Shown: in pieces, positions 1-42,374 of the stretch
How positions within the stretch are numbered: the first letter of the stretch is position 1
Layout of the letters: each line of letters opens with the position of its first letter
DNA from: a virus
Virus record (IMG/VR): IMGVR_UViG_3300035701_000082
Location: 1-42,374 of that record
Direction: 5' to 3' (one strand)
DNA length: 42,374 bases
The notes under the pieces: generated by a model
Databases searched by the model: none
Seen by the model: only the letters and a program-made list of their open reading frames with translations
What the model was told of the DNA's origin: nothing
Position numbers and translations under genes: made by a program

Positions 1-127
1 TCGTTCTCTTTGAGTTCGGAACATACAGCAAGAGAGCGAGCGAGCGCATACGCAACAGGGAACACGTCGACGAAGTAATAACCAAGATAATAGATAAGTC
101 ATATGACTTACTGGAGAAGTGGCTCGA
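1..127. repeat. Terminal direct repeat, left copy
   Basis: Bases 1-127 are identical to bases 42248-42374. The reading frame of the gene starting at 42070 continues without a break across the joint. This is what a circular genome assembled with a 127-base overlap looks like. A true 127-bp packaging repeat is less likely, because it would lie inside a coding frame and its length equals a common assembler k-mer. Confidence 0.95.
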
Positions 128-317
128 AGGACTGAGCGCAGGAGACCTTACGACTAAGGACGCCATGATAATAGGCATGATAGCCACGAATGCACATAAG
201 ATTTACAATGACATGCACAGGGTGAAGGATAATAATGAGAGCGCATCCTCTGCTATTAGAAGGGAGTTGGGGCTGGACGAGCATGCACCCCAAACCCCAG
301 CGACTATAATAGAGTAA
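1..317 (+). CDS. HTH protein, candidate small terminase subunit (C-terminal part, begins at 42070)
   Basis: Continuation of the frame opened at 42070. The first complete codon in the window is at 3-5 and the stop TAA is at 315-317. The C-terminal portion is mostly helical in appearance, with an acidic and Pro-rich end. The coding end overlaps the left arm of a 13-bp inverted repeat (305-317 with 433-445), which could form a stem in the mRNA 3' region. Confidence 0.55.
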   Translation, partial: VLFEFGTYSKRASERIRNREHVDEVITKIIDKSYDLLEKWLEGLSAGDLTTKDAMIIGMIATNAHKIYNDMHRVKDNNESASSAIRRELGLDEHAPQTPATIIE

Positions 318-445
318 CAAATATATGCATAAAATAATACGTTATTGTGTTTTACAGACCGCACAAGATAGGCGATTCTGTCGACGAGCGGGGAAATATT
401 CTCCTTATGTTATTTCTGTTATGACTAATAGATTACTCTATTATA
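305..445. repeat. 13-bp inverted repeat around the end of the HTH gene
   Basis: Bases 305-317 (TATAATAGAGTAA) are the exact reverse complement of 433-445. The 115-nt spacer is AT-rich. The left arm includes the stop codon of the HTH/terminase gene. It could be a transcript end structure, an operator pair, or part of a replication or packaging site. Nothing in the sequence decides between these. Confidence 0.6.
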
Positions 446-750
446 TGCAGCACATCGCACGGGTCGTATGTCGCCTGCCGATTTGTCATATTGTCAAATT
501 CAGACCCGCTTTTGAGTTAAGGTTATTTTCGTTTGGAGTGTAAGGTTCAGGGGAAAGGAGAAGTGGTTCATCCGCAGTCATTATGGAGTCCAAGAAAAGA
601 ATCCTTTCTGAAAACAAAAATGGATCCGGCATAAAATAAATCTGAAAAATAAAAAAAATCCGCATAAAACTCGTTCTCAGCCAAACATAACCAACACTAA
701 TCCAGGCTCTAACAGAAATCTTTATATACTCATGCATGTAATAATCAAGC
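318..750. other. AT-rich intergenic region
   Basis: I see no convincing gene in these 433 bases. The stretch holds the right arm of the 13-bp inverted repeat, a second short inverted pair (CGGGTC near 460 with GACCCG near 503) enclosing the direct repeat TTGTCATATTGTCA, A-rich runs at 600-660 and an early-type promoter at its end. A micro-frame of 18 codons at 583 has no ribosome site. It is the longest gene-free stretch in the genome, so a replication origin or packaging site is possible, but I see no diagnostic iterons. Confidence 0.5.
716..728 (+). promoter_or_regulatory. Early-type archaeal promoter (BRE + TATA)
   Basis: AAATC followed by TTTATATA (721-728), 22 nt before the ATG at 751. 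The same AAATC/AAACC-TTTATATA arrangement stands before 2012, 37034, and on the minus strand before 36930 and 41940. The spacing to the ATG fits a leaderless or near-leaderless message. Confidence 0.75.
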
Positions 751-951
751 ATGAAAAAAATCAAAATAGGTATGGCATTCATGGAAACGCTGCCGAGGTC
801 GACCGCACGAAGAAAATTCATCAAGCAGGCCAAGAAGCAGGGTTTTGTGAACGGAGAACATATAATCGTCGAGATGAGGGAAAACGTCGGGGAAATGACA
901 ACAATACCGACTCAGGTCGCTTATGGTTTTTTTGAGAAGGTCAATGGGTGA
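751..951 (+). CDS. Small basic protein of unknown function
   Basis: A 66-residue protein with a basic N-terminal half (MKKIKIGMAF, RSTARRKFIKQAKKQG) and a short C-terminal part with beta-strand character. I do not recognise a family. It is the first gene after an early-type TATA box and probably leaderless. It ends 6 nt before the TTG start of the methyltransferase, so the two are likely co-transcribed. The size and basic charge would allow nucleic-acid binding, but no motif shows it. Confidence 0.6.
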   Translation: MKKIKIGMAFMETLPRSTARRKFIKQAKKQGFVNGEHIIVEMRENVGEMTTIPTQVAYGFFEKVNG

Positions 952-957
952 TTGTGA

Positions 958-1950
958 TTGTTAACTATCGGAAGCATGATGTCTGGCATCGAAGGTCTGG
1001 CCCTCGGGCTGGAACGGACGGGAATGAAAATATTGTGGCAGGTCGAGATCAATGACTACGCTTTCGGAGTTCTGCAAAAAAGGTTCCCGGGCGTCAAAGG
1101 TTTCAGGGACGTCAGAAACTGCACGGGTCTGGCCGACCCCAACGGCGGATGCGGCGATATGCAGAAAGCAGAAATACTCCCAAGGCGGGACTTCCTTGAG
1201 CATGTCGATGTTGTCTGCGGCGGATTCCCGTGCCAGGACATTTCTAACGCAGGCGAGAGAAAAGGCATTGAAGGCAAAAGATCGGGCTTATGGACGGAGA
1301 TGGCACGGCTGGTCGGTGAGATTCGACCGAGATACGTCCTCGTGGAGAACGTCTCAGCGCTCCTTCAAAGAGGGAGAGGAATGGACAAGGTTCTCGGGGA
1401 TCTGGCCACGCTCGGGTATGATGCTGTCTGGGACTGTATTCCCGCTGAAGCCGTCGGCGCACCTCACGAGAGGGATCGTGTCTTCATTCTGGCCTACCTG
1501 CTTTGTGAAAGGGCTGGACGGGGGAGCGAACAGCAGGAAAGCTGCGAAAGCCCGGGGAGCATGGCCTACGCCACAATCAACGGACCACAAGAACAAAAGG
1601 ACGGGCGCTTCCTGGAAGGAACAGGATGGACTCAATTTCTCGCTGGGCAACCCAGAACTGATGAGATGGCCCACCCCGACGGCAAACGAGGCGGAGAAGT
1701 GCCACGGCTACCACTCCGTGAACGGGAAGGACTATCCGACCCTGACGGGAGCGGTAGGAGCGGCGCCAATGAGAAAGACCTGGCCGACGCCGACTGCGCT
1801 GAAACGGGACATGTATTCAGTAGAACTCGCCCGGACGTCGGGGACGCAGAGGAAAAAGTTTCAAACCCCCTGCGAGGCGGACTGGAAGAGACCCTCGAAC
1901 AGCTTAAGCGCAGAACTCTGGGGAATCATCATAAACAGATTCGAGCATGA
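958..1950 (+). CDS. DNA (cytosine-5-)-methyltransferase
   Basis: 330 residues if the TTG at 958 is used; ATG 976 or 979 are alternatives, but TTG keeps the usual short lead before motif I. Visible family motifs are: motif I SGIEGLALGLE, motif IV GGFPCQDIS with catalytic Cys at about residue 92, motif VI ENV at about 130-132, and motif VIII GAPHERDRVF at about 167-176. The enzyme would transfer a methyl group from AdoMet to C5 of cytosine in viral DNA, protecting it from host restriction. No partner nuclease is visible, so it is an orphan. The C-terminal 150 residues are rich in A/S-D-P/A-D-G segments and lack a clear motif X. From 1052 onward a second long frame covers the same DNA. Confidence 0.88.
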   Translation: MLTIGSMMSGIEGLALGLERTGMKILWQVEINDYAFGVLQKRFPGVKGFRDVRNCTGLADPNGGCGDMQKAEILPRRDFLEHVDVVCGGFPCQDISNAGERKGIEGKRSGLWTEMARLVGEIRPRYVLVENVSALLQRGRGMDKVLGDLATLGYDAVWDCIPAEAVGAPHERDRVFILAYLLCERAGRGSEQQESCESPGSMAYATINGPQEQKDGRFLEGTGWTQFLAGQPRTDEMAHPDGKRGGEVPRLPLREREGLSDPDGSGRSGANEKDLADADCAETGHVFSRTRPDVGDAEEKVSNPLRGGLEETLEQLKRRTLGNHHKQIRA

Positions 1951-1990
1951 CAGAAACCTTTATATACAAGGGAAAGGAAATAATACATAA
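1052..1990 (+). CDS. Overprinted frame on the methyltransferase (WPTP-repeat protein), expression uncertain
   Basis: A 312-codon frame shifted +1 relative to the methyltransferase and open across nearly all of it, running 40 nt past its stop. It carries repeated WPTPTA/WPTPQS elements, DTSSWRTSQRSF and FSGIWPRSGMM. These resemble a family of predicted phage proteins I remember being annotated near cytosine methylases. The motifs fall in register over catalytic motifs: WRTSQ lies over the ENV region and ADSRARTF over FPCQDIS. The frame may be a real overprinted gene, or the remembered family may itself be frame-shifted methylase. No clear ribosome site precedes ATG 1052. Confidence 0.35.
   Translation: MTTLSEFCKKGSRASKVSGTSETARVWPTPTADAAICRKQKYSQGGTSLSMSMLSAADSRARTFLTQAREKALKAKDRAYGRRWHGWSVRFDRDTSSWRTSQRSFKEGEEWTRFSGIWPRSGMMLSGTVFPLKPSAHLTRGIVSSFWPTCFVKGLDGGANSRKAAKARGAWPTPQSTDHKNKRTGASWKEQDGLNFSLGNPELMRWPTPTANEAEKCHGYHSVNGKDYPTLTGAVGAAPMRKTWPTPTALKRDMYSVELARTSGTQRKKFQTPCEADWKRPSNSLSAELWGIIINRFEHDRNLYIQGKGNNT
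1954..1966 (+). promoter_or_regulatory. Early-type promoter (AAACC + TATA)
   Basis: AAACC followed by TTTATATA (1959-1966), immediately after the methyltransferase stop. A transcript starting near 1990 would have a short leader carrying AAGGTGATGAT before the ATG at 2012. Confidence 0.7.
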
Positions 1991-2011
1991 AGATTTCGTT
2001 AAGGTGATGAT

Positions 2012-2299
2012 ATGGTGCAGGACATCGTGGGCATGATGCGGATAATAGCCGGCGGGATTTCAGCGGACGGCGCAATGATAACCGCTTTCGAGAACGCATT
2101 CCTCGAATTTGGGATAACGAGATCCGAGACGGTCAAACGCTACATGGTCCTAATGGAAAACAAGGGACTCATAATACGGCGTGGCGAGAGATGGTTCAGA
2201 GTTGAAGGATTCGCCAAGGCCGGCACGAAGAAAGAAGAACATGAAGAAGCGGACCCGGAGGTCGACAGCCTGCTCGATAATTTAGGGGTGACACCTTGA
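2012..2299 (+). CDS. Winged-helix DNA-binding protein
   Basis: 95 residues. Residues 25-70 look like a winged helix: a helix (MITAFENAFLEFG), a turn and recognition helix (ITRSETVKRYMVLMENKGL), then a short wing (IIRRGERWFRVEG). The tail is acidic. AGGTGATGAT before the ATG is a good archaeal ribosome site, and an early-type promoter lies just upstream. It is likely a transcriptional regulator or replication accessory protein of the early rightward cluster. The target is not evident. Confidence 0.6.
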   Translation: MVQDIVGMMRIIAGGISADGAMITAFENAFLEFGITRSETVKRYMVLMENKGLIIRRGERWFRVEGFAKAGTKKEEHEEADPEVDSLLDNLGVTP

Positions 2300-2391
2300 A
2301 ACGCAAAAAGGAAATCGAAGACGAGGAAGAAGATACGGAACTTCCGTCGGAACTGACGGACGAAGAAGAAAGCGAAGAGGAAGAGTTTTGA
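2296..2391 (+). CDS. Acidic microprotein, TTG start
   Basis: 31 residues if it starts at TTG 2296, which overlaps the TGA of the wHTH gene (TTGA). After a basic start (LKRKK) it is almost entirely Asp/Glu. It ends with TGA at 2389-2391, directly before the radical SAM gene. The start and stop overlaps suggest translational coupling. It could be an acidic DNA-mimic-like or partner peptide, but nothing shows a function, and the composition bias alone could keep the frame open. Confidence 0.35.
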   Translation: MKRKKEIEDEEEDTELPSELTDEEESEEEEF

Positions 2392-2393
2392 TT

Positions 2394-3059
2394 ATGACGC
2401 TAAGGCCAGCCAAGGGAAACATGTATGATTTCGTGACGCATACCTACAACGCCATCAAGGGAAAATGCCCGCACGACTGCATCTACTGCTACATGAAGAT
2501 ATTTCCCCTTGGCGACATGCGTCTTGACAACAGGGCGCTGACTCTCGACCTCGGGACCGGGAACTTCATATTCGTCGGGAGTTCATGTGACATGTTCGCA
2601 GACTCGATCCCAGAAGACTGGATAATCAAAACGCTCAATCACTGTTCACAATTCAACAACAAATACCTGTTCCAGAGCAAGAATCCGAAAAGGATATTGG
2701 CGCTCGCAAAATATCTTCCCAAGGACGTCGTAATAGGGACGACCATCGAGTCGAACAGGCACTACGTCAAAATCATGGGCAATGCGCCGAATCCTTCAGA
2801 CCGTGCGCTGCACATGGGCATGCTGCATGTCAGGGGATTCAAAACAATGGTCACAATCGAGCCGATACTGGATTTCGATTCAATAGAACTCGCCGGCCTC
2901 ATAAGAAGCTGTTCCCCAGACTGGGTGAACATCGGGGCCGACTCAAAGGGCCATCACATGCCCGAACCTTCCAAGGACAAGATAAATGATCTCATAATAA
3001 AACTCTATTCAATCACTGAGATCCGCAAAAAAACAAACCTTGGAAGACTGATGGTATGA
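2394..3059 (+). CDS. Radical SAM protein
   Basis: About 221 residues from ATG 2394; TTG 2388 is a possible alternative. The segment CPHDCIYCYMK has the CX3CX2C signature that binds the 4Fe-4S cluster for AdoMet cleavage. After it come strand-like segments typical of a partial TIM barrel (FIFVGSSCDMFAD, KYLFQSKNPKR, VVIGTTIES, TMVTIEPILDFD, WVNIGADSKG). The ending pattern of a short radical SAM protein resembles the phage Gp37/Gp68-like group. The substrate is unknown. It sits between DNA-modification and tRNA genes, so a nucleotide or nucleic-acid modification role is only a guess. Confidence 0.8.
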   Translation: MTLRPAKGNMYDFVTHTYNAIKGKCPHDCIYCYMKIFPLGDMRLDNRALTLDLGTGNFIFVGSSCDMFADSIPEDWIIKTLNHCSQFNNKYLFQSKNPKRILALAKYLPKDVVIGTTIESNRHYVKIMGNAPNPSDRALHMGMLHVRGFKTMVTIEPILDFDSIELAGLIRSCSPDWVNIGADSKGHHMPEPSKDKINDLIIKLYSITEIRKKTNLGRLMV

Positions 3060-3148
3060 ATGCTGAAACAATGTGCAGATACTACATATATCTCGTGATA
3101 ATCGTCGTCATAGTCCTTATCGCTTTAAGGATCGGAGGTAAAGCATGA
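3056..3148 (+). CDS. 30-residue single-pass membrane peptide
   Basis: ATG 3056 overlaps the radical SAM stop (ATGA), and its own TGA overlaps the next ATG at 3145 (ATGA). The peptide is a short polar N-terminus followed by one hydrophobic stretch (YIYLVIIVVIVLIAL) and a basic tail. The double coupling argues that it is translated. The function is unknown; a membrane-acting micropeptide is the natural guess. Confidence 0.5.
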   Translation: MNAETMCRYYIYLVIIVVIVLIALRIGGKA

Positions 3149-3309
3149 GAATAAACTTCAATGAGTTCGACAGGGAGATAACCCTTCAGGAAGGGTTGAA
3201 GAAATCCACGAACATTGCGCAGGTCAAGGAGATAAGGAAACTCATCTTCAAGAAGCTTGCGGAATACGAAGACAACGATATCGTGTCAAACGTCAGGCGC
3301 TGCAAGTAG
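3145..3309 (+). CDS. Small charged helical protein
   Basis: 54 residues, starting at the ATGA overlap with the membrane peptide. GGAGGTAAAGC before the ATG gives a strong ribosome site. The protein is mostly amphipathic helix (EITLQEGLKKS, AQVKEIRKLIFKKLAEYED). It ends 7 nt before the tRNA. No family is recognised. Confidence 0.5.
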   Translation: MRINFNEFDREITLQEGLKKSTNIAQVKEIRKLIFKKLAEYEDNDIVSNVRRCK

Positions 3310-3316
3310 CGCCGAC

Positions 3317-3493
3317 AGCGAGGTAGAGGAATCGGCTCCCTCGCCAGGCCCATAAGGATAGTCTGCCCCGACTGACTGTAGTGGTCTGAAGGGCAGGCGA
3401 CAAACGGGGTCGAGCAATCACGGCCAGCGACTAACCATCGCACCGCTTCCTTGCGAAACCTGGAGCATGTCAGTTCAAATCTGACCCTCGCTA
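3317..3493 (+). tRNA. tRNA with CAT anticodon (initiator-like), containing a 103-nt intron
   Basis: Exon 1 is 3317-3354 and exon 2 is 3458-3493; together they fold into a 74-nt cloverleaf. Acceptor AGCGAGG pairs fully with CCTCGCT, with discriminator A. D-stem GAGG/CCTC has a GG in its loop. Anticodon stem CCAGG/CCTGG encloses CCCATAA (anticodon CAT). The variable loop has 5 nt, and T-stem GTCAG/CTGAC has loop TTCAAAT. The intron sits at the canonical archaeal 37/38 site with an imperfect bulge-helix-bulge. A1:U72 is an archaeal initiator trait, but the three G:C pairs of initiator anticodon stems are not complete, and position 33 is C. CCA is not encoded. Confidence 0.85.
3355..3457 (+). other. 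tRNA intron (canonical 37/38 position)
   Basis: 103 nt between A37 and A38. The exon-intron borders can form TA^A and AA^A three-base bulges around a central helix in which three of four pairs form (CCCA with TGCG). Inside, CTGCCC (3363-3368) pairs with GGGCAG (3391-3396). It holds no ORF. Confidence 0.7.
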
Positions 3494-3499
3494 TAGGTG

Positions 3500-3817
3500 A
3501 TGCATGTGAAAGAAAAGATCGTATGCAACCATGAGCCAAAATATGCAAAAGGCATGTGCAGGAACTGCTACGAAAAGGACAAATACAAGAACGACGCAAA
3601 ACTCAGAAAGAGAAAGATAGCCAGCGCTATCAACTACAGAAACACGATGAAGAAGGAGCCGGGTTGGAACGCCAGCCGCCAGAAGAAATTCAGGGACAAG
3701 AATCCAATCTCTTTCAACAAAACCATGTCACGATGCTATCTCAGAAAGCTTCCCACGACTGAAATCGTGAATGTTTACAACGAGATTATGAAAGAACGGG
3801 AGTTAAAGAAAAAATAG
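3500..3817 (+). CDS. Small zinc-binding basic protein
   Basis: 105 residues from ATG 3500 (GTG 3497 also possible), 6 nt after the tRNA, with GGTG just before. Residues 8-27 contain CNHEPKYAKGMCRNCYEK, a C-H-C-X2-C zinc-site pattern like that found in small phage HNH-type or DNA-binding proteins. The rest is very basic and helical. No HNH catalytic motif follows, so I call it a zinc-binding, probably nucleic-acid-binding protein. Confidence 0.65.
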   Translation: MHVKEKIVCNHEPKYAKGMCRNCYEKDKYKNDAKLRKRKIASAINYRNTMKKEPGWNASRQKKFRDKNPISFNKTMSRCYLRKLPTTEIVNVYNEIMKERELKKK

Positions 3818-3827
3818 GGGTGGTTTC

Positions 3828-4574
3828 GTGAGAGTAAGGAAAATTGAAGTGACGTTTGAACTCATCGCAGACTGGTTCAAAAGTGGAGTAAGGCACTACG
3901 AAGTCATAAGCGATGCTTTTCCAAACGACGCCAGAGTATTATCTATCCAACAGCATCCGAATCCATTCCAAAGGAACTCTGTTTTCCTTCTGGTTGAGAG
4001 TAGTGAATTTGACGATCTACCAGAGGGTGCGGAGATACCGATAATTGAATCATCACCAACATTCAAACGACTCGACAAAAGCGAAATGAAAATCCTGTTG
4101 TGGAGTCGACAAATGGGTAAGACTACGATGGCTCTGAAAAAAATGACTTCAGAAACATTTTATATCGCTCCTACATCCGTCATGTCCAGATATGCAAAAG
4201 AAATGATCGGTCAACTATCCGCCAAAAATGATGCGCCATTAATATCATATAAACATTTTATGAGCGTGAAACAATTTATCAATACCGGTCTTGAAAAATG
4301 TCGGTTGATCATAGATGAAATCGATTTCATCGATACAAACATATTGCTAAAACTCATCAGAGAAAACGAAGTAGTTTTGATGACAGGCACACCTCAACCG
4401 AAGAGTCCGAATTTTTCATGGCTTACAGTTGTCGCCCCTGAAAAAATAGACAAGAAAACATATCAAAACGATACAAATTTTGAACGTAAAAACTATTATA
4501 TGAAAATGAAAGAAAATCTGAGCGAGGAACTGTTCAGGGCCGAATTTATGTGCGAATTTAAGGGGTCGATTTAA
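3828..4574 (+). CDS. Solitary terminase-like ATPase without nuclease domain
   Basis: 248 residues. Residues 1-80 form a small N-terminal domain. Then come Walker A in WSRQMGKTTMALKKM (about 91-105), Walker B in CRLIIDEIDFID (about 165-176) and a motif-III-like TGTPQP (about 191-196). It ends in LSEELFRAEFMCEFKGSI, which matches the C-terminal edge of terminase ATPase domains (compare RFQQEY-CCKF in TerL here). No RNase H-like nuclease domain follows. The gene is visibly more AT-rich than its neighbours, suggesting separate acquisition. It might be a packaging accessory, a decayed second TerL or an interference factor. Confidence 0.7.
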   Translation: MRVRKIEVTFELIADWFKSGVRHYEVISDAFPNDARVLSIQQHPNPFQRNSVFLLVESSEFDDLPEGAEIPIIESSPTFKRLDKSEMKILLWSRQMGKTTMALKKMTSETFYIAPTSVMSRYAKEMIGQLSAKNDAPLISYKHFMSVKQFINTGLEKCRLIIDEIDFIDTNILLKLIRENEVVLMTGTPQPKSPNFSWLTVVAPEKIDKKTYQNDTNFERKNYYMKMKENLSEELFRAEFMCEFKGSI

Positions 4575-4934
4575 ATGAACCAGAAACAGACATACATAGA
4601 GACGAACAAAAACTGGCACCATTATCATATCCCAGGTCAGTCGAACCTGCAGACGCTCAAGAAGAACGCCATCTTCATATCGGCTGCAAATTCAATAGAA
4701 CACGAGCGCAAGAAATTCGAGATTTGCTACGACCTGAAAAAACAGGGGCATGATTTCATCACCGAGGCTGAACTCAACAAATGCAAGGACATGCCGATAA
4801 TCCGCAGGGACGTCGTCGACATAACCAATGGCGAAGTCTATGAGATAGAGACCGAACAGAGTTCGATAACCCATAAAAAGGAAACACAGAAGGATGTAGA
4901 GGACTTCGACCGGGTCATCTGGGTGAAAATATGA
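4575..4934 (+). CDS. PD-(D/E)XK-like nuclease
   Basis: 119 residues, starting directly after the stop of the ATPase gene. HERKKFEICYDLKKQGHDF is followed by RRDVVDITNGEVYEIETEQ. The Asp in VVD, then E-x-E in YEIE, fits the metal-binding core of the restriction-endonuclease fold (D...ExK/E), with the upstream E-helix before it. Such small enzymes act as resolvases or repair nucleases in viruses. Its place just ahead of terminase suggests DNA processing before packaging. The family was judged by eye only. Confidence 0.55.
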   Translation: MNQKQTYIETNKNWHHYHIPGQSNLQTLKKNAIFISAANSIEHERKKFEICYDLKKQGHDFITEAELNKCKDMPIIRRDVVDITNGEVYEIETEQSSITHKKETQKDVEDFDRVIWVKI

Positions 4935-5098
4935 CAGACGAAAAAGAAATTCATGCGCTTCCGAGGGTTATAATCTCAAAGCAGAAAAGGGATACCGAAG
5001 GCGTGGTAATCGACACGAAAATGGTCGAAGTCCATGCCCCGACGCTTAAAGAAGCCACAGATACGGCCAGAGACATTTGGAAAAGAGATATGAAATGA
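4931..5098 (+). CDS. Small protein upstream of TerL
   Basis: 55 residues. ATG 4931 overlaps the nuclease stop (ATGA), and its TGA at 5096-5098 overlaps the TerL ATG at 5095. The protein is charged with a probable beta-strand start (PRVIISKQKR) and a helical tail (KEATDTARDIWKRD). No family is recognised. Coupling to TerL suggests a packaging accessory. Confidence 0.5.
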   Translation: MTDEKEIHALPRVIISKQKRDTEGVVIDTKMVEVHAPTLKEATDTARDIWKRDMK

Positions 5099-7494
5099 TG
5101 GACATTCCAGGCTTCATCGGAAGGAACATCAAACTGGGCGGGCAGCAAATCAACCTATACGACTACCAGAAGAAAATTCTGAATGACATGAGCGATTTCA
5201 GAATAATCAACAAAGCACGTCAGATAGGCATAACCCAGACTATCTCATGGGAAGCGCTCGTTTATGCGCTCGCCAAGCCGAAGGAGCTCATCGGCATTAT
5301 TTCGGTCTCCGAGAGGATGTCCAAGGACGTCGTCTCCTATATCGAGGACGCTTATTTTTCATTACCTGAACAACTGAGGATGAAACTCACCGTAGATACG
5401 AAGCAGGAAAAGGTCTACAGCAACGGCTCGAGAATCCTTTCCCTTCCGAACAATCCCCGCACGGTAAGGGGGAAACCATATACGAGAATCTATTTCGACG
5501 AGGTTGCGCACTACCTGCAGGACAAGGAGATAATGGACGCTGCACTGCCAGGACTGTCGAGGGGCGGAAAGGCCACATGGATTTCAACCCCCCTGGGCAA
5601 GCGTGGGGAGTTCTACAGGATATGGACTGAGGCTGACGAAACCGGCATGACCAAGTATGAACTTCCTTATACAGTCTGCCCAGATATGGTCCAGAGGATA
5701 AATCTCCTTCGAGGGAAGATGGACGAAGAGCGCTTCCAGCAGGAATATTGCTACCACAAGGATACGGAATTCCTCACCGAAAATGGTTGGAAGAAATATT
5801 ATGAGATTAAGAATGATAAAATCGGTTGTTATGATTCCAAAACGAATAACTTGGTATTTCTCAATTATACCGATAGAACCGAAAGAAAATCCACAGATAT
5901 GATAGCGTTCGGTTACAAAAACAAGGATGTCTTAATTGTCACACCCGAACATAGGGTTTATCACTCGGTAGACAGTTCACCAGATAAATTCATAATTGAA
6001 AAGGCAGAAGATTGCCGCAAAAAAATACTCGTCAAGAGAACTGTGGATTGGAATGGTGAGGAAATTGCGACAATTAAAATTCCTAAAAAAATCAATAGAT
6101 GCAATACATGCGGTCATACTTGGGAATATTGGAAAGGTCGTTTAGTTGAAAGCAAACGAGAATGCGGGAAATGTTGGTCGTTTGATGTCAAAACAGAGGA
6201 ATCGTTTAATACCTACGATGCTGATGATTTCCTGAGGCTTGTCGGATATGTCGCAAGTGAAGGGTGCATAAACCAAAATAGGGAAACCATGATTGTAAGC
6301 CAAAAAACAGGTGAAAAATCACAAATCATGGGATTGACAATGAATAAATTCGCCAAACCAATGCAATACAAAGGTTACACATCATGGCAAATAAGCGGAA
6401 GGTGGCTTTATCGATGGTTCAGGAAAAATGTCGGAATTGGTGCATTTAACAAGGAAATACCACAGGAATTCATGCGTTTATCAAAGAGGCAGTTGAAACT
6501 TGTTTTTGATGCACTTATACTTGGTGATGGTTGGAAGGAAACTAAATGTGATTGTCTGTCATTCGGCAGTAGAAGCAAAAAACTTGCCGATAACATCATG
6601 GAAATCGGATTCAAACTCGGTTATGTGACTCATATGAGGTTGAAAAAGGATGGGATGTATCAAGTTTCATTTCATAATAAAGGGAAATATGGATGGCAAT
6701 TAAAGAGGGTTATAAAAGACTACAATGATATGGCATACTGTTTCACGGTTCCAACTGGACTTCTCATAACGAGATTCAACGGTAGGATTTCGATCCAAGG
6801 GAATTGTTGCAAGTTCCTGGACGAGACCACTTCGATGTTCCCATACGAAATGATAATGAGTTGCGTGGATGACACGCTGACAAACGTGATTCCGAAGACG
6901 AGGAATCCATTTAATATCGGCGTGGACTTCGGCAAGAAAATCGATTCGAGCGTGGTGGTAGGGACGGAACATGATGAAAGGATGGTATATCTCAGGCACA
7001 TCACGGAGTTCAAGCCGCCTACTACATACACCGAGGTAACGAATTTCCTCATAAGGAATTTCCCAGACTGGAAACCTACGAGGATTTCGGTCGACCAGAA
7101 CGGTCCTGGCGAGAAGGTTTACGAAGATCTGAGGGTTCTTGGATCAGTTGTTCGTGGCGAGATGCTTACGAGGCCGTTCAAGGAGACGCTTATCTCGTAT
7201 CTCAAGGCTCTCATGCAGGACGGGCGCCTTAGAATACCCAGGAACGAGGAACTCATAAGCCAGCTTCACTCGCTGCAAAAAGTCGTGACCGATACCGGCG
7301 TGATGAGCTACAGACATCCGACTTCCGGCGTCACGCAGCACGACGACTATGTATGGGCGCTAGCGCTGGCCGTCTACAATGAGGTCGGGACGGCTTCAGT
7401 CGCTCCTCCGGTAGTTATCAAGGGGTCCGTTTTCAAAATCGGCCAAGAAAACCGGAGAAATAACTGGCCTTTCGCCCGCAAGGTGATTTATTAA
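5095..7494 (+). CDS. terL: Terminase large subunit, interrupted by an intein
   Basis: I choose ATG 5095 (ATGA overlap) over TTG 5077. Residues 40-49 (KARQIGITQT) are a terminase-type Walker A, IYFDEV at about 133-137 is Walker B and WISTP at about 162-166 the coupling motif. After RFQQEY an intein (5749-6804) interrupts the frame, and the extein resumes with CCKFLDE. The nuclease domain follows, with acidic residues in VDFGKK, ISVDQNG and HDDYVWA. The enzyme translocates DNA into the prohead and cuts it. After splicing it would have about 447 residues, normal for TerL. Confidence 0.92.
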   Translation: MMDIPGFIGRNIKLGGQQINLYDYQKKILNDMSDFRIINKARQIGITQTISWEALVYALAKPKELIGIISVSERMSKDVVSYIEDAYFSLPEQLRMKLTVDTKQEKVYSNGSRILSLPNNPRTVRGKPYTRIYFDEVAHYLQDKEIMDAALPGLSRGGKATWISTPLGKRGEFYRIWTEADETGMTKYELPYTVCPDMVQRINLLRGKMDEERFQQEYCYHKDTEFLTENGWKKYYEIKNDKIGCYDSKTNNLVFLNYTDRTERKSTDMIAFGYKNKDVLIVTPEHRVYHSVDSSPDKFIIEKAEDCRKKILVKRTVDWNGEEIATIKIPKKINRCNTCGHTWEYWKGRLVESKRECGKCWSFDVKTEESFNTYDADDFLRLVGYVASEGCINQNRETMIVSQKTGEKSQIMGLTMNKFAKPMQYKGYTSWQISGRWLYRWFRKNVGIGAFNKEIPQEFMRLSKRQLKLVFDALILGDGWKETKCDCLSFGSRSKKLADNIMEIGFKLGYVTHMRLKKDGMYQVSFHNKGKYGWQLKRVIKDYNDMAYCFTVPTGLLITRFNGRISIQGNCCKFLDETTSMFPYEMIMSCVDDTLTNVIPKTRNPFNIGVDFGKKIDSSVVVGTEHDERMVYLRHITEFKPPTTYTEVTNFLIRNFPDWKPTRISVDQNGPGEKVYEDLRVLGSVVRGEMLTRPFKETLISYLKALMQDGRLRIPRNEELISQLHSLQKVVTDTGVMSYRHPTSGVTQHDDYVWALALAVYNEVGTASVAPPVVIKGSVFKIGQENRRNNWPFARKVIY
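5749..6804 (+). other. Intein in TerL with LAGLIDADG endonuclease domain
   Basis: 352 residues. It starts with Cys (CYHKDTEFLTENGWKKYYEI, block A), has block B around VTPEHRVYH, and ends GRISIQGN followed by Cys +1. The internal endonuclease shows two LAGLIDADG-like motifs, LRLVGYVASEG and FDALILGDG, both keeping an acidic residue. A CX2C pair (CNTCGH, CGKC) forms a zinc-finger-like insert. The DNA is much more AT-rich than the exteins, as expected for a mobile element. The penultimate residue is Gly rather than His. Confidence 0.92.
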
Positions 7495-7500
7495 TAACTC
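7489..7500 (+). promoter_or_regulatory. Late-type promoter motif before portal
   Basis: TATTAATAACTC, 18 nt before the ATG at 7519, followed by AT-rich TAAATAT next to the start. One of seven copies of the ATAAATAACTC-type element. Confidence 0.7.
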
Positions 7501-7518
7501 CTCGGAGATAAGATAAAT

Positions 7519-8844
7519 ATGGGAATAAAAGACGGAATACAATCCATCTGGAGCAACCCGAACCGTGGAAAACTTTCTTCGTTCAAAAACAGGTTATTTC
7601 CGAAATCCGAAACCAAAAACTGGCTCCGTGAATCCGGCGTAGTCGATACGAACAGCAACTGGACGTGGAGTTTCGTTGACAAGGAGTTCGCCGACAAAAA
7701 ATATAAAATGATCGAACACCAATTTAATTTTGCTACTTATCACCGATGCTACGAGAGGATACCGAAAGTGTTCCGGTCGATAAACATCCGGGCGAACTTC
7801 GCAATCCAGAGCGGTTTCAAACTTTCCGGCGACAAAGCCGATGTGGACAGGATAAACGCATGGAGACAGAAAGTCAACTACGACATGCATCTTCTGACAT
7901 GGGCAAAACTGTGCTACATAGACGGGAACGTCTATCTTGATGTGAGAAATGAAGGTGAAAATCTCGAACTGCAGGTCATGCCGCCCGAAACCATAAAGGT
8001 CCTCAGAGAACCCAACGGAAAAATCCATGGACACTGCCAGATAATAGACGGAAAAATCAACAAAATCTGGACGGTCGAAGATGGAAAAATGATCCACATA
8101 AAGTGGAACTCCCTTGGGATAAGCCCTTACGGATTCTCGGAGATACGACCCAACCTCGGAGTGCTTACGGACAAACTCGACGCCGAATCGGTCCTTCCGG
8201 AAATCATAAAATTCCATGCTGATAATAGGATAGTCTTCCTTCTCGGAACGCCCGAGCGACCATACAACAAGATACAGCAGGAAGAATGGAAATCCGGTCT
8301 TCAGGAAAGGCAGGTGGCCGGCGACCTGATATGCGGCGGAGACGTGAAACCCGTCGTAATCCAGCCGCAGAGGGGAGTCGGTGATATAATTTCACTCATC
8401 GACCACATCGAGAACCAGGTCAATACCGGCCTCAACAACCCGGAGATTCTCATCGAAGGCAGGTCTGACTCTCAGGGATCCATGATACAGATGGAAAGCC
8501 TTGAGAGGGACGTCAAGACGATGCAGGATGTTCTCGCCCAGATTCACACGAATTACATCTGGCCTTTAATTTTGAAAAAGAAGGACAAAATACCGATTAC
8601 GATATGGAATCCAATGAGCCAGGAAACAGAACTCAGGATGTCGAGAACGATCCGCCAGCTCATCGGCGATGGCAAGGCCCCGCCGGTGATAGACGTCAAC
8701 GAAGCCAGGGACAAGCTTGGATACTCACCAAAGGAACTCGAAAGCGATGCGATGAAGATGGCGAAGTCCATTTCTGCTGGTGGTGACCAGACCGCAAAAG
8801 ATAAAAAACCGGGAGACAAGGATGGGACTGGAAGACCGCCTTAG
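7519..8844 (+). CDS. Portal protein
   Basis: 441 residues, directly after TerL, the usual order. Features fit the SPP1 gp6/HK97 portal family: N-terminal helices (RCYERIPKVFRSINIRANFAI), a beta-rich wing (GNVYLDVRNEGENLELQVMP), long central helices (EEWKSGLQERQVAGDL, VNTGLNNPEILIEGR) and a charged, disordered C-terminus (KDKKPGDKDGTGRPP). A dodecameric ring of it forms the DNA entry vertex and docks TerL. A late-type motif lies 18 nt before its ATG. Confidence 0.88.
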   Translation: MGIKDGIQSIWSNPNRGKLSSFKNRLFPKSETKNWLRESGVVDTNSNWTWSFVDKEFADKKYKMIEHQFNFATYHRCYERIPKVFRSINIRANFAIQSGFKLSGDKADVDRINAWRQKVNYDMHLLTWAKLCYIDGNVYLDVRNEGENLELQVMPPETIKVLREPNGKIHGHCQIIDGKINKIWTVEDGKMIHIKWNSLGISPYGFSEIRPNLGVLTDKLDAESVLPEIIKFHADNRIVFLLGTPERPYNKIQQEEWKSGLQERQVAGDLICGGDVKPVVIQPQRGVGDIISLIDHIENQVNTGLNNPEILIEGRSDSQGSMIQMESLERDVKTMQDVLAQIHTNYIWPLILKKKDKIPITIWNPMSQETELRMSRTIRQLIGDGKAPPVIDVNEARDKLGYSPKELESDAMKMAKSISAGGDQTAKDKKPGDKDGTGRPP

Positions 8845-9127
8845 TGCGCTGGAAATGAAATCCGGCGAGGGAGTCACCGAAAACTCAGGCCCGACTATTT
8901 TCAAATGCCCACGCTGCGGGAAGACCATCGAGTTGCCGCAGGGCGTCACGGATTACGTCTGCACGGATTGCTACACCACGGACGAGTTCAACGTCGACCT
9001 TCTTTCAGATTCTGCGATGTCGTTCACTGGCATGCGCATAAACAAGTTCATCCCCAGGACGGCGAACACTACGAAAAACAAAGACGTCAGCAAGGACACT
9101 TTCATCGACATCAAGAACGGTGTCTAA
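8822..9127 (+). CDS. Zinc-ribbon protein between portal and protease
   Basis: 101 residues from ATG 8822, inside the 3' end of the portal gene, with GGGAGACAAGG as ribosome site. CPRCGK...CTDC at about residues 28-48 is a CX2C-X15-CX2C zinc ribbon. The remainder is polar. It is probably a minor head or assembly protein by position; no family is recognised. Confidence 0.6.
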   Translation: MGLEDRLSALEMKSGEGVTENSGPTIFKCPRCGKTIELPQGVTDYVCTDCYTTDEFNVDLLSDSAMSFTGMRINKFIPRTANTTKNKDVSKDTFIDIKNGV

Positions 9128-9137
9128 TAAATAACTC
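9126..9137 (+). promoter_or_regulatory. Late-type promoter motif before protease/scaffold
   Basis: AATAAATAACTC, 31 nt before ATG 9169, followed by a second AT-rich block TTAAATAT (9150-9157). The longer spacing leaves room for a short leader (ATCAAGTGAAAAT). Confidence 0.7.
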
Positions 9138-9168
9138 TTTAAACAAAACTTAAATATCAAGTGAAAAT

Positions 9169-10161
9169 ATGCCGCTTCCTACGCCATCGAGTGGAGAGGA
9201 CGAAAAACATTTCATGGCCCGATGCATGGGAAACAAAAACATGAACGATGATTTTCCCGACGAAAAACAGCGGGCGGCAGTCTGTTATAGGCAATTTAGA
9301 AAAAAGGGAGATGAAATGAATCGAGAAAATATAGTTTTTGTGAACAGGCCGGTAAAGCTTGAGAAGGTATTGACCGAAGGAAAGGATCCGAAGGTTTTCA
9401 TCACCGGGACTGCGATTGACGAGGGGACGAGCAGGAACAGAGTCCACTACTCTGCCGACGTCCTTGAGAAAGCAACTGCATCCCTGTCGGGAAAACCTCT
9501 GCTTAGAGACCACAACTGGGAAGACGTCAACAGCATAATCGGAAAAGTGACGCAGGCAGAATTTGTCAACAATGAGATTCTTTTCAAGGCCGAGGTCGAC
9601 TCTGCCGAATCGGACATAATCAGAAAGATGGAGAAAGGTTACATCAGTTCCGTCAGCGTAGGATCCCTCATCGACCCGGAACAGGTCGATTACGACGAAG
9701 CGACGGGGATCGTGACGCCGAAGAAAATCGAGTTCGTGGAACTGAGCATAGTGACCGTTCCTGGAGTTGCGAGCGCATCTATAAGTCAGGTGCTTCATGA
9801 GAAATTTTCTTTAAACAAGGAGAAGGAGGTCAGCGCTATGGCTGAAAATAAACCTGAGTTGGACGCTCTCAAGGGTGAGAACGAGGAACTCAGATCGAAA
9901 CTTGCGAAGATAGACGCCGAAAAAGCGGTCAAGGAGAAAGAAGCCAAGGAAGCTGAGTTGAGCAAGCGTATCGAGAAGCTCGAAGGCGCTGTCAATGATG
10001 TTTCTGTGAACGTGAAGAAGCTGGCGGACGCCAGGACCCCAGAAGGTCTGGTATTGCCCGACGGCAAGGACAAGAAAGGCGTAGAGTTCGTCTGGAAAGA
10101 TGCCGAGAAGAAAGAGAAAGGCAAGATGTTCTACCCGAAGCATCCGGAGATGCTCTACTGA
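9169..10161 (+). CDS. Prohead protease fused to scaffold
   Basis: 330 residues in three parts. Residues 1-45 form a small N-terminal domain (SRCMG-like HFMARCMGNKNM...CYRQFRKK) often found ahead of phage maturation proteases. Residues 50-220 form an HK97-type (S78-like) protease with His in LLRDHNWEDV, Ser in YISSVSVGS and the family pattern VELSIVTVPG. Residues 225-300 are a long Glu/Lys coiled coil, the scaffold. In HK97-type viruses this arrangement guides capsid assembly and then cleaves scaffold and capsid delta domain. An internal ATG at 9838 (AMAENKPELD), preceded by GGAGAAGGAGGTC, could yield a separate scaffold. Confidence 0.85.
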   Translation: MPLPTPSSGEDEKHFMARCMGNKNMNDDFPDEKQRAAVCYRQFRKKGDEMNRENIVFVNRPVKLEKVLTEGKDPKVFITGTAIDEGTSRNRVHYSADVLEKATASLSGKPLLRDHNWEDVNSIIGKVTQAEFVNNEILFKAEVDSAESDIIRKMEKGYISSVSVGSLIDPEQVDYDEATGIVTPKKIEFVELSIVTVPGVASASISQVLHEKFSLNKEKEVSAMAENKPELDALKGENEELRSKLAKIDAEKAVKEKEAKEAELSKRIEKLEGAVNDVSVNVKKLADARTPEGLVLPDGKDKKGVEFVWKDAEKKEKGKMFYPKHPEMLY

Positions 10162-10172
10162 GGTGACATGAT

Positions 10173-10616
10173 ATGGCAATAAACGACTGGATAGGACTCA
10201 CCGGACCTTTCGCCGCATACTCGGCGAAGATAAACACCGGAGAAACCATCACCGCAGGAGACTTCGTCAAGACGGTGGGAACGGAAATAACACAGACCGG
10301 AACGATAATGGACAAACTTCTCGTTTCACCGTGTGATGCGGCCGGCGATGAGTTGCTTTGCGTCGGAATAGCCCTTAAAGGCGGAGTCGCCGGGGACGTA
10401 ATTCCGATAGCAACAAGGGGAATTTTCAGGCTGATAGCCAACACTGGCATAACTGCCGGAGTGATGCTGTCACAAACGGCATCGTCTGCCAGCATGAAAG
10501 TAACAGCGGCGGTCTCGGGAGACAGGCAGATAGGCATAGCGCTTACAACGTGCAACGCCCAGAACGACTATGTCCTTGTGCTGTTCCAGCTTGGACCTGC
10601 AGGAGCGGAGGCGTAA
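10173..10616 (+). CDS. Capsid decoration protein (DUF2190-like)
   Basis: 147 residues between protease and major capsid gene. It is rich in Gly, Ala, Thr and beta-strand (GETITAGDFVKTV, VGIALKGGVAGDVIPIATRG, RQIGIALTTCNAQNDYVLVLF). This pattern of repeated short strands matches DUF2190-type head decoration proteins that trimerise on the capsid. AGGTGACATGAT gives the ribosome site. Confidence 0.72.
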   Translation: MAINDWIGLTGPFAAYSAKINTGETITAGDFVKTVGTEITQTGTIMDKLLVSPCDAAGDELLCVGIALKGGVAGDVIPIATRGIFRLIANTGITAGVMLSQTASSASMKVTAAVSGDRQIGIALTTCNAQNDYVLVLFQLGPAGAEA

Positions 10617-10617
10617 T

Positions 10618-11454
10618 ATGAACCGACTGATAGAACTTCTGACGACAGACGCAGAGTCTGAACTGATACCCTCGGCTCTATACAACGAACTGATAACGTC
10701 CGTGAGGGAAAACCTCGTGGGAACGCAGGTTCTGGCGAGGAGAGTGGGGCCTGAAGGCATCCCCGGTTCGACACTGACGGTAGCGCTCAACACCAGGAAC
10801 GCAATGCTCTGTGAAGAGATTGCGGAAGGTGCTGAGTTCCCGAAGAGCAGAGCGAAGGCAGAGTCTTTCGACATAACCCCGAAGAAATACGGCCTTGACA
10901 TACAGATAACGAGGGAAATGATCGAGGATTCAAGGTTTAACGACGTAATCTGGCAGGTAGAGGAAGCCGGATGGCAGATGGCAAGGAAACTTGACACTCT
11001 CATCTGGGCGCAGGTGGAAGCAGGCGACACAGCCGCAAGCCACACGATAACCGGAGCGGCAGCGATAACGGTAGCGAACATCAGCACAGGCATCTCTTAC
11101 CTGAGAGCCGACGGATACAACGCCGACTACCTGATCGTGAGCGCAGCGGTGGAAGACGACCTTCACAACATAGACACCTTCCACGAGGCAGACAAAGTCG
11201 GAAACCGTGAGACCTTCGAGAGAGGACTTGTGGGCAGGATAATGGGAATGACCGTTATCGTGTCGACGCAGGTCACGGCGAACTACGCATACGTCGTCGA
11301 CTCAAGGCATGCGCTTATGCTCGTCGAGAAGAGACCAATATCGATAGAGAACTACAAGCAGGAGAACAACGATCTCGTCGGCATTGCAGTCTCTGCAAGA
11401 TGGGGCGTAAGATACCTGAGAGCCGAAGCGAACTGCGTGATAACCACAACCTAA
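10618..11454 (+). CDS. Major capsid protein, HK97 fold
   Basis: 278 residues. ELIPSALYNELITSVRENLVG is a typical N-arm/E-loop region, DITPKKYGLDIQITREMIEDS a spine segment, and ISYLRADGYNADYLIVS and FERGLVGRIMGMTVIVS the A-domain, with MLVEKRPISIENYKQ and VGIAVSARWGV at the end. These are standard HK97-type features. No N-terminal delta domain is evident, which fits a separate or fused scaffold. It is followed by a strong hairpin terminator. Confidence 0.9.
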   Translation: MNRLIELLTTDAESELIPSALYNELITSVRENLVGTQVLARRVGPEGIPGSTLTVALNTRNAMLCEEIAEGAEFPKSRAKAESFDITPKKYGLDIQITREMIEDSRFNDVIWQVEEAGWQMARKLDTLIWAQVEAGDTAASHTITGAAAITVANISTGISYLRADGYNADYLIVSAAVEDDLHNIDTFHEADKVGNRETFERGLVGRIMGMTVIVSTQVTANYAYVVDSRHALMLVEKRPISIENYKQENNDLVGIAVSARWGVRYLRAEANCVITTT

Positions 11455-11465
11455 TTTCTTAACTT

Positions 11466-11496
11466 TGGGGCCGCAAGGCCCCTTCTAAATTATTTA
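11466..11496 (+). terminator. Terminator after major capsid gene
   Basis: GGGGCC-GCAA-GGCCCC, a 6-bp all-GC stem with a tetraloop (11467-11482), followed by TTCTAAATTATTT. It separates the capsid gene from the next promoter motif. Confidence 0.75.
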
Positions 11497-11502
11497 TAAC
11501 TC
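11490..11502 (+). promoter_or_regulatory. Late-type promoter motif before secreted protein
   Basis: TTATTTATAACTC, 19 nt before ATG 11522. Confidence 0.65.
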
Positions 11503-11521
11503 TTCTGACAAAGAATAAAAC

Positions 11522-13033
11522 ATGAAAGCCTTTGCTAAAAGCATTTTGGCGATTATTTTTGCGGCAGCATTCATGGCAGTCATAACCAGCAGCGCACAGG
11601 CCGCTCCCGCAGTGACGACATGGATCAGCCCGACGAACAATTCATTCTTATCCGTGAACTACACTTTTGTGAACATCACGGCCAGCGAGAACATCAACCG
11701 CTCCTGGGTCGAATGGGGATGGTATAACGCTTCCGCATTCGTCAACATGAGCATGAGCAACAACTCGCTCACGAACTGGTATCTGAACGTCACGCAGATT
11801 CCGAACACGCCTGCAACCGCATGGCACAACTTCACTATCTGGATGGAAAACTCCACGGGATCTAAAGCCGTTTCAGGTAGATATTATCTCAAGATAGACA
11901 CTGTGACTCCGGTTGTTGACCAGATGACGTCCGAGACGGTCGTTTCATATTTCACAAACGGGACATACGAGAACTACATCCAGTTACATGCGAATGTTTC
12001 CGACACCACATCAGTTTCTTGCGGCTTCAGAGTTTTCAATGAGAGTCTCACTGCGGGCAATTCTCCCACGCTCACATACGCACTTACTGGCACGACTTTT
12101 GCAGGAACTCTTACGGCGGACGCTGCGGTGAGGAACTGCACTTATAACCTGACGGCAAGCCAGGTGGACGCACTCATCGGAGACAACGGGGTTTTCATCG
12201 TCCAGGCTTATGCAGTTGACAATGTTTCCAAGACGGGATACACTGCTCACAACGAAAGTTTCGTCTACAATTATCTTCCCGCTGCGAAGTGGTCGATGCT
12301 CGGCGTCGTAGAGGGCAACACCCGCACGAGAGACTTCACCACGAATGTCTCAGGCGGGAACATAAGTTACATCTCGCTTTTCAACAACGCATGGGACAAC
12401 AAAACCTACACGACATGGAGACATGGATACACTTCAAACAACAACACCATGGATAACTCTTCATGGAGCGGATTCTTCGCTTATACTTCGACCAGCTGGG
12501 GTATGATAAGAAAGAACTCAACTACGGTCTCGGCGATAACCCTCTGGGCCTCGCCGAAACTGATAAACCAGACGGATCTCAACTGCACGGCGAACACAGA
12601 GTTTGCCCTCACGAAATATCCGGTGAACTCGACTTACGGAGTCATTGCAAAGAACTCGACCAGTTCTGTCTCAGTCACGGTTAACAACTACACGACAGGC
12701 AACATCACAGTCACGAGCGCATCTGGCGACAATGTCACATTCACATACAAACTGGACAGCGCAAGAAGCCCGTGGAATCTCGTGGGAATGGTCACTACGA
12801 ACACTACATGGGGATTCTCAAACCAGAGCGCAAACATAACTTACGTCAGTTACCTCGATCCTTCAACAGGTTTTTACCAGACGTTCCGAAAGGGATTCAG
12901 CTTCAACGAGAACGTCACCATCCACAGGGGCCAGTCGCTATGGGTGCAGACCGGCATGGATTCAGATTCGATAGTCATTACATACAACGGGACGACTTAC
13001 GTCAACCCGATAAATGTGTCATGGAGCAGATAA
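11522..13033 (+). CDS. Secreted Asn-rich repeat protein (S-layer/adhesin-like)
   Basis: 503 residues. The start is a clear Sec signal peptide (basic MKAFAKS, hydrophobic ILAIIFAAAFMAV, cleavage after AQA). The mature part is all-beta in character with about thirty N-X-S/T sequons. Two related C-terminal domains are visible: KWSMLGVVEGNT...ISYISLFNN and SPWNLVGMVTTNT...ITYVSYLDP. Such domains occur in archaeal cell-surface proteins. It lies in the virion module behind the capsid gene and has its own promoter. It might be a virion spike glycosylated by the host or a protein placed on the host envelope. Confidence 0.75.
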   Translation: MKAFAKSILAIIFAAAFMAVITSSAQAAPAVTTWISPTNNSFLSVNYTFVNITASENINRSWVEWGWYNASAFVNMSMSNNSLTNWYLNVTQIPNTPATAWHNFTIWMENSTGSKAVSGRYYLKIDTVTPVVDQMTSETVVSYFTNGTYENYIQLHANVSDTTSVSCGFRVFNESLTAGNSPTLTYALTGTTFAGTLTADAAVRNCTYNLTASQVDALIGDNGVFIVQAYAVDNVSKTGYTAHNESFVYNYLPAAKWSMLGVVEGNTRTRDFTTNVSGGNISYISLFNNAWDNKTYTTWRHGYTSNNNTMDNSSWSGFFAYTSTSWGMIRKNSTTVSAITLWASPKLINQTDLNCTANTEFALTKYPVNSTYGVIAKNSTSSVSVTVNNYTTGNITVTSASGDNVTFTYKLDSARSPWNLVGMVTTNTTWGFSNQSANITYVSYLDPSTGFYQTFRKGFSFNENVTIHRGQSLWVQTGMDSDSIVITYNGTTYVNPINVSWSR

Positions 13034-13035
13034 TT

Positions 13036-13785
13036 ATGAAAAACTTCATCATAGTCGCATTGGTGGCGCTGATGCTGGTTGCTTCAACAACTGCGCAGTT
13101 GCTTCCCCTGCCTATAAGCGGCAGGATAAGCAACGAGGGAAGCTTGGAAGGAATACAGGTCGACATAAAGAACCTGAACACAGGAGAGGCCATAACGGTA
13201 TTCACGAATGGCAACGGTGAGTATCTGTTCGATTGGTCTAATAGTGTTCAGAAGTGGCAGACCGGGAATGACTTCACGATCACAGTAGGCGGAATAATCA
13301 AGACGGTGAAGTTCACGGGGATGCCAATAGAAGCTGACTTCGACCTGCATGGCATCGTTTGTCCAGTGTGCGTAGAATGTCATTGCGGCTCATGTAACGA
13401 ATGCCCCGCATGCGAGACTTGTCCATCTTGTTCTGAGTGCCCAGCTTGCCCTGGTATCACTTGCCCCGAGCCAACAGTATGCCCAACCCCCCCTGCCTGC
13501 CCTGAATGCGAAGACACCCCCGAATGCCCGACGCCAGATTCATTCTGGATGACGGCGTATCTCCTGCTCTCCGGCATAGCCGGTGCGCTTGTCGGCGGAG
13601 CGGGCGTCAAGTTTGTGTTAAGGAAGGACGCAAAAGGAAATCTCGCCCTTCAAGTAACCCAGCACAAACATGATGGTCACACGGACTACCACGGGATAAA
13701 CGTAGTCCACAAGACTTACTGGCACCCGCCAGGAACGGTGAATCCCATATACGACAAGGACGGAAAGTTCATAGGTGGTAAATGA
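13036..13785 (+). CDS. Secreted Ig-like protein with Cys-rich stalk and membrane anchor
   Basis: 249 residues starting 3 nt after the previous stop. Parts in order: a signal peptide (MKNFIIVALVALMLVASTTA), a carboxypeptidase-regulatory-like beta domain (ISGRISNEGSLEGIQVDI...NGNGEYLFDW), a stalk at about 110-170 with 16 Cys in C-P-x-C style units, a transmembrane segment (WMTAYLLLSGIAGALVGGAG), and a His-containing C-terminal tail. The layout suggests a type I membrane protein with a rigid disulfide-rich or metal-binding stalk. No homologue comes to mind. Confidence 0.7.
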   Translation: MKNFIIVALVALMLVASTTAQLLPLPISGRISNEGSLEGIQVDIKNLNTGEAITVFTNGNGEYLFDWSNSVQKWQTGNDFTITVGGIIKTVKFTGMPIEADFDLHGIVCPVCVECHCGSCNECPACETCPSCSECPACPGITCPEPTVCPTPPACPECEDTPECPTPDSFWMTAYLLLSGIAGALVGGAGVKFVLRKDAKGNLALQVTQHKHDGHTDYHGINVVHKTYWHPPGTVNPIYDKDGKFIGGK

Positions 13786-14192
13786 TGGTCCAGACTCCAT
13801 ACCCGATCAGCGGAACGGTCACTGTAGACGGAAGTCTCTATCAGGGAGCTCATGTCTGGGTCAGGGACATGACCGAAGGATCCATGAAACCACCCATTGA
13901 AGACGTCACTTATTTTTACACGAATGCACTCGGGCAATACCTGATCGACATCGCAAACAACACGGATGCATATGCGGACGGCGATAAAATCAGGGTCTAC
14001 TGCAAGGTCGGAAACATCGAGACGTTCTCCGACGTCAACATAAATCTCGCTGCAGGTTCAGCGACTGTCAATTTTACGATTACGAGAAAATCCGGCATGG
14101 TCGATGGCATGAAGGGAAGCAGACTGGCCACACAGAAAGGCGGCCTCACTTCGAGCAACCTGAACCCCGGGCTTAAGGATGGTATGAGTTAA
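13782..14192 (+). CDS. Ig-like / carboxypeptidase-regulatory-like domain protein
   Basis: 136 residues; the ATG overlaps the preceding stop (ATGA), with a second ATG at 13785. The core (YPISGTVTVDGSLYQGAHVWV...TNALGQYLIDIAN) is the same type of beta-sandwich as in the upstream stalk protein, here without a signal peptide. The C-terminus is basic and Gly/Ser rich. It is probably a decoration or fibre-associated domain. The shared fold with its neighbour suggests duplication. Confidence 0.6.
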   Translation: MMVQTPYPISGTVTVDGSLYQGAHVWVRDMTEGSMKPPIEDVTYFYTNALGQYLIDIANNTDAYADGDKIRVYCKVGNIETFSDVNINLAAGSATVNFTITRKSGMVDGMKGSRLATQKGGLTSSNLNPGLKDGMS

Positions 14193-14360
14193 ATGGTCGT
14201 CGCAACAGTCACGAGTGCGCTCAGTTCAATGGTTGCATATACTGGGACGCTTCAGGAAGTCCTCGATGCTCTCGAAGCCGCAGGATATAATGATCTCGGT
14301 AAAGTGAATTTCGTGTATGTGACCACAAACACATACTCGGCTATAACAATGAAAAGGTGA
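14193..14360 (+). CDS. Small hypothetical protein
   Basis: 55 residues; ATG 14193 follows the previous TAA directly. TLQEVLDALEAAGYNDLGKVNFVYV looks like a small alpha/beta unit. No family is recognised. Its place among virion genes suggests a minor structural part. Confidence 0.45.
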   Translation: MVVATVTSALSSMVAYTGTLQEVLDALEAAGYNDLGKVNFVYVTTNTYSAITMKR

Positions 14361-14364
14361 TGCT

Positions 14365-14628
14365 ATGGAAAGGAAAAACGACAAGAAAGAAGTGGTCTTC
14401 GTTGGAAAGGGAGTCTACGAAAGGGACTTCAAAGACCACGGCAAAAAGGTCACTCTCAAGCCAGGAATCGTCACGCCCGTGACCGATGAGATGTTCCTCA
14501 TACTGAAGGACGCACATGACGTCCATCCGATATGGGGATACTCAGACGAGGTCCAGGGCAAACCGACCGTGGCTGGGATAGTCAGCGATGCGGTCAAAAA
14601 GACCGTCAATAAGGCCAAGGGGAAATAA
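14365..14628 (+). CDS. Hypothetical virion-module protein
   Basis: 87 residues with AGGTGATGCT as ribosome site. A beta-rich start (KKEVVFVGKGVYERDFKDHG, KKVTLKPGIVTPVTDEMF) is followed by a Lys-rich tail (VKKTVNKAKGK). No family is assigned. It may be a small head-tail joining or decoration protein, by position only. Confidence 0.5.
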   Translation: MERKNDKKEVVFVGKGVYERDFKDHGKKVTLKPGIVTPVTDEMFLILKDAHDVHPIWGYSDEVQGKPTVAGIVSDAVKKTVNKAKGK

Positions 14629-14759
14629 TGACAGAACAGGACACAAGGGACGTGCGCAGGCTCAAGCTGGAGAACGAGAACCTCAGGAAGAAACTCGAAG
14701 AACTTCAGAAGAGAGACTTCAAGGAAAACATCAAGACCGAGAAGATAAAAAAAAAGTAA
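14628..14759 (+). CDS. Short coiled-coil protein
   Basis: 43 residues; its ATG overlaps the preceding TAA (TAATG). Nearly the whole peptide is a leucine heptad coil (VRRLKLENENLRKKLEELQKR) with a Lys-rich tail. It likely oligomerises or docks on another coiled coil. The partner is unknown. Confidence 0.45.
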   Translation: MTEQDTRDVRRLKLENENLRKKLEELQKRDFKENIKTEKIKKK

Positions 14760-14792
14760 AAGCTGAACCTGCCAAGGAGACCGGGTGAAACT

Positions 14793-15134
14793 ATGGGCAG
14801 GATACTTTCTATTTCAATCAAACTTGACATAAAAGGCCATGGGAAGCAGGTTTTTACTGCAAACGGTGCCCTCGAAGCCATCATAATCAAGCGGAACATC
14901 TCCTTTCCCACGATAAGGATTTACAGCCAGGAACACCCGGAGTTCGTCGTTTTCGAGCCTATATCTCAAATAGCGGCCAAGACATACTTCCCACGTGCGC
15001 AATGTCACAGTGCCCAGGGGAAGGATCTCGAGCATTATGATAAAATCTACATGTCGGGTCCTTTCGTTGCCGAAATAAGCAGCGGGACTCCTGAAAGCAC
15101 ATTCATATTGAATCTGGTGATGTCCAATGGCTGA
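14793..15134 (+). CDS. Hypothetical beta-rich virion-module protein
   Basis: 113 residues. Strand-like N-terminus (ILSISIKLDIKGHGKQVF) and several hydrophobic strands (AIIIKRNISFPTIRIYS, FVVFEPIS). Its end overlaps the start of the next gene by 8 nt. No family is recognised. Confidence 0.5.
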   Translation: MGRILSISIKLDIKGHGKQVFTANGALEAIIIKRNISFPTIRIYSQEHPEFVVFEPISQIAAKTYFPRAQCHSAQGKDLEHYDKIYMSGPFVAEISSGTPESTFILNLVMSNG

Positions 15135-15387
15135 ACTCATAGGCGACGAGCAGGGTAACATAGGGAATGTCGACACTGTCACGAAAGTGTGGCAAATAAC
15201 GAGAAGCGACGGCCAGCCGGATTACGAAGGTTCTGCTTCTCCTGGAACGGCCAAAAACGTCACGGGCTGGCAAATAAAAAAATTCACTTATGACGCAAAT
15301 GGATTCGTAACGGACATACAATGGGCTGATGGTAATGCGAAATTCACGAAGATTTGGGACGACCGTGCTGGCTATACTTATAATTAG
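15127..15387 (+). CDS. Small fibre-associated protein
   Basis: 86 residues. The pattern TKVWQITRSDG...WQIKKFTYDANGFVTDIQWADGNAKFTKIWDDRAGYTY resembles short phage proteins encoded before tail fibres. Its last 20 codons overlap the signal peptide region of the fibre gene in another frame. It is probably a fibre attachment or baseplate-adjacent protein. Confidence 0.5.
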   Translation: MAELIGDEQGNIGNVDTVTKVWQITRSDGQPDYEGSASPGTAKNVTGWQIKKFTYDANGFVTDIQWADGNAKFTKIWDDRAGYTYN

Positions 15388-18043
15388 TCTGGCCATTGCG
15401 ACGGTGACGGGAGCAATTCAATTCAGCACAAGGTATAACCCATTCACACAGAAGCAGGACTTTTATACTTATTACAACGGCAGCGACAACATCACCGTGG
15501 AATGCCTTAATCTCAGCGGGGATTTGCGATGTGCATGGCCCACGGGCACTGCCGGTGGCGGCAATTCAACAGAAGAAGTGCAAGATTCTTATGGCGCGCT
15601 GGTCGACAAGACTATTATTTATAACGACACAGACAACACTACCGGTGTCAACATCACATGGTTTCAAAATGAGGGAGTGGTTAACAGAAGCATCAACTGG
15701 GCGAATTACAATGGCACGAACTCTTCACAATTTGAAAATAGTAACGGATTACTTCACATCCCAAGTGCTTTTCTTACGGCATTCATTGGCGTGAGCAACG
15801 CCTTGACGGTGACGAATGGAGTCTACACGACCACTATCGTCGCCTTGGTCGGAAACTGGAGCGCTGATAAAACAAGTTACACAACGACCGCCGGCCTGCC
15901 CAATAGTCACACGCACAACGGGGCTAACATAACGGATACGAGCATCACAACTGGAAAGTTGATGACTGGCACATTGTCTGCCGGAAACATAAGCGGCGGC
16001 ACATTCCCCGCCGGCAGTTATAGTTTCACTACGACCGTCGGTATTGGAAACATCACGGATCCAACAGACTGCACGAGCGGCCTGTTCGTGACGGGCAAGA
16101 CCGCAGGCGCGTGGGACTGCTCGAAGCCGGCGACCAACACCACGGAAGAGATACAAGACGCGGCAGGCGCACTTTTCGGGGGCACAGAGACGGGGATATC
16201 CGTGACATACGATGACGCAAACAATGACATCGACTTCGTCGTGAGCGAGAGCGACCCGATCGGTTCGACGTGGCCGGCAAACTATACGGCATGCGACTCA
16301 AGCAGCAAACTGTACTTCAACGGAAGAAGCCTTGCGTGCAACGCTGACAGCGGCATTGGCAGCGAAAGCGACACGCTGGCAACGGTGACAAACAGAGGGG
16401 CAACGACTACAAACAGCACTACCTTGGATTCGGACGGAGACGGGGTGACGACAATCGGAGGGAACCTGACCGTTGATTCGGGGACGCTGTTCGTGGACGC
16501 ACCGAACGACAGGGTCGGCATCGGAACGCCAACGCCGACAAGCAGCCTGACCATAAACAGCTCAAGCAATTACGGCGGCCTTGAAGTAACCAATTCAACG
16601 GGCTCGAGCAGGCTTTTCGTGAACGCAAGCAGCGGCAACGTCGGCATCGGGACGACTGCGCCGGGGCAGAAATTAGAAGTTGTAGGCACATCTATTGTTA
16701 CCCAGTCTTATGGAACAGATGTAATAACTGATGGAACTTTTAGTGTGGCAGGTTTACTTAATTGGACGTTGGGAACTGGTTGGGCTGATGGAACAGGAAC
16801 AGCAACGAAAAATGCTGATGGAACAGGAACACTTTCACAAGCACTTACCGGAATAACGGCTTCAAGATACTGGAAATTAGTTTATACTATCTCGTCAATC
16901 AGCGGTGGAAGCATTACTGCGAGTTTAAATTCCTCTGGTTCTACAGGTGTTACTTATGGTACAACAGGAACAAAGACGGTTTATCTTCATTCCTCCAATT
17001 CGACAAATACTTTAGTTTTTACCCCTTCTGTAACTGGAGTTCGTGCGGTAATTGATGATGTTTCTCTTACCCTTGAAAGTGATAATGGTTACGCCTGGAC
17101 ACAAACTGGCAAAAGTTTTAGACTCGGAATAGATACTACTGGGTTTCCAAATTTTGTTAAATTGACGGTTGATGGTGCATTAGCCCCACTTGAAATTAGT
17201 ACTCTTGAATTACCCTCTGTAGGATTATCGGGCGTATCGCCTACTGCACTTCATGCATATTCGGTTGCCGAAGCAGCAAGAACTGGAAATTATTGGGCAG
17301 GGGTAATCAACCTTTCAAGCGGCGTAGTAAAAGGTTGGTATGAAAAACTCAGGGTCAATACGCTTTCAACTGACGCAGACCTTGAAGTAAATAATAATGC
17401 CGGAGGAAAAGTGCGCCTTACATACAATAACTTTAACGGCACTGCGGTCAACTATGCTGACATGCAGGTGACTTCGGGTGGAAATCTTGCCATTACTCCA
17501 TCAGGCGGCAACGTCGGCATCGGGACGGCTGCGCCCACGCAGAAGCTCGACGTGCAGGGCACGATGAACGTCTCGAACATAACGCTTAAAGCCAACTGCG
17601 CGGACGGCGAGATACTCAAATGGGCCGGCGGCGTCGGGACGTGCGGCACGGATACGGGAACCGGAGGCAACACGACGGAGGAAGTGCAGGACGCTGCTGG
17701 GGCATTGAACGGAGGCACAGAAACATTGATAACGGTGACATACGATGATGTAAACAATGACATCGACTACGTCGTGAACAACGACCTGCATTCATACTCA
17801 TGGACCAATGTGGTCGATTCAGATATAACCAACACGCTAACATGCAGCGACCTGGTGGCAGGAAGTAGCGTGGTTTCGGATGCTGAAGTGGACAATGACA
17901 TCACAATCAACACGACAAAACCGATAAACACCACATCGATAATTTACATACCTCAGAACCAGATGATATGTTTTTACAACGCAACTGGGATATGCAACCA
18001 GTGGATCAAAGCGAACTCAAGCGGAATATTCATCCTGGGATAA
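15329..18043 (+). CDS. Modular tail fibre / receptor-binding protein with signal-like N-terminus
   Basis: 904 residues (ATG 15329 or 15335). The N-terminus has a hydrophobic signal or anchor (TTVLAILIISLAIATVTGA). It carries three copies of a roughly 40-residue fibre repeat (NTTEE-V/I-QDAAGAL...VTYDD-NNDIDFVV) and VGIGT-x-P-x-KL repeats, both common in tail fibres. At about 450-590 lies a jelly-roll carbohydrate-binding-like domain (GWADGTGTATKNADGTGTLS...VIDDVSLTL). DNA from about 16,680 to 17,500 is far more AT-rich than the flanks, suggesting a swapped-in receptor module. Sequons are frequent. Confidence 0.75.
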   Translation: MVMRNSRRFGTTVLAILIISLAIATVTGAIQFSTRYNPFTQKQDFYTYYNGSDNITVECLNLSGDLRCAWPTGTAGGGNSTEEVQDSYGALVDKTIIYNDTDNTTGVNITWFQNEGVVNRSINWANYNGTNSSQFENSNGLLHIPSAFLTAFIGVSNALTVTNGVYTTTIVALVGNWSADKTSYTTTAGLPNSHTHNGANITDTSITTGKLMTGTLSAGNISGGTFPAGSYSFTTTVGIGNITDPTDCTSGLFVTGKTAGAWDCSKPATNTTEEIQDAAGALFGGTETGISVTYDDANNDIDFVVSESDPIGSTWPANYTACDSSSKLYFNGRSLACNADSGIGSESDTLATVTNRGATTTNSTTLDSDGDGVTTIGGNLTVDSGTLFVDAPNDRVGIGTPTPTSSLTINSSSNYGGLEVTNSTGSSRLFVNASSGNVGIGTTAPGQKLEVVGTSIVTQSYGTDVITDGTFSVAGLLNWTLGTGWADGTGTATKNADGTGTLSQALTGITASRYWKLVYTISSISGGSITASLNSSGSTGVTYGTTGTKTVYLHSSNSTNTLVFTPSVTGVRAVIDDVSLTLESDNGYAWTQTGKSFRLGIDTTGFPNFVKLTVDGALAPLEISTLELPSVGLSGVSPTALHAYSVAEAARTGNYWAGVINLSSGVVKGWYEKLRVNTLSTDADLEVNNNAGGKVRLTYNNFNGTAVNYADMQVTSGGNLAITPSGGNVGIGTAAPTQKLDVQGTMNVSNITLKANCADGEILKWAGGVGTCGTDTGTGGNTTEEVQDAAGALNGGTETLITVTYDDVNNDIDYVVNNDLHSYSWTNVVDSDITNTLTCSDLVAGSSVVSDAEVDNDITINTTKPINTTSIIYIPQNQMICFYNATGICNQWIKANSSGIFILG

Positions 18044-18062
18044 ACCATAGGGGAATTTATGT

Positions 18063-20405
18063 ATGAGTCTCTGGAAAAGGGTCTACGAGAGCAAGAAGAA
18101 AATCGTCATTTATAGCAGCGGAACCTTTACTATTTTTTTCGCACTCCTTGTCGGCATGAGTTATTATGGCGTAGGAATCGAAGTATCCGGCGACCAGGTT
18201 TGCGAATACTGCAACTCGACGTTCAACATAACGCTGATAAATTATTCTCTTTGTCTCGGTTCTACATTCAATGGCCTTTATTTCGAGCCTGAAGCCGACG
18301 TAGAGTGGTTTAGGGTTTACAAAGCCGATATGCGCTACAAACGGGATAACCCCGCCAGATGGAAACTTTATGATTTGAAGCCAGGAACATGCCTTGATTC
18401 GGGAAAGAAACACGAGTTTTTGATAGAAGCGAAGAAGGGCAAGACGAAGACCGTCGAATGGAGCGTGGGATATGGCGCCGTGAATAAGGATCCTTTCTGG
18501 TTCGGAGAACCGCCAGAAACTGTAATCGGTGATTTTCAAGCCACGCCCGAGATTCGGATAGAGCGCCAAGACTACATAGACAGCCTCGGCGAGTGGTCAT
18601 TCGAGCAGATAAACGACATGGCTTTTAGTGCGAAATTGACGTTCAACAAGGACTTCGTGACAGACCTCAAAGATACCCTGCCTTATGCTTCAAGCAATAC
18701 CCGGTGGACGACCCTTCGGAATAAGTATCTGCCCAACGACAAGACGAAGACGCAGTTCGTGGCGGACTTGAAGAACCTGACCTCGTATCCGCTTCGCTCG
18801 GAGTCCGGGCGCATGTCATTTTCCAAGCCTGCGTGGAATGTTAGCGATGGAAGTATATCGTTTAATATTTATTTTCCGGAGGGATTCGAGGATGGAATAG
18901 AAGCAAAATTTGGGTTCGGTTCGACACAAATAAATACTGGAACAGTAACTCCTTGGTTTGCAACTGGAAGGACTATATGCAAAGACGGAGCAGGGAATCT
19001 GCACGTTGTCTGGCTTTATAACACAACAACTGTAAGATATGCCAATTCTGCAGACGGAATTACATGGAATTTAAATACAAGTTTTATAAATGGAACTGCA
19101 ACAAATACAAGAAATATACCTTCAATCTCTTGTGATGGAAACAACATAACAGTAGGATATGAGGATTCTACTCTGGATGATGCAATGGTTGCTATTTCTA
19201 CAGACAATGGAGCAACTTGGACTTGGAAAAATCCTATAACTTTTAGAGTAACATACAGAACATCTGCGGCTGTAATCCCTGAAAGGAGAGGTTCAACAAT
19301 TTATTTGGTATATTTATCAGCCAATGATGACCCTGCAGATATTATAAACTTTACAGCTTCAACAAACGGAGGAAACACTTGGAGCAGTCCTAAAACGATT
19401 ATGACTGTTGGAGCAGTTTTGAAACAATTCAGACATAGCATTGTAGTAGATGGAAACGGTGGAAGTAATGACAAAATATATGTAGTGGCAAGAGATTCCG
19501 CAGATAGCGATGTATATTTTGTAAATTCTACTGACAGTGGAACAACTTGGGGTAGCAAAGTGAATATAATGACAGGAACGTATGATTATCCCTCAATAAC
19601 TTTTAATGGAACTAATCTATATGTTATCGCTTGGGAAAGCACTGCCAATGACATTTACTTCACAAATTCAACAAACGGTGGCATAACTTGGACAACTCCT
19701 TACAGAATAGACCTGCTCGGAACTTCTGCAAATCAAGCAAGATATCCCACGGTAACAGTAGACAATAATGGGGTGCAATATGCCTTTTGGCAGCAGAACG
19801 CTACTTACAGCAACAACGGAATTGTATCTATGAATTTAACAGGATGGAATATCTCGACAGTTGATTTATCTATCGATAATTCTGGAAATGCTTTTGTAAA
19901 CACGCCCTACACCTATTATGGAGATGATAAAATTCATTATGTGTATAGAAATGGGACTGCATCACCATACCAAATAATGTATGATTTTGTAAATTTAGCA
20001 GATATTATTGTACCGACCTATTCCCAAAACTCCACGAACTCAACAATAGCCGGAAGCCAAGTAAACCACACCCAACTCTGGCAGGACGAAACCGGATTAT
20101 CCGGCTGCACATTCTTCTTCGACAACTGCACAGGAACGTTCGTGAACGATACATGGATTCCGGTTTCGGGCACGTCGAATTGGACGAGCACCGTGAAAGG
20201 GATAAATACGACGGTCAGTTGCACGATAAGGTGGGGAAGATCCTGCAATGACACATCAAACAACTGGAACTACACGAACTGGGCGAGTCCGTTTAGTTAT
20301 GTGACGACTTCCTCTGGCGCAGCGACATGCTGGACCAGAACAGATCAGTTCCTGCAAGTCCCGGGAAACTGCCTTTATCATAATCTCGGAGGAGCAGAAA
20401 CATAG
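18063..20405 (+). CDS. Membrane-anchored sialidase-like (Asp-box) surface protein
   Basis: 780 residues. A signal anchor lies near residue 15 (IVIYSSGTFTIFFALLVGMS). Residues about 310-620 carry five Asp-box motifs of the S-x-D/N-x-G-x-T-W type (SADGITW, STDNGATW, STNGGNTW, STDSGTTW, STNGGITW), marking a sialidase-type beta-propeller. Asp boxes are structural, so catalysis is not shown. The C-terminal part has paired Cys and many sequons, like archaeal surface proteins. The propeller DNA (about 18,900-20,020) is AT-rich compared with its flanks. It is a likely glycan-recognition protein. Confidence 0.72.
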   Translation: MSLWKRVYESKKKIVIYSSGTFTIFFALLVGMSYYGVGIEVSGDQVCEYCNSTFNITLINYSLCLGSTFNGLYFEPEADVEWFRVYKADMRYKRDNPARWKLYDLKPGTCLDSGKKHEFLIEAKKGKTKTVEWSVGYGAVNKDPFWFGEPPETVIGDFQATPEIRIERQDYIDSLGEWSFEQINDMAFSAKLTFNKDFVTDLKDTLPYASSNTRWTTLRNKYLPNDKTKTQFVADLKNLTSYPLRSESGRMSFSKPAWNVSDGSISFNIYFPEGFEDGIEAKFGFGSTQINTGTVTPWFATGRTICKDGAGNLHVVWLYNTTTVRYANSADGITWNLNTSFINGTATNTRNIPSISCDGNNITVGYEDSTLDDAMVAISTDNGATWTWKNPITFRVTYRTSAAVIPERRGSTIYLVYLSANDDPADIINFTASTNGGNTWSSPKTIMTVGAVLKQFRHSIVVDGNGGSNDKIYVVARDSADSDVYFVNSTDSGTTWGSKVNIMTGTYDYPSITFNGTNLYVIAWESTANDIYFTNSTNGGITWTTPYRIDLLGTSANQARYPTVTVDNNGVQYAFWQQNATYSNNGIVSMNLTGWNISTVDLSIDNSGNAFVNTPYTYYGDDKIHYVYRNGTASPYQIMYDFVNLADIIVPTYSQNSTNSTIAGSQVNHTQLWQDETGLSGCTFFFDNCTGTFVNDTWIPVSGTSNWTSTVKGINTTVSCTIRWGRSCNDTSNNWNYTNWASPFSYVTTSSGAATCWTRTDQFLQVPGNCLYHNLGGAET

Positions 20406-20412
20406 GTGAACC

Positions 20413-20550
20413 ATGGATGGATGTTCAGTCTGCGGGAGACCGAAAATAACCGCAGTCTGCTTCAAATCCGGCAAGGAAATATGCAAGGACTGCTGCATAA
20501 AGAACAGCGACGGAATAATGACATGCGAATATTACCAGGTCTGCTGGTAA
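20413..20550 (+). CDS. Cys-rich zinc-binding microprotein
   Basis: 45 residues with 8 Cys: CSVCGRP, then VCF, CKDCC, TCEYYQVC. ATAGGTGAACC precedes the ATG. It probably binds two metal ions. Its stop lies directly in front of the late-type motif at 20550. No family is known to me. Confidence 0.55.
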   Translation: MDGCSVCGRPKITAVCFKSGKEICKDCCIKNSDGIMTCEYYQVCW

Positions 20551-20561
20551 ATAAATAACTC
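20550..20561 (+). promoter_or_regulatory. Late-type promoter motif before connector gene
   Basis: AATAAATAACTC, 18 nt before ATG 20580, with AAAGGAGAAAGATTAAAT between, so a GGAG ribosome site is also present. Confidence 0.7.
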
Positions 20562-20579
20562 AAAGGAGAAAGATTAAAT

Positions 20580-20951
20580 ATGGTAGCAAAAACCGACATA
20601 GCCACCAAGGTTTTGAGCAGGAAAGACGGCATCCCTTCCGCAGTCACTTCCGCAATGGTAGAGTCATGGGTCGAAGATGCAGCAATTAAACTCGCAAACA
20701 AGACGGGAGAGACGTGTTCTACAAGCGACATTCCGACCAAGTTCCAGGCTGTCATAACCGACATGGCCTACTCGACGCTCCTGGGCTACATGTTAAGAGG
20801 CAATATCTCCGTGGGCGGGGACGTTAACCTGAGTTACGCAACCATCTATTCTGAGAAGAGGCAGCTTGACGAGGACATAAATAACCAGATAATCGACATA
20901 ATCAGAAGCGCCGGGACTTTGACCGTGACCGAGCCGCAGGTGAACTGGTAA
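20580..20951 (+). CDS. Head-tail connector (gp6-like adaptor)
   Basis: 123 residues, mostly helical (VTSAMVESWVEDAAIKLANKTG, KFQAVITDMAYSTLLGYML, EDINNQIIDIIRSAG). The size, helix pattern and position as first gene of a connector-tail cluster fit the HK97 gp6 / SPP1 gp15 adaptor that binds below the portal. Its end overlaps the next start (TAATG). Confidence 0.6.
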   Translation: MVAKTDIATKVLSRKDGIPSAVTSAMVESWVEDAAIKLANKTGETCSTSDIPTKFQAVITDMAYSTLLGYMLRGNISVGGDVNLSYATIYSEKRQLDEDINNQIIDIIRSAGTLTVTEPQVNW

Positions 20952-21328
20952 TGACCGAAGTGGCAGCAAGAGTCGTTGACGAGATGAACCATTTGATCGA
21001 CAAATTAGGCGATACGATAACCATTTACGCCGTCACCAGCACGGCTTATTCTGCGAGGTATCACGATGCTACTCCCACTTATGCAGTAGGGGTCTCCGCC
21101 AAGGGCCTGATAGTCTCAAAGTCGAATGATCTCGTGAAGCAAGCCGAGGGTGAACTGCTCAGAAACAGGACGCTTTTCATGCGTGTGAAGGCATCAATCT
21201 CGATAGCGAACAAATACAAGGTCTCCAGAAACTCAGTCGACTACGAAGTCACATTCGAGGACATGAAAAGAACAGAAGACACCGACCTCTACCACATAGT
21301 AGAGCTCACCAAGATGGACTCAGTCTAA
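20951..21328 (+). CDS. Head-tail joining / stopper protein
   Basis: 125 residues. A helix (VVDEMNHLIDKLGDTITIY) is followed by beta-strands (VSAKGLIVSK, RTLFMRVKASISI, VDYEVTFEDMK, LYHIVELTKM). This is the pattern of SPP1 gp16 / phage_H_T_join stopper proteins, which plug the connector. Order and one-base overlap with the adaptor support it. Confidence 0.6.
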   Translation: MTEVAARVVDEMNHLIDKLGDTITIYAVTSTAYSARYHDATPTYAVGVSAKGLIVSKSNDLVKQAEGELLRNRTLFMRVKASISIANKYKVSRNSVDYEVTFEDMKRTEDTDLYHIVELTKMDSV

Positions 21329-21330
21329 CC

Positions 21331-21364
21331 ATATCTTGAGAGCGTGACAATATGGCTTTTTTTC
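21331..21364 (+). terminator. Probable terminator after stopper gene
   Basis: CCATAT (21331-21336) can pair with ATATGG around 21350, followed by a run of seven T. Archaeal terminators mainly need the T-run. It precedes the next late-type motif. Confidence 0.5.
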
Positions 21365-21438
21365 GTTCTCGTATGCAATGCAGCCTTCTTTTCTACAGGG
21401 TTCATTTGGAACGATTATCGGACAAAGTCTTGCCATGC

Positions 21439-21450
21439 TATAAATAACTC
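21439..21450 (+). promoter_or_regulatory. Late-type promoter motif before tail-completion gene
   Basis: TATAAATAACTC preceded by CATGC, identical over 16 bases to the copy at 42035-42050. The next ATG (21516) is 65 nt away, so this transcript would have a leader of about 45 nt ending in AGAGGTAAAGACT. Confidence 0.7.
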
Positions 21451-21515
21451 TTTTTCTAAATATAAATCAACAGATCCACGCTGGGCCTGTTAAATTACCC
21501 GCAGAGGTAAAGACT

Positions 21516-21971
21516 ATGGCAGCAATCGTTTCAGCTACACTTCCAGCAGGATGCTATGCCACTCTTTATGATTTGCTGACAGGATCGAGCGGTCTTACTG
21601 ATCCCGGGACCAGGGGACTCGCCCGTAACAAATGGATTCTCTCGTCTTTCCCGGACGAAACCGGATCTGATTTTCCCGGATATTCGATAGTCACGATAGA
21701 GAGCGACTTCAACGACAAGGCCGAGACTCTTGGTCACAACGCACGTCATGCGAACATAACATTCAAGTTCACCATCTTCTCCAAGAAAGCGGAATACATA
21801 GACACCTTGGCAGGAGACCTCCGCAATGTCATCGTTTCAAACCAGTCCACTACCGAAGGAGACGGGTTGTTTAAACCTAAAATCACGAATACTGATACTA
21901 CGACGATCTTCAGGGACAAGGATAAAATCCACGTCAAGACGTTGTTTGTAACTTACGAGTGGTGCGGATGA
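21516..21971 (+). CDS. Tail completion / minor tail protein
   Basis: 151 residues. The alternation of helix and strands (LYDLLTG...YSIVTIESDFNDKAETLGHNARHANITFKFTIFSKKAEYIDTLAGDLRNVI...KIHVKTLFVTYEW) matches tail terminator proteins (lambda gpU / SPP1 gp17-like), which use a period-locked helix after a strand pair. A ribosome site AGAGGTAAAG is present. Confidence 0.55.
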   Translation: MAAIVSATLPAGCYATLYDLLTGSSGLTDPGTRGLARNKWILSSFPDETGSDFPGYSIVTIESDFNDKAETLGHNARHANITFKFTIFSKKAEYIDTLAGDLRNVIVSNQSTTEGDGLFKPKITNTDTTTIFRDKDKIHVKTLFVTYEWCG

Positions 21972-22441
21972 GTTTCTATGTAGACACGAAAGTCACGATG
22001 GCCGGCGACAACAGGCTTGCCGCCCACATCAAAAGAATGAAGATGGATCTCCCTGTCATAGGCTTCAGAACGATAAACGAAATTGCGAAAAGGACACAAC
22101 TCAGCATGAAACTCCGTGCGCCGAGGGACAGGGGCGACCTTCGGGATTCCATACAGATAAACGTCCTCAGCCAGAGCCGGCTCGAACTCTCGACCGGAAA
22201 CGGCCTCGAAAGGCCATACGACGTCTACCAGAACTACGGATTCACCCCGCACTTCGTTCACATATCCATGATAAAAGCAGGAAACCTTCAAAGATTTATG
22301 ACCAGCAGGGGCATACGGATGGTAATGGTCAGAAAGCATAAGCCATTCGTGGAGCCGACGATAACCGAGTATTTGATACCAAATGCCCCGATTATCGTCC
22401 AGCAGATATTCGAGCAGTTCCTCAAGGAGAGTATGACATGA
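21968..22441 (+). CDS. HK97 gp10-like tail-joining protein
   Basis: 157 residues from ATG 21968, which overlaps the previous stop (ATGA); GTG 21959 is less likely. The segment TINEIAKRTQLSMKLRAPRDRGDLRDSIQI is the hallmark of gp10-like proteins (a helix, then a P-x-D-x-G-x-L-x-x-S turn). YDVYQNYGFTPHFV and KPFVEPTITEY complete it. It normally completes the head-tail interface or the tail tube end. Confidence 0.72.
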   Translation: MSFYVDTKVTMAGDNRLAAHIKRMKMDLPVIGFRTINEIAKRTQLSMKLRAPRDRGDLRDSIQINVLSQSRLELSTGNGLERPYDVYQNYGFTPHFVHISMIKAGNLQRFMTSRGIRMVMVRKHKPFVEPTITEYLIPNAPIIVQQIFEQFLKESMT

Positions 22442-22608
22442 AAAATATTGTGAGAAACATAAGCCGCAATGCCATCAAGATAAATGGCATTACGATACAG
22501 CCCGAAGAAGAAAAAGAGGTAGAACTTACCGGGGAAATCAGGGATTTCTTCGGCAGGAAGATAATCGTGAAGAAGGGCAATCCCAGCAAAGGAAAGGGTG
22601 ATAAATAA
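22438..22608 (+). CDS. Small virion-module protein
   Basis: 56 residues; ATG 22438 overlaps the gp10-like stop (ATGA) and its TAA overlaps the tail-tube ATG (TAATG). Beta-strand start (KNIVRNISRNAIKINGITIQPEEEK) and a basic tail. It may be a small tail-tube cap or joining protein. No family is recognised. Confidence 0.5.
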   Translation: MKNIVRNISRNAIKINGITIQPEEEKEVELTGEIRDFFGRKIIVKKGNPSKGKGDK

Positions 22609-23135
22609 TGGCAAATCCAACAATGAGGTTCAGCGAGAATTTCACCATCGAAATCGGAGCAGTGATAGCTGCGGTAGCCGCAGGGTCCACGCTTGACTCG
22701 CAGCATTCGGGAACGGATGTCACGGACGACGTCAAGGAAGTGAACATAACCGGCGGTGAAAGGGATCTCGCAACGCAAAAGCTTATAGGCTACAATGAAG
22801 CGAGGGAACTCAAACGTGCGACGGTAATCTCCATTGAGTTCAAACTCGTCGGCGGACAGGACATAACGAACTGGGAAAGTTACGCCTACGGGACGGCGCA
22901 GGCTGTGACAGGTAACTACTATAGAGTCCAGGGCGGAGAAAAGTCTGCAAACGACAGATCCGCAAAAGGCATCCTGTTCAAGTGGTCGGACGGGACGAAC
23001 CACATAGCATACCTGTTCAACAACGCATACGCAGTCACGCCTTCTTGGTCGCTCGCAGCGGACGGAAGTCTTGATCAGGCAATGGTCTTCAAGTGCCTCG
23101 CATCAGATTTCTACTATGAAGACGACTTTACATAG
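22608..23135 (+). CDS. Major tail tube protein
   Basis: 175 residues. An all-beta protein beginning MRFSENFTIEIG with a central VNITGGERDLATQKLIGYNEARELKRATVISIEFK and an acidic end SDFYYEDDFT. Position between joining proteins and the chaperone/tape-measure genes, and duplication in the next gene, fit the tail tube. It lacks the extra domain of its paralogue, so it is probably the main tube subunit. Confidence 0.65.
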   Translation: MANPTMRFSENFTIEIGAVIAAVAAGSTLDSQHSGTDVTDDVKEVNITGGERDLATQKLIGYNEARELKRATVISIEFKLVGGQDITNWESYAYGTAQAVTGNYYRVQGGEKSANDRSAKGILFKWSDGTNHIAYLFNNAYAVTPSWSLAADGSLDQAMVFKCLASDFYYEDDFT

Positions 23136-23144
23136 GTGATATGA

Positions 23145-24152
23145 ATGGGTCTAAGATTCAGTGAGCAGTTTGAATTGAGAATAGGCCCAACTCTATCCTC
23201 TGTGAATGCAGCCGCAATACTCGAAGGCCAGCCTGTGCAGGTATCTGCCACTAGCCAGGACACGACGATAAACATGGGAAAAAGCACGGTGACGGCTGGA
23301 GACGACGTGACCGAAGTCGCCCAGTCATTCACTGCGGACTGTTCGTTTGTCTCAAAGATAGACGGATACGTCGGAAAGGCAGGGACGCCTACGGATTATA
23401 TCGTGGTCAAACTCTACGAAGACAACAGCAATGCTCCCGGGACGATTATGAATACGTCGACGACACAACTCACGGCGGCAGACCTTTCGACCACTCCGGG
23501 CGTGAAGAGTTTCGTCTTCGACCCTGCCGCACAGACGATACCCATGACGAAGGGCCAGAAATACTGGCTGGTTTTCGACAGGACCGGTTCAGCGTCTGAT
23601 ACGAACTACTATAAGGTCAACTACAACTCGACCTCGACGGTAGCCGACCATGTCCTTGCGAGAAGCGACAACAACATGAGTTCCTGGACAGTGGACGCCG
23701 GCGGCGACGACCTTTATCATGTGGTATACTTCGGCAACACCGGCCATCGTGCGACAGGCGTCGACATAACCGGCGGTGAGAGGGATTTGGTTTCTCAGAA
23801 GCTTCTTGGATACAACGAGGCAAGGGACCTTAAACGGGCTACCCCGATGGTGATAAAATTCAACAGGATATTCCAGGACATCGAGGAAGCTGAGTGGGCC
23901 TGCGGTTTGCCCGTGACGGTGACAGGGACAGCGTATTACCGTGTTCAGGGCGGCGAGAAAACATCCAACGACAGGGAAGCAAAATGTTTCCTTCTGTATT
24001 GGACCGACGGGACGAACCACATATCGATACTGGCGAACAATGCGTATGCGTCGCTGGGGCCGCCGAAAGTGTCTGCGGACAATCATGCGGAAGTGGAAGT
24101 CACACTGAAATGCCTTGCGGCAGACTACTACTACGAGGACGACTTTACATAG
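23145..24152 (+). CDS. Tail tube paralogue with inserted beta-sandwich domain
   Basis: 335 residues. Residues 1-35 (LRFSEQFELRIGP) and about 195-335 (GVDITGGERDL...YYYEDDFT) align end to end with the preceding 175-residue protein. In between sits a roughly 160-residue domain (VAQSFTADCSFVSKIDGYV...GQKYWLVFDRTGS...DDLYHVVYFG), like the choice-of-anchor R type domain of surface proteins. It probably gives decorated tube rings with a domain exposed outside, perhaps for binding cells or glycans. Confidence 0.7.
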   Translation: MGLRFSEQFELRIGPTLSSVNAAAILEGQPVQVSATSQDTTINMGKSTVTAGDDVTEVAQSFTADCSFVSKIDGYVGKAGTPTDYIVVKLYEDNSNAPGTIMNTSTTQLTAADLSTTPGVKSFVFDPAAQTIPMTKGQKYWLVFDRTGSASDTNYYKVNYNSTSTVADHVLARSDNNMSSWTVDAGGDDLYHVVYFGNTGHRATGVDITGGERDLVSQKLLGYNEARDLKRATPMVIKFNRIFQDIEEAEWACGLPVTVTGTAYYRVQGGEKTSNDREAKCFLLYWTDGTNHISILANNAYASLGPPKVSADNHAEVEVTLKCLAADYYYEDDFT

Positions 24153-24164
24153 GGGAGTGATGGA

Positions 24165-24479
24165 ATGGAGCAGGAGCAGCATAAGAAACCGGAAGAGCCG
24201 AAGGTGATAACCTTCCGTGTCTTCGATATGCCAGTAGACCTTTTCAAGGACTATGTGGCATTCGCAAAACTATACCACGAAAATAAGATGTGGAAAGTCC
24301 TTGAGAAAGGAATGGAACTCATCAAGGAAGAGGAAAAACAGATCAGAGCATTGGACGCCGCCCAGGTGGGCACGAGGCTGACTTTCCTCGAAGACCGCAT
24401 GGTCGCCGTGGAAAAGGAACTCTTCAAAGAAGAGCCATCCGATAGAATCCCGAAAACAATCGGGTCAAGGAGGAAGTGA
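24165..24479 (+). CDS. Hypothetical helical protein (tail module)
   Basis: 104 residues, helical and charged. FRVFDMPVDLFKDYVAFAKLYHENKMWKVLEKGMELI resembles a ribbon-helix-helix-like or small chaperone segment. GGGGAGTGATGG gives a ribosome site. The stop TGA (24477-24479) is 1 nt before the next ATG. A tail assembly factor is possible by position. Confidence 0.5.
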   Translation: MEQEQHKKPEEPKVITFRVFDMPVDLFKDYVAFAKLYHENKMWKVLEKGMELIKEEEKQIRALDAAQVGTRLTFLEDRMVAVEKELFKEEPSDRIPKTIGSRRK

Positions 24480-24480
24480 C

Positions 24481-24870
24481 ATGGGTAAATTTACGAAGTA
24501 TCTCGGAAAACTGGAAATGGAAGTCGACGGGGAAAAACTCGAACTCGACATAACCATGCAGCATATACAAAAGCTGCTCTCAAACATGCCCAAGGACGGG
24601 TCGATGAGAGAGGACCGTCTCGCACAGAATGCGCTGATTTACAACGAGATTCTGAAGAGGAGTTATCCCGACGATAAGGGTGATGAACTGGAAGCGTTTC
24701 TGAAGAGGAACTTCACGAAGTTCGCAATAGAACTTGCGATAGCTTTGAAATGGACCACCCGTGAGGAGATAAACCGGGAACTGGGTTCCTTTCCGAAAGT
24801 CTGCCCAAAATGCAAATACAAATTTGACCAGGGACCAGAAGAGAAGGATGGCGCTGCAGAAAGCAGTTAA
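24481..24870 (+). CDS. Tail assembly chaperone-like protein with zinc site
   Basis: 129 residues located where lambda gpG-type chaperones sit, before the tape measure. Helical core (MQHIQKLLSNMPKDG, QNALIYNEILKRSYPDDKGDELEAFLKRNFTKFAIELAIALKWTTREEI), then CPKCKYKFDQ near the end. The following gene overlaps its 3' end in another frame, as gpG/gpGT pairs do, but I see no slippery sequence. Confidence 0.55.
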   Translation: MGKFTKYLGKLEMEVDGEKLELDITMQHIQKLLSNMPKDGSMREDRLAQNALIYNEILKRSYPDDKGDELEAFLKRNFTKFAIELAIALKWTTREEINRELGSFPKVCPKCKYKFDQGPEEKDGAAESS

Positions 24871-25057
24871 TGCCGACGACATAGAAGCGAACCTGTCGTG
24901 GAACTGCTGCATGATCGAGCATCTCTTCCCCACGGAGAAAATAGACGGAAACTATCCGTATTCGAGATACCTTGAACACATCGAAGCCGCTCTGAAGATG
25001 CAGGAAAAGAAACCCGAACCGTCAGGACCGAGAACGGTAATGACATTGAGAAGGTAA
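24848..25057 (+). CDS. Small overlapping tail-module protein
   Basis: 69 residues from ATG 24848, with AGAGAAGG as ribosome site, overlapping the chaperone-like gene by 23 nt in the +1 frame. It has CC in SWNCCMIEHLFP and a helical middle. It may be the second tail assembly chaperone, made by independent initiation rather than frameshifting. Confidence 0.5.
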   Translation: MALQKAVNADDIEANLSWNCCMIEHLFPTEKIDGNYPYSRYLEHIEAALKMQEKKPEPSGPRTVMTLRR

Positions 25058-25058
25058 C

Positions 25059-26348
25059 ATGGTAGTGAGAAGCGAACAGATAAACATCATCTACAACACG
25101 ATATACCGGAAGACCGGGGTTGAACAACTGGAAGCCGCCCAGAAGAGGATATACAATACGATAAACAGCATGTCTTCCAAAACAGGGGTATCACTCAACC
25201 GTGTCTATGGCGGCCTTGAAAAAGCCAACATAGCATTCGACAAGAGCGGAAACCTCATCGACATGGTCTCGCAAAAATCGGTGGGATATTCCAATGCGCA
25301 GAACAGGCTGTCACAATCGGCTGCGAGATTCAAGATGGAGTGGCTTGGCCTCATCTTCGCAGGCATGTCCCTCGAAAAGGTCTTCGGCGGATATATCAAC
25401 CAGACCAACGACATGATAGGCACCACAGACATCTGGAACATGACGATGACGTTGCTTGCCCTCGGCCCGCTTCTCGACGTCCAGAGCGGAGTCCTCAAAA
25501 TCTCGGATGCTTTCATGGGACTTCCTGAATCAGTCCAATACGGGTTGGGCGTGGTGATGATTTCGGTAACCGCCCTGGGCGCAAGCATCGCAACCGTTTC
25601 GCAAGCAGTGATGGGACTCGCATCCCTTAAACTCGCCTTCCCGGGATTCTACGGCAACACATTCGGGCCTCTGCTTTCAGGCATCAACGGCGTCCTGGCG
25701 GGATTCGCTTCACTCGGGCCGGCAGGTTGGGTCGCAGCGGCAGCAATCGCCGCAGCCGCATTATTCATAGGTTCCGAATGGGACGAGATAACGGCTTCGA
25801 TGAACGATTTCGGAAAGTCGTATGAAGAGGCGATAAAGGGCAACTTCGACAAGGCCGAGGATTATTCCAACCTCGCAGTGAAGGAAATGGAGTATGCTTT
25901 CTTCAAATTCTTCAAACTCGACCTTCCGCTTATGGTCTTCACCGGCTTCAAAATAATGGAAAGAGTCGTTGCAGGGACCGTATGGACGATTCTCGACCTG
26001 CTTCAAAATATCCCGGTCTTCAAAAACAATCCAGCCATTATCGCTGGGAAATCCATGGCGATAGCTTTGCAGCAGTCATCCGAAGCATTGAGCGTATCCG
26101 ACTTCCTCAAAAGCCCGATAATGTCAGGTAACGTCGATTATCTTAACCATCTCAAGGACGATATAGGTGCGCTGAAATCATACATCGAAGGCACGGCCAA
26201 CCAACCCGGGGCGAATCAATACATCATATCCCCGACGATAAACGTCACCACGAAAAGCAACGCCAGCGCATCGGAGATCGCAGAGGCAGTGAAGAAGGAA
26301 CTGACAGGGGTCTGGTATAAAGACCTTCAAAACATGACGAGGAAATGA
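25059..26348 (+). CDS. Tape measure protein
   Basis: 429 residues. A helical N-terminal third with coiled coil (LEAAQKRIYNTINSM...), a central hydrophobic zone with several membrane-spanning-like segments (LGPLLDVQSGVL, YGLGVVMISVTALGASIATVSQAVMGLASL, WVAAAAIAAAALFIG) and a C-terminus with NVTTKSNASASEIAEAVKKEL, typical of tape measures. At about 0.15 nm per residue, the rule for helical tape measures, the tail would be roughly 65 nm long, a short siphovirus tail. Confidence 0.8.
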   Translation: MVVRSEQINIIYNTIYRKTGVEQLEAAQKRIYNTINSMSSKTGVSLNRVYGGLEKANIAFDKSGNLIDMVSQKSVGYSNAQNRLSQSAARFKMEWLGLIFAGMSLEKVFGGYINQTNDMIGTTDIWNMTMTLLALGPLLDVQSGVLKISDAFMGLPESVQYGLGVVMISVTALGASIATVSQAVMGLASLKLAFPGFYGNTFGPLLSGINGVLAGFASLGPAGWVAAAAIAAAALFIGSEWDEITASMNDFGKSYEEAIKGNFDKAEDYSNLAVKEMEYAFFKFFKLDLPLMVFTGFKIMERVVAGTVWTILDLLQNIPVFKNNPAIIAGKSMAIALQQSSEALSVSDFLKSPIMSGNVDYLNHLKDDIGALKSYIEGTANQPGANQYIISPTINVTTKSNASASEIAEAVKKELTGVWYKDLQNMTRK

Positions 26349-26349
26349 T

Positions 26350-26913
26350 ATGGCAATTCATACAGTCACGGTTGCGTCAACGACGATGAGAGACGGTTAC
26401 GTCTATCTGACTAACTGTCCGGTCACGTCGATAGCGGCTTCGGCGCCGGAGATCCCCAGCGGATACACCGTCGTCGAGATAGAAGCCTCAAAGTTCGGGC
26501 ACGAGTTCTACAATGAGATAAAGAACTTTGAGAGGCCAGTCTTCAATTACTCAGCTAAAGACACATCGAATCTGCTGTTCAACCTGCTCATGGTGAAGCA
26601 GATATTTGAACTTCGAGGAAAGCTGGCTTCGGATACTACCGACAGTTTCCAAACTAAGAAGAAAAATCTCAGATACCTCATGGGTTCGCTCCTGTCTTAC
26701 GAGACCGGATTTGATACTACCGACAGAAGGGGCGGGACGTTCACGGTCTGCAGGATGAGGGTGATACCCACATCTGCCAGCACAGAGACGTTCCGGGAGA
26801 AATTCAGGGTCGCATGCATCAAATCGAACATAGACGAACTCGGGGAATCCCTGGACAAGGCCGAAATTATGTTCCAGCTCATCGAAGGGCAGGATAAGAT
26901 AAAGGCGAGTTGA
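26350..26913 (+). CDS. Distal tail / baseplate protein
   Basis: 187 residues directly after the tape measure. The mixture of strands and helices (VEIEASKFGHEFYNEIKNFERPVFNYSAKD, NLLFNLLMVKQIFELRGKL, KNLRYLMGSLLSYETGF) and position suggest a distal tail protein linking tube to tip. No decisive motif is seen. Confidence 0.5.
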   Translation: MAIHTVTVASTTMRDGYVYLTNCPVTSIAASAPEIPSGYTVVEIEASKFGHEFYNEIKNFERPVFNYSAKDTSNLLFNLLMVKQIFELRGKLASDTTDSFQTKKKNLRYLMGSLLSYETGFDTTDRRGGTFTVCRMRVIPTSASTETFREKFRVACIKSNIDELGESLDKAEIMFQLIEGQDKIKAS

Positions 26914-29910
26914 ATGGTCACTAAAACCACACAGATCATAGGGATGCTTACCTTAGTCATAATGCTGACCGGGGCGATATACATCTCTTTCAACCAAGAG
27001 GTCAAAATCAGGGTCGACAACGACCAGACGACGTTCTACGTCTATTCCGAGGTTATGCACAGGTGGCTGATTTCAGCCGTGGAAGGCGACAGCCTGCTCA
27101 ATGGAACAAGAACTGTGCTACGAGACGCCCAGAACGTCAAAACGACGGTTACAGTGAACGAACCCAATGTCAGCCTGGTTAGGGAGACCCCCTACCAGAA
27201 AGGACCTAAAATCGTCGATTTTTACGGCTTTTCTGGGGATATTTTCAGCAAAGAGGACTTTCCCATCTATAGGACGGTCGAAATCTACAACGGGACCGGA
27301 TTAATCTACCAGTATGAACTCAGAAACCTCAACTATTCGGGACCTACCCAGGAGGTCAACGGAACCACTTTACTCTTCGGCTACAGCATGAAAGTTGAGT
27401 TAGACCCGTCTTATTACTGGGCGAAGGTCTATGAAAGCGGCATTCTGAAGGTCAGATACCGCATAAAGAGCGATTATGTCATCCTTCACATAAGGCTTTT
27501 CGACCCCTACACTTCGTCAGTTTCGGCCATAACTGGCGCACTGGAGAACATCTCGGTCAGAAATGCCACTACAGGGAGATACTGCACCTTCTTGAAACTC
27601 AACACATCGAGTTACACCAACCGCCCATATTCGGTCAAACTCGGCATAGTCGGAAATCAAAACACAACATCTGGTGCCGGCGATGCGAACATAACCATAA
27701 GAAGGGTCATCGGAAACTGGGTCGGCGGAAACACCACGAAAGAGTATGCATCATATCTGACGTCACTGTCCACAAGCGGCGAGATCAATCGGACTTTCTC
27801 CAAAAGCGCCATGTATACGGAGCAGAACATTTCCATCACCGAAATCGTCCAAAGCTGCTGGGATAACAGCGAAACGAACTGCACCATAAGGATAGAAGGC
27901 CAGGGATGCGGATGCAACACCACCGATTCCGACGGCAGCACGGTTCTATTCTTGGGAACGACCACATGCAACCTCAGCCGCTTCGGTTTTGTAGGGACTG
28001 AAAACTCGACGAAATACTGGAGATTTTACAGTGATTTCGACACATCTATCGACCTATACATAAACGGTTCAAAAGCCAACAAATCAGTAGAACTCGGGCA
28101 GGCGATGAATCTCAGCGCAAACAGCACTGGGAATATCGTATGCATAAGCATCACTGGGATAGGAGTAGTGAACTGCTCTGCGGACGTCGCCTCATATTTA
28201 TGGACTCCGACACCGAATGAATGGAAGTTCTCAGATCAGACTACCTCTAAAAATTTCACGGCATACACGAACTTCAACATAACCATGCTCAAGCCGCTCG
28301 ATTTCATAAACGGATCGCTCGGCCTCTGGGGTTGGAATACGTCTTCTCACTATCCCGGCAATGTTTCATTTTGGTATAACAATAGCCTCTGGATATGGCT
28401 GCCGGACAACCTCACTTTCAACCAGTATTTCACGAACCATCTCACAAACGGGTTGGAGTCACAGAACATAACGGCTTCCCCGACGACGAGCAACGTCTCG
28501 TATGTCACCATAAGCACCCCGATAAATTACACGACCGTAAAATTCAACGTCAGTTCATACCAGAATGTCACAATCCAGGATGCAGAGATAGCCGGGAGCG
28601 GATATTGCGAAATCGTCCAAGACTACGGGATAGGAAACTGCGCCAATGGTTTTGACGAAAACATGTCGACATATTCAATGGTGGATTTAAACTACTACAA
28701 TTACCCGAGCGCTTCAAAGGGATATGATTACGAAAATTTCCTCGTAGATGTTACTGCGCCCGTCGACATCTGGTATTACGGGTATTTCTACATAGATGCA
28801 GTTGCCAACTTTGGCGTCAACATGTATTCAACCGTCAATGTGACGGCATACAATTACACGGACGGAACCTGGCATGAAATCGGGACCGTCTACTGGAAGT
28901 GCATGGTGCCTGGCGTGGGCTGCGTCGACAACGCCAGAGAAATCCATGCGCTCATAGACGACGCTTATTTCAACGATTATGTGGTCAACGACATACTGAG
29001 ACTGAGGATTCATCTGGCCCCAGCCGGGTTCCCTTCGCTCCCGACTTATGATACGACGTATCATCATCTCTTATATATGGACTCTAAAATAAACTTCACG
29101 GCTTATCCAGACGCATATATCGATGCCACGGATGACAGCGACTGGGATTACAATACGACTTCCCTCGTCGCACCCGTGACTGTGACCATCAATGCTTCCG
29201 AAGTGAACTCATACGCTTGCGGGGCGAATGTCACCTGCCAGTATCCGATAGAGATCGCTACGACTGCCGGCGGGCTGTTCAACATATCTGCGATAAACTT
29301 CACGGCCAGCACGGATGACATCATGCTGAACAAGACCCTTCTCTCGAATACGATAACAGCTTCCACGCCGGCGACCGGAAAGTCCAATGTAACTTTCTCG
29401 GTTAACATGAGCAACGGGACCCTTCAGGTCTGGGACGTGAACTTCTCGTATTACGGCCACCAGAATTACACGGTCACGGCCAACATCACCGGTGCGACGG
29501 ATTCAAGACTGGTCTCGGTCTACTGGAGCAACCTCTCCAGGAAGCTTCCCTATACATGGACGACTTACATACTCTGGTATCCGGATACAAATTCGTCTAA
29601 GAACGTCACGCCCTGGGGTCAGAGCAGCACGGTTCCCCTATACAACATCACGACATTCGGATATTGGAACAACATGAGCATACGGGTCTACAACACGAGC
29701 GCAATAGATCCCTGTCTGAACATCAGTTTCAGCAATTCATCAAGTTTCACGAACCCGGTAAAACTCAACGGTAGCGCACAGAATATCATCACCAATAAGG
29801 GATGGAATGAAAATATCGGGATTTTCGTCAAAGAGGACCTCGACAACTGCGCTTACCCGTTTTCGACGGGAAACTGGTCTCTACAAGGATGGTGCGCAGC
29901 CTGCGGATAG
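26914..29910 (+). CDS. Large membrane-anchored Asn-rich protein of the tail-tip region
   Basis: 998 residues; ATG follows the previous TGA directly. One N-terminal hydrophobic segment (IIGMLTLVIMLTGAIYISF, about 8-27) acts as signal anchor; no C-terminal anchor is seen. The rest is beta-rich with more than thirty N-X-S/T sequons and several Cys clusters (CWDNSETNC, GCGCNTTDS, CTFLK). It sits between distal tail protein and hub, where central tail-tip or receptor-binding proteins are found. A virion tip protein carrying a Sec-type signal is unexpected. It may be exported, glycosylated and assembled at the envelope. Confidence 0.65.
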   Translation: MVTKTTQIIGMLTLVIMLTGAIYISFNQEVKIRVDNDQTTFYVYSEVMHRWLISAVEGDSLLNGTRTVLRDAQNVKTTVTVNEPNVSLVRETPYQKGPKIVDFYGFSGDIFSKEDFPIYRTVEIYNGTGLIYQYELRNLNYSGPTQEVNGTTLLFGYSMKVELDPSYYWAKVYESGILKVRYRIKSDYVILHIRLFDPYTSSVSAITGALENISVRNATTGRYCTFLKLNTSSYTNRPYSVKLGIVGNQNTTSGAGDANITIRRVIGNWVGGNTTKEYASYLTSLSTSGEINRTFSKSAMYTEQNISITEIVQSCWDNSETNCTIRIEGQGCGCNTTDSDGSTVLFLGTTTCNLSRFGFVGTENSTKYWRFYSDFDTSIDLYINGSKANKSVELGQAMNLSANSTGNIVCISITGIGVVNCSADVASYLWTPTPNEWKFSDQTTSKNFTAYTNFNITMLKPLDFINGSLGLWGWNTSSHYPGNVSFWYNNSLWIWLPDNLTFNQYFTNHLTNGLESQNITASPTTSNVSYVTISTPINYTTVKFNVSSYQNVTIQDAEIAGSGYCEIVQDYGIGNCANGFDENMSTYSMVDLNYYNYPSASKGYDYENFLVDVTAPVDIWYYGYFYIDAVANFGVNMYSTVNVTAYNYTDGTWHEIGTVYWKCMVPGVGCVDNAREIHALIDDAYFNDYVVNDILRLRIHLAPAGFPSLPTYDTTYHHLLYMDSKINFTAYPDAYIDATDDSDWDYNTTSLVAPVTVTINASEVNSYACGANVTCQYPIEIATTAGGLFNISAINFTASTDDIMLNKTLLSNTITASTPATGKSNVTFSVNMSNGTLQVWDVNFSYYGHQNYTVTANITGATDSRLVSVYWSNLSRKLPYTWTTYILWYPDTNSSKNVTPWGQSSTVPLYNITTFGYWNNMSIRVYNTSAIDPCLNISFSNSSSFTNPVKLNGSAQNIITNKGWNENIGIFVKEDLDNCAYPFSTGNWSLQGWCAACG

Positions 29911-29913
29911 ACT

Positions 29914-31368
29914 ATGCCTAACATAATCACAGAAGATTACATCCAATTCACGCCGAAGGATATGAGTCCTCACCTGAAGGTGGAGATAGACGGGACTGAC
30001 GTCACTGACGACCTCACACCTGATTTGGAATACACTGGCGCAGTGACGGACGAAATAGGAAGCTGCATCATCAAACTGATTAACAATGACGAGGCATACA
30101 ACGGCCTCTACACGGGCGGAGAATCCATAAGCATATACTTGGATGAGACTGATGCGACCACCAAGGTATTTGAAGGCGCCGTAGAAAAGACCGAAAAAGA
30201 ATCCGGCGACTATGGGATGGTTCTTAAAATAACAGGTAGGCATGTTTCGAGCAACCTGCTCGATAAGACGGTTAACGAAACATACACGGATGAGACGTGC
30301 GACACTATACTTAAAGACATCATATCGACTTATGCTTCTGGATTTACCTCTACGAATGTGGCTGCCACGACGATGACACATTCGACAAACTGGAACGGCA
30401 AGCCTTTCTGGGACTGCGTCATAGAACTCTGCAGCAAAGCAGGATTCGACTGCAGGGTGGACGACTCCAAGGACTTTCATTTTTTTGAAAAGAACTCCCA
30501 GCTTAATGCGACGGAAGCATTCTTTCCCGACAACATATTCGCAGACGGCATAGGCGGCATGGGGACCGACGTCAACGAAGTCAAGAACAGGATAATAGTC
30601 TACGGCCAGACTGAAGACGGCGGCCAGATAATCTACACCACTCCTGACAGCGATGCGACCGAATCGCAGACCGAATACGGCGTCAAGGAACTGATAATCG
30701 AAGACTCTAAAATAACGACATACGACCAGGCGCAGAGCATCGGTGACGCAAAACTCGAAATCCTCAAATCACTTCCGACTTTCGGGAGCGTCAGGGGTTT
30801 CATGTTATTTACGTTGAATGCCGGCGAGAAACTCTGGATAAGCTATCCCGAGTATCAGATTCACGACAAATTCAGGATCGTCAAATTCACGACGAAACCT
30901 TTCTTCGGAGAGACCACTGTCTACGTCGAGAAGGTCAAGACCATACCGTCCCTTTTCAAGGACCGCATATCCAAGGAGACCGACCTGGAGACGATCAGAA
31001 ATCCTTATAACATGGCGCACAGCATGAACTTTTCTTTCGCAGACAACAGTGAAATCGAACTTTTCAGCAGCACCGAAGTCAGCGATGGAAAACTCGTGCC
31101 CTCAAGTTCTAGTTCAGGCAGCGCCACGTCCGTGACGAGGGTCGCCCCCCAGAACATAACGCAATGCCATCTGAAGCATAACGGCAGTTCCTTGGTAGGA
31201 AACGTGACGTATTATGTGAGCAACAACAACGGCTCGTCGTGGGAAGATATCACACCGAACACCATGCACACATTCACTTCCACGGGAAGCCAGTTGAAAC
31301 TTAAGATTGTAATCATGTCCAGTTCGGTAGAGATAGACTGGATTGATCTGCTATACAAATACGGGTGA
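29914..31368 (+). CDS. Tail hub / baseplate protein (gp27-like)
   Basis: 484 residues. The N-terminal part (HLKVEIDGTDVTDDLTPDLEYTGAV...IIKLINNDEAYNGLYTGGESISIYLDE, VLKITGRHVSSNLLDKTVNETYTD, CDTILKDIISTYASGF) follows the beta-barrel plan of gp27/Gp44-type hub proteins, and KPFWDCVIELCSKAGFDCRVDDSKDFHFF is also typical of these. The C-terminal 120 residues are a Ser-rich beta domain (LVPSSSSSGSATSVTR...WEDITPNTMHTF) that may bind sugars. Confidence 0.68.
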   Translation: MPNIITEDYIQFTPKDMSPHLKVEIDGTDVTDDLTPDLEYTGAVTDEIGSCIIKLINNDEAYNGLYTGGESISIYLDETDATTKVFEGAVEKTEKESGDYGMVLKITGRHVSSNLLDKTVNETYTDETCDTILKDIISTYASGFTSTNVAATTMTHSTNWNGKPFWDCVIELCSKAGFDCRVDDSKDFHFFEKNSQLNATEAFFPDNIFADGIGGMGTDVNEVKNRIIVYGQTEDGGQIIYTTPDSDATESQTEYGVKELIIEDSKITTYDQAQSIGDAKLEILKSLPTFGSVRGFMLFTLNAGEKLWISYPEYQIHDKFRIVKFTTKPFFGETTVYVEKVKTIPSLFKDRISKETDLETIRNPYNMAHSMNFSFADNSEIELFSSTEVSDGKLVPSSSSSGSATSVTRVAPQNITQCHLKHNGSSLVGNVTYYVSNNNGSSWEDITPNTMHTFTSTGSQLKLKIVIMSSSVEIDWIDLLYKYG

Positions 31369-31372
31369 AAAT

Positions 31373-31777
31373 GTGGAAAGGATAACTAATCAGATGCTTT
31401 ATGACGAAATACGGGACATAAAAACAGGACAGAAAGACTTATTCGATATATCCAAGAGGAGCGAGAAAAACATAGCGGAGCTCACCATCTACTCCAGAAA
31501 TCACCAGAAGGAGATAGATACGATCAAGGCAGACTGCGTTGAAATGAAAAAAGAGCATCTTAATCTCGAAAGCACTGTCCGTGAGGACGAGGAAGCCATC
31601 AAGGATGTCACCCATGAGCATGATATTTGTTTCAAAAAGCATGAAAAAGAATCCGATGAAAAGAAAACCGATAAGAAGGAAAGCATGAAGGGGTTCATGG
31701 GATTCGTCTACGCCAGCATCGGCGGAATCATAGTCGCCGTCGTGAGCTGGCTACTCAGCAATTACCCGAAAACTTAG
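31373..31777 (+). CDS. XhlA-like coiled-coil membrane protein
   Basis: 134 residues from GTG 31373, 5 nt past the hub stop. A long heptad-rich stretch (residues 10-95) is followed by one transmembrane helix at the C-terminus (FMGFVYASIGGIIVAVVSWLL). This layout matches XhlA/hemolysin-type proteins encoded next to holins in phages. It may help lysis or tether the tail tip to membrane. The holin-like gene follows. Confidence 0.6.
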   Translation: MERITNQMLYDEIRDIKTGQKDLFDISKRSEKNIAELTIYSRNHQKEIDTIKADCVEMKKEHLNLESTVREDEEAIKDVTHEHDICFKKHEKESDEKKTDKKESMKGFMGFVYASIGGIIVAVVSWLLSNYPKT

Positions 31778-31788
31778 GTAAAATCGGC

Positions 31789-31802
31789 GTTTAAATAACC
31801 CC
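31789..31802 (+). promoter_or_regulatory. Late-type promoter motif (variant) before holin-like gene
   Basis: GTTTAAATAACCCC, 17 nt before ATG 31820; differs from the consensus at the end (CCC for CTC). Confidence 0.6.
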
Positions 31803-31819
31803 TTGACTAAAATATCATA

Positions 31820-32095
31820 ATGGATTTATACACTTTGCTCGTGAGAGCCGCAACCGGTGCCTTCGCAGGCATCACGTTTGCATTCACGGGAATCGGCAAG
31901 AGTCCTGGCGAAGCAGTTGACTGGTTCAAAATGACGAAGACCGGGATCCTTGGCGCAATAGTCGGCATAGGTTCCGAGTTCACAGGCATGCCGATGATTT
32001 CCCTGCAGACCTATCTTCTCGACGCCGGCGTAACCGCACTGATAGAGAACGGTCTCAAGGCTCTTTGGAGAAGGGTCATTAAAAAGAATAAATAA
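31820..32095 (+). CDS. Holin-like small membrane protein
   Basis: 91 residues with two hydrophobic segments (LLVRAATGAFAGITFAFTGIG, about 6-26; ILGAIVGIGSEFTG onward, about 43-70) and a basic tail (LWRRVIKKNK). The size, two-helix topology and position after the tail genes fit a holin, which would permeabilise the membrane and release the lysin. It has its own late-type promoter motif. Confidence 0.6.
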   Translation: MDLYTLLVRAATGAFAGITFAFTGIGKSPGEAVDWFKMTKTGILGAIVGIGSEFTGMPMISLQTYLLDAGVTALIENGLKALWRRVIKKNK

Positions 32096-32139
32096 AAAAG
32101 AAAAGTGGCCCGGATATTTTTCAAGCGTTTAGCTTACGC
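32096..32139. terminator. Convergent terminator region
   Basis: Between the holin-like gene and the last leftward gene: an A-rich stretch, TATTTTT (32116-32122) for the rightward direction, and a small hairpin AGCGT/ACGCT near 32125-32141. Confidence 0.45.
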
Positions 32140-32373
32140 TCACAACTTCTTCAGGGCCTCTTCGTATTCAGCCTGGAACTTCAGAAGCTGCTCTTTCTCG
32201 TCGTTGATGTTTTTTATCTGCCCGTCGCAGCGCTCCAGCGTCTCCTTGATTATCTTCATTTGCCGGCGTATCTCCGCTTTCGTCAGCACGGTCTTCGTTA
32301 CCTTCGTTGCGACTATCTCGACCTTGTTGCCTTTGACCTCGACGACCCTGTCGATTGTGGTTTTTTTCTCCAT
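32140..32373 (-). CDS. Coiled-coil protein at the end of the leftward operon
   Basis: 77 residues. A short beta start (IDRVVEVKGNKVEIVATKV) is followed by a long coiled coil (RRQMKIIKETLERCDGQIKNI...LLKFQAEYEEALKK). Its first 61 nt overlap the 3' end of the transglutaminase-like gene in another frame. GGAGGTCCAAA precedes the ATG. It may be a partner of that protein; no family is known. Confidence 0.6.
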   Translation of the reverse strand: MEKKTTIDRVVEVKGNKVEIVATKVTKTVLTKAEIRRQMKIIKETLERCDGQIKNINDEKEQLLKFQAEYEEALKKL

Positions 32374-34037
32374 TTTGGACCTCCCTGCGTTATATCGAAC
32401 TCATCCTTCACCTTTGCGCCGAAGTTCACGGATCCGTCAATTATCCATATATTATTCTCGTTTATGACGTAGTTTATCCTGTAGTTCGTGCCCGTGTTCT
32501 TCAGGTCGGTGATCTTGACCGGGTTATACTTGTTGCTCGTGTTCTCTACGATGTAAATGCTGCCGTCCTTCCATACCAGGTTGAAGTAATGACCTTCGTT
32601 CCCCCAGAAACCGAGGGCGCCGAAGACGTCCTTAATCCCGGCCCGACGTGCAAGCGCTATTCTGAGACTCCCTGAATCTTCACAGTTATGAACTACTATA
32701 TCAGTTTCTGGAAGATATATGCCGTGATTCTCGGTTTCTATGTCATAGCATTCATCTTCGCCAGCTTCTTCAATTTTCCTCACAATTACTTGGTCAAAAC
32801 AACTACCTTTCTTCCTTACATTCAATTCCCATATAGGATTCTTTCCAAGACCGCCATGTTTATCTATAAGACGCATGTGAGTCGAAAATCCAAGCATTCT
32901 ATTGAGAATCCTATATTGAAGCGCCAATTTGCTGGAAATCGTTCTGAAAACCCTGCAATTTCTGTATGTCGAATCCGCATTTAATCCTTCTAACACGGCC
33001 TCTAATGCAGGTTTTCCATAATTCAATGTCAGAAGATGCTTGTTCTTCGCCCCCCTGCCATATTCCGATAATTCCTTTGCGAAAACTTTTGAATTTATGC
33101 TTATGTATTTTTCATGCCACCTAAAAGGAATAGCATATTTATTACAGAGCGATTTTACCCATTCTTTTTGTTTTTCCTTTGGATGACCATCCTTACCGGA
33201 TATTGCGAATCTGCTATCTTCGACCCATCCATCTGCCACATATAGCCCTCTTAATTTATGCAAATCCGGATCTCCGCCGATTATGCCCATCGGAATCGTA
33301 TCGGGTGTGAGCATTTTATCTCCGACTTTTAATTCAGACGCCCGTATCTCTTTTCCATCAGAAAGCAACAAACGGTGGTCTTTCGTGCATTTCAGATAAC
33401 ACCCATTGCTAAGTTTTATCTGTAAAATCGGCAGTATTCCCTTGCTGAATTTATTTGTTACATGAGTCCATTTACCGCCCATACCGGCGATTTCGTCACC
33501 GATTTTGATATCCGATATTTCTTTAAATTCATAATCACTCCCCAGAAGCATCGTATCGGCAGTCAAGCAGTCTCCTGCCCCGAGAGTGTAAGTCTCGACC
33601 GGAAGCTGCCATTCGTCCATGACTCCGTTGTATGCGAAGTTGTCGCTGACGTATCTTATGGACACGGTGAAAATGGCTTCGAGAGTCTTGAAATCAGGCA
33701 GCGTCTGGTAACTCGTCAGAAAGTCCCTGATGTCCATAGGCAGCGGGAAGAGTTTCTTATCCAGCACCCAACGCTTCGTATAGACGAACTTCGTCGTCTT
33801 GAAATTAGCATTGAGATAGTCTTCAAACGGACTCTTTTTAATCACGTTGTTCAGGCCGATTATCTCCTGGTTCTTGTTATCCACGATGTTTTTCAGAGAG
33901 CCGTTCTCATTCCGGCAGTCCTGCAGATCCTTGCTGAATGCGTCCAATGTCTCCACGGTCGTTTTATACTTGCCTGCGAGAAGCGCCTGCTCACTGAAAA
34001 CCTCCGGGAAAATTATCCTGGCTATCGTTTCTCTCAT
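32313..34037 (-). CDS. Transglutaminase-like cysteine protease, interrupted by an intein at the catalytic Cys
   Basis: 574 residues from ATG 34037 (ATGA overlap; GTG 34049 is an in-frame alternative). N-terminal 85 residues are helical, then the core begins (FTVSIRYVSDNFAYNG...WQLPVETYTLGAGD). An intein (33569-32685) follows, and the extein resumes CEDSGSLRIALARRAGIKDVF. The Cys is the nucleophile of the GDCED motif, His lies in NEGHYFNLVW and an acidic residue in IYIVENT, giving a transglutaminase-type triad. Spliced length is about 279 residues. Relatives include protein-modifying enzymes and the pseudomurein endoisopeptidases of methanogen viruses, so a lysin or a host-protein modifier are both possible. 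Confidence 0.8.
   Translation of the reverse strand: MRETIARIIFPEVFSEQALLAGKYKTTVETLDAFSKDLQDCRNENGSLKNIVDNKNQEIIGLNNVIKKSPFEDYLNANFKTTKFVYTKRWVLDKKLFPLPMDIRDFLTSYQTLPDFKTLEAIFTVSIRYVSDNFAYNGVMDEWQLPVETYTLGAGDCLTADTMLLGSDYEFKEISDIKIGDEIAGMGGKWTHVTNKFSKGILPILQIKLSNGCYLKCTKDHRLLLSDGKEIRASELKVGDKMLTPDTIPMGIIGGDPDLHKLRGLYVADGWVEDSRFAISGKDGHPKEKQKEWVKSLCNKYAIPFRWHEKYISINSKVFAKELSEYGRGAKNKHLLTLNYGKPALEAVLEGLNADSTYRNCRVFRTISSKLALQYRILNRMLGFSTHMRLIDKHGGLGKNPIWELNVRKKGSCFDQVIVRKIEEAGEDECYDIETENHGIYLPETDIVVHNCEDSGSLRIALARRAGIKDVFGALGFWGNEGHYFNLVWKDGSIYIVENTSNKYNPVKITDLKNTGTNYRINYVINENNIWIIDGSVNFGAKVKDEFDITQGGPKWRKKPQSTGSSRSKATRSR
32685..33569 (-). other. Intein in the transglutaminase-like protein
   Basis: 295 residues, starting CLTADTMLLGSDYEFKEISD (block A), with block B at CTKDHRLLL, block F at DECYDIETENHGIYL and ending DIVVHN before Cys +1. 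LAGLIDADG-type motifs LRGLYVADGW and LEGLNADST each keep an Asp, so the endonuclease may be active. The DNA is AT-rich relative to the exteins. After splicing, the +1 Cys becomes the catalytic Cys of the host protein. Confidence 0.92.
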
Positions 34038-34243
34038 AGTCCCACCCACTCGATTACTACAAACGGAATGCCGTTATTCTTGTCGGCGTCCATGTGGAAA
34101 TGTATCGCCCGGACAGATGAACTTACATCCTTTCCGCCGATCATCACTTTGCTGTTTATGGCGTTATCGCCAATTTCCACATAGATTTCCTTACCGTCAA
34201 ACATTCCTTTTTTGACGATTCCTTTTATGAATCTTCTGCCCAT
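34034..34243 (-). CDS. Small beta-rich protein
   Basis: 69 residues. FIKGIVKKGMFDGKEIYVEIGDNAINSKVMIGGKDVSSSVRAIHFHMD appears to be a compact beta-barrel. GGTGAGAAT precedes the ATG and its stop overlaps the next ATG (ATGA). No family is recognised. Confidence 0.55.
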   Translation of the reverse strand: MGRRFIKGIVKKGMFDGKEIYVEIGDNAINSKVMIGGKDVSSSVRAIHFHMDADKNNGIPFVVIEWVGL

Positions 34244-34252
34244 ATTCTCACC

Positions 34253-34390
34253 TTATCCTTTAAAACCGCTTCTGACGATGCCGAAGCACAATTCACAGTA
34301 AATGTCTCCCTTCTTGCCGTTTTCAGGCCAGGTCTTCTTGTCACGCACCAGCTTCTTCCCGCAGCGCTTACAACTGCTTCCTCGGAACAT
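34253..34390 (-). CDS. Zinc-ribbon microprotein
   Basis: 45 residues: CKRCGKKL, then CELCFG 24 residues later, a CX2C...CX2C ribbon. It starts inside the last codons of the ASCH-like gene and ends 10 nt before the next ATG. It is probably nucleic-acid or partner binding. Confidence 0.55.
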   Translation of the reverse strand: MFRGSSCKRCGKKLVRDKKTWPENGKKGDIYCELCFGIVRSGFKG

Positions 34391-35036
34391 TTTTCACCCA
34401 GTCGTATATGTAAAAAGGTTTTGGCTGATTTAAATCGTAATTTGACATGAAGTATTTGACGAAGCTGTCGAGATCCTTGAAGCCATCGACTATCGCCCTG
34501 GTTTCGCTTTCTTTGTAGGTGAAACCTGCCATAAGAGGAACGTCGTTGCCGATCCACATTTTCACTTTACTGACACCGGTTATGATTTTTGTGCCGAGTA
34601 TTTTCGGGAAAACTGGCACTATCATTTCAGGGATACCCATGACCTTTATTCCGTCTATGGTTGCGTCGCTTTTTTTTGGATAGCATCTTTCGCATGTCCC
34701 GAAGCCATTAATCAAAGTCTTTTCTTTCACAAGACTACCGCATAGTTTACAAAACCAACTCCCCTTCGGGCTTGTTCTGCTCTTCCATTCCAATCGGATT
34801 TCGTCGCCGACTTGGAAGCGTGGCTGTTTTTCGACATCTATGAAATGACATTTTTTATGCTGTCTTATTATTCCATCTTTGATTATGTCAACTCCTCCAT
34901 GGTCGCCTTTGGCACTGCAAATCTTCTTCCACGCCGGCCTTATGGTAGAACCTTTTATGTCGTTCAATAGCGCAGGCAATACCTGTTTTAGATAAATCTC
35001 GTCGTCTGGTCGACACGAAAATGACATCACTTTCAT
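34368..35036 (-). CDS. ASCH/PUA-like protein with inserted zinc finger
   Basis: 222 residues. MSFSCRPDDEIYLKQVLPALLNDIKGSTIRPAWKK and then PRFQVGDEIRLEWKS follow the ASCH pattern (strand-helix, T-I-R motif, RF-x-V-G-D loop), a PUA-like fold that binds RNA or nucleotides. A CX2C...CX2C finger (CKLCGSLV...CERCYPKK) interrupts the strand after residue 95. The C-terminal part (FTYKESETRAIVDGFKDLDSFVKYFM) matches the rest of that family. It overlaps the upstream SWIM gene by 4 nt. Confidence 0.62.
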   Translation of the reverse strand: MKVMSFSCRPDDEIYLKQVLPALLNDIKGSTIRPAWKKICSAKGDHGGVDIIKDGIIRQHKKCHFIDVEKQPRFQVGDEIRLEWKSRTSPKGSWFCKLCGSLVKEKTLINGFGTCERCYPKKSDATIDGIKVMGIPEMIVPVFPKILGTKIITGVSKVKMWIGNDVPLMAGFTYKESETRAIVDGFKDLDSFVKYFMSNYDLNQPKPFYIYDWVKNVPRKQL

Positions 35037-35392
35037 GGGTTCACCATCGGCTTAGATATATCCACACCCTCGGTAATTATGATTTCCTTTCCGCTCTCCT
35101 GGTCGAAGACAAGCATACCTTCAAAAGGCATCTTCTTTTTCTCCATGAGCATCTTCGCAGCGCAGATGTGCTGGCAGTTCTCGTCTGCGTAAATGCCCCA
35201 GTGTTTGCAGCCGCAACTCCATGAGAAGTTCCTTTTGTCGAACCTGACAGTCGTCGGACTCAGTTCCTCTTTCTTCGGCAGAATCAGAAACCGGATGCAG
35301 GACTCCAAATCGTGCGTGATGAAAATACGATTATCCTTGATAATTTTGAATGCCTTCGCCCGGACGGAAAGGCTGTATTCTTCGATTTTCAT
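35033..35392 (-). CDS. SWIM zinc-finger protein
   Basis: 119 residues. SWSCGCKHWGIYADENCQHICAAK has the CxC...CxH arrangement of a SWIM domain (residues about 59-79), a zinc finger seen in recombination and DNA/RNA-binding proteins. The flanking strand-helix parts (KAFKIIKDNRIFITHD) are short. ATGA-type overlaps couple it to both neighbours. Confidence 0.72.
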   Translation of the reverse strand: MKIEEYSLSVRAKAFKIIKDNRIFITHDLESCIRFLILPKKEELSPTTVRFDKRNFSWSCGCKHWGIYADENCQHICAAKMLMEKKKMPFEGMLVFDQESGKEIIITEGVDISKPMVNP

Positions 35393-35667
35393 TTTTTAAT
35401 CTCCCTTCGGCTTTTCATAACCGCTATCAATTCGCTCAATGTCAAGCAGTGCAAACATTTGGGCATGTCGCCTTTCTCCGGTCGCAGCGTTTTGCAGTAG
35501 CATAGTTTTTTCTTGACATCTTCAGAACGGAGAAACGCTTTTAAAATTGAAGTGACCACATCACGGCGTCCGGGTTCAAGGCTGAATAGAACTCCCGAGC
35601 CAGACCCGTATGCCGCATACAGATGGTCGACTTTCGCATCGATTTCCTCTGCTGTTAATTTTTTCAT
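35389..35667 (-). CDS. Small Cys-containing protein
   Basis: 92 residues; overlaps both neighbours by 4 nt. Helical N-terminal half; a Cys cluster CYCKTLRPEKGDMPKCLHC (about 56-74) could bind zinc. No family is recognised. Confidence 0.55.
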   Translation of the reverse strand: MKKLTAEEIDAKVDHLYAAYGSGSGVLFSLEPGRRDVVTSILKAFLRSEDVKKKLCYCKTLRPEKGDMPKCLHCLTLSELIAVMKSRREIKK

Positions 35668-36230
35668 TGCATATCCTTCCCAGATTTGAAAGAGGAAGGG
35701 TTGGAGGGGCCGGGAAGTGCCCCTCCAGTTTTTGCCAGGACGATCTCTGCGTTGAGTGCGTCCCTGGCGAGATTCCTCGCCTTCTCTATCTCAGAAGCGT
35801 CCATGTTCATCGGGTTCAGCGTGAGGTTGACTGATACTGTCCTTATCAGCGTCTTCTCGTAGTTGCCGCAGGGGACTTTGCCTACGAGAATCTCCTGCTG
35901 GAAGCCGATGTGAATCTTCGGAATCGTCAGTGCCTTGATTATCTCGTCGAAGTTGCTGCGCTGGAATCCCTTTCTGTTCAGCTTGATGTTCCTGTAAACT
36001 ATCACGCTGTCGTCGTCATTCTTGATGGTCTGCTCTTCATAGTCAAATTCGATTTCAGCGCCCTGCTTCCACTCAGGCGGAAGTGGCCCCAGGATCCCGA
36101 ACTTGTAAGCGAGATCCTTAAGCTTTATAAAAGTCTGGTCCGTGAGAACCCCACGAATTGGTTTCTGCTGAGTTTTGAGTTCCTCGATTACGCCTTTCGC
36201 CTTCTTCATCTCCGACTTTGTCTCTCCCAT
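35664..36230 (-). CDS. Hypothetical early protein
   Basis: 188 residues from ATG 36230, chosen because GGAGGGATATTTT lies in front; the upstream ATG at 36245 would include that site. Beta-rich centre (EIEFDYEEQTIKNDDDSVIVYRNIKLNRKGFQ, RTVSVNLTLNPMNM), helical C-terminus and a Pro/Ser-rich acidic end. The layout recalls single-stranded DNA-binding proteins, but I see no defining motif. Confidence 0.5.
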   Translation of the reverse strand: MGETKSEMKKAKGVIEELKTQQKPIRGVLTDQTFIKLKDLAYKFGILGPLPPEWKQGAEIEFDYEEQTIKNDDDSVIVYRNIKLNRKGFQRSNFDEIIKALTIPKIHIGFQQEILVGKVPCGNYEKTLIRTVSVNLTLNPMNMDASEIEKARNLARDALNAEIVLAKTGGALPGPSNPSSFKSGKDMQ

Positions 36231-36246
36231 AAAATATCCCTCCATT

Positions 36247-36930
36247 TTATACTTTCTTCAACTCCGCTTCCGAAGCCGTCTTCTTTTGGGGCTTCTTGAC
36301 AGTGCCAAGTATCACCGTTCCCTTGCGTATCACGGCGATTATTTCACAGGTTTCTTCCTTGTGGAATCCGGCGCATATCCTGAGGGCCGAAATGAATTTT
36401 GCCGCAATGTTTCCGAAAAAAGTTATTATGCCCTCTCCGGCCTTTATGCCCCATCCGGCCTTTATGCCCGTTCCGGCCTTTATGCCCCATCCGGCCTCTA
36501 TGCCCCATCCGGCCTCTATGCCCCATCCGGCCTTTATGCCCTCTCCGGCCTCTATGCCCTCTCCGGCCTCTATGCCCTCTCCGGCCTTTATGCCCCATCC
36601 GGCCTTTATGCCCCATCCGGCCTCTATGCCCCATCCGGCCTCTATGCCCCATCCGGCCTTTATGCCCTCTCCGGCCTCTATGCCCTCTCCGGCCTTTATG
36701 CCCCATCCGGCCTTTATGCCCCATCCGGCCTCTATGCCCCATCTGGCCTTTATGCCCGTTCCGGCCTCTGCGAAAATGTAGCCGGAAGCCTTGATAGACT
36801 TCTTGAACTTCACATAGAGCAGATCCGCTTCGAACTCGATATGGCCGTCGAAATCGACCGAATCCTCTTTATAAAAGTTGTCCTTGTCCAAGTCCTTCTT
36901 GGTGATTTTCAACGTTTTCTTTTCGCTCAT
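36247..36930 (-). CDS. Hexapeptide-repeat beta-solenoid protein
   Basis: 227 residues. Residues about 58-165 are 18 nearly perfect hexapeptides of the form G-I-K/E-A-G-W/E/T, flanked by non-repeat ends (KITKKDLDKDNFYKEDS; FISALRICAGFHKEETCEIIAVI). A six-residue period with Ile at a fixed place suggests a beta-helix or bactofilin-like solenoid. K/E and W/E choices follow a longer pattern of about seven units. The gene is first in its leftward operon, with GGGAGGGAATAAT as ribosome site and a TATA box at 36982-36975. Its role is unknown; a DNA-mimic or polymer-forming scaffold would fit. Confidence 0.65.
   Translation of the reverse strand: MSEKKTLKITKKDLDKDNFYKEDSVDFDGHIEFEADLLYVKFKKSIKASGYIFAEAGTGIKARWGIEAGWGIKAGWGIKAGEGIEAGEGIKAGWGIEAGWGIEAGWGIKAGWGIKAGEGIEAGEGIEAGEGIKAGWGIEAGWGIEAGWGIKAGTGIKAGWGIKAGEGIITFFGNIAAKFISALRICAGFHKEETCEIIAVIRKGTVILGTVKKPQKKTASEAELKKV
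36432..36772. repeat. 18-bp tandem repeat inside the solenoid gene
   Basis: About 18 copies of an 18-bp unit, plus-strand form GGCCTTTATGCCCCATCC with variants CTC/CTT and CCATCC/CTCTCC/CGTTCC. It is a coding repeat with silent and missense variation confined to three positions. Confidence 0.9.
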
Positions 36931-36974
36931 ATTATTCCCTCCCGAATGCCTTTAATTATATATTGGCCTACCAG

Positions 36975-36987
36975 TATATAAAGATTT
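36975..36987 (-). promoter_or_regulatory. Early-type promoter for the 36930-32140 operon
   Basis: Minus strand AAATC-TTTATATA (TATA at 36982-36975). It starts about 45 nt upstream of the ATG, giving a leader of about 20 nt with a strong ribosome site. It is divergent with the promoter at 37003. Confidence 0.72.
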
Positions 36988-36997
36988 CTGTTAGCTA

Positions 36998-37010
36998 AAA
37001 CCTTTATATT
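36998..37010 (+). promoter_or_regulatory. Early-type promoter for the TFB-like genes
   Basis: AAACC-TTTATATT (TATA 37003-37010), 23 nt before ATG 37034, so the message is probably leaderless. A second AT stretch ATTTAAATA lies next to the ATG. Confidence 0.7.
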
Positions 37011-37033
37011 CAAAAACAGCAATATTTAAATAA

Positions 37034-37303
37034 ATGTTCGTCATCCAGATCCAGTGCCCCAAATGCAGGAAAATAATCCGAACCATGCATCTTTACTTCA
37101 AACTGTGCCCCGGGTGCGGCCTTTTAATCAACGTCAACCTTCCCATGTCCAACCTCATGATCGGCAACTTCAAACTATTCAGAAGGAAGCTGAAAAGGAC
37201 TGGGTATGAAAAACATCTCTTGCTCGAAAGATATAAGGACCTGCTTGGAAATCTTGAAAGAGGACCTATTTCTTACGGACACGGACTTCCAAAAGGCCCT
37301 TAA
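37034..37303 (+). CDS. Zinc-ribbon protein, N-terminal part of a split TFB-like factor
   Basis: 89 residues. CPKCRKIIRTMHLYFKLCPGCG (about 8-29) is a zinc ribbon of the spacing seen at the N-terminus of TFB/TFIIB. The next part is basic (KLFRRKLKRTG). Its last 98 nt overlap the cyclin-repeat gene in another frame. The zinc ribbon of TFB recruits RNA polymerase, so this and the next protein may act as two halves of one factor, either as separate chains or joined by frameshifting. Confidence 0.5.
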   Translation: MFVIQIQCPKCRKIIRTMHLYFKLCPGCGLLINVNLPMSNLMIGNFKLFRRKLKRTGYEKHLLLERYKDLLGNLERGPISYGHGLPKGP

Positions 37304-37466
37304 ACTCGCAGACAAGGTGACCTTTCCAGGAAGACCGTCCGTGATAGCGGCCGGCATCTACTACTATCTCAATCCCAAGACTTACGATATGCTGATTTTA
37401 ACGGGGAACATAACGAAGCCGACTTTAATAAGAACAAGGGACGAAATAAAAAAAATAAAAGGGTGA
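37206..37466 (+). CDS. Single cyclin-repeat TFB-like protein
   Basis: 86 residues. KDIRTCLEILKEDLFLTDTDFQKALKLAD, then GRPSVIAAGIYYYL, then LTGNITKPTLIRTRDEIKKI, follow a TFB cyclin repeat: the G-R-x-S/P-x-x-I-A-A-x-x-I-Y signature and the HTH (G-x-T-x-x-T-I/L-R-x-R-x-x-E-I) that reads the BRE element. TFB normally has two repeats; this has one. It lies in its own rightward unit with the zinc-ribbon gene. It may redirect host RNA polymerase to the variant late promoters. Confidence 0.6.
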   Translation: MKNISCSKDIRTCLEILKEDLFLTDTDFQKALKLADKVTFPGRPSVIAAGIYYYLNPKTYDMLILTGNITKPTLIRTRDEIKKIKG

Positions 37467-37474
37467 GGTTGCCC

Positions 37475-37948
37475 TCACTCTGCCTGCGCCCTGAGTTTCT
37501 CATCGCCGCCGGCCGCATGTTCGTTTGTCGTGTGCATTATTGAGTCGCATATTTCACATGGTCTCGGATCCGTCGGGCTGGTCATAACATCTGGGTCGAT
37601 CCTCGGTGAAATTATCCATTCCGTCTTGGCGTTGTTCTCATGCGTTACCTCTATCTTGAGCGGATAATCCGTCTTTGTGTGCAGCTTCACGAACTGGATG
37701 TCCTCTGGGATGCTGTTGATTATCGGTCGGAGATAATCCATCGGGATCATCACGGTGTTTTCCCACTTGAGTTTTTCTATTGCTCCTGCGGGCATGTCGC
37801 CGCTCGTCTCGAAGCCGGATAATTTCCTGGCTGTTGCCGGATCCGTTGTCATTACCGCTGCGATGACGCATTTCTCGACCATCTTGACCGGCTCGGCCAA
37901 CGGTTTCTCTTCCTTCTTATCGAAGAAATCGAATATCGTCTGGTTCAT
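37475..37948 (-). CDS. PCNA C-terminus-like protein with PIP-like N-terminal motif
   Basis: 157 residues. Residues about 65-118 (VMIPMDYLRPIINSIPEDIQF, HTKTDYPLKIEVTH, WIISPRI) follow the last strands of archaeal PCNA: the D-Y-L helix, the T-D-x-P-L-x-I-E strand and the final A/S-P-R-I strand. The rest of the clamp is missing. The start NQTIFDFFDKK resembles a PCNA-interacting peptide (compare QATLFDFLKK of RFC). The end has CEICDSIMHTTNEH, a possible zinc site. It may cap, load or block the host clamp. Confidence 0.6.
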   Translation of the reverse strand: MNQTIFDFFDKKEEKPLAEPVKMVEKCVIAAVMTTDPATARKLSGFETSGDMPAGAIEKLKWENTVMIPMDYLRPIINSIPEDIQFVKLHTKTDYPLKIEVTHENNAKTEWIISPRIDPDVMTSPTDPRPCEICDSIMHTTNEHAAGGDEKLRAQAE

Positions 37949-38142
37949 GCTTCCATGCTCCCTATGGACATTAGCGCATCCCTTACAAGACAGTGTCCCG
38001 TCTTCCCTTCATGCTCTTCGACCCAGAGCATGCACTTGAGGCCGGCGCACTTTAAATGATGGTCGAAAGCCTCGCCAGTTTCTCCTCTCCCCGGTCCCGA
38101 CATTATCGGGCATACCTTTGTCTTTGCCTTTTCCGAATCCAT
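37945..38142 (-). CDS. Small Cys-rich protein
   Basis: 65 residues from ATG 38142 (GTG 38151 alternative). VCPIMSG...CAGLKCMLWVEEHEGKTGHCLV has four Cys and His in a pattern I associate with small metal- or Fe-S-binding proteins of archaea and phages. Its end overlaps the ATG of the PCNA-like gene by 4 nt. Confidence 0.6.
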   Translation of the reverse strand: MDSEKAKTKVCPIMSGPGRGETGEAFDHHLKCAGLKCMLWVEEHEGKTGHCLVRDALMSIGSMEA

Positions 38143-38151
38143 ATTAATCAC

Positions 38152-40194
38152 CTATCCTATATAATTCTCTCCATCTATCTGGTCCTTAGACCGCAGACTC
38201 AATAGCGGATTATAATTAGTCCCGCTTATGTTGTAAATCTCTTCCATCCTCAGCCATTCGTCGATGTGCCTGGACGCCGTCCTCTCGGATCCTGCGTTCC
38301 CAGACCGGACGAGCCACTTGATGAGCTCCACTTTGTCTATAGGCCCGTCTCCCATCTTCTGATAAAGTAAACTCTGTATCTGGGTTCTGTTCGTCCTCAG
38401 CTTTTTCATCAGGTATTTTCTCCAGTCAAGCTTCTTGCGCACCGCATACTTGTAGTCCATAAATGCCTTTTGCTGGGTTCTTAAATTGAAAAAGTTGTTG
38501 TTCACGAACATGTGGTTCTTTATCAGGAACTCGGTCACGGCTCTCTCTTCCTTCGTCTTGGCCACGCTGCGCATTATCTGGCTCATCTCATCCCTGGAGA
38601 AGACCAGTTCGACGAACTCTCCCCTCGAAATAAGCGCATTGTAATCGTCGAGGAACTTGAGGTTCACCATGTTGTTGTAGTCGAAGAGCAGTTTTCCTTC
38701 CCATAAGAAGTGCTTGGGCAGGTCGGCGTTGTCCTTCGAGTATGTGTAATTCGTGGCTATCCTGTCCGCAGGATCCGTCTCCGTGACTCCCTTGAGAAAC
38801 TCTATCATCTCCTGCTGCCGGAAAAACCTCGCTGCATCCTGCACCCAGATGACGACGTCCTCATGGTTATTTTCAAACAACAACCTGTAGATATACGGCT
38901 CAGACACTTTCTTTGCGACGACGACCTTGAGACCTTGTTTTGCGAGTGCTATTTTCAGATGATAAGAGTTATGTGTTAAGATTCCATCTGCCAAGAAGTT
39001 GGAAAATGTCGTAGCAATATCGAATAATGTGACATTTTTTTGGCTTTCTCGACTGATTTCCAAAATCGGTGTGGGGATAAGTTCAGCTTTCTCAATTCCC
39101 AATAATATTTTATGTCCTCTTCCGTGTAAGGTCTCAATTTCACCCCGTTGTGATTTATTCCATTCCTTCGCATACAAAAATTTTTCATCACAAGTAATTG
39201 TTTTGTCTTCACTTTCGTAAAGGGAAGTATCTTTTCTATCAAAAAAAGCAGATTTTCCGTCCCCTTTAGATTCACCGCATATATCGGCAGATGATAAATT
39301 TTTGTATTCTTCGTATGGGGCATTATCCTTGCATATTTGAGGTTGAATTTTTCCTTTATCCAGTATATCAATTCTTTGCCCGTGTTCGTTATGCCTATTT
39401 GTGCCCTCAAAACTACACACGTCTCGTTTTTGTCCTGATGATGTCTCCGCTTGCAAGGAACAATCATAACCGAACCTTCCCCGTCGATTATCCCAGCTAT
39501 ATACGCCCATTCCTCTGATGTCAGGTTCGGCTCTACCATACACATAAACTATATCTTTGGTATTTAAATCCTTTGCAGATGTCCATCCTCGCCGAGTATA
39601 AAACCGATGTTCTTCGGAACATTTTATTGCTCTGCCCAATATTTTTATAGTTATCAGATTCGTGGCTTTAACCGTTTGTGTTTGAATGACTTTTGTCGGT
39701 TCTATCTCTTTTGTGTCTTCGTTGAATCCGAGAACATATTCCCCGATTTTTATTTCATCGATTCTTTTTATTCCAGTCGGCGTATATATCCCCGTTTCTG
39801 GACTTAGACATTTGCCGATGCCTGCGATGCCCTTTATGAAAGCCAGATGCGTCAAATCCATTTTCATTTTTTCGACGATTTCATAGATGTCGCTGTAGAA
39901 AACCGTGATTTTCTTGGGCAGTTTTACCTCGGCAAGCCGCCTCCTTAGTTCATTCTCGGCCAGCAAATCGCTCTCCATCTGGTCCTGGCGGATCCTTTCA
40001 GGGTCGATTTCAGGTTTCACGACTCCGTTCTCGGTCATCTTGTCCCTGAAGACGTCGAGGTTCTCGCCCGCTTTCATGTGGTCATCGAACTCGCTCTCCA
40101 GGTCGACGGTCTGGGGATCCACGCCCTGAGAAACCAAAAGCTTCTCTGCGTTCTTCTTGAAGGATTCCTTGCTCCGCTCGATTCGGTTCATCAT
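38152..40194 (-). CDS. AAA+ ATPase (replication or helicase-loader type), interrupted by an intein in Walker A
   Basis: 680 residues (ATG 40194; a second ATG at 40191). Residues 1-128 are N-terminal helices ending in IKGIAGIGK; the intein follows, and the extein resumes SYHLKIALAKQG. Joined, GIAGIGKS is a Walker A. VVIWVQDAARFF is Walker B, KLLFDYNNM a sensor-1-like strand and LISRGEFVEL an arginine-finger-like segment. The C-terminal 60 residues carry a winged-helix-like domain (VELIKWLVRSGNAGSERTASRHIDEWLRMEEI). This fits phage AAA+ replication ATPases. Spliced length is about 399 residues. It is the main replication gene I can recognise. Confidence 0.78.
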   Translation of the reverse strand: MMNRIERSKESFKKNAEKLLVSQGVDPQTVDLESEFDDHMKAGENLDVFRDKMTENGVVKPEIDPERIRQDQMESDLLAENELRRRLAEVKLPKKITVFYSDIYEIVEKMKMDLTHLAFIKGIAGIGKCLSPETGIYTPTGIKRIDEIKIGEYVLGFNEDTKEIEPTKVIQTQTVKATNLITIKILGRAIKCSEEHRFYTRRGWTSAKDLNTKDIVYVYGRAEPDIRGMGVYSWDNRRGRFGYDCSLQAETSSGQKRDVCSFEGTNRHNEHGQRIDILDKGKIQPQICKDNAPYEEYKNLSSADICGESKGDGKSAFFDRKDTSLYESEDKTITCDEKFLYAKEWNKSQRGEIETLHGRGHKILLGIEKAELIPTPILEISRESQKNVTLFDIATTFSNFLADGILTHNSYHLKIALAKQGLKVVVAKKVSEPYIYRLLFENNHEDVVIWVQDAARFFRQQEMIEFLKGVTETDPADRIATNYTYSKDNADLPKHFLWEGKLLFDYNNMVNLKFLDDYNALISRGEFVELVFSRDEMSQIMRSVAKTKEERAVTEFLIKNHMFVNNNFFNLRTQQKAFMDYKYAVRKKLDWRKYLMKKLRTNRTQIQSLLYQKMGDGPIDKVELIKWLVRSGNAGSERTASRHIDEWLRMEEIYNISGTNYNPLLSLRSKDQIDGENYIG
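38968..39810 (-). other. Intein in the AAA+ ATPase, with the endonuclease out of frame
   Basis: 281 codons. N-terminal splicing part: CLSPETGIYTPTGIKRIDEI (block A), CSEEHRFYTRRGWTSAKDL (block B). C-terminal part: NVTLFDIATTFSNFLADGILTHN (blocks F, G) before Ser +1. Between them the intein frame stays open for about 150 codons but has no LAGLIDADG motif. The endonuclease motif is in the +1 frame (39545-38976). The splicing modules therefore look intact, while the middle reads as an unrelated hydrophilic linker. Confidence 0.88.
38976..39545 (-). CDS. LAGLIDADG homing endonuclease nested out of frame in the intein
   Basis: 189 residues, ATG 39545, in a frame shifted by one base from the ATPase-intein frame. 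WAYIAGIIDGEGSVMIV is a LAGLIDADG motif with the catalytic acidic residue, followed by a pattern of single-motif enzymes (RAQIGITNTGKELIYWIKEKFN...YHLPIYAVNLKGTENLLFLIEKILPF). It has one motif, so it would act as a dimer. TTTAAATA about 20-25 nt ahead of the ATG might be its own TATA box. Its last 17 codons overlap intein blocks F/G. Confidence 0.8.
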   Translation of the reverse strand: MCMVEPNLTSEEWAYIAGIIDGEGSVMIVPCKRRHHQDKNETCVVLRAQIGITNTGKELIYWIKEKFNLKYARIMPHTKNTKIYHLPIYAVNLKGTENLLFLIEKILPFTKVKTKQLLVMKNFCMRRNGINHNGVKLRPYTEEDIKYYWELRKLNLSPHRFWKSVEKAKKMSHYSILLRHFPTSWQMES

Positions 40195-40439
40195 CTGTCT
40201 TTCCCTATGGCCATGTTGTGTGTGTTGACGATGACGTCCATCTCGGTCTTAAGCTGTTTCAGTTCGGCAAGCGCTTCGTCTCTCGTCTCCGCCCTCACCG
40301 TTATCTCGTATGTTATCTTGCCTGAAGCAAGCATCGATATATTTGTTCTGACTCTCGGCTCTCTGTAACTTTCCTCTACCATCCGTATCACTTCCCCCGA
40401 ATTGTTTAATGAGCTGGTGCTTGCGGCCGATCCGCTCAT
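40191..40439 (-). CDS. Small alpha/beta protein
   Basis: 82 residues; stop overlaps the ATPase start. The C-terminal half (KITYEITVRAETRDEALAELKQLKTEMDVI) is a convincing strand-helix unit; the N-terminal half is Ser-rich. Its first 191 nt lie inside the 3' end of the upstream gene in another frame. An internal start is possible (ATG at MVEESYREPR or MLASGKITYE), which would shorten the overlap. Confidence 0.5.
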   Translation of the reverse strand: MSGSAASTSSLNNSGEVIRMVEESYREPRVRTNISMLASGKITYEITVRAETRDEALAELKQLKTEMDVIVNTHNMAIGKDR

Positions 40440-40767
40440 AAAACCGGCCCTGCATATACGACCACTCTTTCAGCGGCTTGCCTCTGAACTCAAGATATGA
40501 CCGTCCGTAAAACCACAATATGAATAGTTTGCCGTCCGGCCCGATGTCGACGACGAGAAAATACTCGCCGTCCTTAATCGTCTTGAGCCTCTGTTTTATT
40601 GGCTTGTCTCGGTTCTGGTAATCTATTTTGTATATTTTCTCCAGCTTGCTCCCGATCTTCGTCCCGTTGATATATAGTTCGTCTTTGGACGGGTCGATTA
40701 AAACAGACCCATCCGCTGTTTTGAATAAAATCCTGTCGCCAGGATAACTCAAATCGAGCATGTTCAC
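40249..40767 (-). CDS. Hypothetical early protein
   Basis: 172 residues. The N-terminal 125 residues look like a folded beta-rich domain (GDRILFKTADGSVLIDPSKDELYINGTKI...GEYFLVVDIGPDGKLFILWFYGRSYLEFRG, WSYMQGRFYERIGRKHQLI). The last 50 are polar and low in hydrophobics, and coincide with the overlap with the next gene. The start overlaps the upstream zinc-finger stop (ATGTGA-type). No family is recognised. Confidence 0.55.
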   Translation of the reverse strand: MNMLDLSYPGDRILFKTADGSVLIDPSKDELYINGTKIGSKLEKIYKIDYQNRDKPIKQRLKTIKDGEYFLVVDIGPDGKLFILWFYGRSYLEFRGKPLKEWSYMQGRFYERIGRKHQLIKQFGGSDTDGRGKLQRAESQNKYIDACFRQDNIRDNGEGGDERRSACRTETA

Positions 40768-40934
40768 ACATTCTCCAGGAGTTCCTTCTCCGCTTTAGTC
40801 GGCTTGTGCCCGTGCTTCTCTATCTTATGTCGCAGCATGCGCTCCCCGGTCGATGTGGCGCCCCTCGGCCAGTTCGACCTTATGACTTTTCCGCACGTCG
40901 GGCATGTTTGTCTGAATCTGTAGTGGTGGCTCAT
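40764..40934 (-). CDS. C2H2-type zinc-finger protein
   Basis: 56 residues from ATG 40934 with GGAGGGATT as ribosome site. TCPTCGKVIRSNW...RMLRHKIEKHGHK gives C-X2-C...H-X4-H, a C2H2 finger. It is probably a DNA-binding regulator of the early operon. Confidence 0.65.
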   Translation of the reverse strand: MSHHYRFRQTCPTCGKVIRSNWPRGATSTGERMLRHKIEKHGHKPTKAEKELLENV

Positions 40935-40975
40935 AATCCCTCCAGTTCGTGCCCGCAATTCTTACATTTTACCAT
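40931..40975 (-). CDS. Possible 14-residue zinc micropeptide
   Basis: ATG 40975, sequence MVKCKNCGHELEGL, stop overlapping the next ATG (ATGA). CX2CXH could bind metal. GGGGTGATGAC in front is a good ribosome site. Very short, so uncertain; it may serve mainly to couple translation. Confidence 0.3.
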   Translation of the reverse strand: MVKCKNCGHELEGL

Positions 40976-40979
40976 GTCA

Positions 40980-41213
40980 TCACCCCAGCTTTTCAAACAG
41001 TTCCTTCAGCAAATCCGGCCTCGGCTTGAGTTCGCCGCTCTTGACCATGTCCTTATAGTCACCACGATACGCCAAGACAGCTTTCCAATACTCATGGATG
41101 TCGTGTTTCAGGTTTAACTGCATCGCATGGAAGCAGGTATTGCATGGCCAGCCTCTCTGGACTCCGCAGCCAGTCTTGCGTCCGAGCCTATTCCTTAAAG
41201 CCGATTTATCCAT
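40980..41213 (-). CDS. Small Cys-containing protein
   Basis: 77 residues. CGVQRGWPCNTCFHAM gives a CX8CX2CxH-type site near residue 16-30, then helices (EYWKAVLAYRGDYKDMV, DLLKELFEKLG). Its ATG overlaps the upstream stop region by 8 nt. The C-x-x-C-F-H pattern suggests zinc. No family name. Confidence 0.6.
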   Translation of the reverse strand: MDKSALRNRLGRKTGCGVQRGWPCNTCFHAMQLNLKHDIHEYWKAVLAYRGDYKDMVKSGELKPRPDLLKELFEKLG

Positions 41214-41385
41214 GCTCTTCCCTCAATTCGATTTCAGTCTTGGCTACTGCCCGCATGACCGTCTTAGGTATCACTATCAGGTCGCCGGCCTTGATGCTGC
41301 CGTCCTTAATCCACTTGTCGATGTCCCGCTCGTTAATTTCAGACCAGCCTTCTGAACCGCTATCTTTCAATACGAACACTTTCAT
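41206..41385 (-). CDS. Small hypothetical protein
   Basis: 59 residues with AGAGGTGAATT as ribosome site. FVLKDSGSEGWSEINERDIDKWIKDGSIKAGDLIVIPKTV looks like a compact SH3- or AbrB-like beta fold. It overlaps the next gene by 8 nt and starts 4 nt before the stop of the upstream one. Confidence 0.55.
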   Translation of the reverse strand: MKVFVLKDSGSEGWSEINERDIDKWIKDGSIKAGDLIVIPKTVMRAVAKTEIELREEHG

Positions 41386-41388
41386 AAT

Positions 41389-41526
41389 TCACCTCTTTGA
41401 ACCTTTTACTTCCCTGACGCTGAAAATCTCGACGTCGGTCTCCTGCCCGACGTAGTCATCGATTAACTCCCTTGCGTCGTCCTTGCATTCTGCGCTCATC
41501 TTCAGCTTGACGATAAAGTCTTTCAT
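41389..41526 (-). CDS. Small hypothetical protein
   Basis: 45 residues from ATG 41526, chosen because GGAAGGGAGC precedes it; an upstream in-frame ATG at 41625 would translate the hairpin region. Strand-helix-strand pattern (KDFIVKLKMSAECKDDARELIDDYV...DVEIFSVREV), like a small ferredoxin-type half. Confidence 0.5.
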   Translation of the reverse strand: MKDFIVKLKMSAECKDDARELIDDYVGQETDVEIFSVREVKGSKR

Positions 41527-41543
41527 GCTCCCTTCCTTTCCCG

Positions 41544-41612
41544 CTTCAGCTGGTCTTAAGGGTCTGGGGCGTTGCCCCAAACCTAAACCAAAAGGCAGCT
41601 TTGACCCTGCCT
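41544..41612 (-). other. Two strong hairpins between early genes
   Basis: On the minus strand AAGGCAG-GGTCAAAG-CTGCCTT (7-bp stem, about 41612-41591) is followed by TTTTGGTTTAGG and then GTTTGGGGC-AAC-GCCCCAGAC (9-bp stem with one wobble). They lie in the only long gap of this operon. They could be a terminator/attenuator or an mRNA processing structure. Confidence 0.6.
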
Positions 41613-41621
41613 TAAAGTAAA

Positions 41622-41729
41622 TCATCGCCCTCTTATCTGGTCAAGCGTCCCCAGCTTCTCGGCTATTAAAACCGTGTATGGATTCGCTCCCGTCTTCTCG
41701 ACCTTTTCTTTTAGTTCCCTAAAATCCAT
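41622..41729 (-). CDS. Small hypothetical protein
   Basis: 35 residues from ATG 41729 (a second ATG at 41735 sits directly on the GGAGGG ribosome site, so the downstream one is better spaced). Sequence DFRELKEKVEKTGANPYTVL...KLGTLDQIRGR is helical. No function is seen. Confidence 0.4.
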   Translation of the reverse strand: MDFRELKEKVEKTGANPYTVLIAEKLGTLDQIRGR

Positions 41730-41940
41730 GTCCATCCCTCCCCGCTTTGATTCTTGCGATTGCGTTCTTCCCTTCCAGCGTCTCTTTTATCGCTTCCAGT
41801 TCGTTGACTATGCGCCCGCAGTCCGGGCATACGCCGCCCTGCGTCTCCACATGCCCAGTCTTGGCGTTCTCACCCTGGCAGTTCGCACACACATCCTCTT
41901 TCATAACACCCCTTCCTTCCCGAATATTCCGGTCTTTCAT
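41719..41940 (-). CDS. Zinc-ribbon protein, first gene of leftward operon
   Basis: 73 residues from ATG 41940, which lies 22 nt after the TATA box and would be leaderless; an internal ATG at 41904 has a good ribosome site (GGAAGGGGTGTT) and gives 61 residues. CANCQGENA...CPDCGRIVNELEAIKETLEG is a CX2C...CX2C ribbon followed by a helix. Probably an early regulator. Confidence 0.6.
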   Translation of the reverse strand: MKDRNIREGRGVMKEDVCANCQGENAKTGHVETQGGVCPDCGRIVNELEAIKETLEGKNAIARIKAGRDGHGF

Positions 41941-41962
41941 GCTAATTACTTATCACGGATAC

Positions 41963-41975
41963 TATATAAAGATTT
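41963..41975 (-). promoter_or_regulatory. Early-type promoter for the 41940-37475 operon
   Basis: Minus strand AAATC-TTTATATA (TATA at 41970-41963), 22 nt before ATG 41940. It faces away from the late-type motif at 42039, so this 130-nt gap holds divergent promoters of both classes. Confidence 0.72.
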
Positions 41976-42038
41976 TTGTTATGAAAATAGCTAAAGTGAT
42001 GGGAAAAGAGCGAATCGTCAGCGGGGTCTGGGGCATGC

Positions 42039-42050
42039 TATAAATAACTC
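42039..42050 (+). promoter_or_regulatory. Late-type promoter motif before the HTH/terminase gene
   Basis: TATAAATAACTC, 19 nt before ATG 42070, preceded by CATGC exactly as at 21434-21450. An AT-rich AAATATAAAC block adjoins the ATG. Confidence 0.72.
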
Positions 42051-42069
42051 AACGATAAAAATATAAACT

Positions 42070-42374
42070 ATGCCCCAAGAACCTAAAGAAATAACCAAAC
42101 AGAATTACAAACTAGGCATAGCAGCAAAGCAGGATATCATTACCATGCTGAAGAGCGAAACCAAGCAAGCGGAGATAGTAGCCACGATAAAGACCAAGTA
42201 TGACATCGACATAACGCCCAGCCGTCTGAGCCAGATAAAAGGGCGTCTCGTTCTCTTTGAGTTCGGAACATACAGCAAGAGAGCGAGCGAGCGCATACGC
42301 AACAGGGAACACGTCGACGAAGTAATAACCAAGATAATAGATAAGTCATATGACTTACTGGAGAAGTGGCTCGA
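42070..42374 (+). CDS. HTH protein, candidate small terminase subunit (N-terminal part, continues at base 1)
   Basis: The ATG at 42070 opens a frame that reaches the window end and continues through the terminal overlap to the TAA at 315-317, giving 164 residues in all. Residues 21-60 hold a helix-turn-helix-like stretch (EIVATIKTKYDIDITPSRL). A late-type motif (42039-42050) lies 19 nt before the ATG, so the message is probably leaderless. Small terminases are HTH proteins of this size, and the promoter class is shared with virion genes. TerL is about 5 kb away, so this assignment is an inference. A DNA-binding regulator is the alternative. Confidence 0.55.
   Translation, partial: MPQEPKEITKQNYKLGIAAKQDIITMLKSETKQAEIVATIKTKYDIDITPSRLSQIKGRLVLFEFGTYSKRASERIRNREHVDEVITKIIDKSYDLLEKWL
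42248..42374. repeat. Terminal direct repeat, right copy
   Basis: Exact duplicate of bases 1-127. It should be collapsed to give a circular genome of 42,247 bp. Confidence 0.95.

Follow-up and report, generated by a model that had tools for sequence, protein, structure and literature searches.

A viral mini-intein with a homing endonuclease gene probably overprinted in a second reading frame

Homing endonucleases are translated as free-standing proteins from introns or as fusions with inteins (PMC3943268). The DNA analysed here, in the following called the window, is a stretch of 42,374 nucleotides from an IMG/VR virus record and contains an ATPase gene which is interrupted by an intein. Within this intein, an intact endonuclease gene lies in the +1 frame, and the question arises how such a gene can be housed in an intein whose own frame stays open. 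Based on the anatomy of the locus, the conservation of its layout, the selection acting on either frame, the structures predicted and the presence or absence of inteins in relatives, all examined computationally, we suggest that the element is a mobile mini-intein with a homing endonuclease overprinted as a separate, overlapping gene that would be translated separately. We assign to this reading a probability of roughly 0.86. The locus comprises the following features:

38152–40194, minus strand: precursor of an AAA-type ATPase (host gene), 680 codons open; N-extein 40194–39811, C-extein 38967–38155
38968–39810, minus strand: mini-intein of 281 residues; C1 at 39810, block B CSEEH, terminal HN/S at 38968, +1 Ser
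39532–39810, minus strand: N-terminal Hint half, intein residues 1–93 (AlphaFold2 blocks with pLDDT 91–96)
38968–39090, minus strand: C-terminal Hint half, intein residues 241–281 (AlphaFold2 blocks with pLDDT 82–96)
39091–39531, minus strand: linker in the intein frame, residues 94–240, predicted to be disordered (pLDDT about 26–50)
38976–39545, minus strand: overprinted single-motif LAGLIDADG homing endonuclease ORF, 189 aa, +1 relative to the intein frame (Pfam, PHROG, AlphaFold2)
39081–39545, minus strand: endonuclease core, residues 1–155, its end placed by homologue alignment
39474–39506, minus strand: LAGLIDADG motif AYIAGIIDGEG, near-invariant in the endonuclease alignments

The intein corresponds to residues 129–409 of the 680-codon ORF and splits the Walker A motif at GIAGIGK/S; the ATPase C-extein yields weak matches to AAA_8 and phrog_1250. 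An earlier note on this DNA had placed the splicing blocks in one frame with the ATPase, and this is the case: C1, SEEH, HN and the +1 Ser, which together characterize a class 1 intein, are all encoded in the single ORF, and the Pfam profile Intein_splicing matches the intein with 47.9 bits (cut-off 35.8). With a 12-row alignment AlphaFold2 predicts that both halves form the Hint fold, with pLDDT mostly above 90, and the nearest PDB folds are the DnaB, gp41-1 and RecA mini-inteins (Foldseek TM 0.85, target, to the Npu DnaB intein). The insertion point, between block B and block F, is the canonical endonuclease site, which is described as highly conserved (PMC6801210).

The protein encoded in the +1 frame, already recognized in the earlier note as a LAGLIDADG endonuclease with its own ATG, carries the motif YIAGIIDGEG and matches LAGLIDADG_1 of Pfam (24.1 bits, cut-off 23.1) as well as phrog_5046 (E=2e-15). 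Its predicted structure (AlphaFold2, 12-row alignment) has a pLDDT of 84.7 and a pTM of 0.81, and its nearest PDB folds are I-MsoI and I-CreI with E values of about 6e-8 to 1e-6. I-MsoI and I-CreI act as homodimers. A single-motif enzyme would have to dimerise, and a copy fused inside an intein would probably be hindered in doing so, a hindrance which a separate gene would avoid. The family phrog_5046 is labelled 'HNH endonuclease'; it matches all six LAGLIDADG-type endonucleases scanned (those of the window, L041, L088, L160, the Gordonia antisense gene and DotProduct), and since the LAGLIDADG motif is present in its members from the window, L041 and L160, the label looks wrong.

The window contains two further inteins, in the terminase large subunit (5077–7494, plus strand) and in a transglutaminase-like protein (32313–34049, minus strand), both with a LAGLIDADG-type endonuclease in frame, so that the 42-kb virus has three inteins in total. 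A tandem repeat of 18 bp in 19 copies (91% matches) is found at 36426–36767 and encodes GIKAGWGIEAG-type repeats in the ORF 36930–36247 (minus strand).

Single-sequence scans of viral contigs with the window intein, its endonuclease and the ATPase C-extein revealed no relatives, as did tblastn against plasmids, and a search of 398 genomes from the phylum of G001 did not turn up the ATPase. Relatives were found by scanning IMG/VR with a two-row alignment of the window endonuclease and a free-standing Caulobacter phage homologue. In the first scan the three best matches and three others sit within a much longer ORF, each in the +1 frame relative to that ORF, and these six long ORFs are glycosyltransferases with Hint blocks flanking the hidden gene on both sides. 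Later scans added L088, L089, L090, L097, L160 and L331. The layout is thus shared by 12 further loci, 11 viral contigs and one Bathyarchaeota MAG (L160), which makes 13 with the window. When these related inteins are compared, as the earlier note had proposed, the endonuclease gene turns out to be +1 in all 13 same-strand loci. The host genes of the further loci encode GT4-type glycosyltransferases (interrupted at several sites), DUF2201 metallopeptidase/VWA proteins, a DegT aminotransferase and a DUF5131 protein; these families are unrelated to one another and to the AAA-type ATPase of the window. C1, the terminal HN and a +1 C/S are present in 12 nested loci, and the block B His is replaced by Asn in L004 and L006. 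The endonuclease frame is intact in 13/13 loci with the catalytic motif conserved, and in the 12 loci measured the hidden gene ends 3–33 residues ahead of the intein end. The window endonuclease is 20–35% identical to its nested kin. The endonuclease scans missed L331 owing to one motif letter, and prevalence is therefore underestimated. Several matches with the endonuclease in an open frame (L027, L047, L051/L096, L069 and L119/L121/L122) were set aside, as the overlaps are short and no Hint domain or long host ORF was seen.

Each hidden ORF opens with an ATG shortly before the conserved domain and has an in-frame stop 1–29 codons upstream. Directly before the hidden ATG lies a sigma70-like promoter which is the best of the whole host ORF in L025, L041, L048 and L097 and ranks second in L004 and third in L089 (Fisher P 9e-9 for this placement, with three of these loci related). 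In L025 (TTGACG-17-TATAAT) and L048 (TTGAAT-18-TATAAT) the promoter ends 7 nt before the ATG, a spacing as for a near-leaderless mRNA, to judge from the sequences. L041, L090 and L004 show a Shine-Dalgarno-like stretch ahead of the start codon, and a uniform signal of this kind across the loci is absent. At the endonuclease start of the window neither a Shine-Dalgarno sequence nor a convincing sigma70 promoter was found. The TATA-like sequence which the earlier note had seen ahead of the gene is present at 39568–39561, and two features are relevant here:

39561–39568, minus strand: TTTAAATA, an element resembling an archaeal TATA box (exact match) within the intein coding sequence, 29 nt before the second ATG
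39537–39539, minus strand: second in-frame ATG (Met3), to judge from the TATA-to-ATG spacing a likely start codon if the endonuclease mRNA is leaderless

Before the gene at 41940 (minus strand) the element TTTATATA stands at the same distance from its ATG as TTTAAATA from Met3, within 1 nt. The sequence TTTAWATA is enriched in the window (9 vs 2.4 expected), pointing to an archaeal host; this or similar AT-rich elements are found upstream of 41940 (minus), 11522 (plus), 9169 (plus) and 20580 (plus). Reading TTTAAATA as a TATA box depends on an archaeal host, which is itself likely but unproven. For the window, the likeliest though unproven reading is an archaeal virus whose endonuclease mRNA is leaderless.

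Instead of a separate start, the ribosome might enter the endonuclease frame by programmed +1 frameshifting and return by a −1 shift, so that some intein copies contain the endonuclease. The window would offer a suitable site for the return, as a −1 slip on the run of seven A near the 3′ border of the endonuclease, in GCC AAA AAA ATG, leads straight to the frame of block F. However, the loci have no recurring −1 slippery heptamer at their 3′ ends, and the hidden ORFs are closed by a stop of their own ahead of the intein end. The ATG just before the conserved domain with its upstream stop, together with the promoter or Shine-Dalgarno signals at the ATG in several loci, also speaks against this reading, which we consider unlikely.

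The earlier note was right that the intein frame stays open across the endonuclease, and the open overlap is longer than its figure of about 150 codons: 189 codons are kept open, 155 of which belong to the endonuclease core. For a gene encoding this endonuclease protein, the exact probability that the intein frame is free of stops is 1.1e-4 under extein codon usage and 1.5e-5 under the gene's own usage; codon shuffling yields 8.0 stops expected in the intein frame, and the third frame holds 25. When 12 loci were tested jointly, not one stop appeared in the host frame within the endonuclease over 189–261 codons each, where 5–17 are expected per locus, and the other frame has 9–33. The per-locus probabilities range from 3.7e-3 to 5e-11, and their summed log10P is −58 when each gene's own codon usage is assumed and −69 with that of the extein; as nested loci were chosen for an open host frame, each single P has to be discounted by a selection factor of a few hundred, which the combined value far exceeds.

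In the +1 layout each host stop needs a T at position 3 of an endonuclease codon before AA, AG or GA, and therefore every host stop can be removed synonymously. Such a T occurs at 0/131 sites in the nested genes of the 12 loci vs 974/1596 (61%) in 75 free-standing relatives, and the share of T at other sites is alike (0.61 and 0.64). L331, examined separately, has no stops in its host frame and 0/19 such sites with T. The earlier note had named stops in the linker frame of relatives as the sign that would count against it; the linker is never broken in nested relatives, and the 974 stops lie in the free-standing ones. In the opposite frame of the same strand, stops are unavoidable in 11/13 proteins owing to Met followed by K/N/T/I/M, which may explain why the +1 frame alone is seen.

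Both frames differ in the kind of selection acting on them. In related pairs the endonuclease identity is 0.42–0.56, whereas the host-frame identity in the same columns is 0.19–0.33; from the conservation of the endonuclease alone 0.18–0.23 is expected, and some pairs lie modestly above this. Variation is highest at endonuclease codon position 3 within the gene but at host codon position 3 in the Hint parts, the switch occurring at the gene borders. Host-frame identity near expectation and this codon-position pattern argue that the linker is mostly a passive reading which need only stay open. For the ATPase intein of the window no close relative was found, and dN/dS is therefore not computable for the window itself.

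Alternatively, the insert could be a decaying relic: a once free-standing endonuclease gene that came to lie out of frame, now inactive or unexpressed and tolerated by the intein. The missing ribosome-binding site and the low identity of the window endonuclease to its nested kin would fit such a relic. Against it stand the intact frame and conserved motif in every locus, a codon-position conservation which tracks the endonuclease frame, the promoters at the hidden start in several loci and a dN/dS of 0.07 in the Gordonia version (see below), and this makes a relic highly unlikely.

The earlier note had offered as its alternative a rare pair of compensating frameshifts. Two such indels, from assembly or sequencing error or from recent mutation, might have struck an ordinary intein with an in-frame endonuclease; the endonuclease occupies exactly the canonical insertion site and the A7 run lies near the 3′ border, but the same +1 layout in 12 other independent loci with wholly open host frames, the many stops in the linker frame of free-standing relatives, the about 8 stops that a fresh frameshift pair would expose in the window and a single-motif endonuclease unlike the two-motif in-frame type render this scarcely credible. 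Given twelve further loci, chance or sequencing error as the source of the layout is untenable. A group I intron was rejected, as the Rfam search of the window gave no match and the host reading frame runs on through the element. The mini-intein with a separate overprinted homing gene, which the earlier note had named first, is supported by the comparison.

We suggest the following course of events for the overprinted mini-intein. The precursor frame would yield an ATPase interrupted by the mini-intein, whose Hint halves (residues 1–93 and 241–281) would fold around the long disordered loop and splice out. Translated in the +1 frame from a separate start codon, the DNA of the loop would yield a LAGLIDADG protein with one motif, belonging to the homodimeric I-CreI/I-MsoI type. 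As a free enzyme it would cut host-gene alleles that lack the intein, whose repair would then bring in the intein along with the hidden gene. The intein frame is held open mainly by avoiding third-position T before AA, AG or GA, leaving the amino acids of the endonuclease unchanged.

In a tree of 87 endonucleases the nested state needs 2 changes vs 11.4 with shuffled labels (0/500); the node uniting all nested endonucleases has weak support (41) and takes in five free-standing members. One or few old origins fit this tree. Around the free-standing L026, L040, L080, L099 and L140 of the nested clade no intein was seen when the three same-strand frames were read by eye. In a scan with the glycosyltransferase, most relatives among the matches listed align over ~1140 bp to both exteins and are without intein.

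The layout also exists in the opposite orientation. Culturable Gordonia phages have an intein in their MuF capsid protein, and a relative of the same endonuclease, again matching phrog_5046, is encoded antisense within it. At this site (PHEVIN/CRC) three different inteins are found among Gordonia phages, each with an antisense codon-aligned ORF, and related phages are empty there:

L416, L415, L417, L412 (Nordenberg, Lennon, Barsten, SchottB): MuF intein with an antisense LAGLIDADG gene
L413, L418 (Fosterous, Angelicage): Fosterous-type MuF intein; antisense ORF with HTH and a weak PD-(D/E)XK-like match to REase_MTES_1575, below the Pfam cut-off
L419, L420 (Kewpiedoll, Keitabear): Kewpiedoll-type MuF intein; antisense ORF similar-looking to the Fosterous type

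Between Nordenberg and Barsten, dN/dS is 0.07 for the antisense endonuclease, 1.72 for the host frame there, and 0.29 and 0.36 for the flanking Hint parts. For Fosterous/Angelicage and Kewpiedoll/Keitabear the antisense ORF has a dN/dS of 0.22–0.25 vs 0.49–0.62 in the host frame there. Barsten and SchottB share an intein of 100% identity although their exteins are 84–89% identical, and so do Nordenberg and Lennon with exteins of 95.5–97.2% identity; Ailee and many close relatives have an empty site. In these GC-rich phages openness alone is not significant, and the antisense case therefore rests on dN/dS and transfer. Identical inteins in diverged Gordonia genes and the presence or absence of inteins in relatives point, indirectly, to homing cleavage. 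An old, recurring lineage, promoter or Shine-Dalgarno signals before several hidden genes and the antisense version all go beyond the earlier note.

Some known systems resemble the window in part. In the split-intein 'fractured genes' which Dassa et al. reportedly described in 2009, a free-standing endonuclease lies between the intein halves and the host gene is broken in two. A separate endonuclease gene between intein halves is common to both, but the window has a single 680-codon ORF in place of two separate ones, with intein and host forming one continuous overlapping frame. Group I introns with I-CreI or I-MsoI likewise provide a free endonuclease of the same single-motif dimeric fold, whereas Rfam finds no intron in the window. 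The canonical full-length inteins (PI-SceI, VMA, CDC21) share the Hint domain, the insertion site between block B and block F, a LAGLIDADG nuclease and the homing logic, but fuse the endonuclease in frame (PMC3943268), while that of the window is single-motif and, as in the other same-strand loci, outside the Hint frame. Nor is the element a mini-intein in the strict sense of lacking an endonuclease: its own frame is free of one, yet the +1 frame holds an intact endonuclease gene.

The nearest published case is the ShiLan element together with the Pacc40 gp60 insertion, an out-of-frame HNH endonuclease in a phage methylase for which no splicing domain was found (Arsenault, Gosselin and Gogarten 2025, PMC11855218). 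The ShiLan-type insert is thought to stay in the methylase (PMC11855218). These elements and the window have in common an out-of-frame endonuclease ORF in an insertion, an open host gene and presumed homing in phages. However, they encode an HNH enzyme and are devoid of an intein or intron splicing domain, whereas the window has a LAGLIDADG gene within a complete Hint domain with an Intein_splicing match. The C5 DNA methylase gp64 of Mycobacterium phage DotProduct (L409:2122–4113) carries a LAGLIDADG endonuclease ORF at 2507–2962 in the +1 frame and gives no Pfam match to a Hint domain; with a P(open) of 0.07 and 0/12 at-risk sites with T, we read it as an insertion of the ShiLan kind that encodes a LAGLIDADG enzyme. 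Searches of the open-licence literature revealed no intein whose endonuclease is out of frame; subscription papers and preprints were mostly beyond reach, and priority is not certain.

We think it probable that overprinted inteins are an unrecognized, widespread and old class of mobile elements, with the endonuclease in the +1 frame or antisense, which evolved repeatedly with different endonuclease families. If so, many 'mini-inteins with a disordered insertion' may be overprinted elements, and gene callers may hide many homing endonucleases. The textbook rule of in-frame fusion would be broken, as the window endonuclease would be a free protein from an overlapping gene, much as in introns. 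The layout would show a way for inteins to carry dimeric single-motif endonucleases and to regulate them apart from the host protein, and suggests a testable route by which a mini-intein gains mobility without evolving a fused domain. In addition, it would provide a clean natural system for the evolution of overlapping genes, with one frame selected for its protein and the other only to stay open, and in the Gordonia phages the layout can be tested directly in laboratory hosts.
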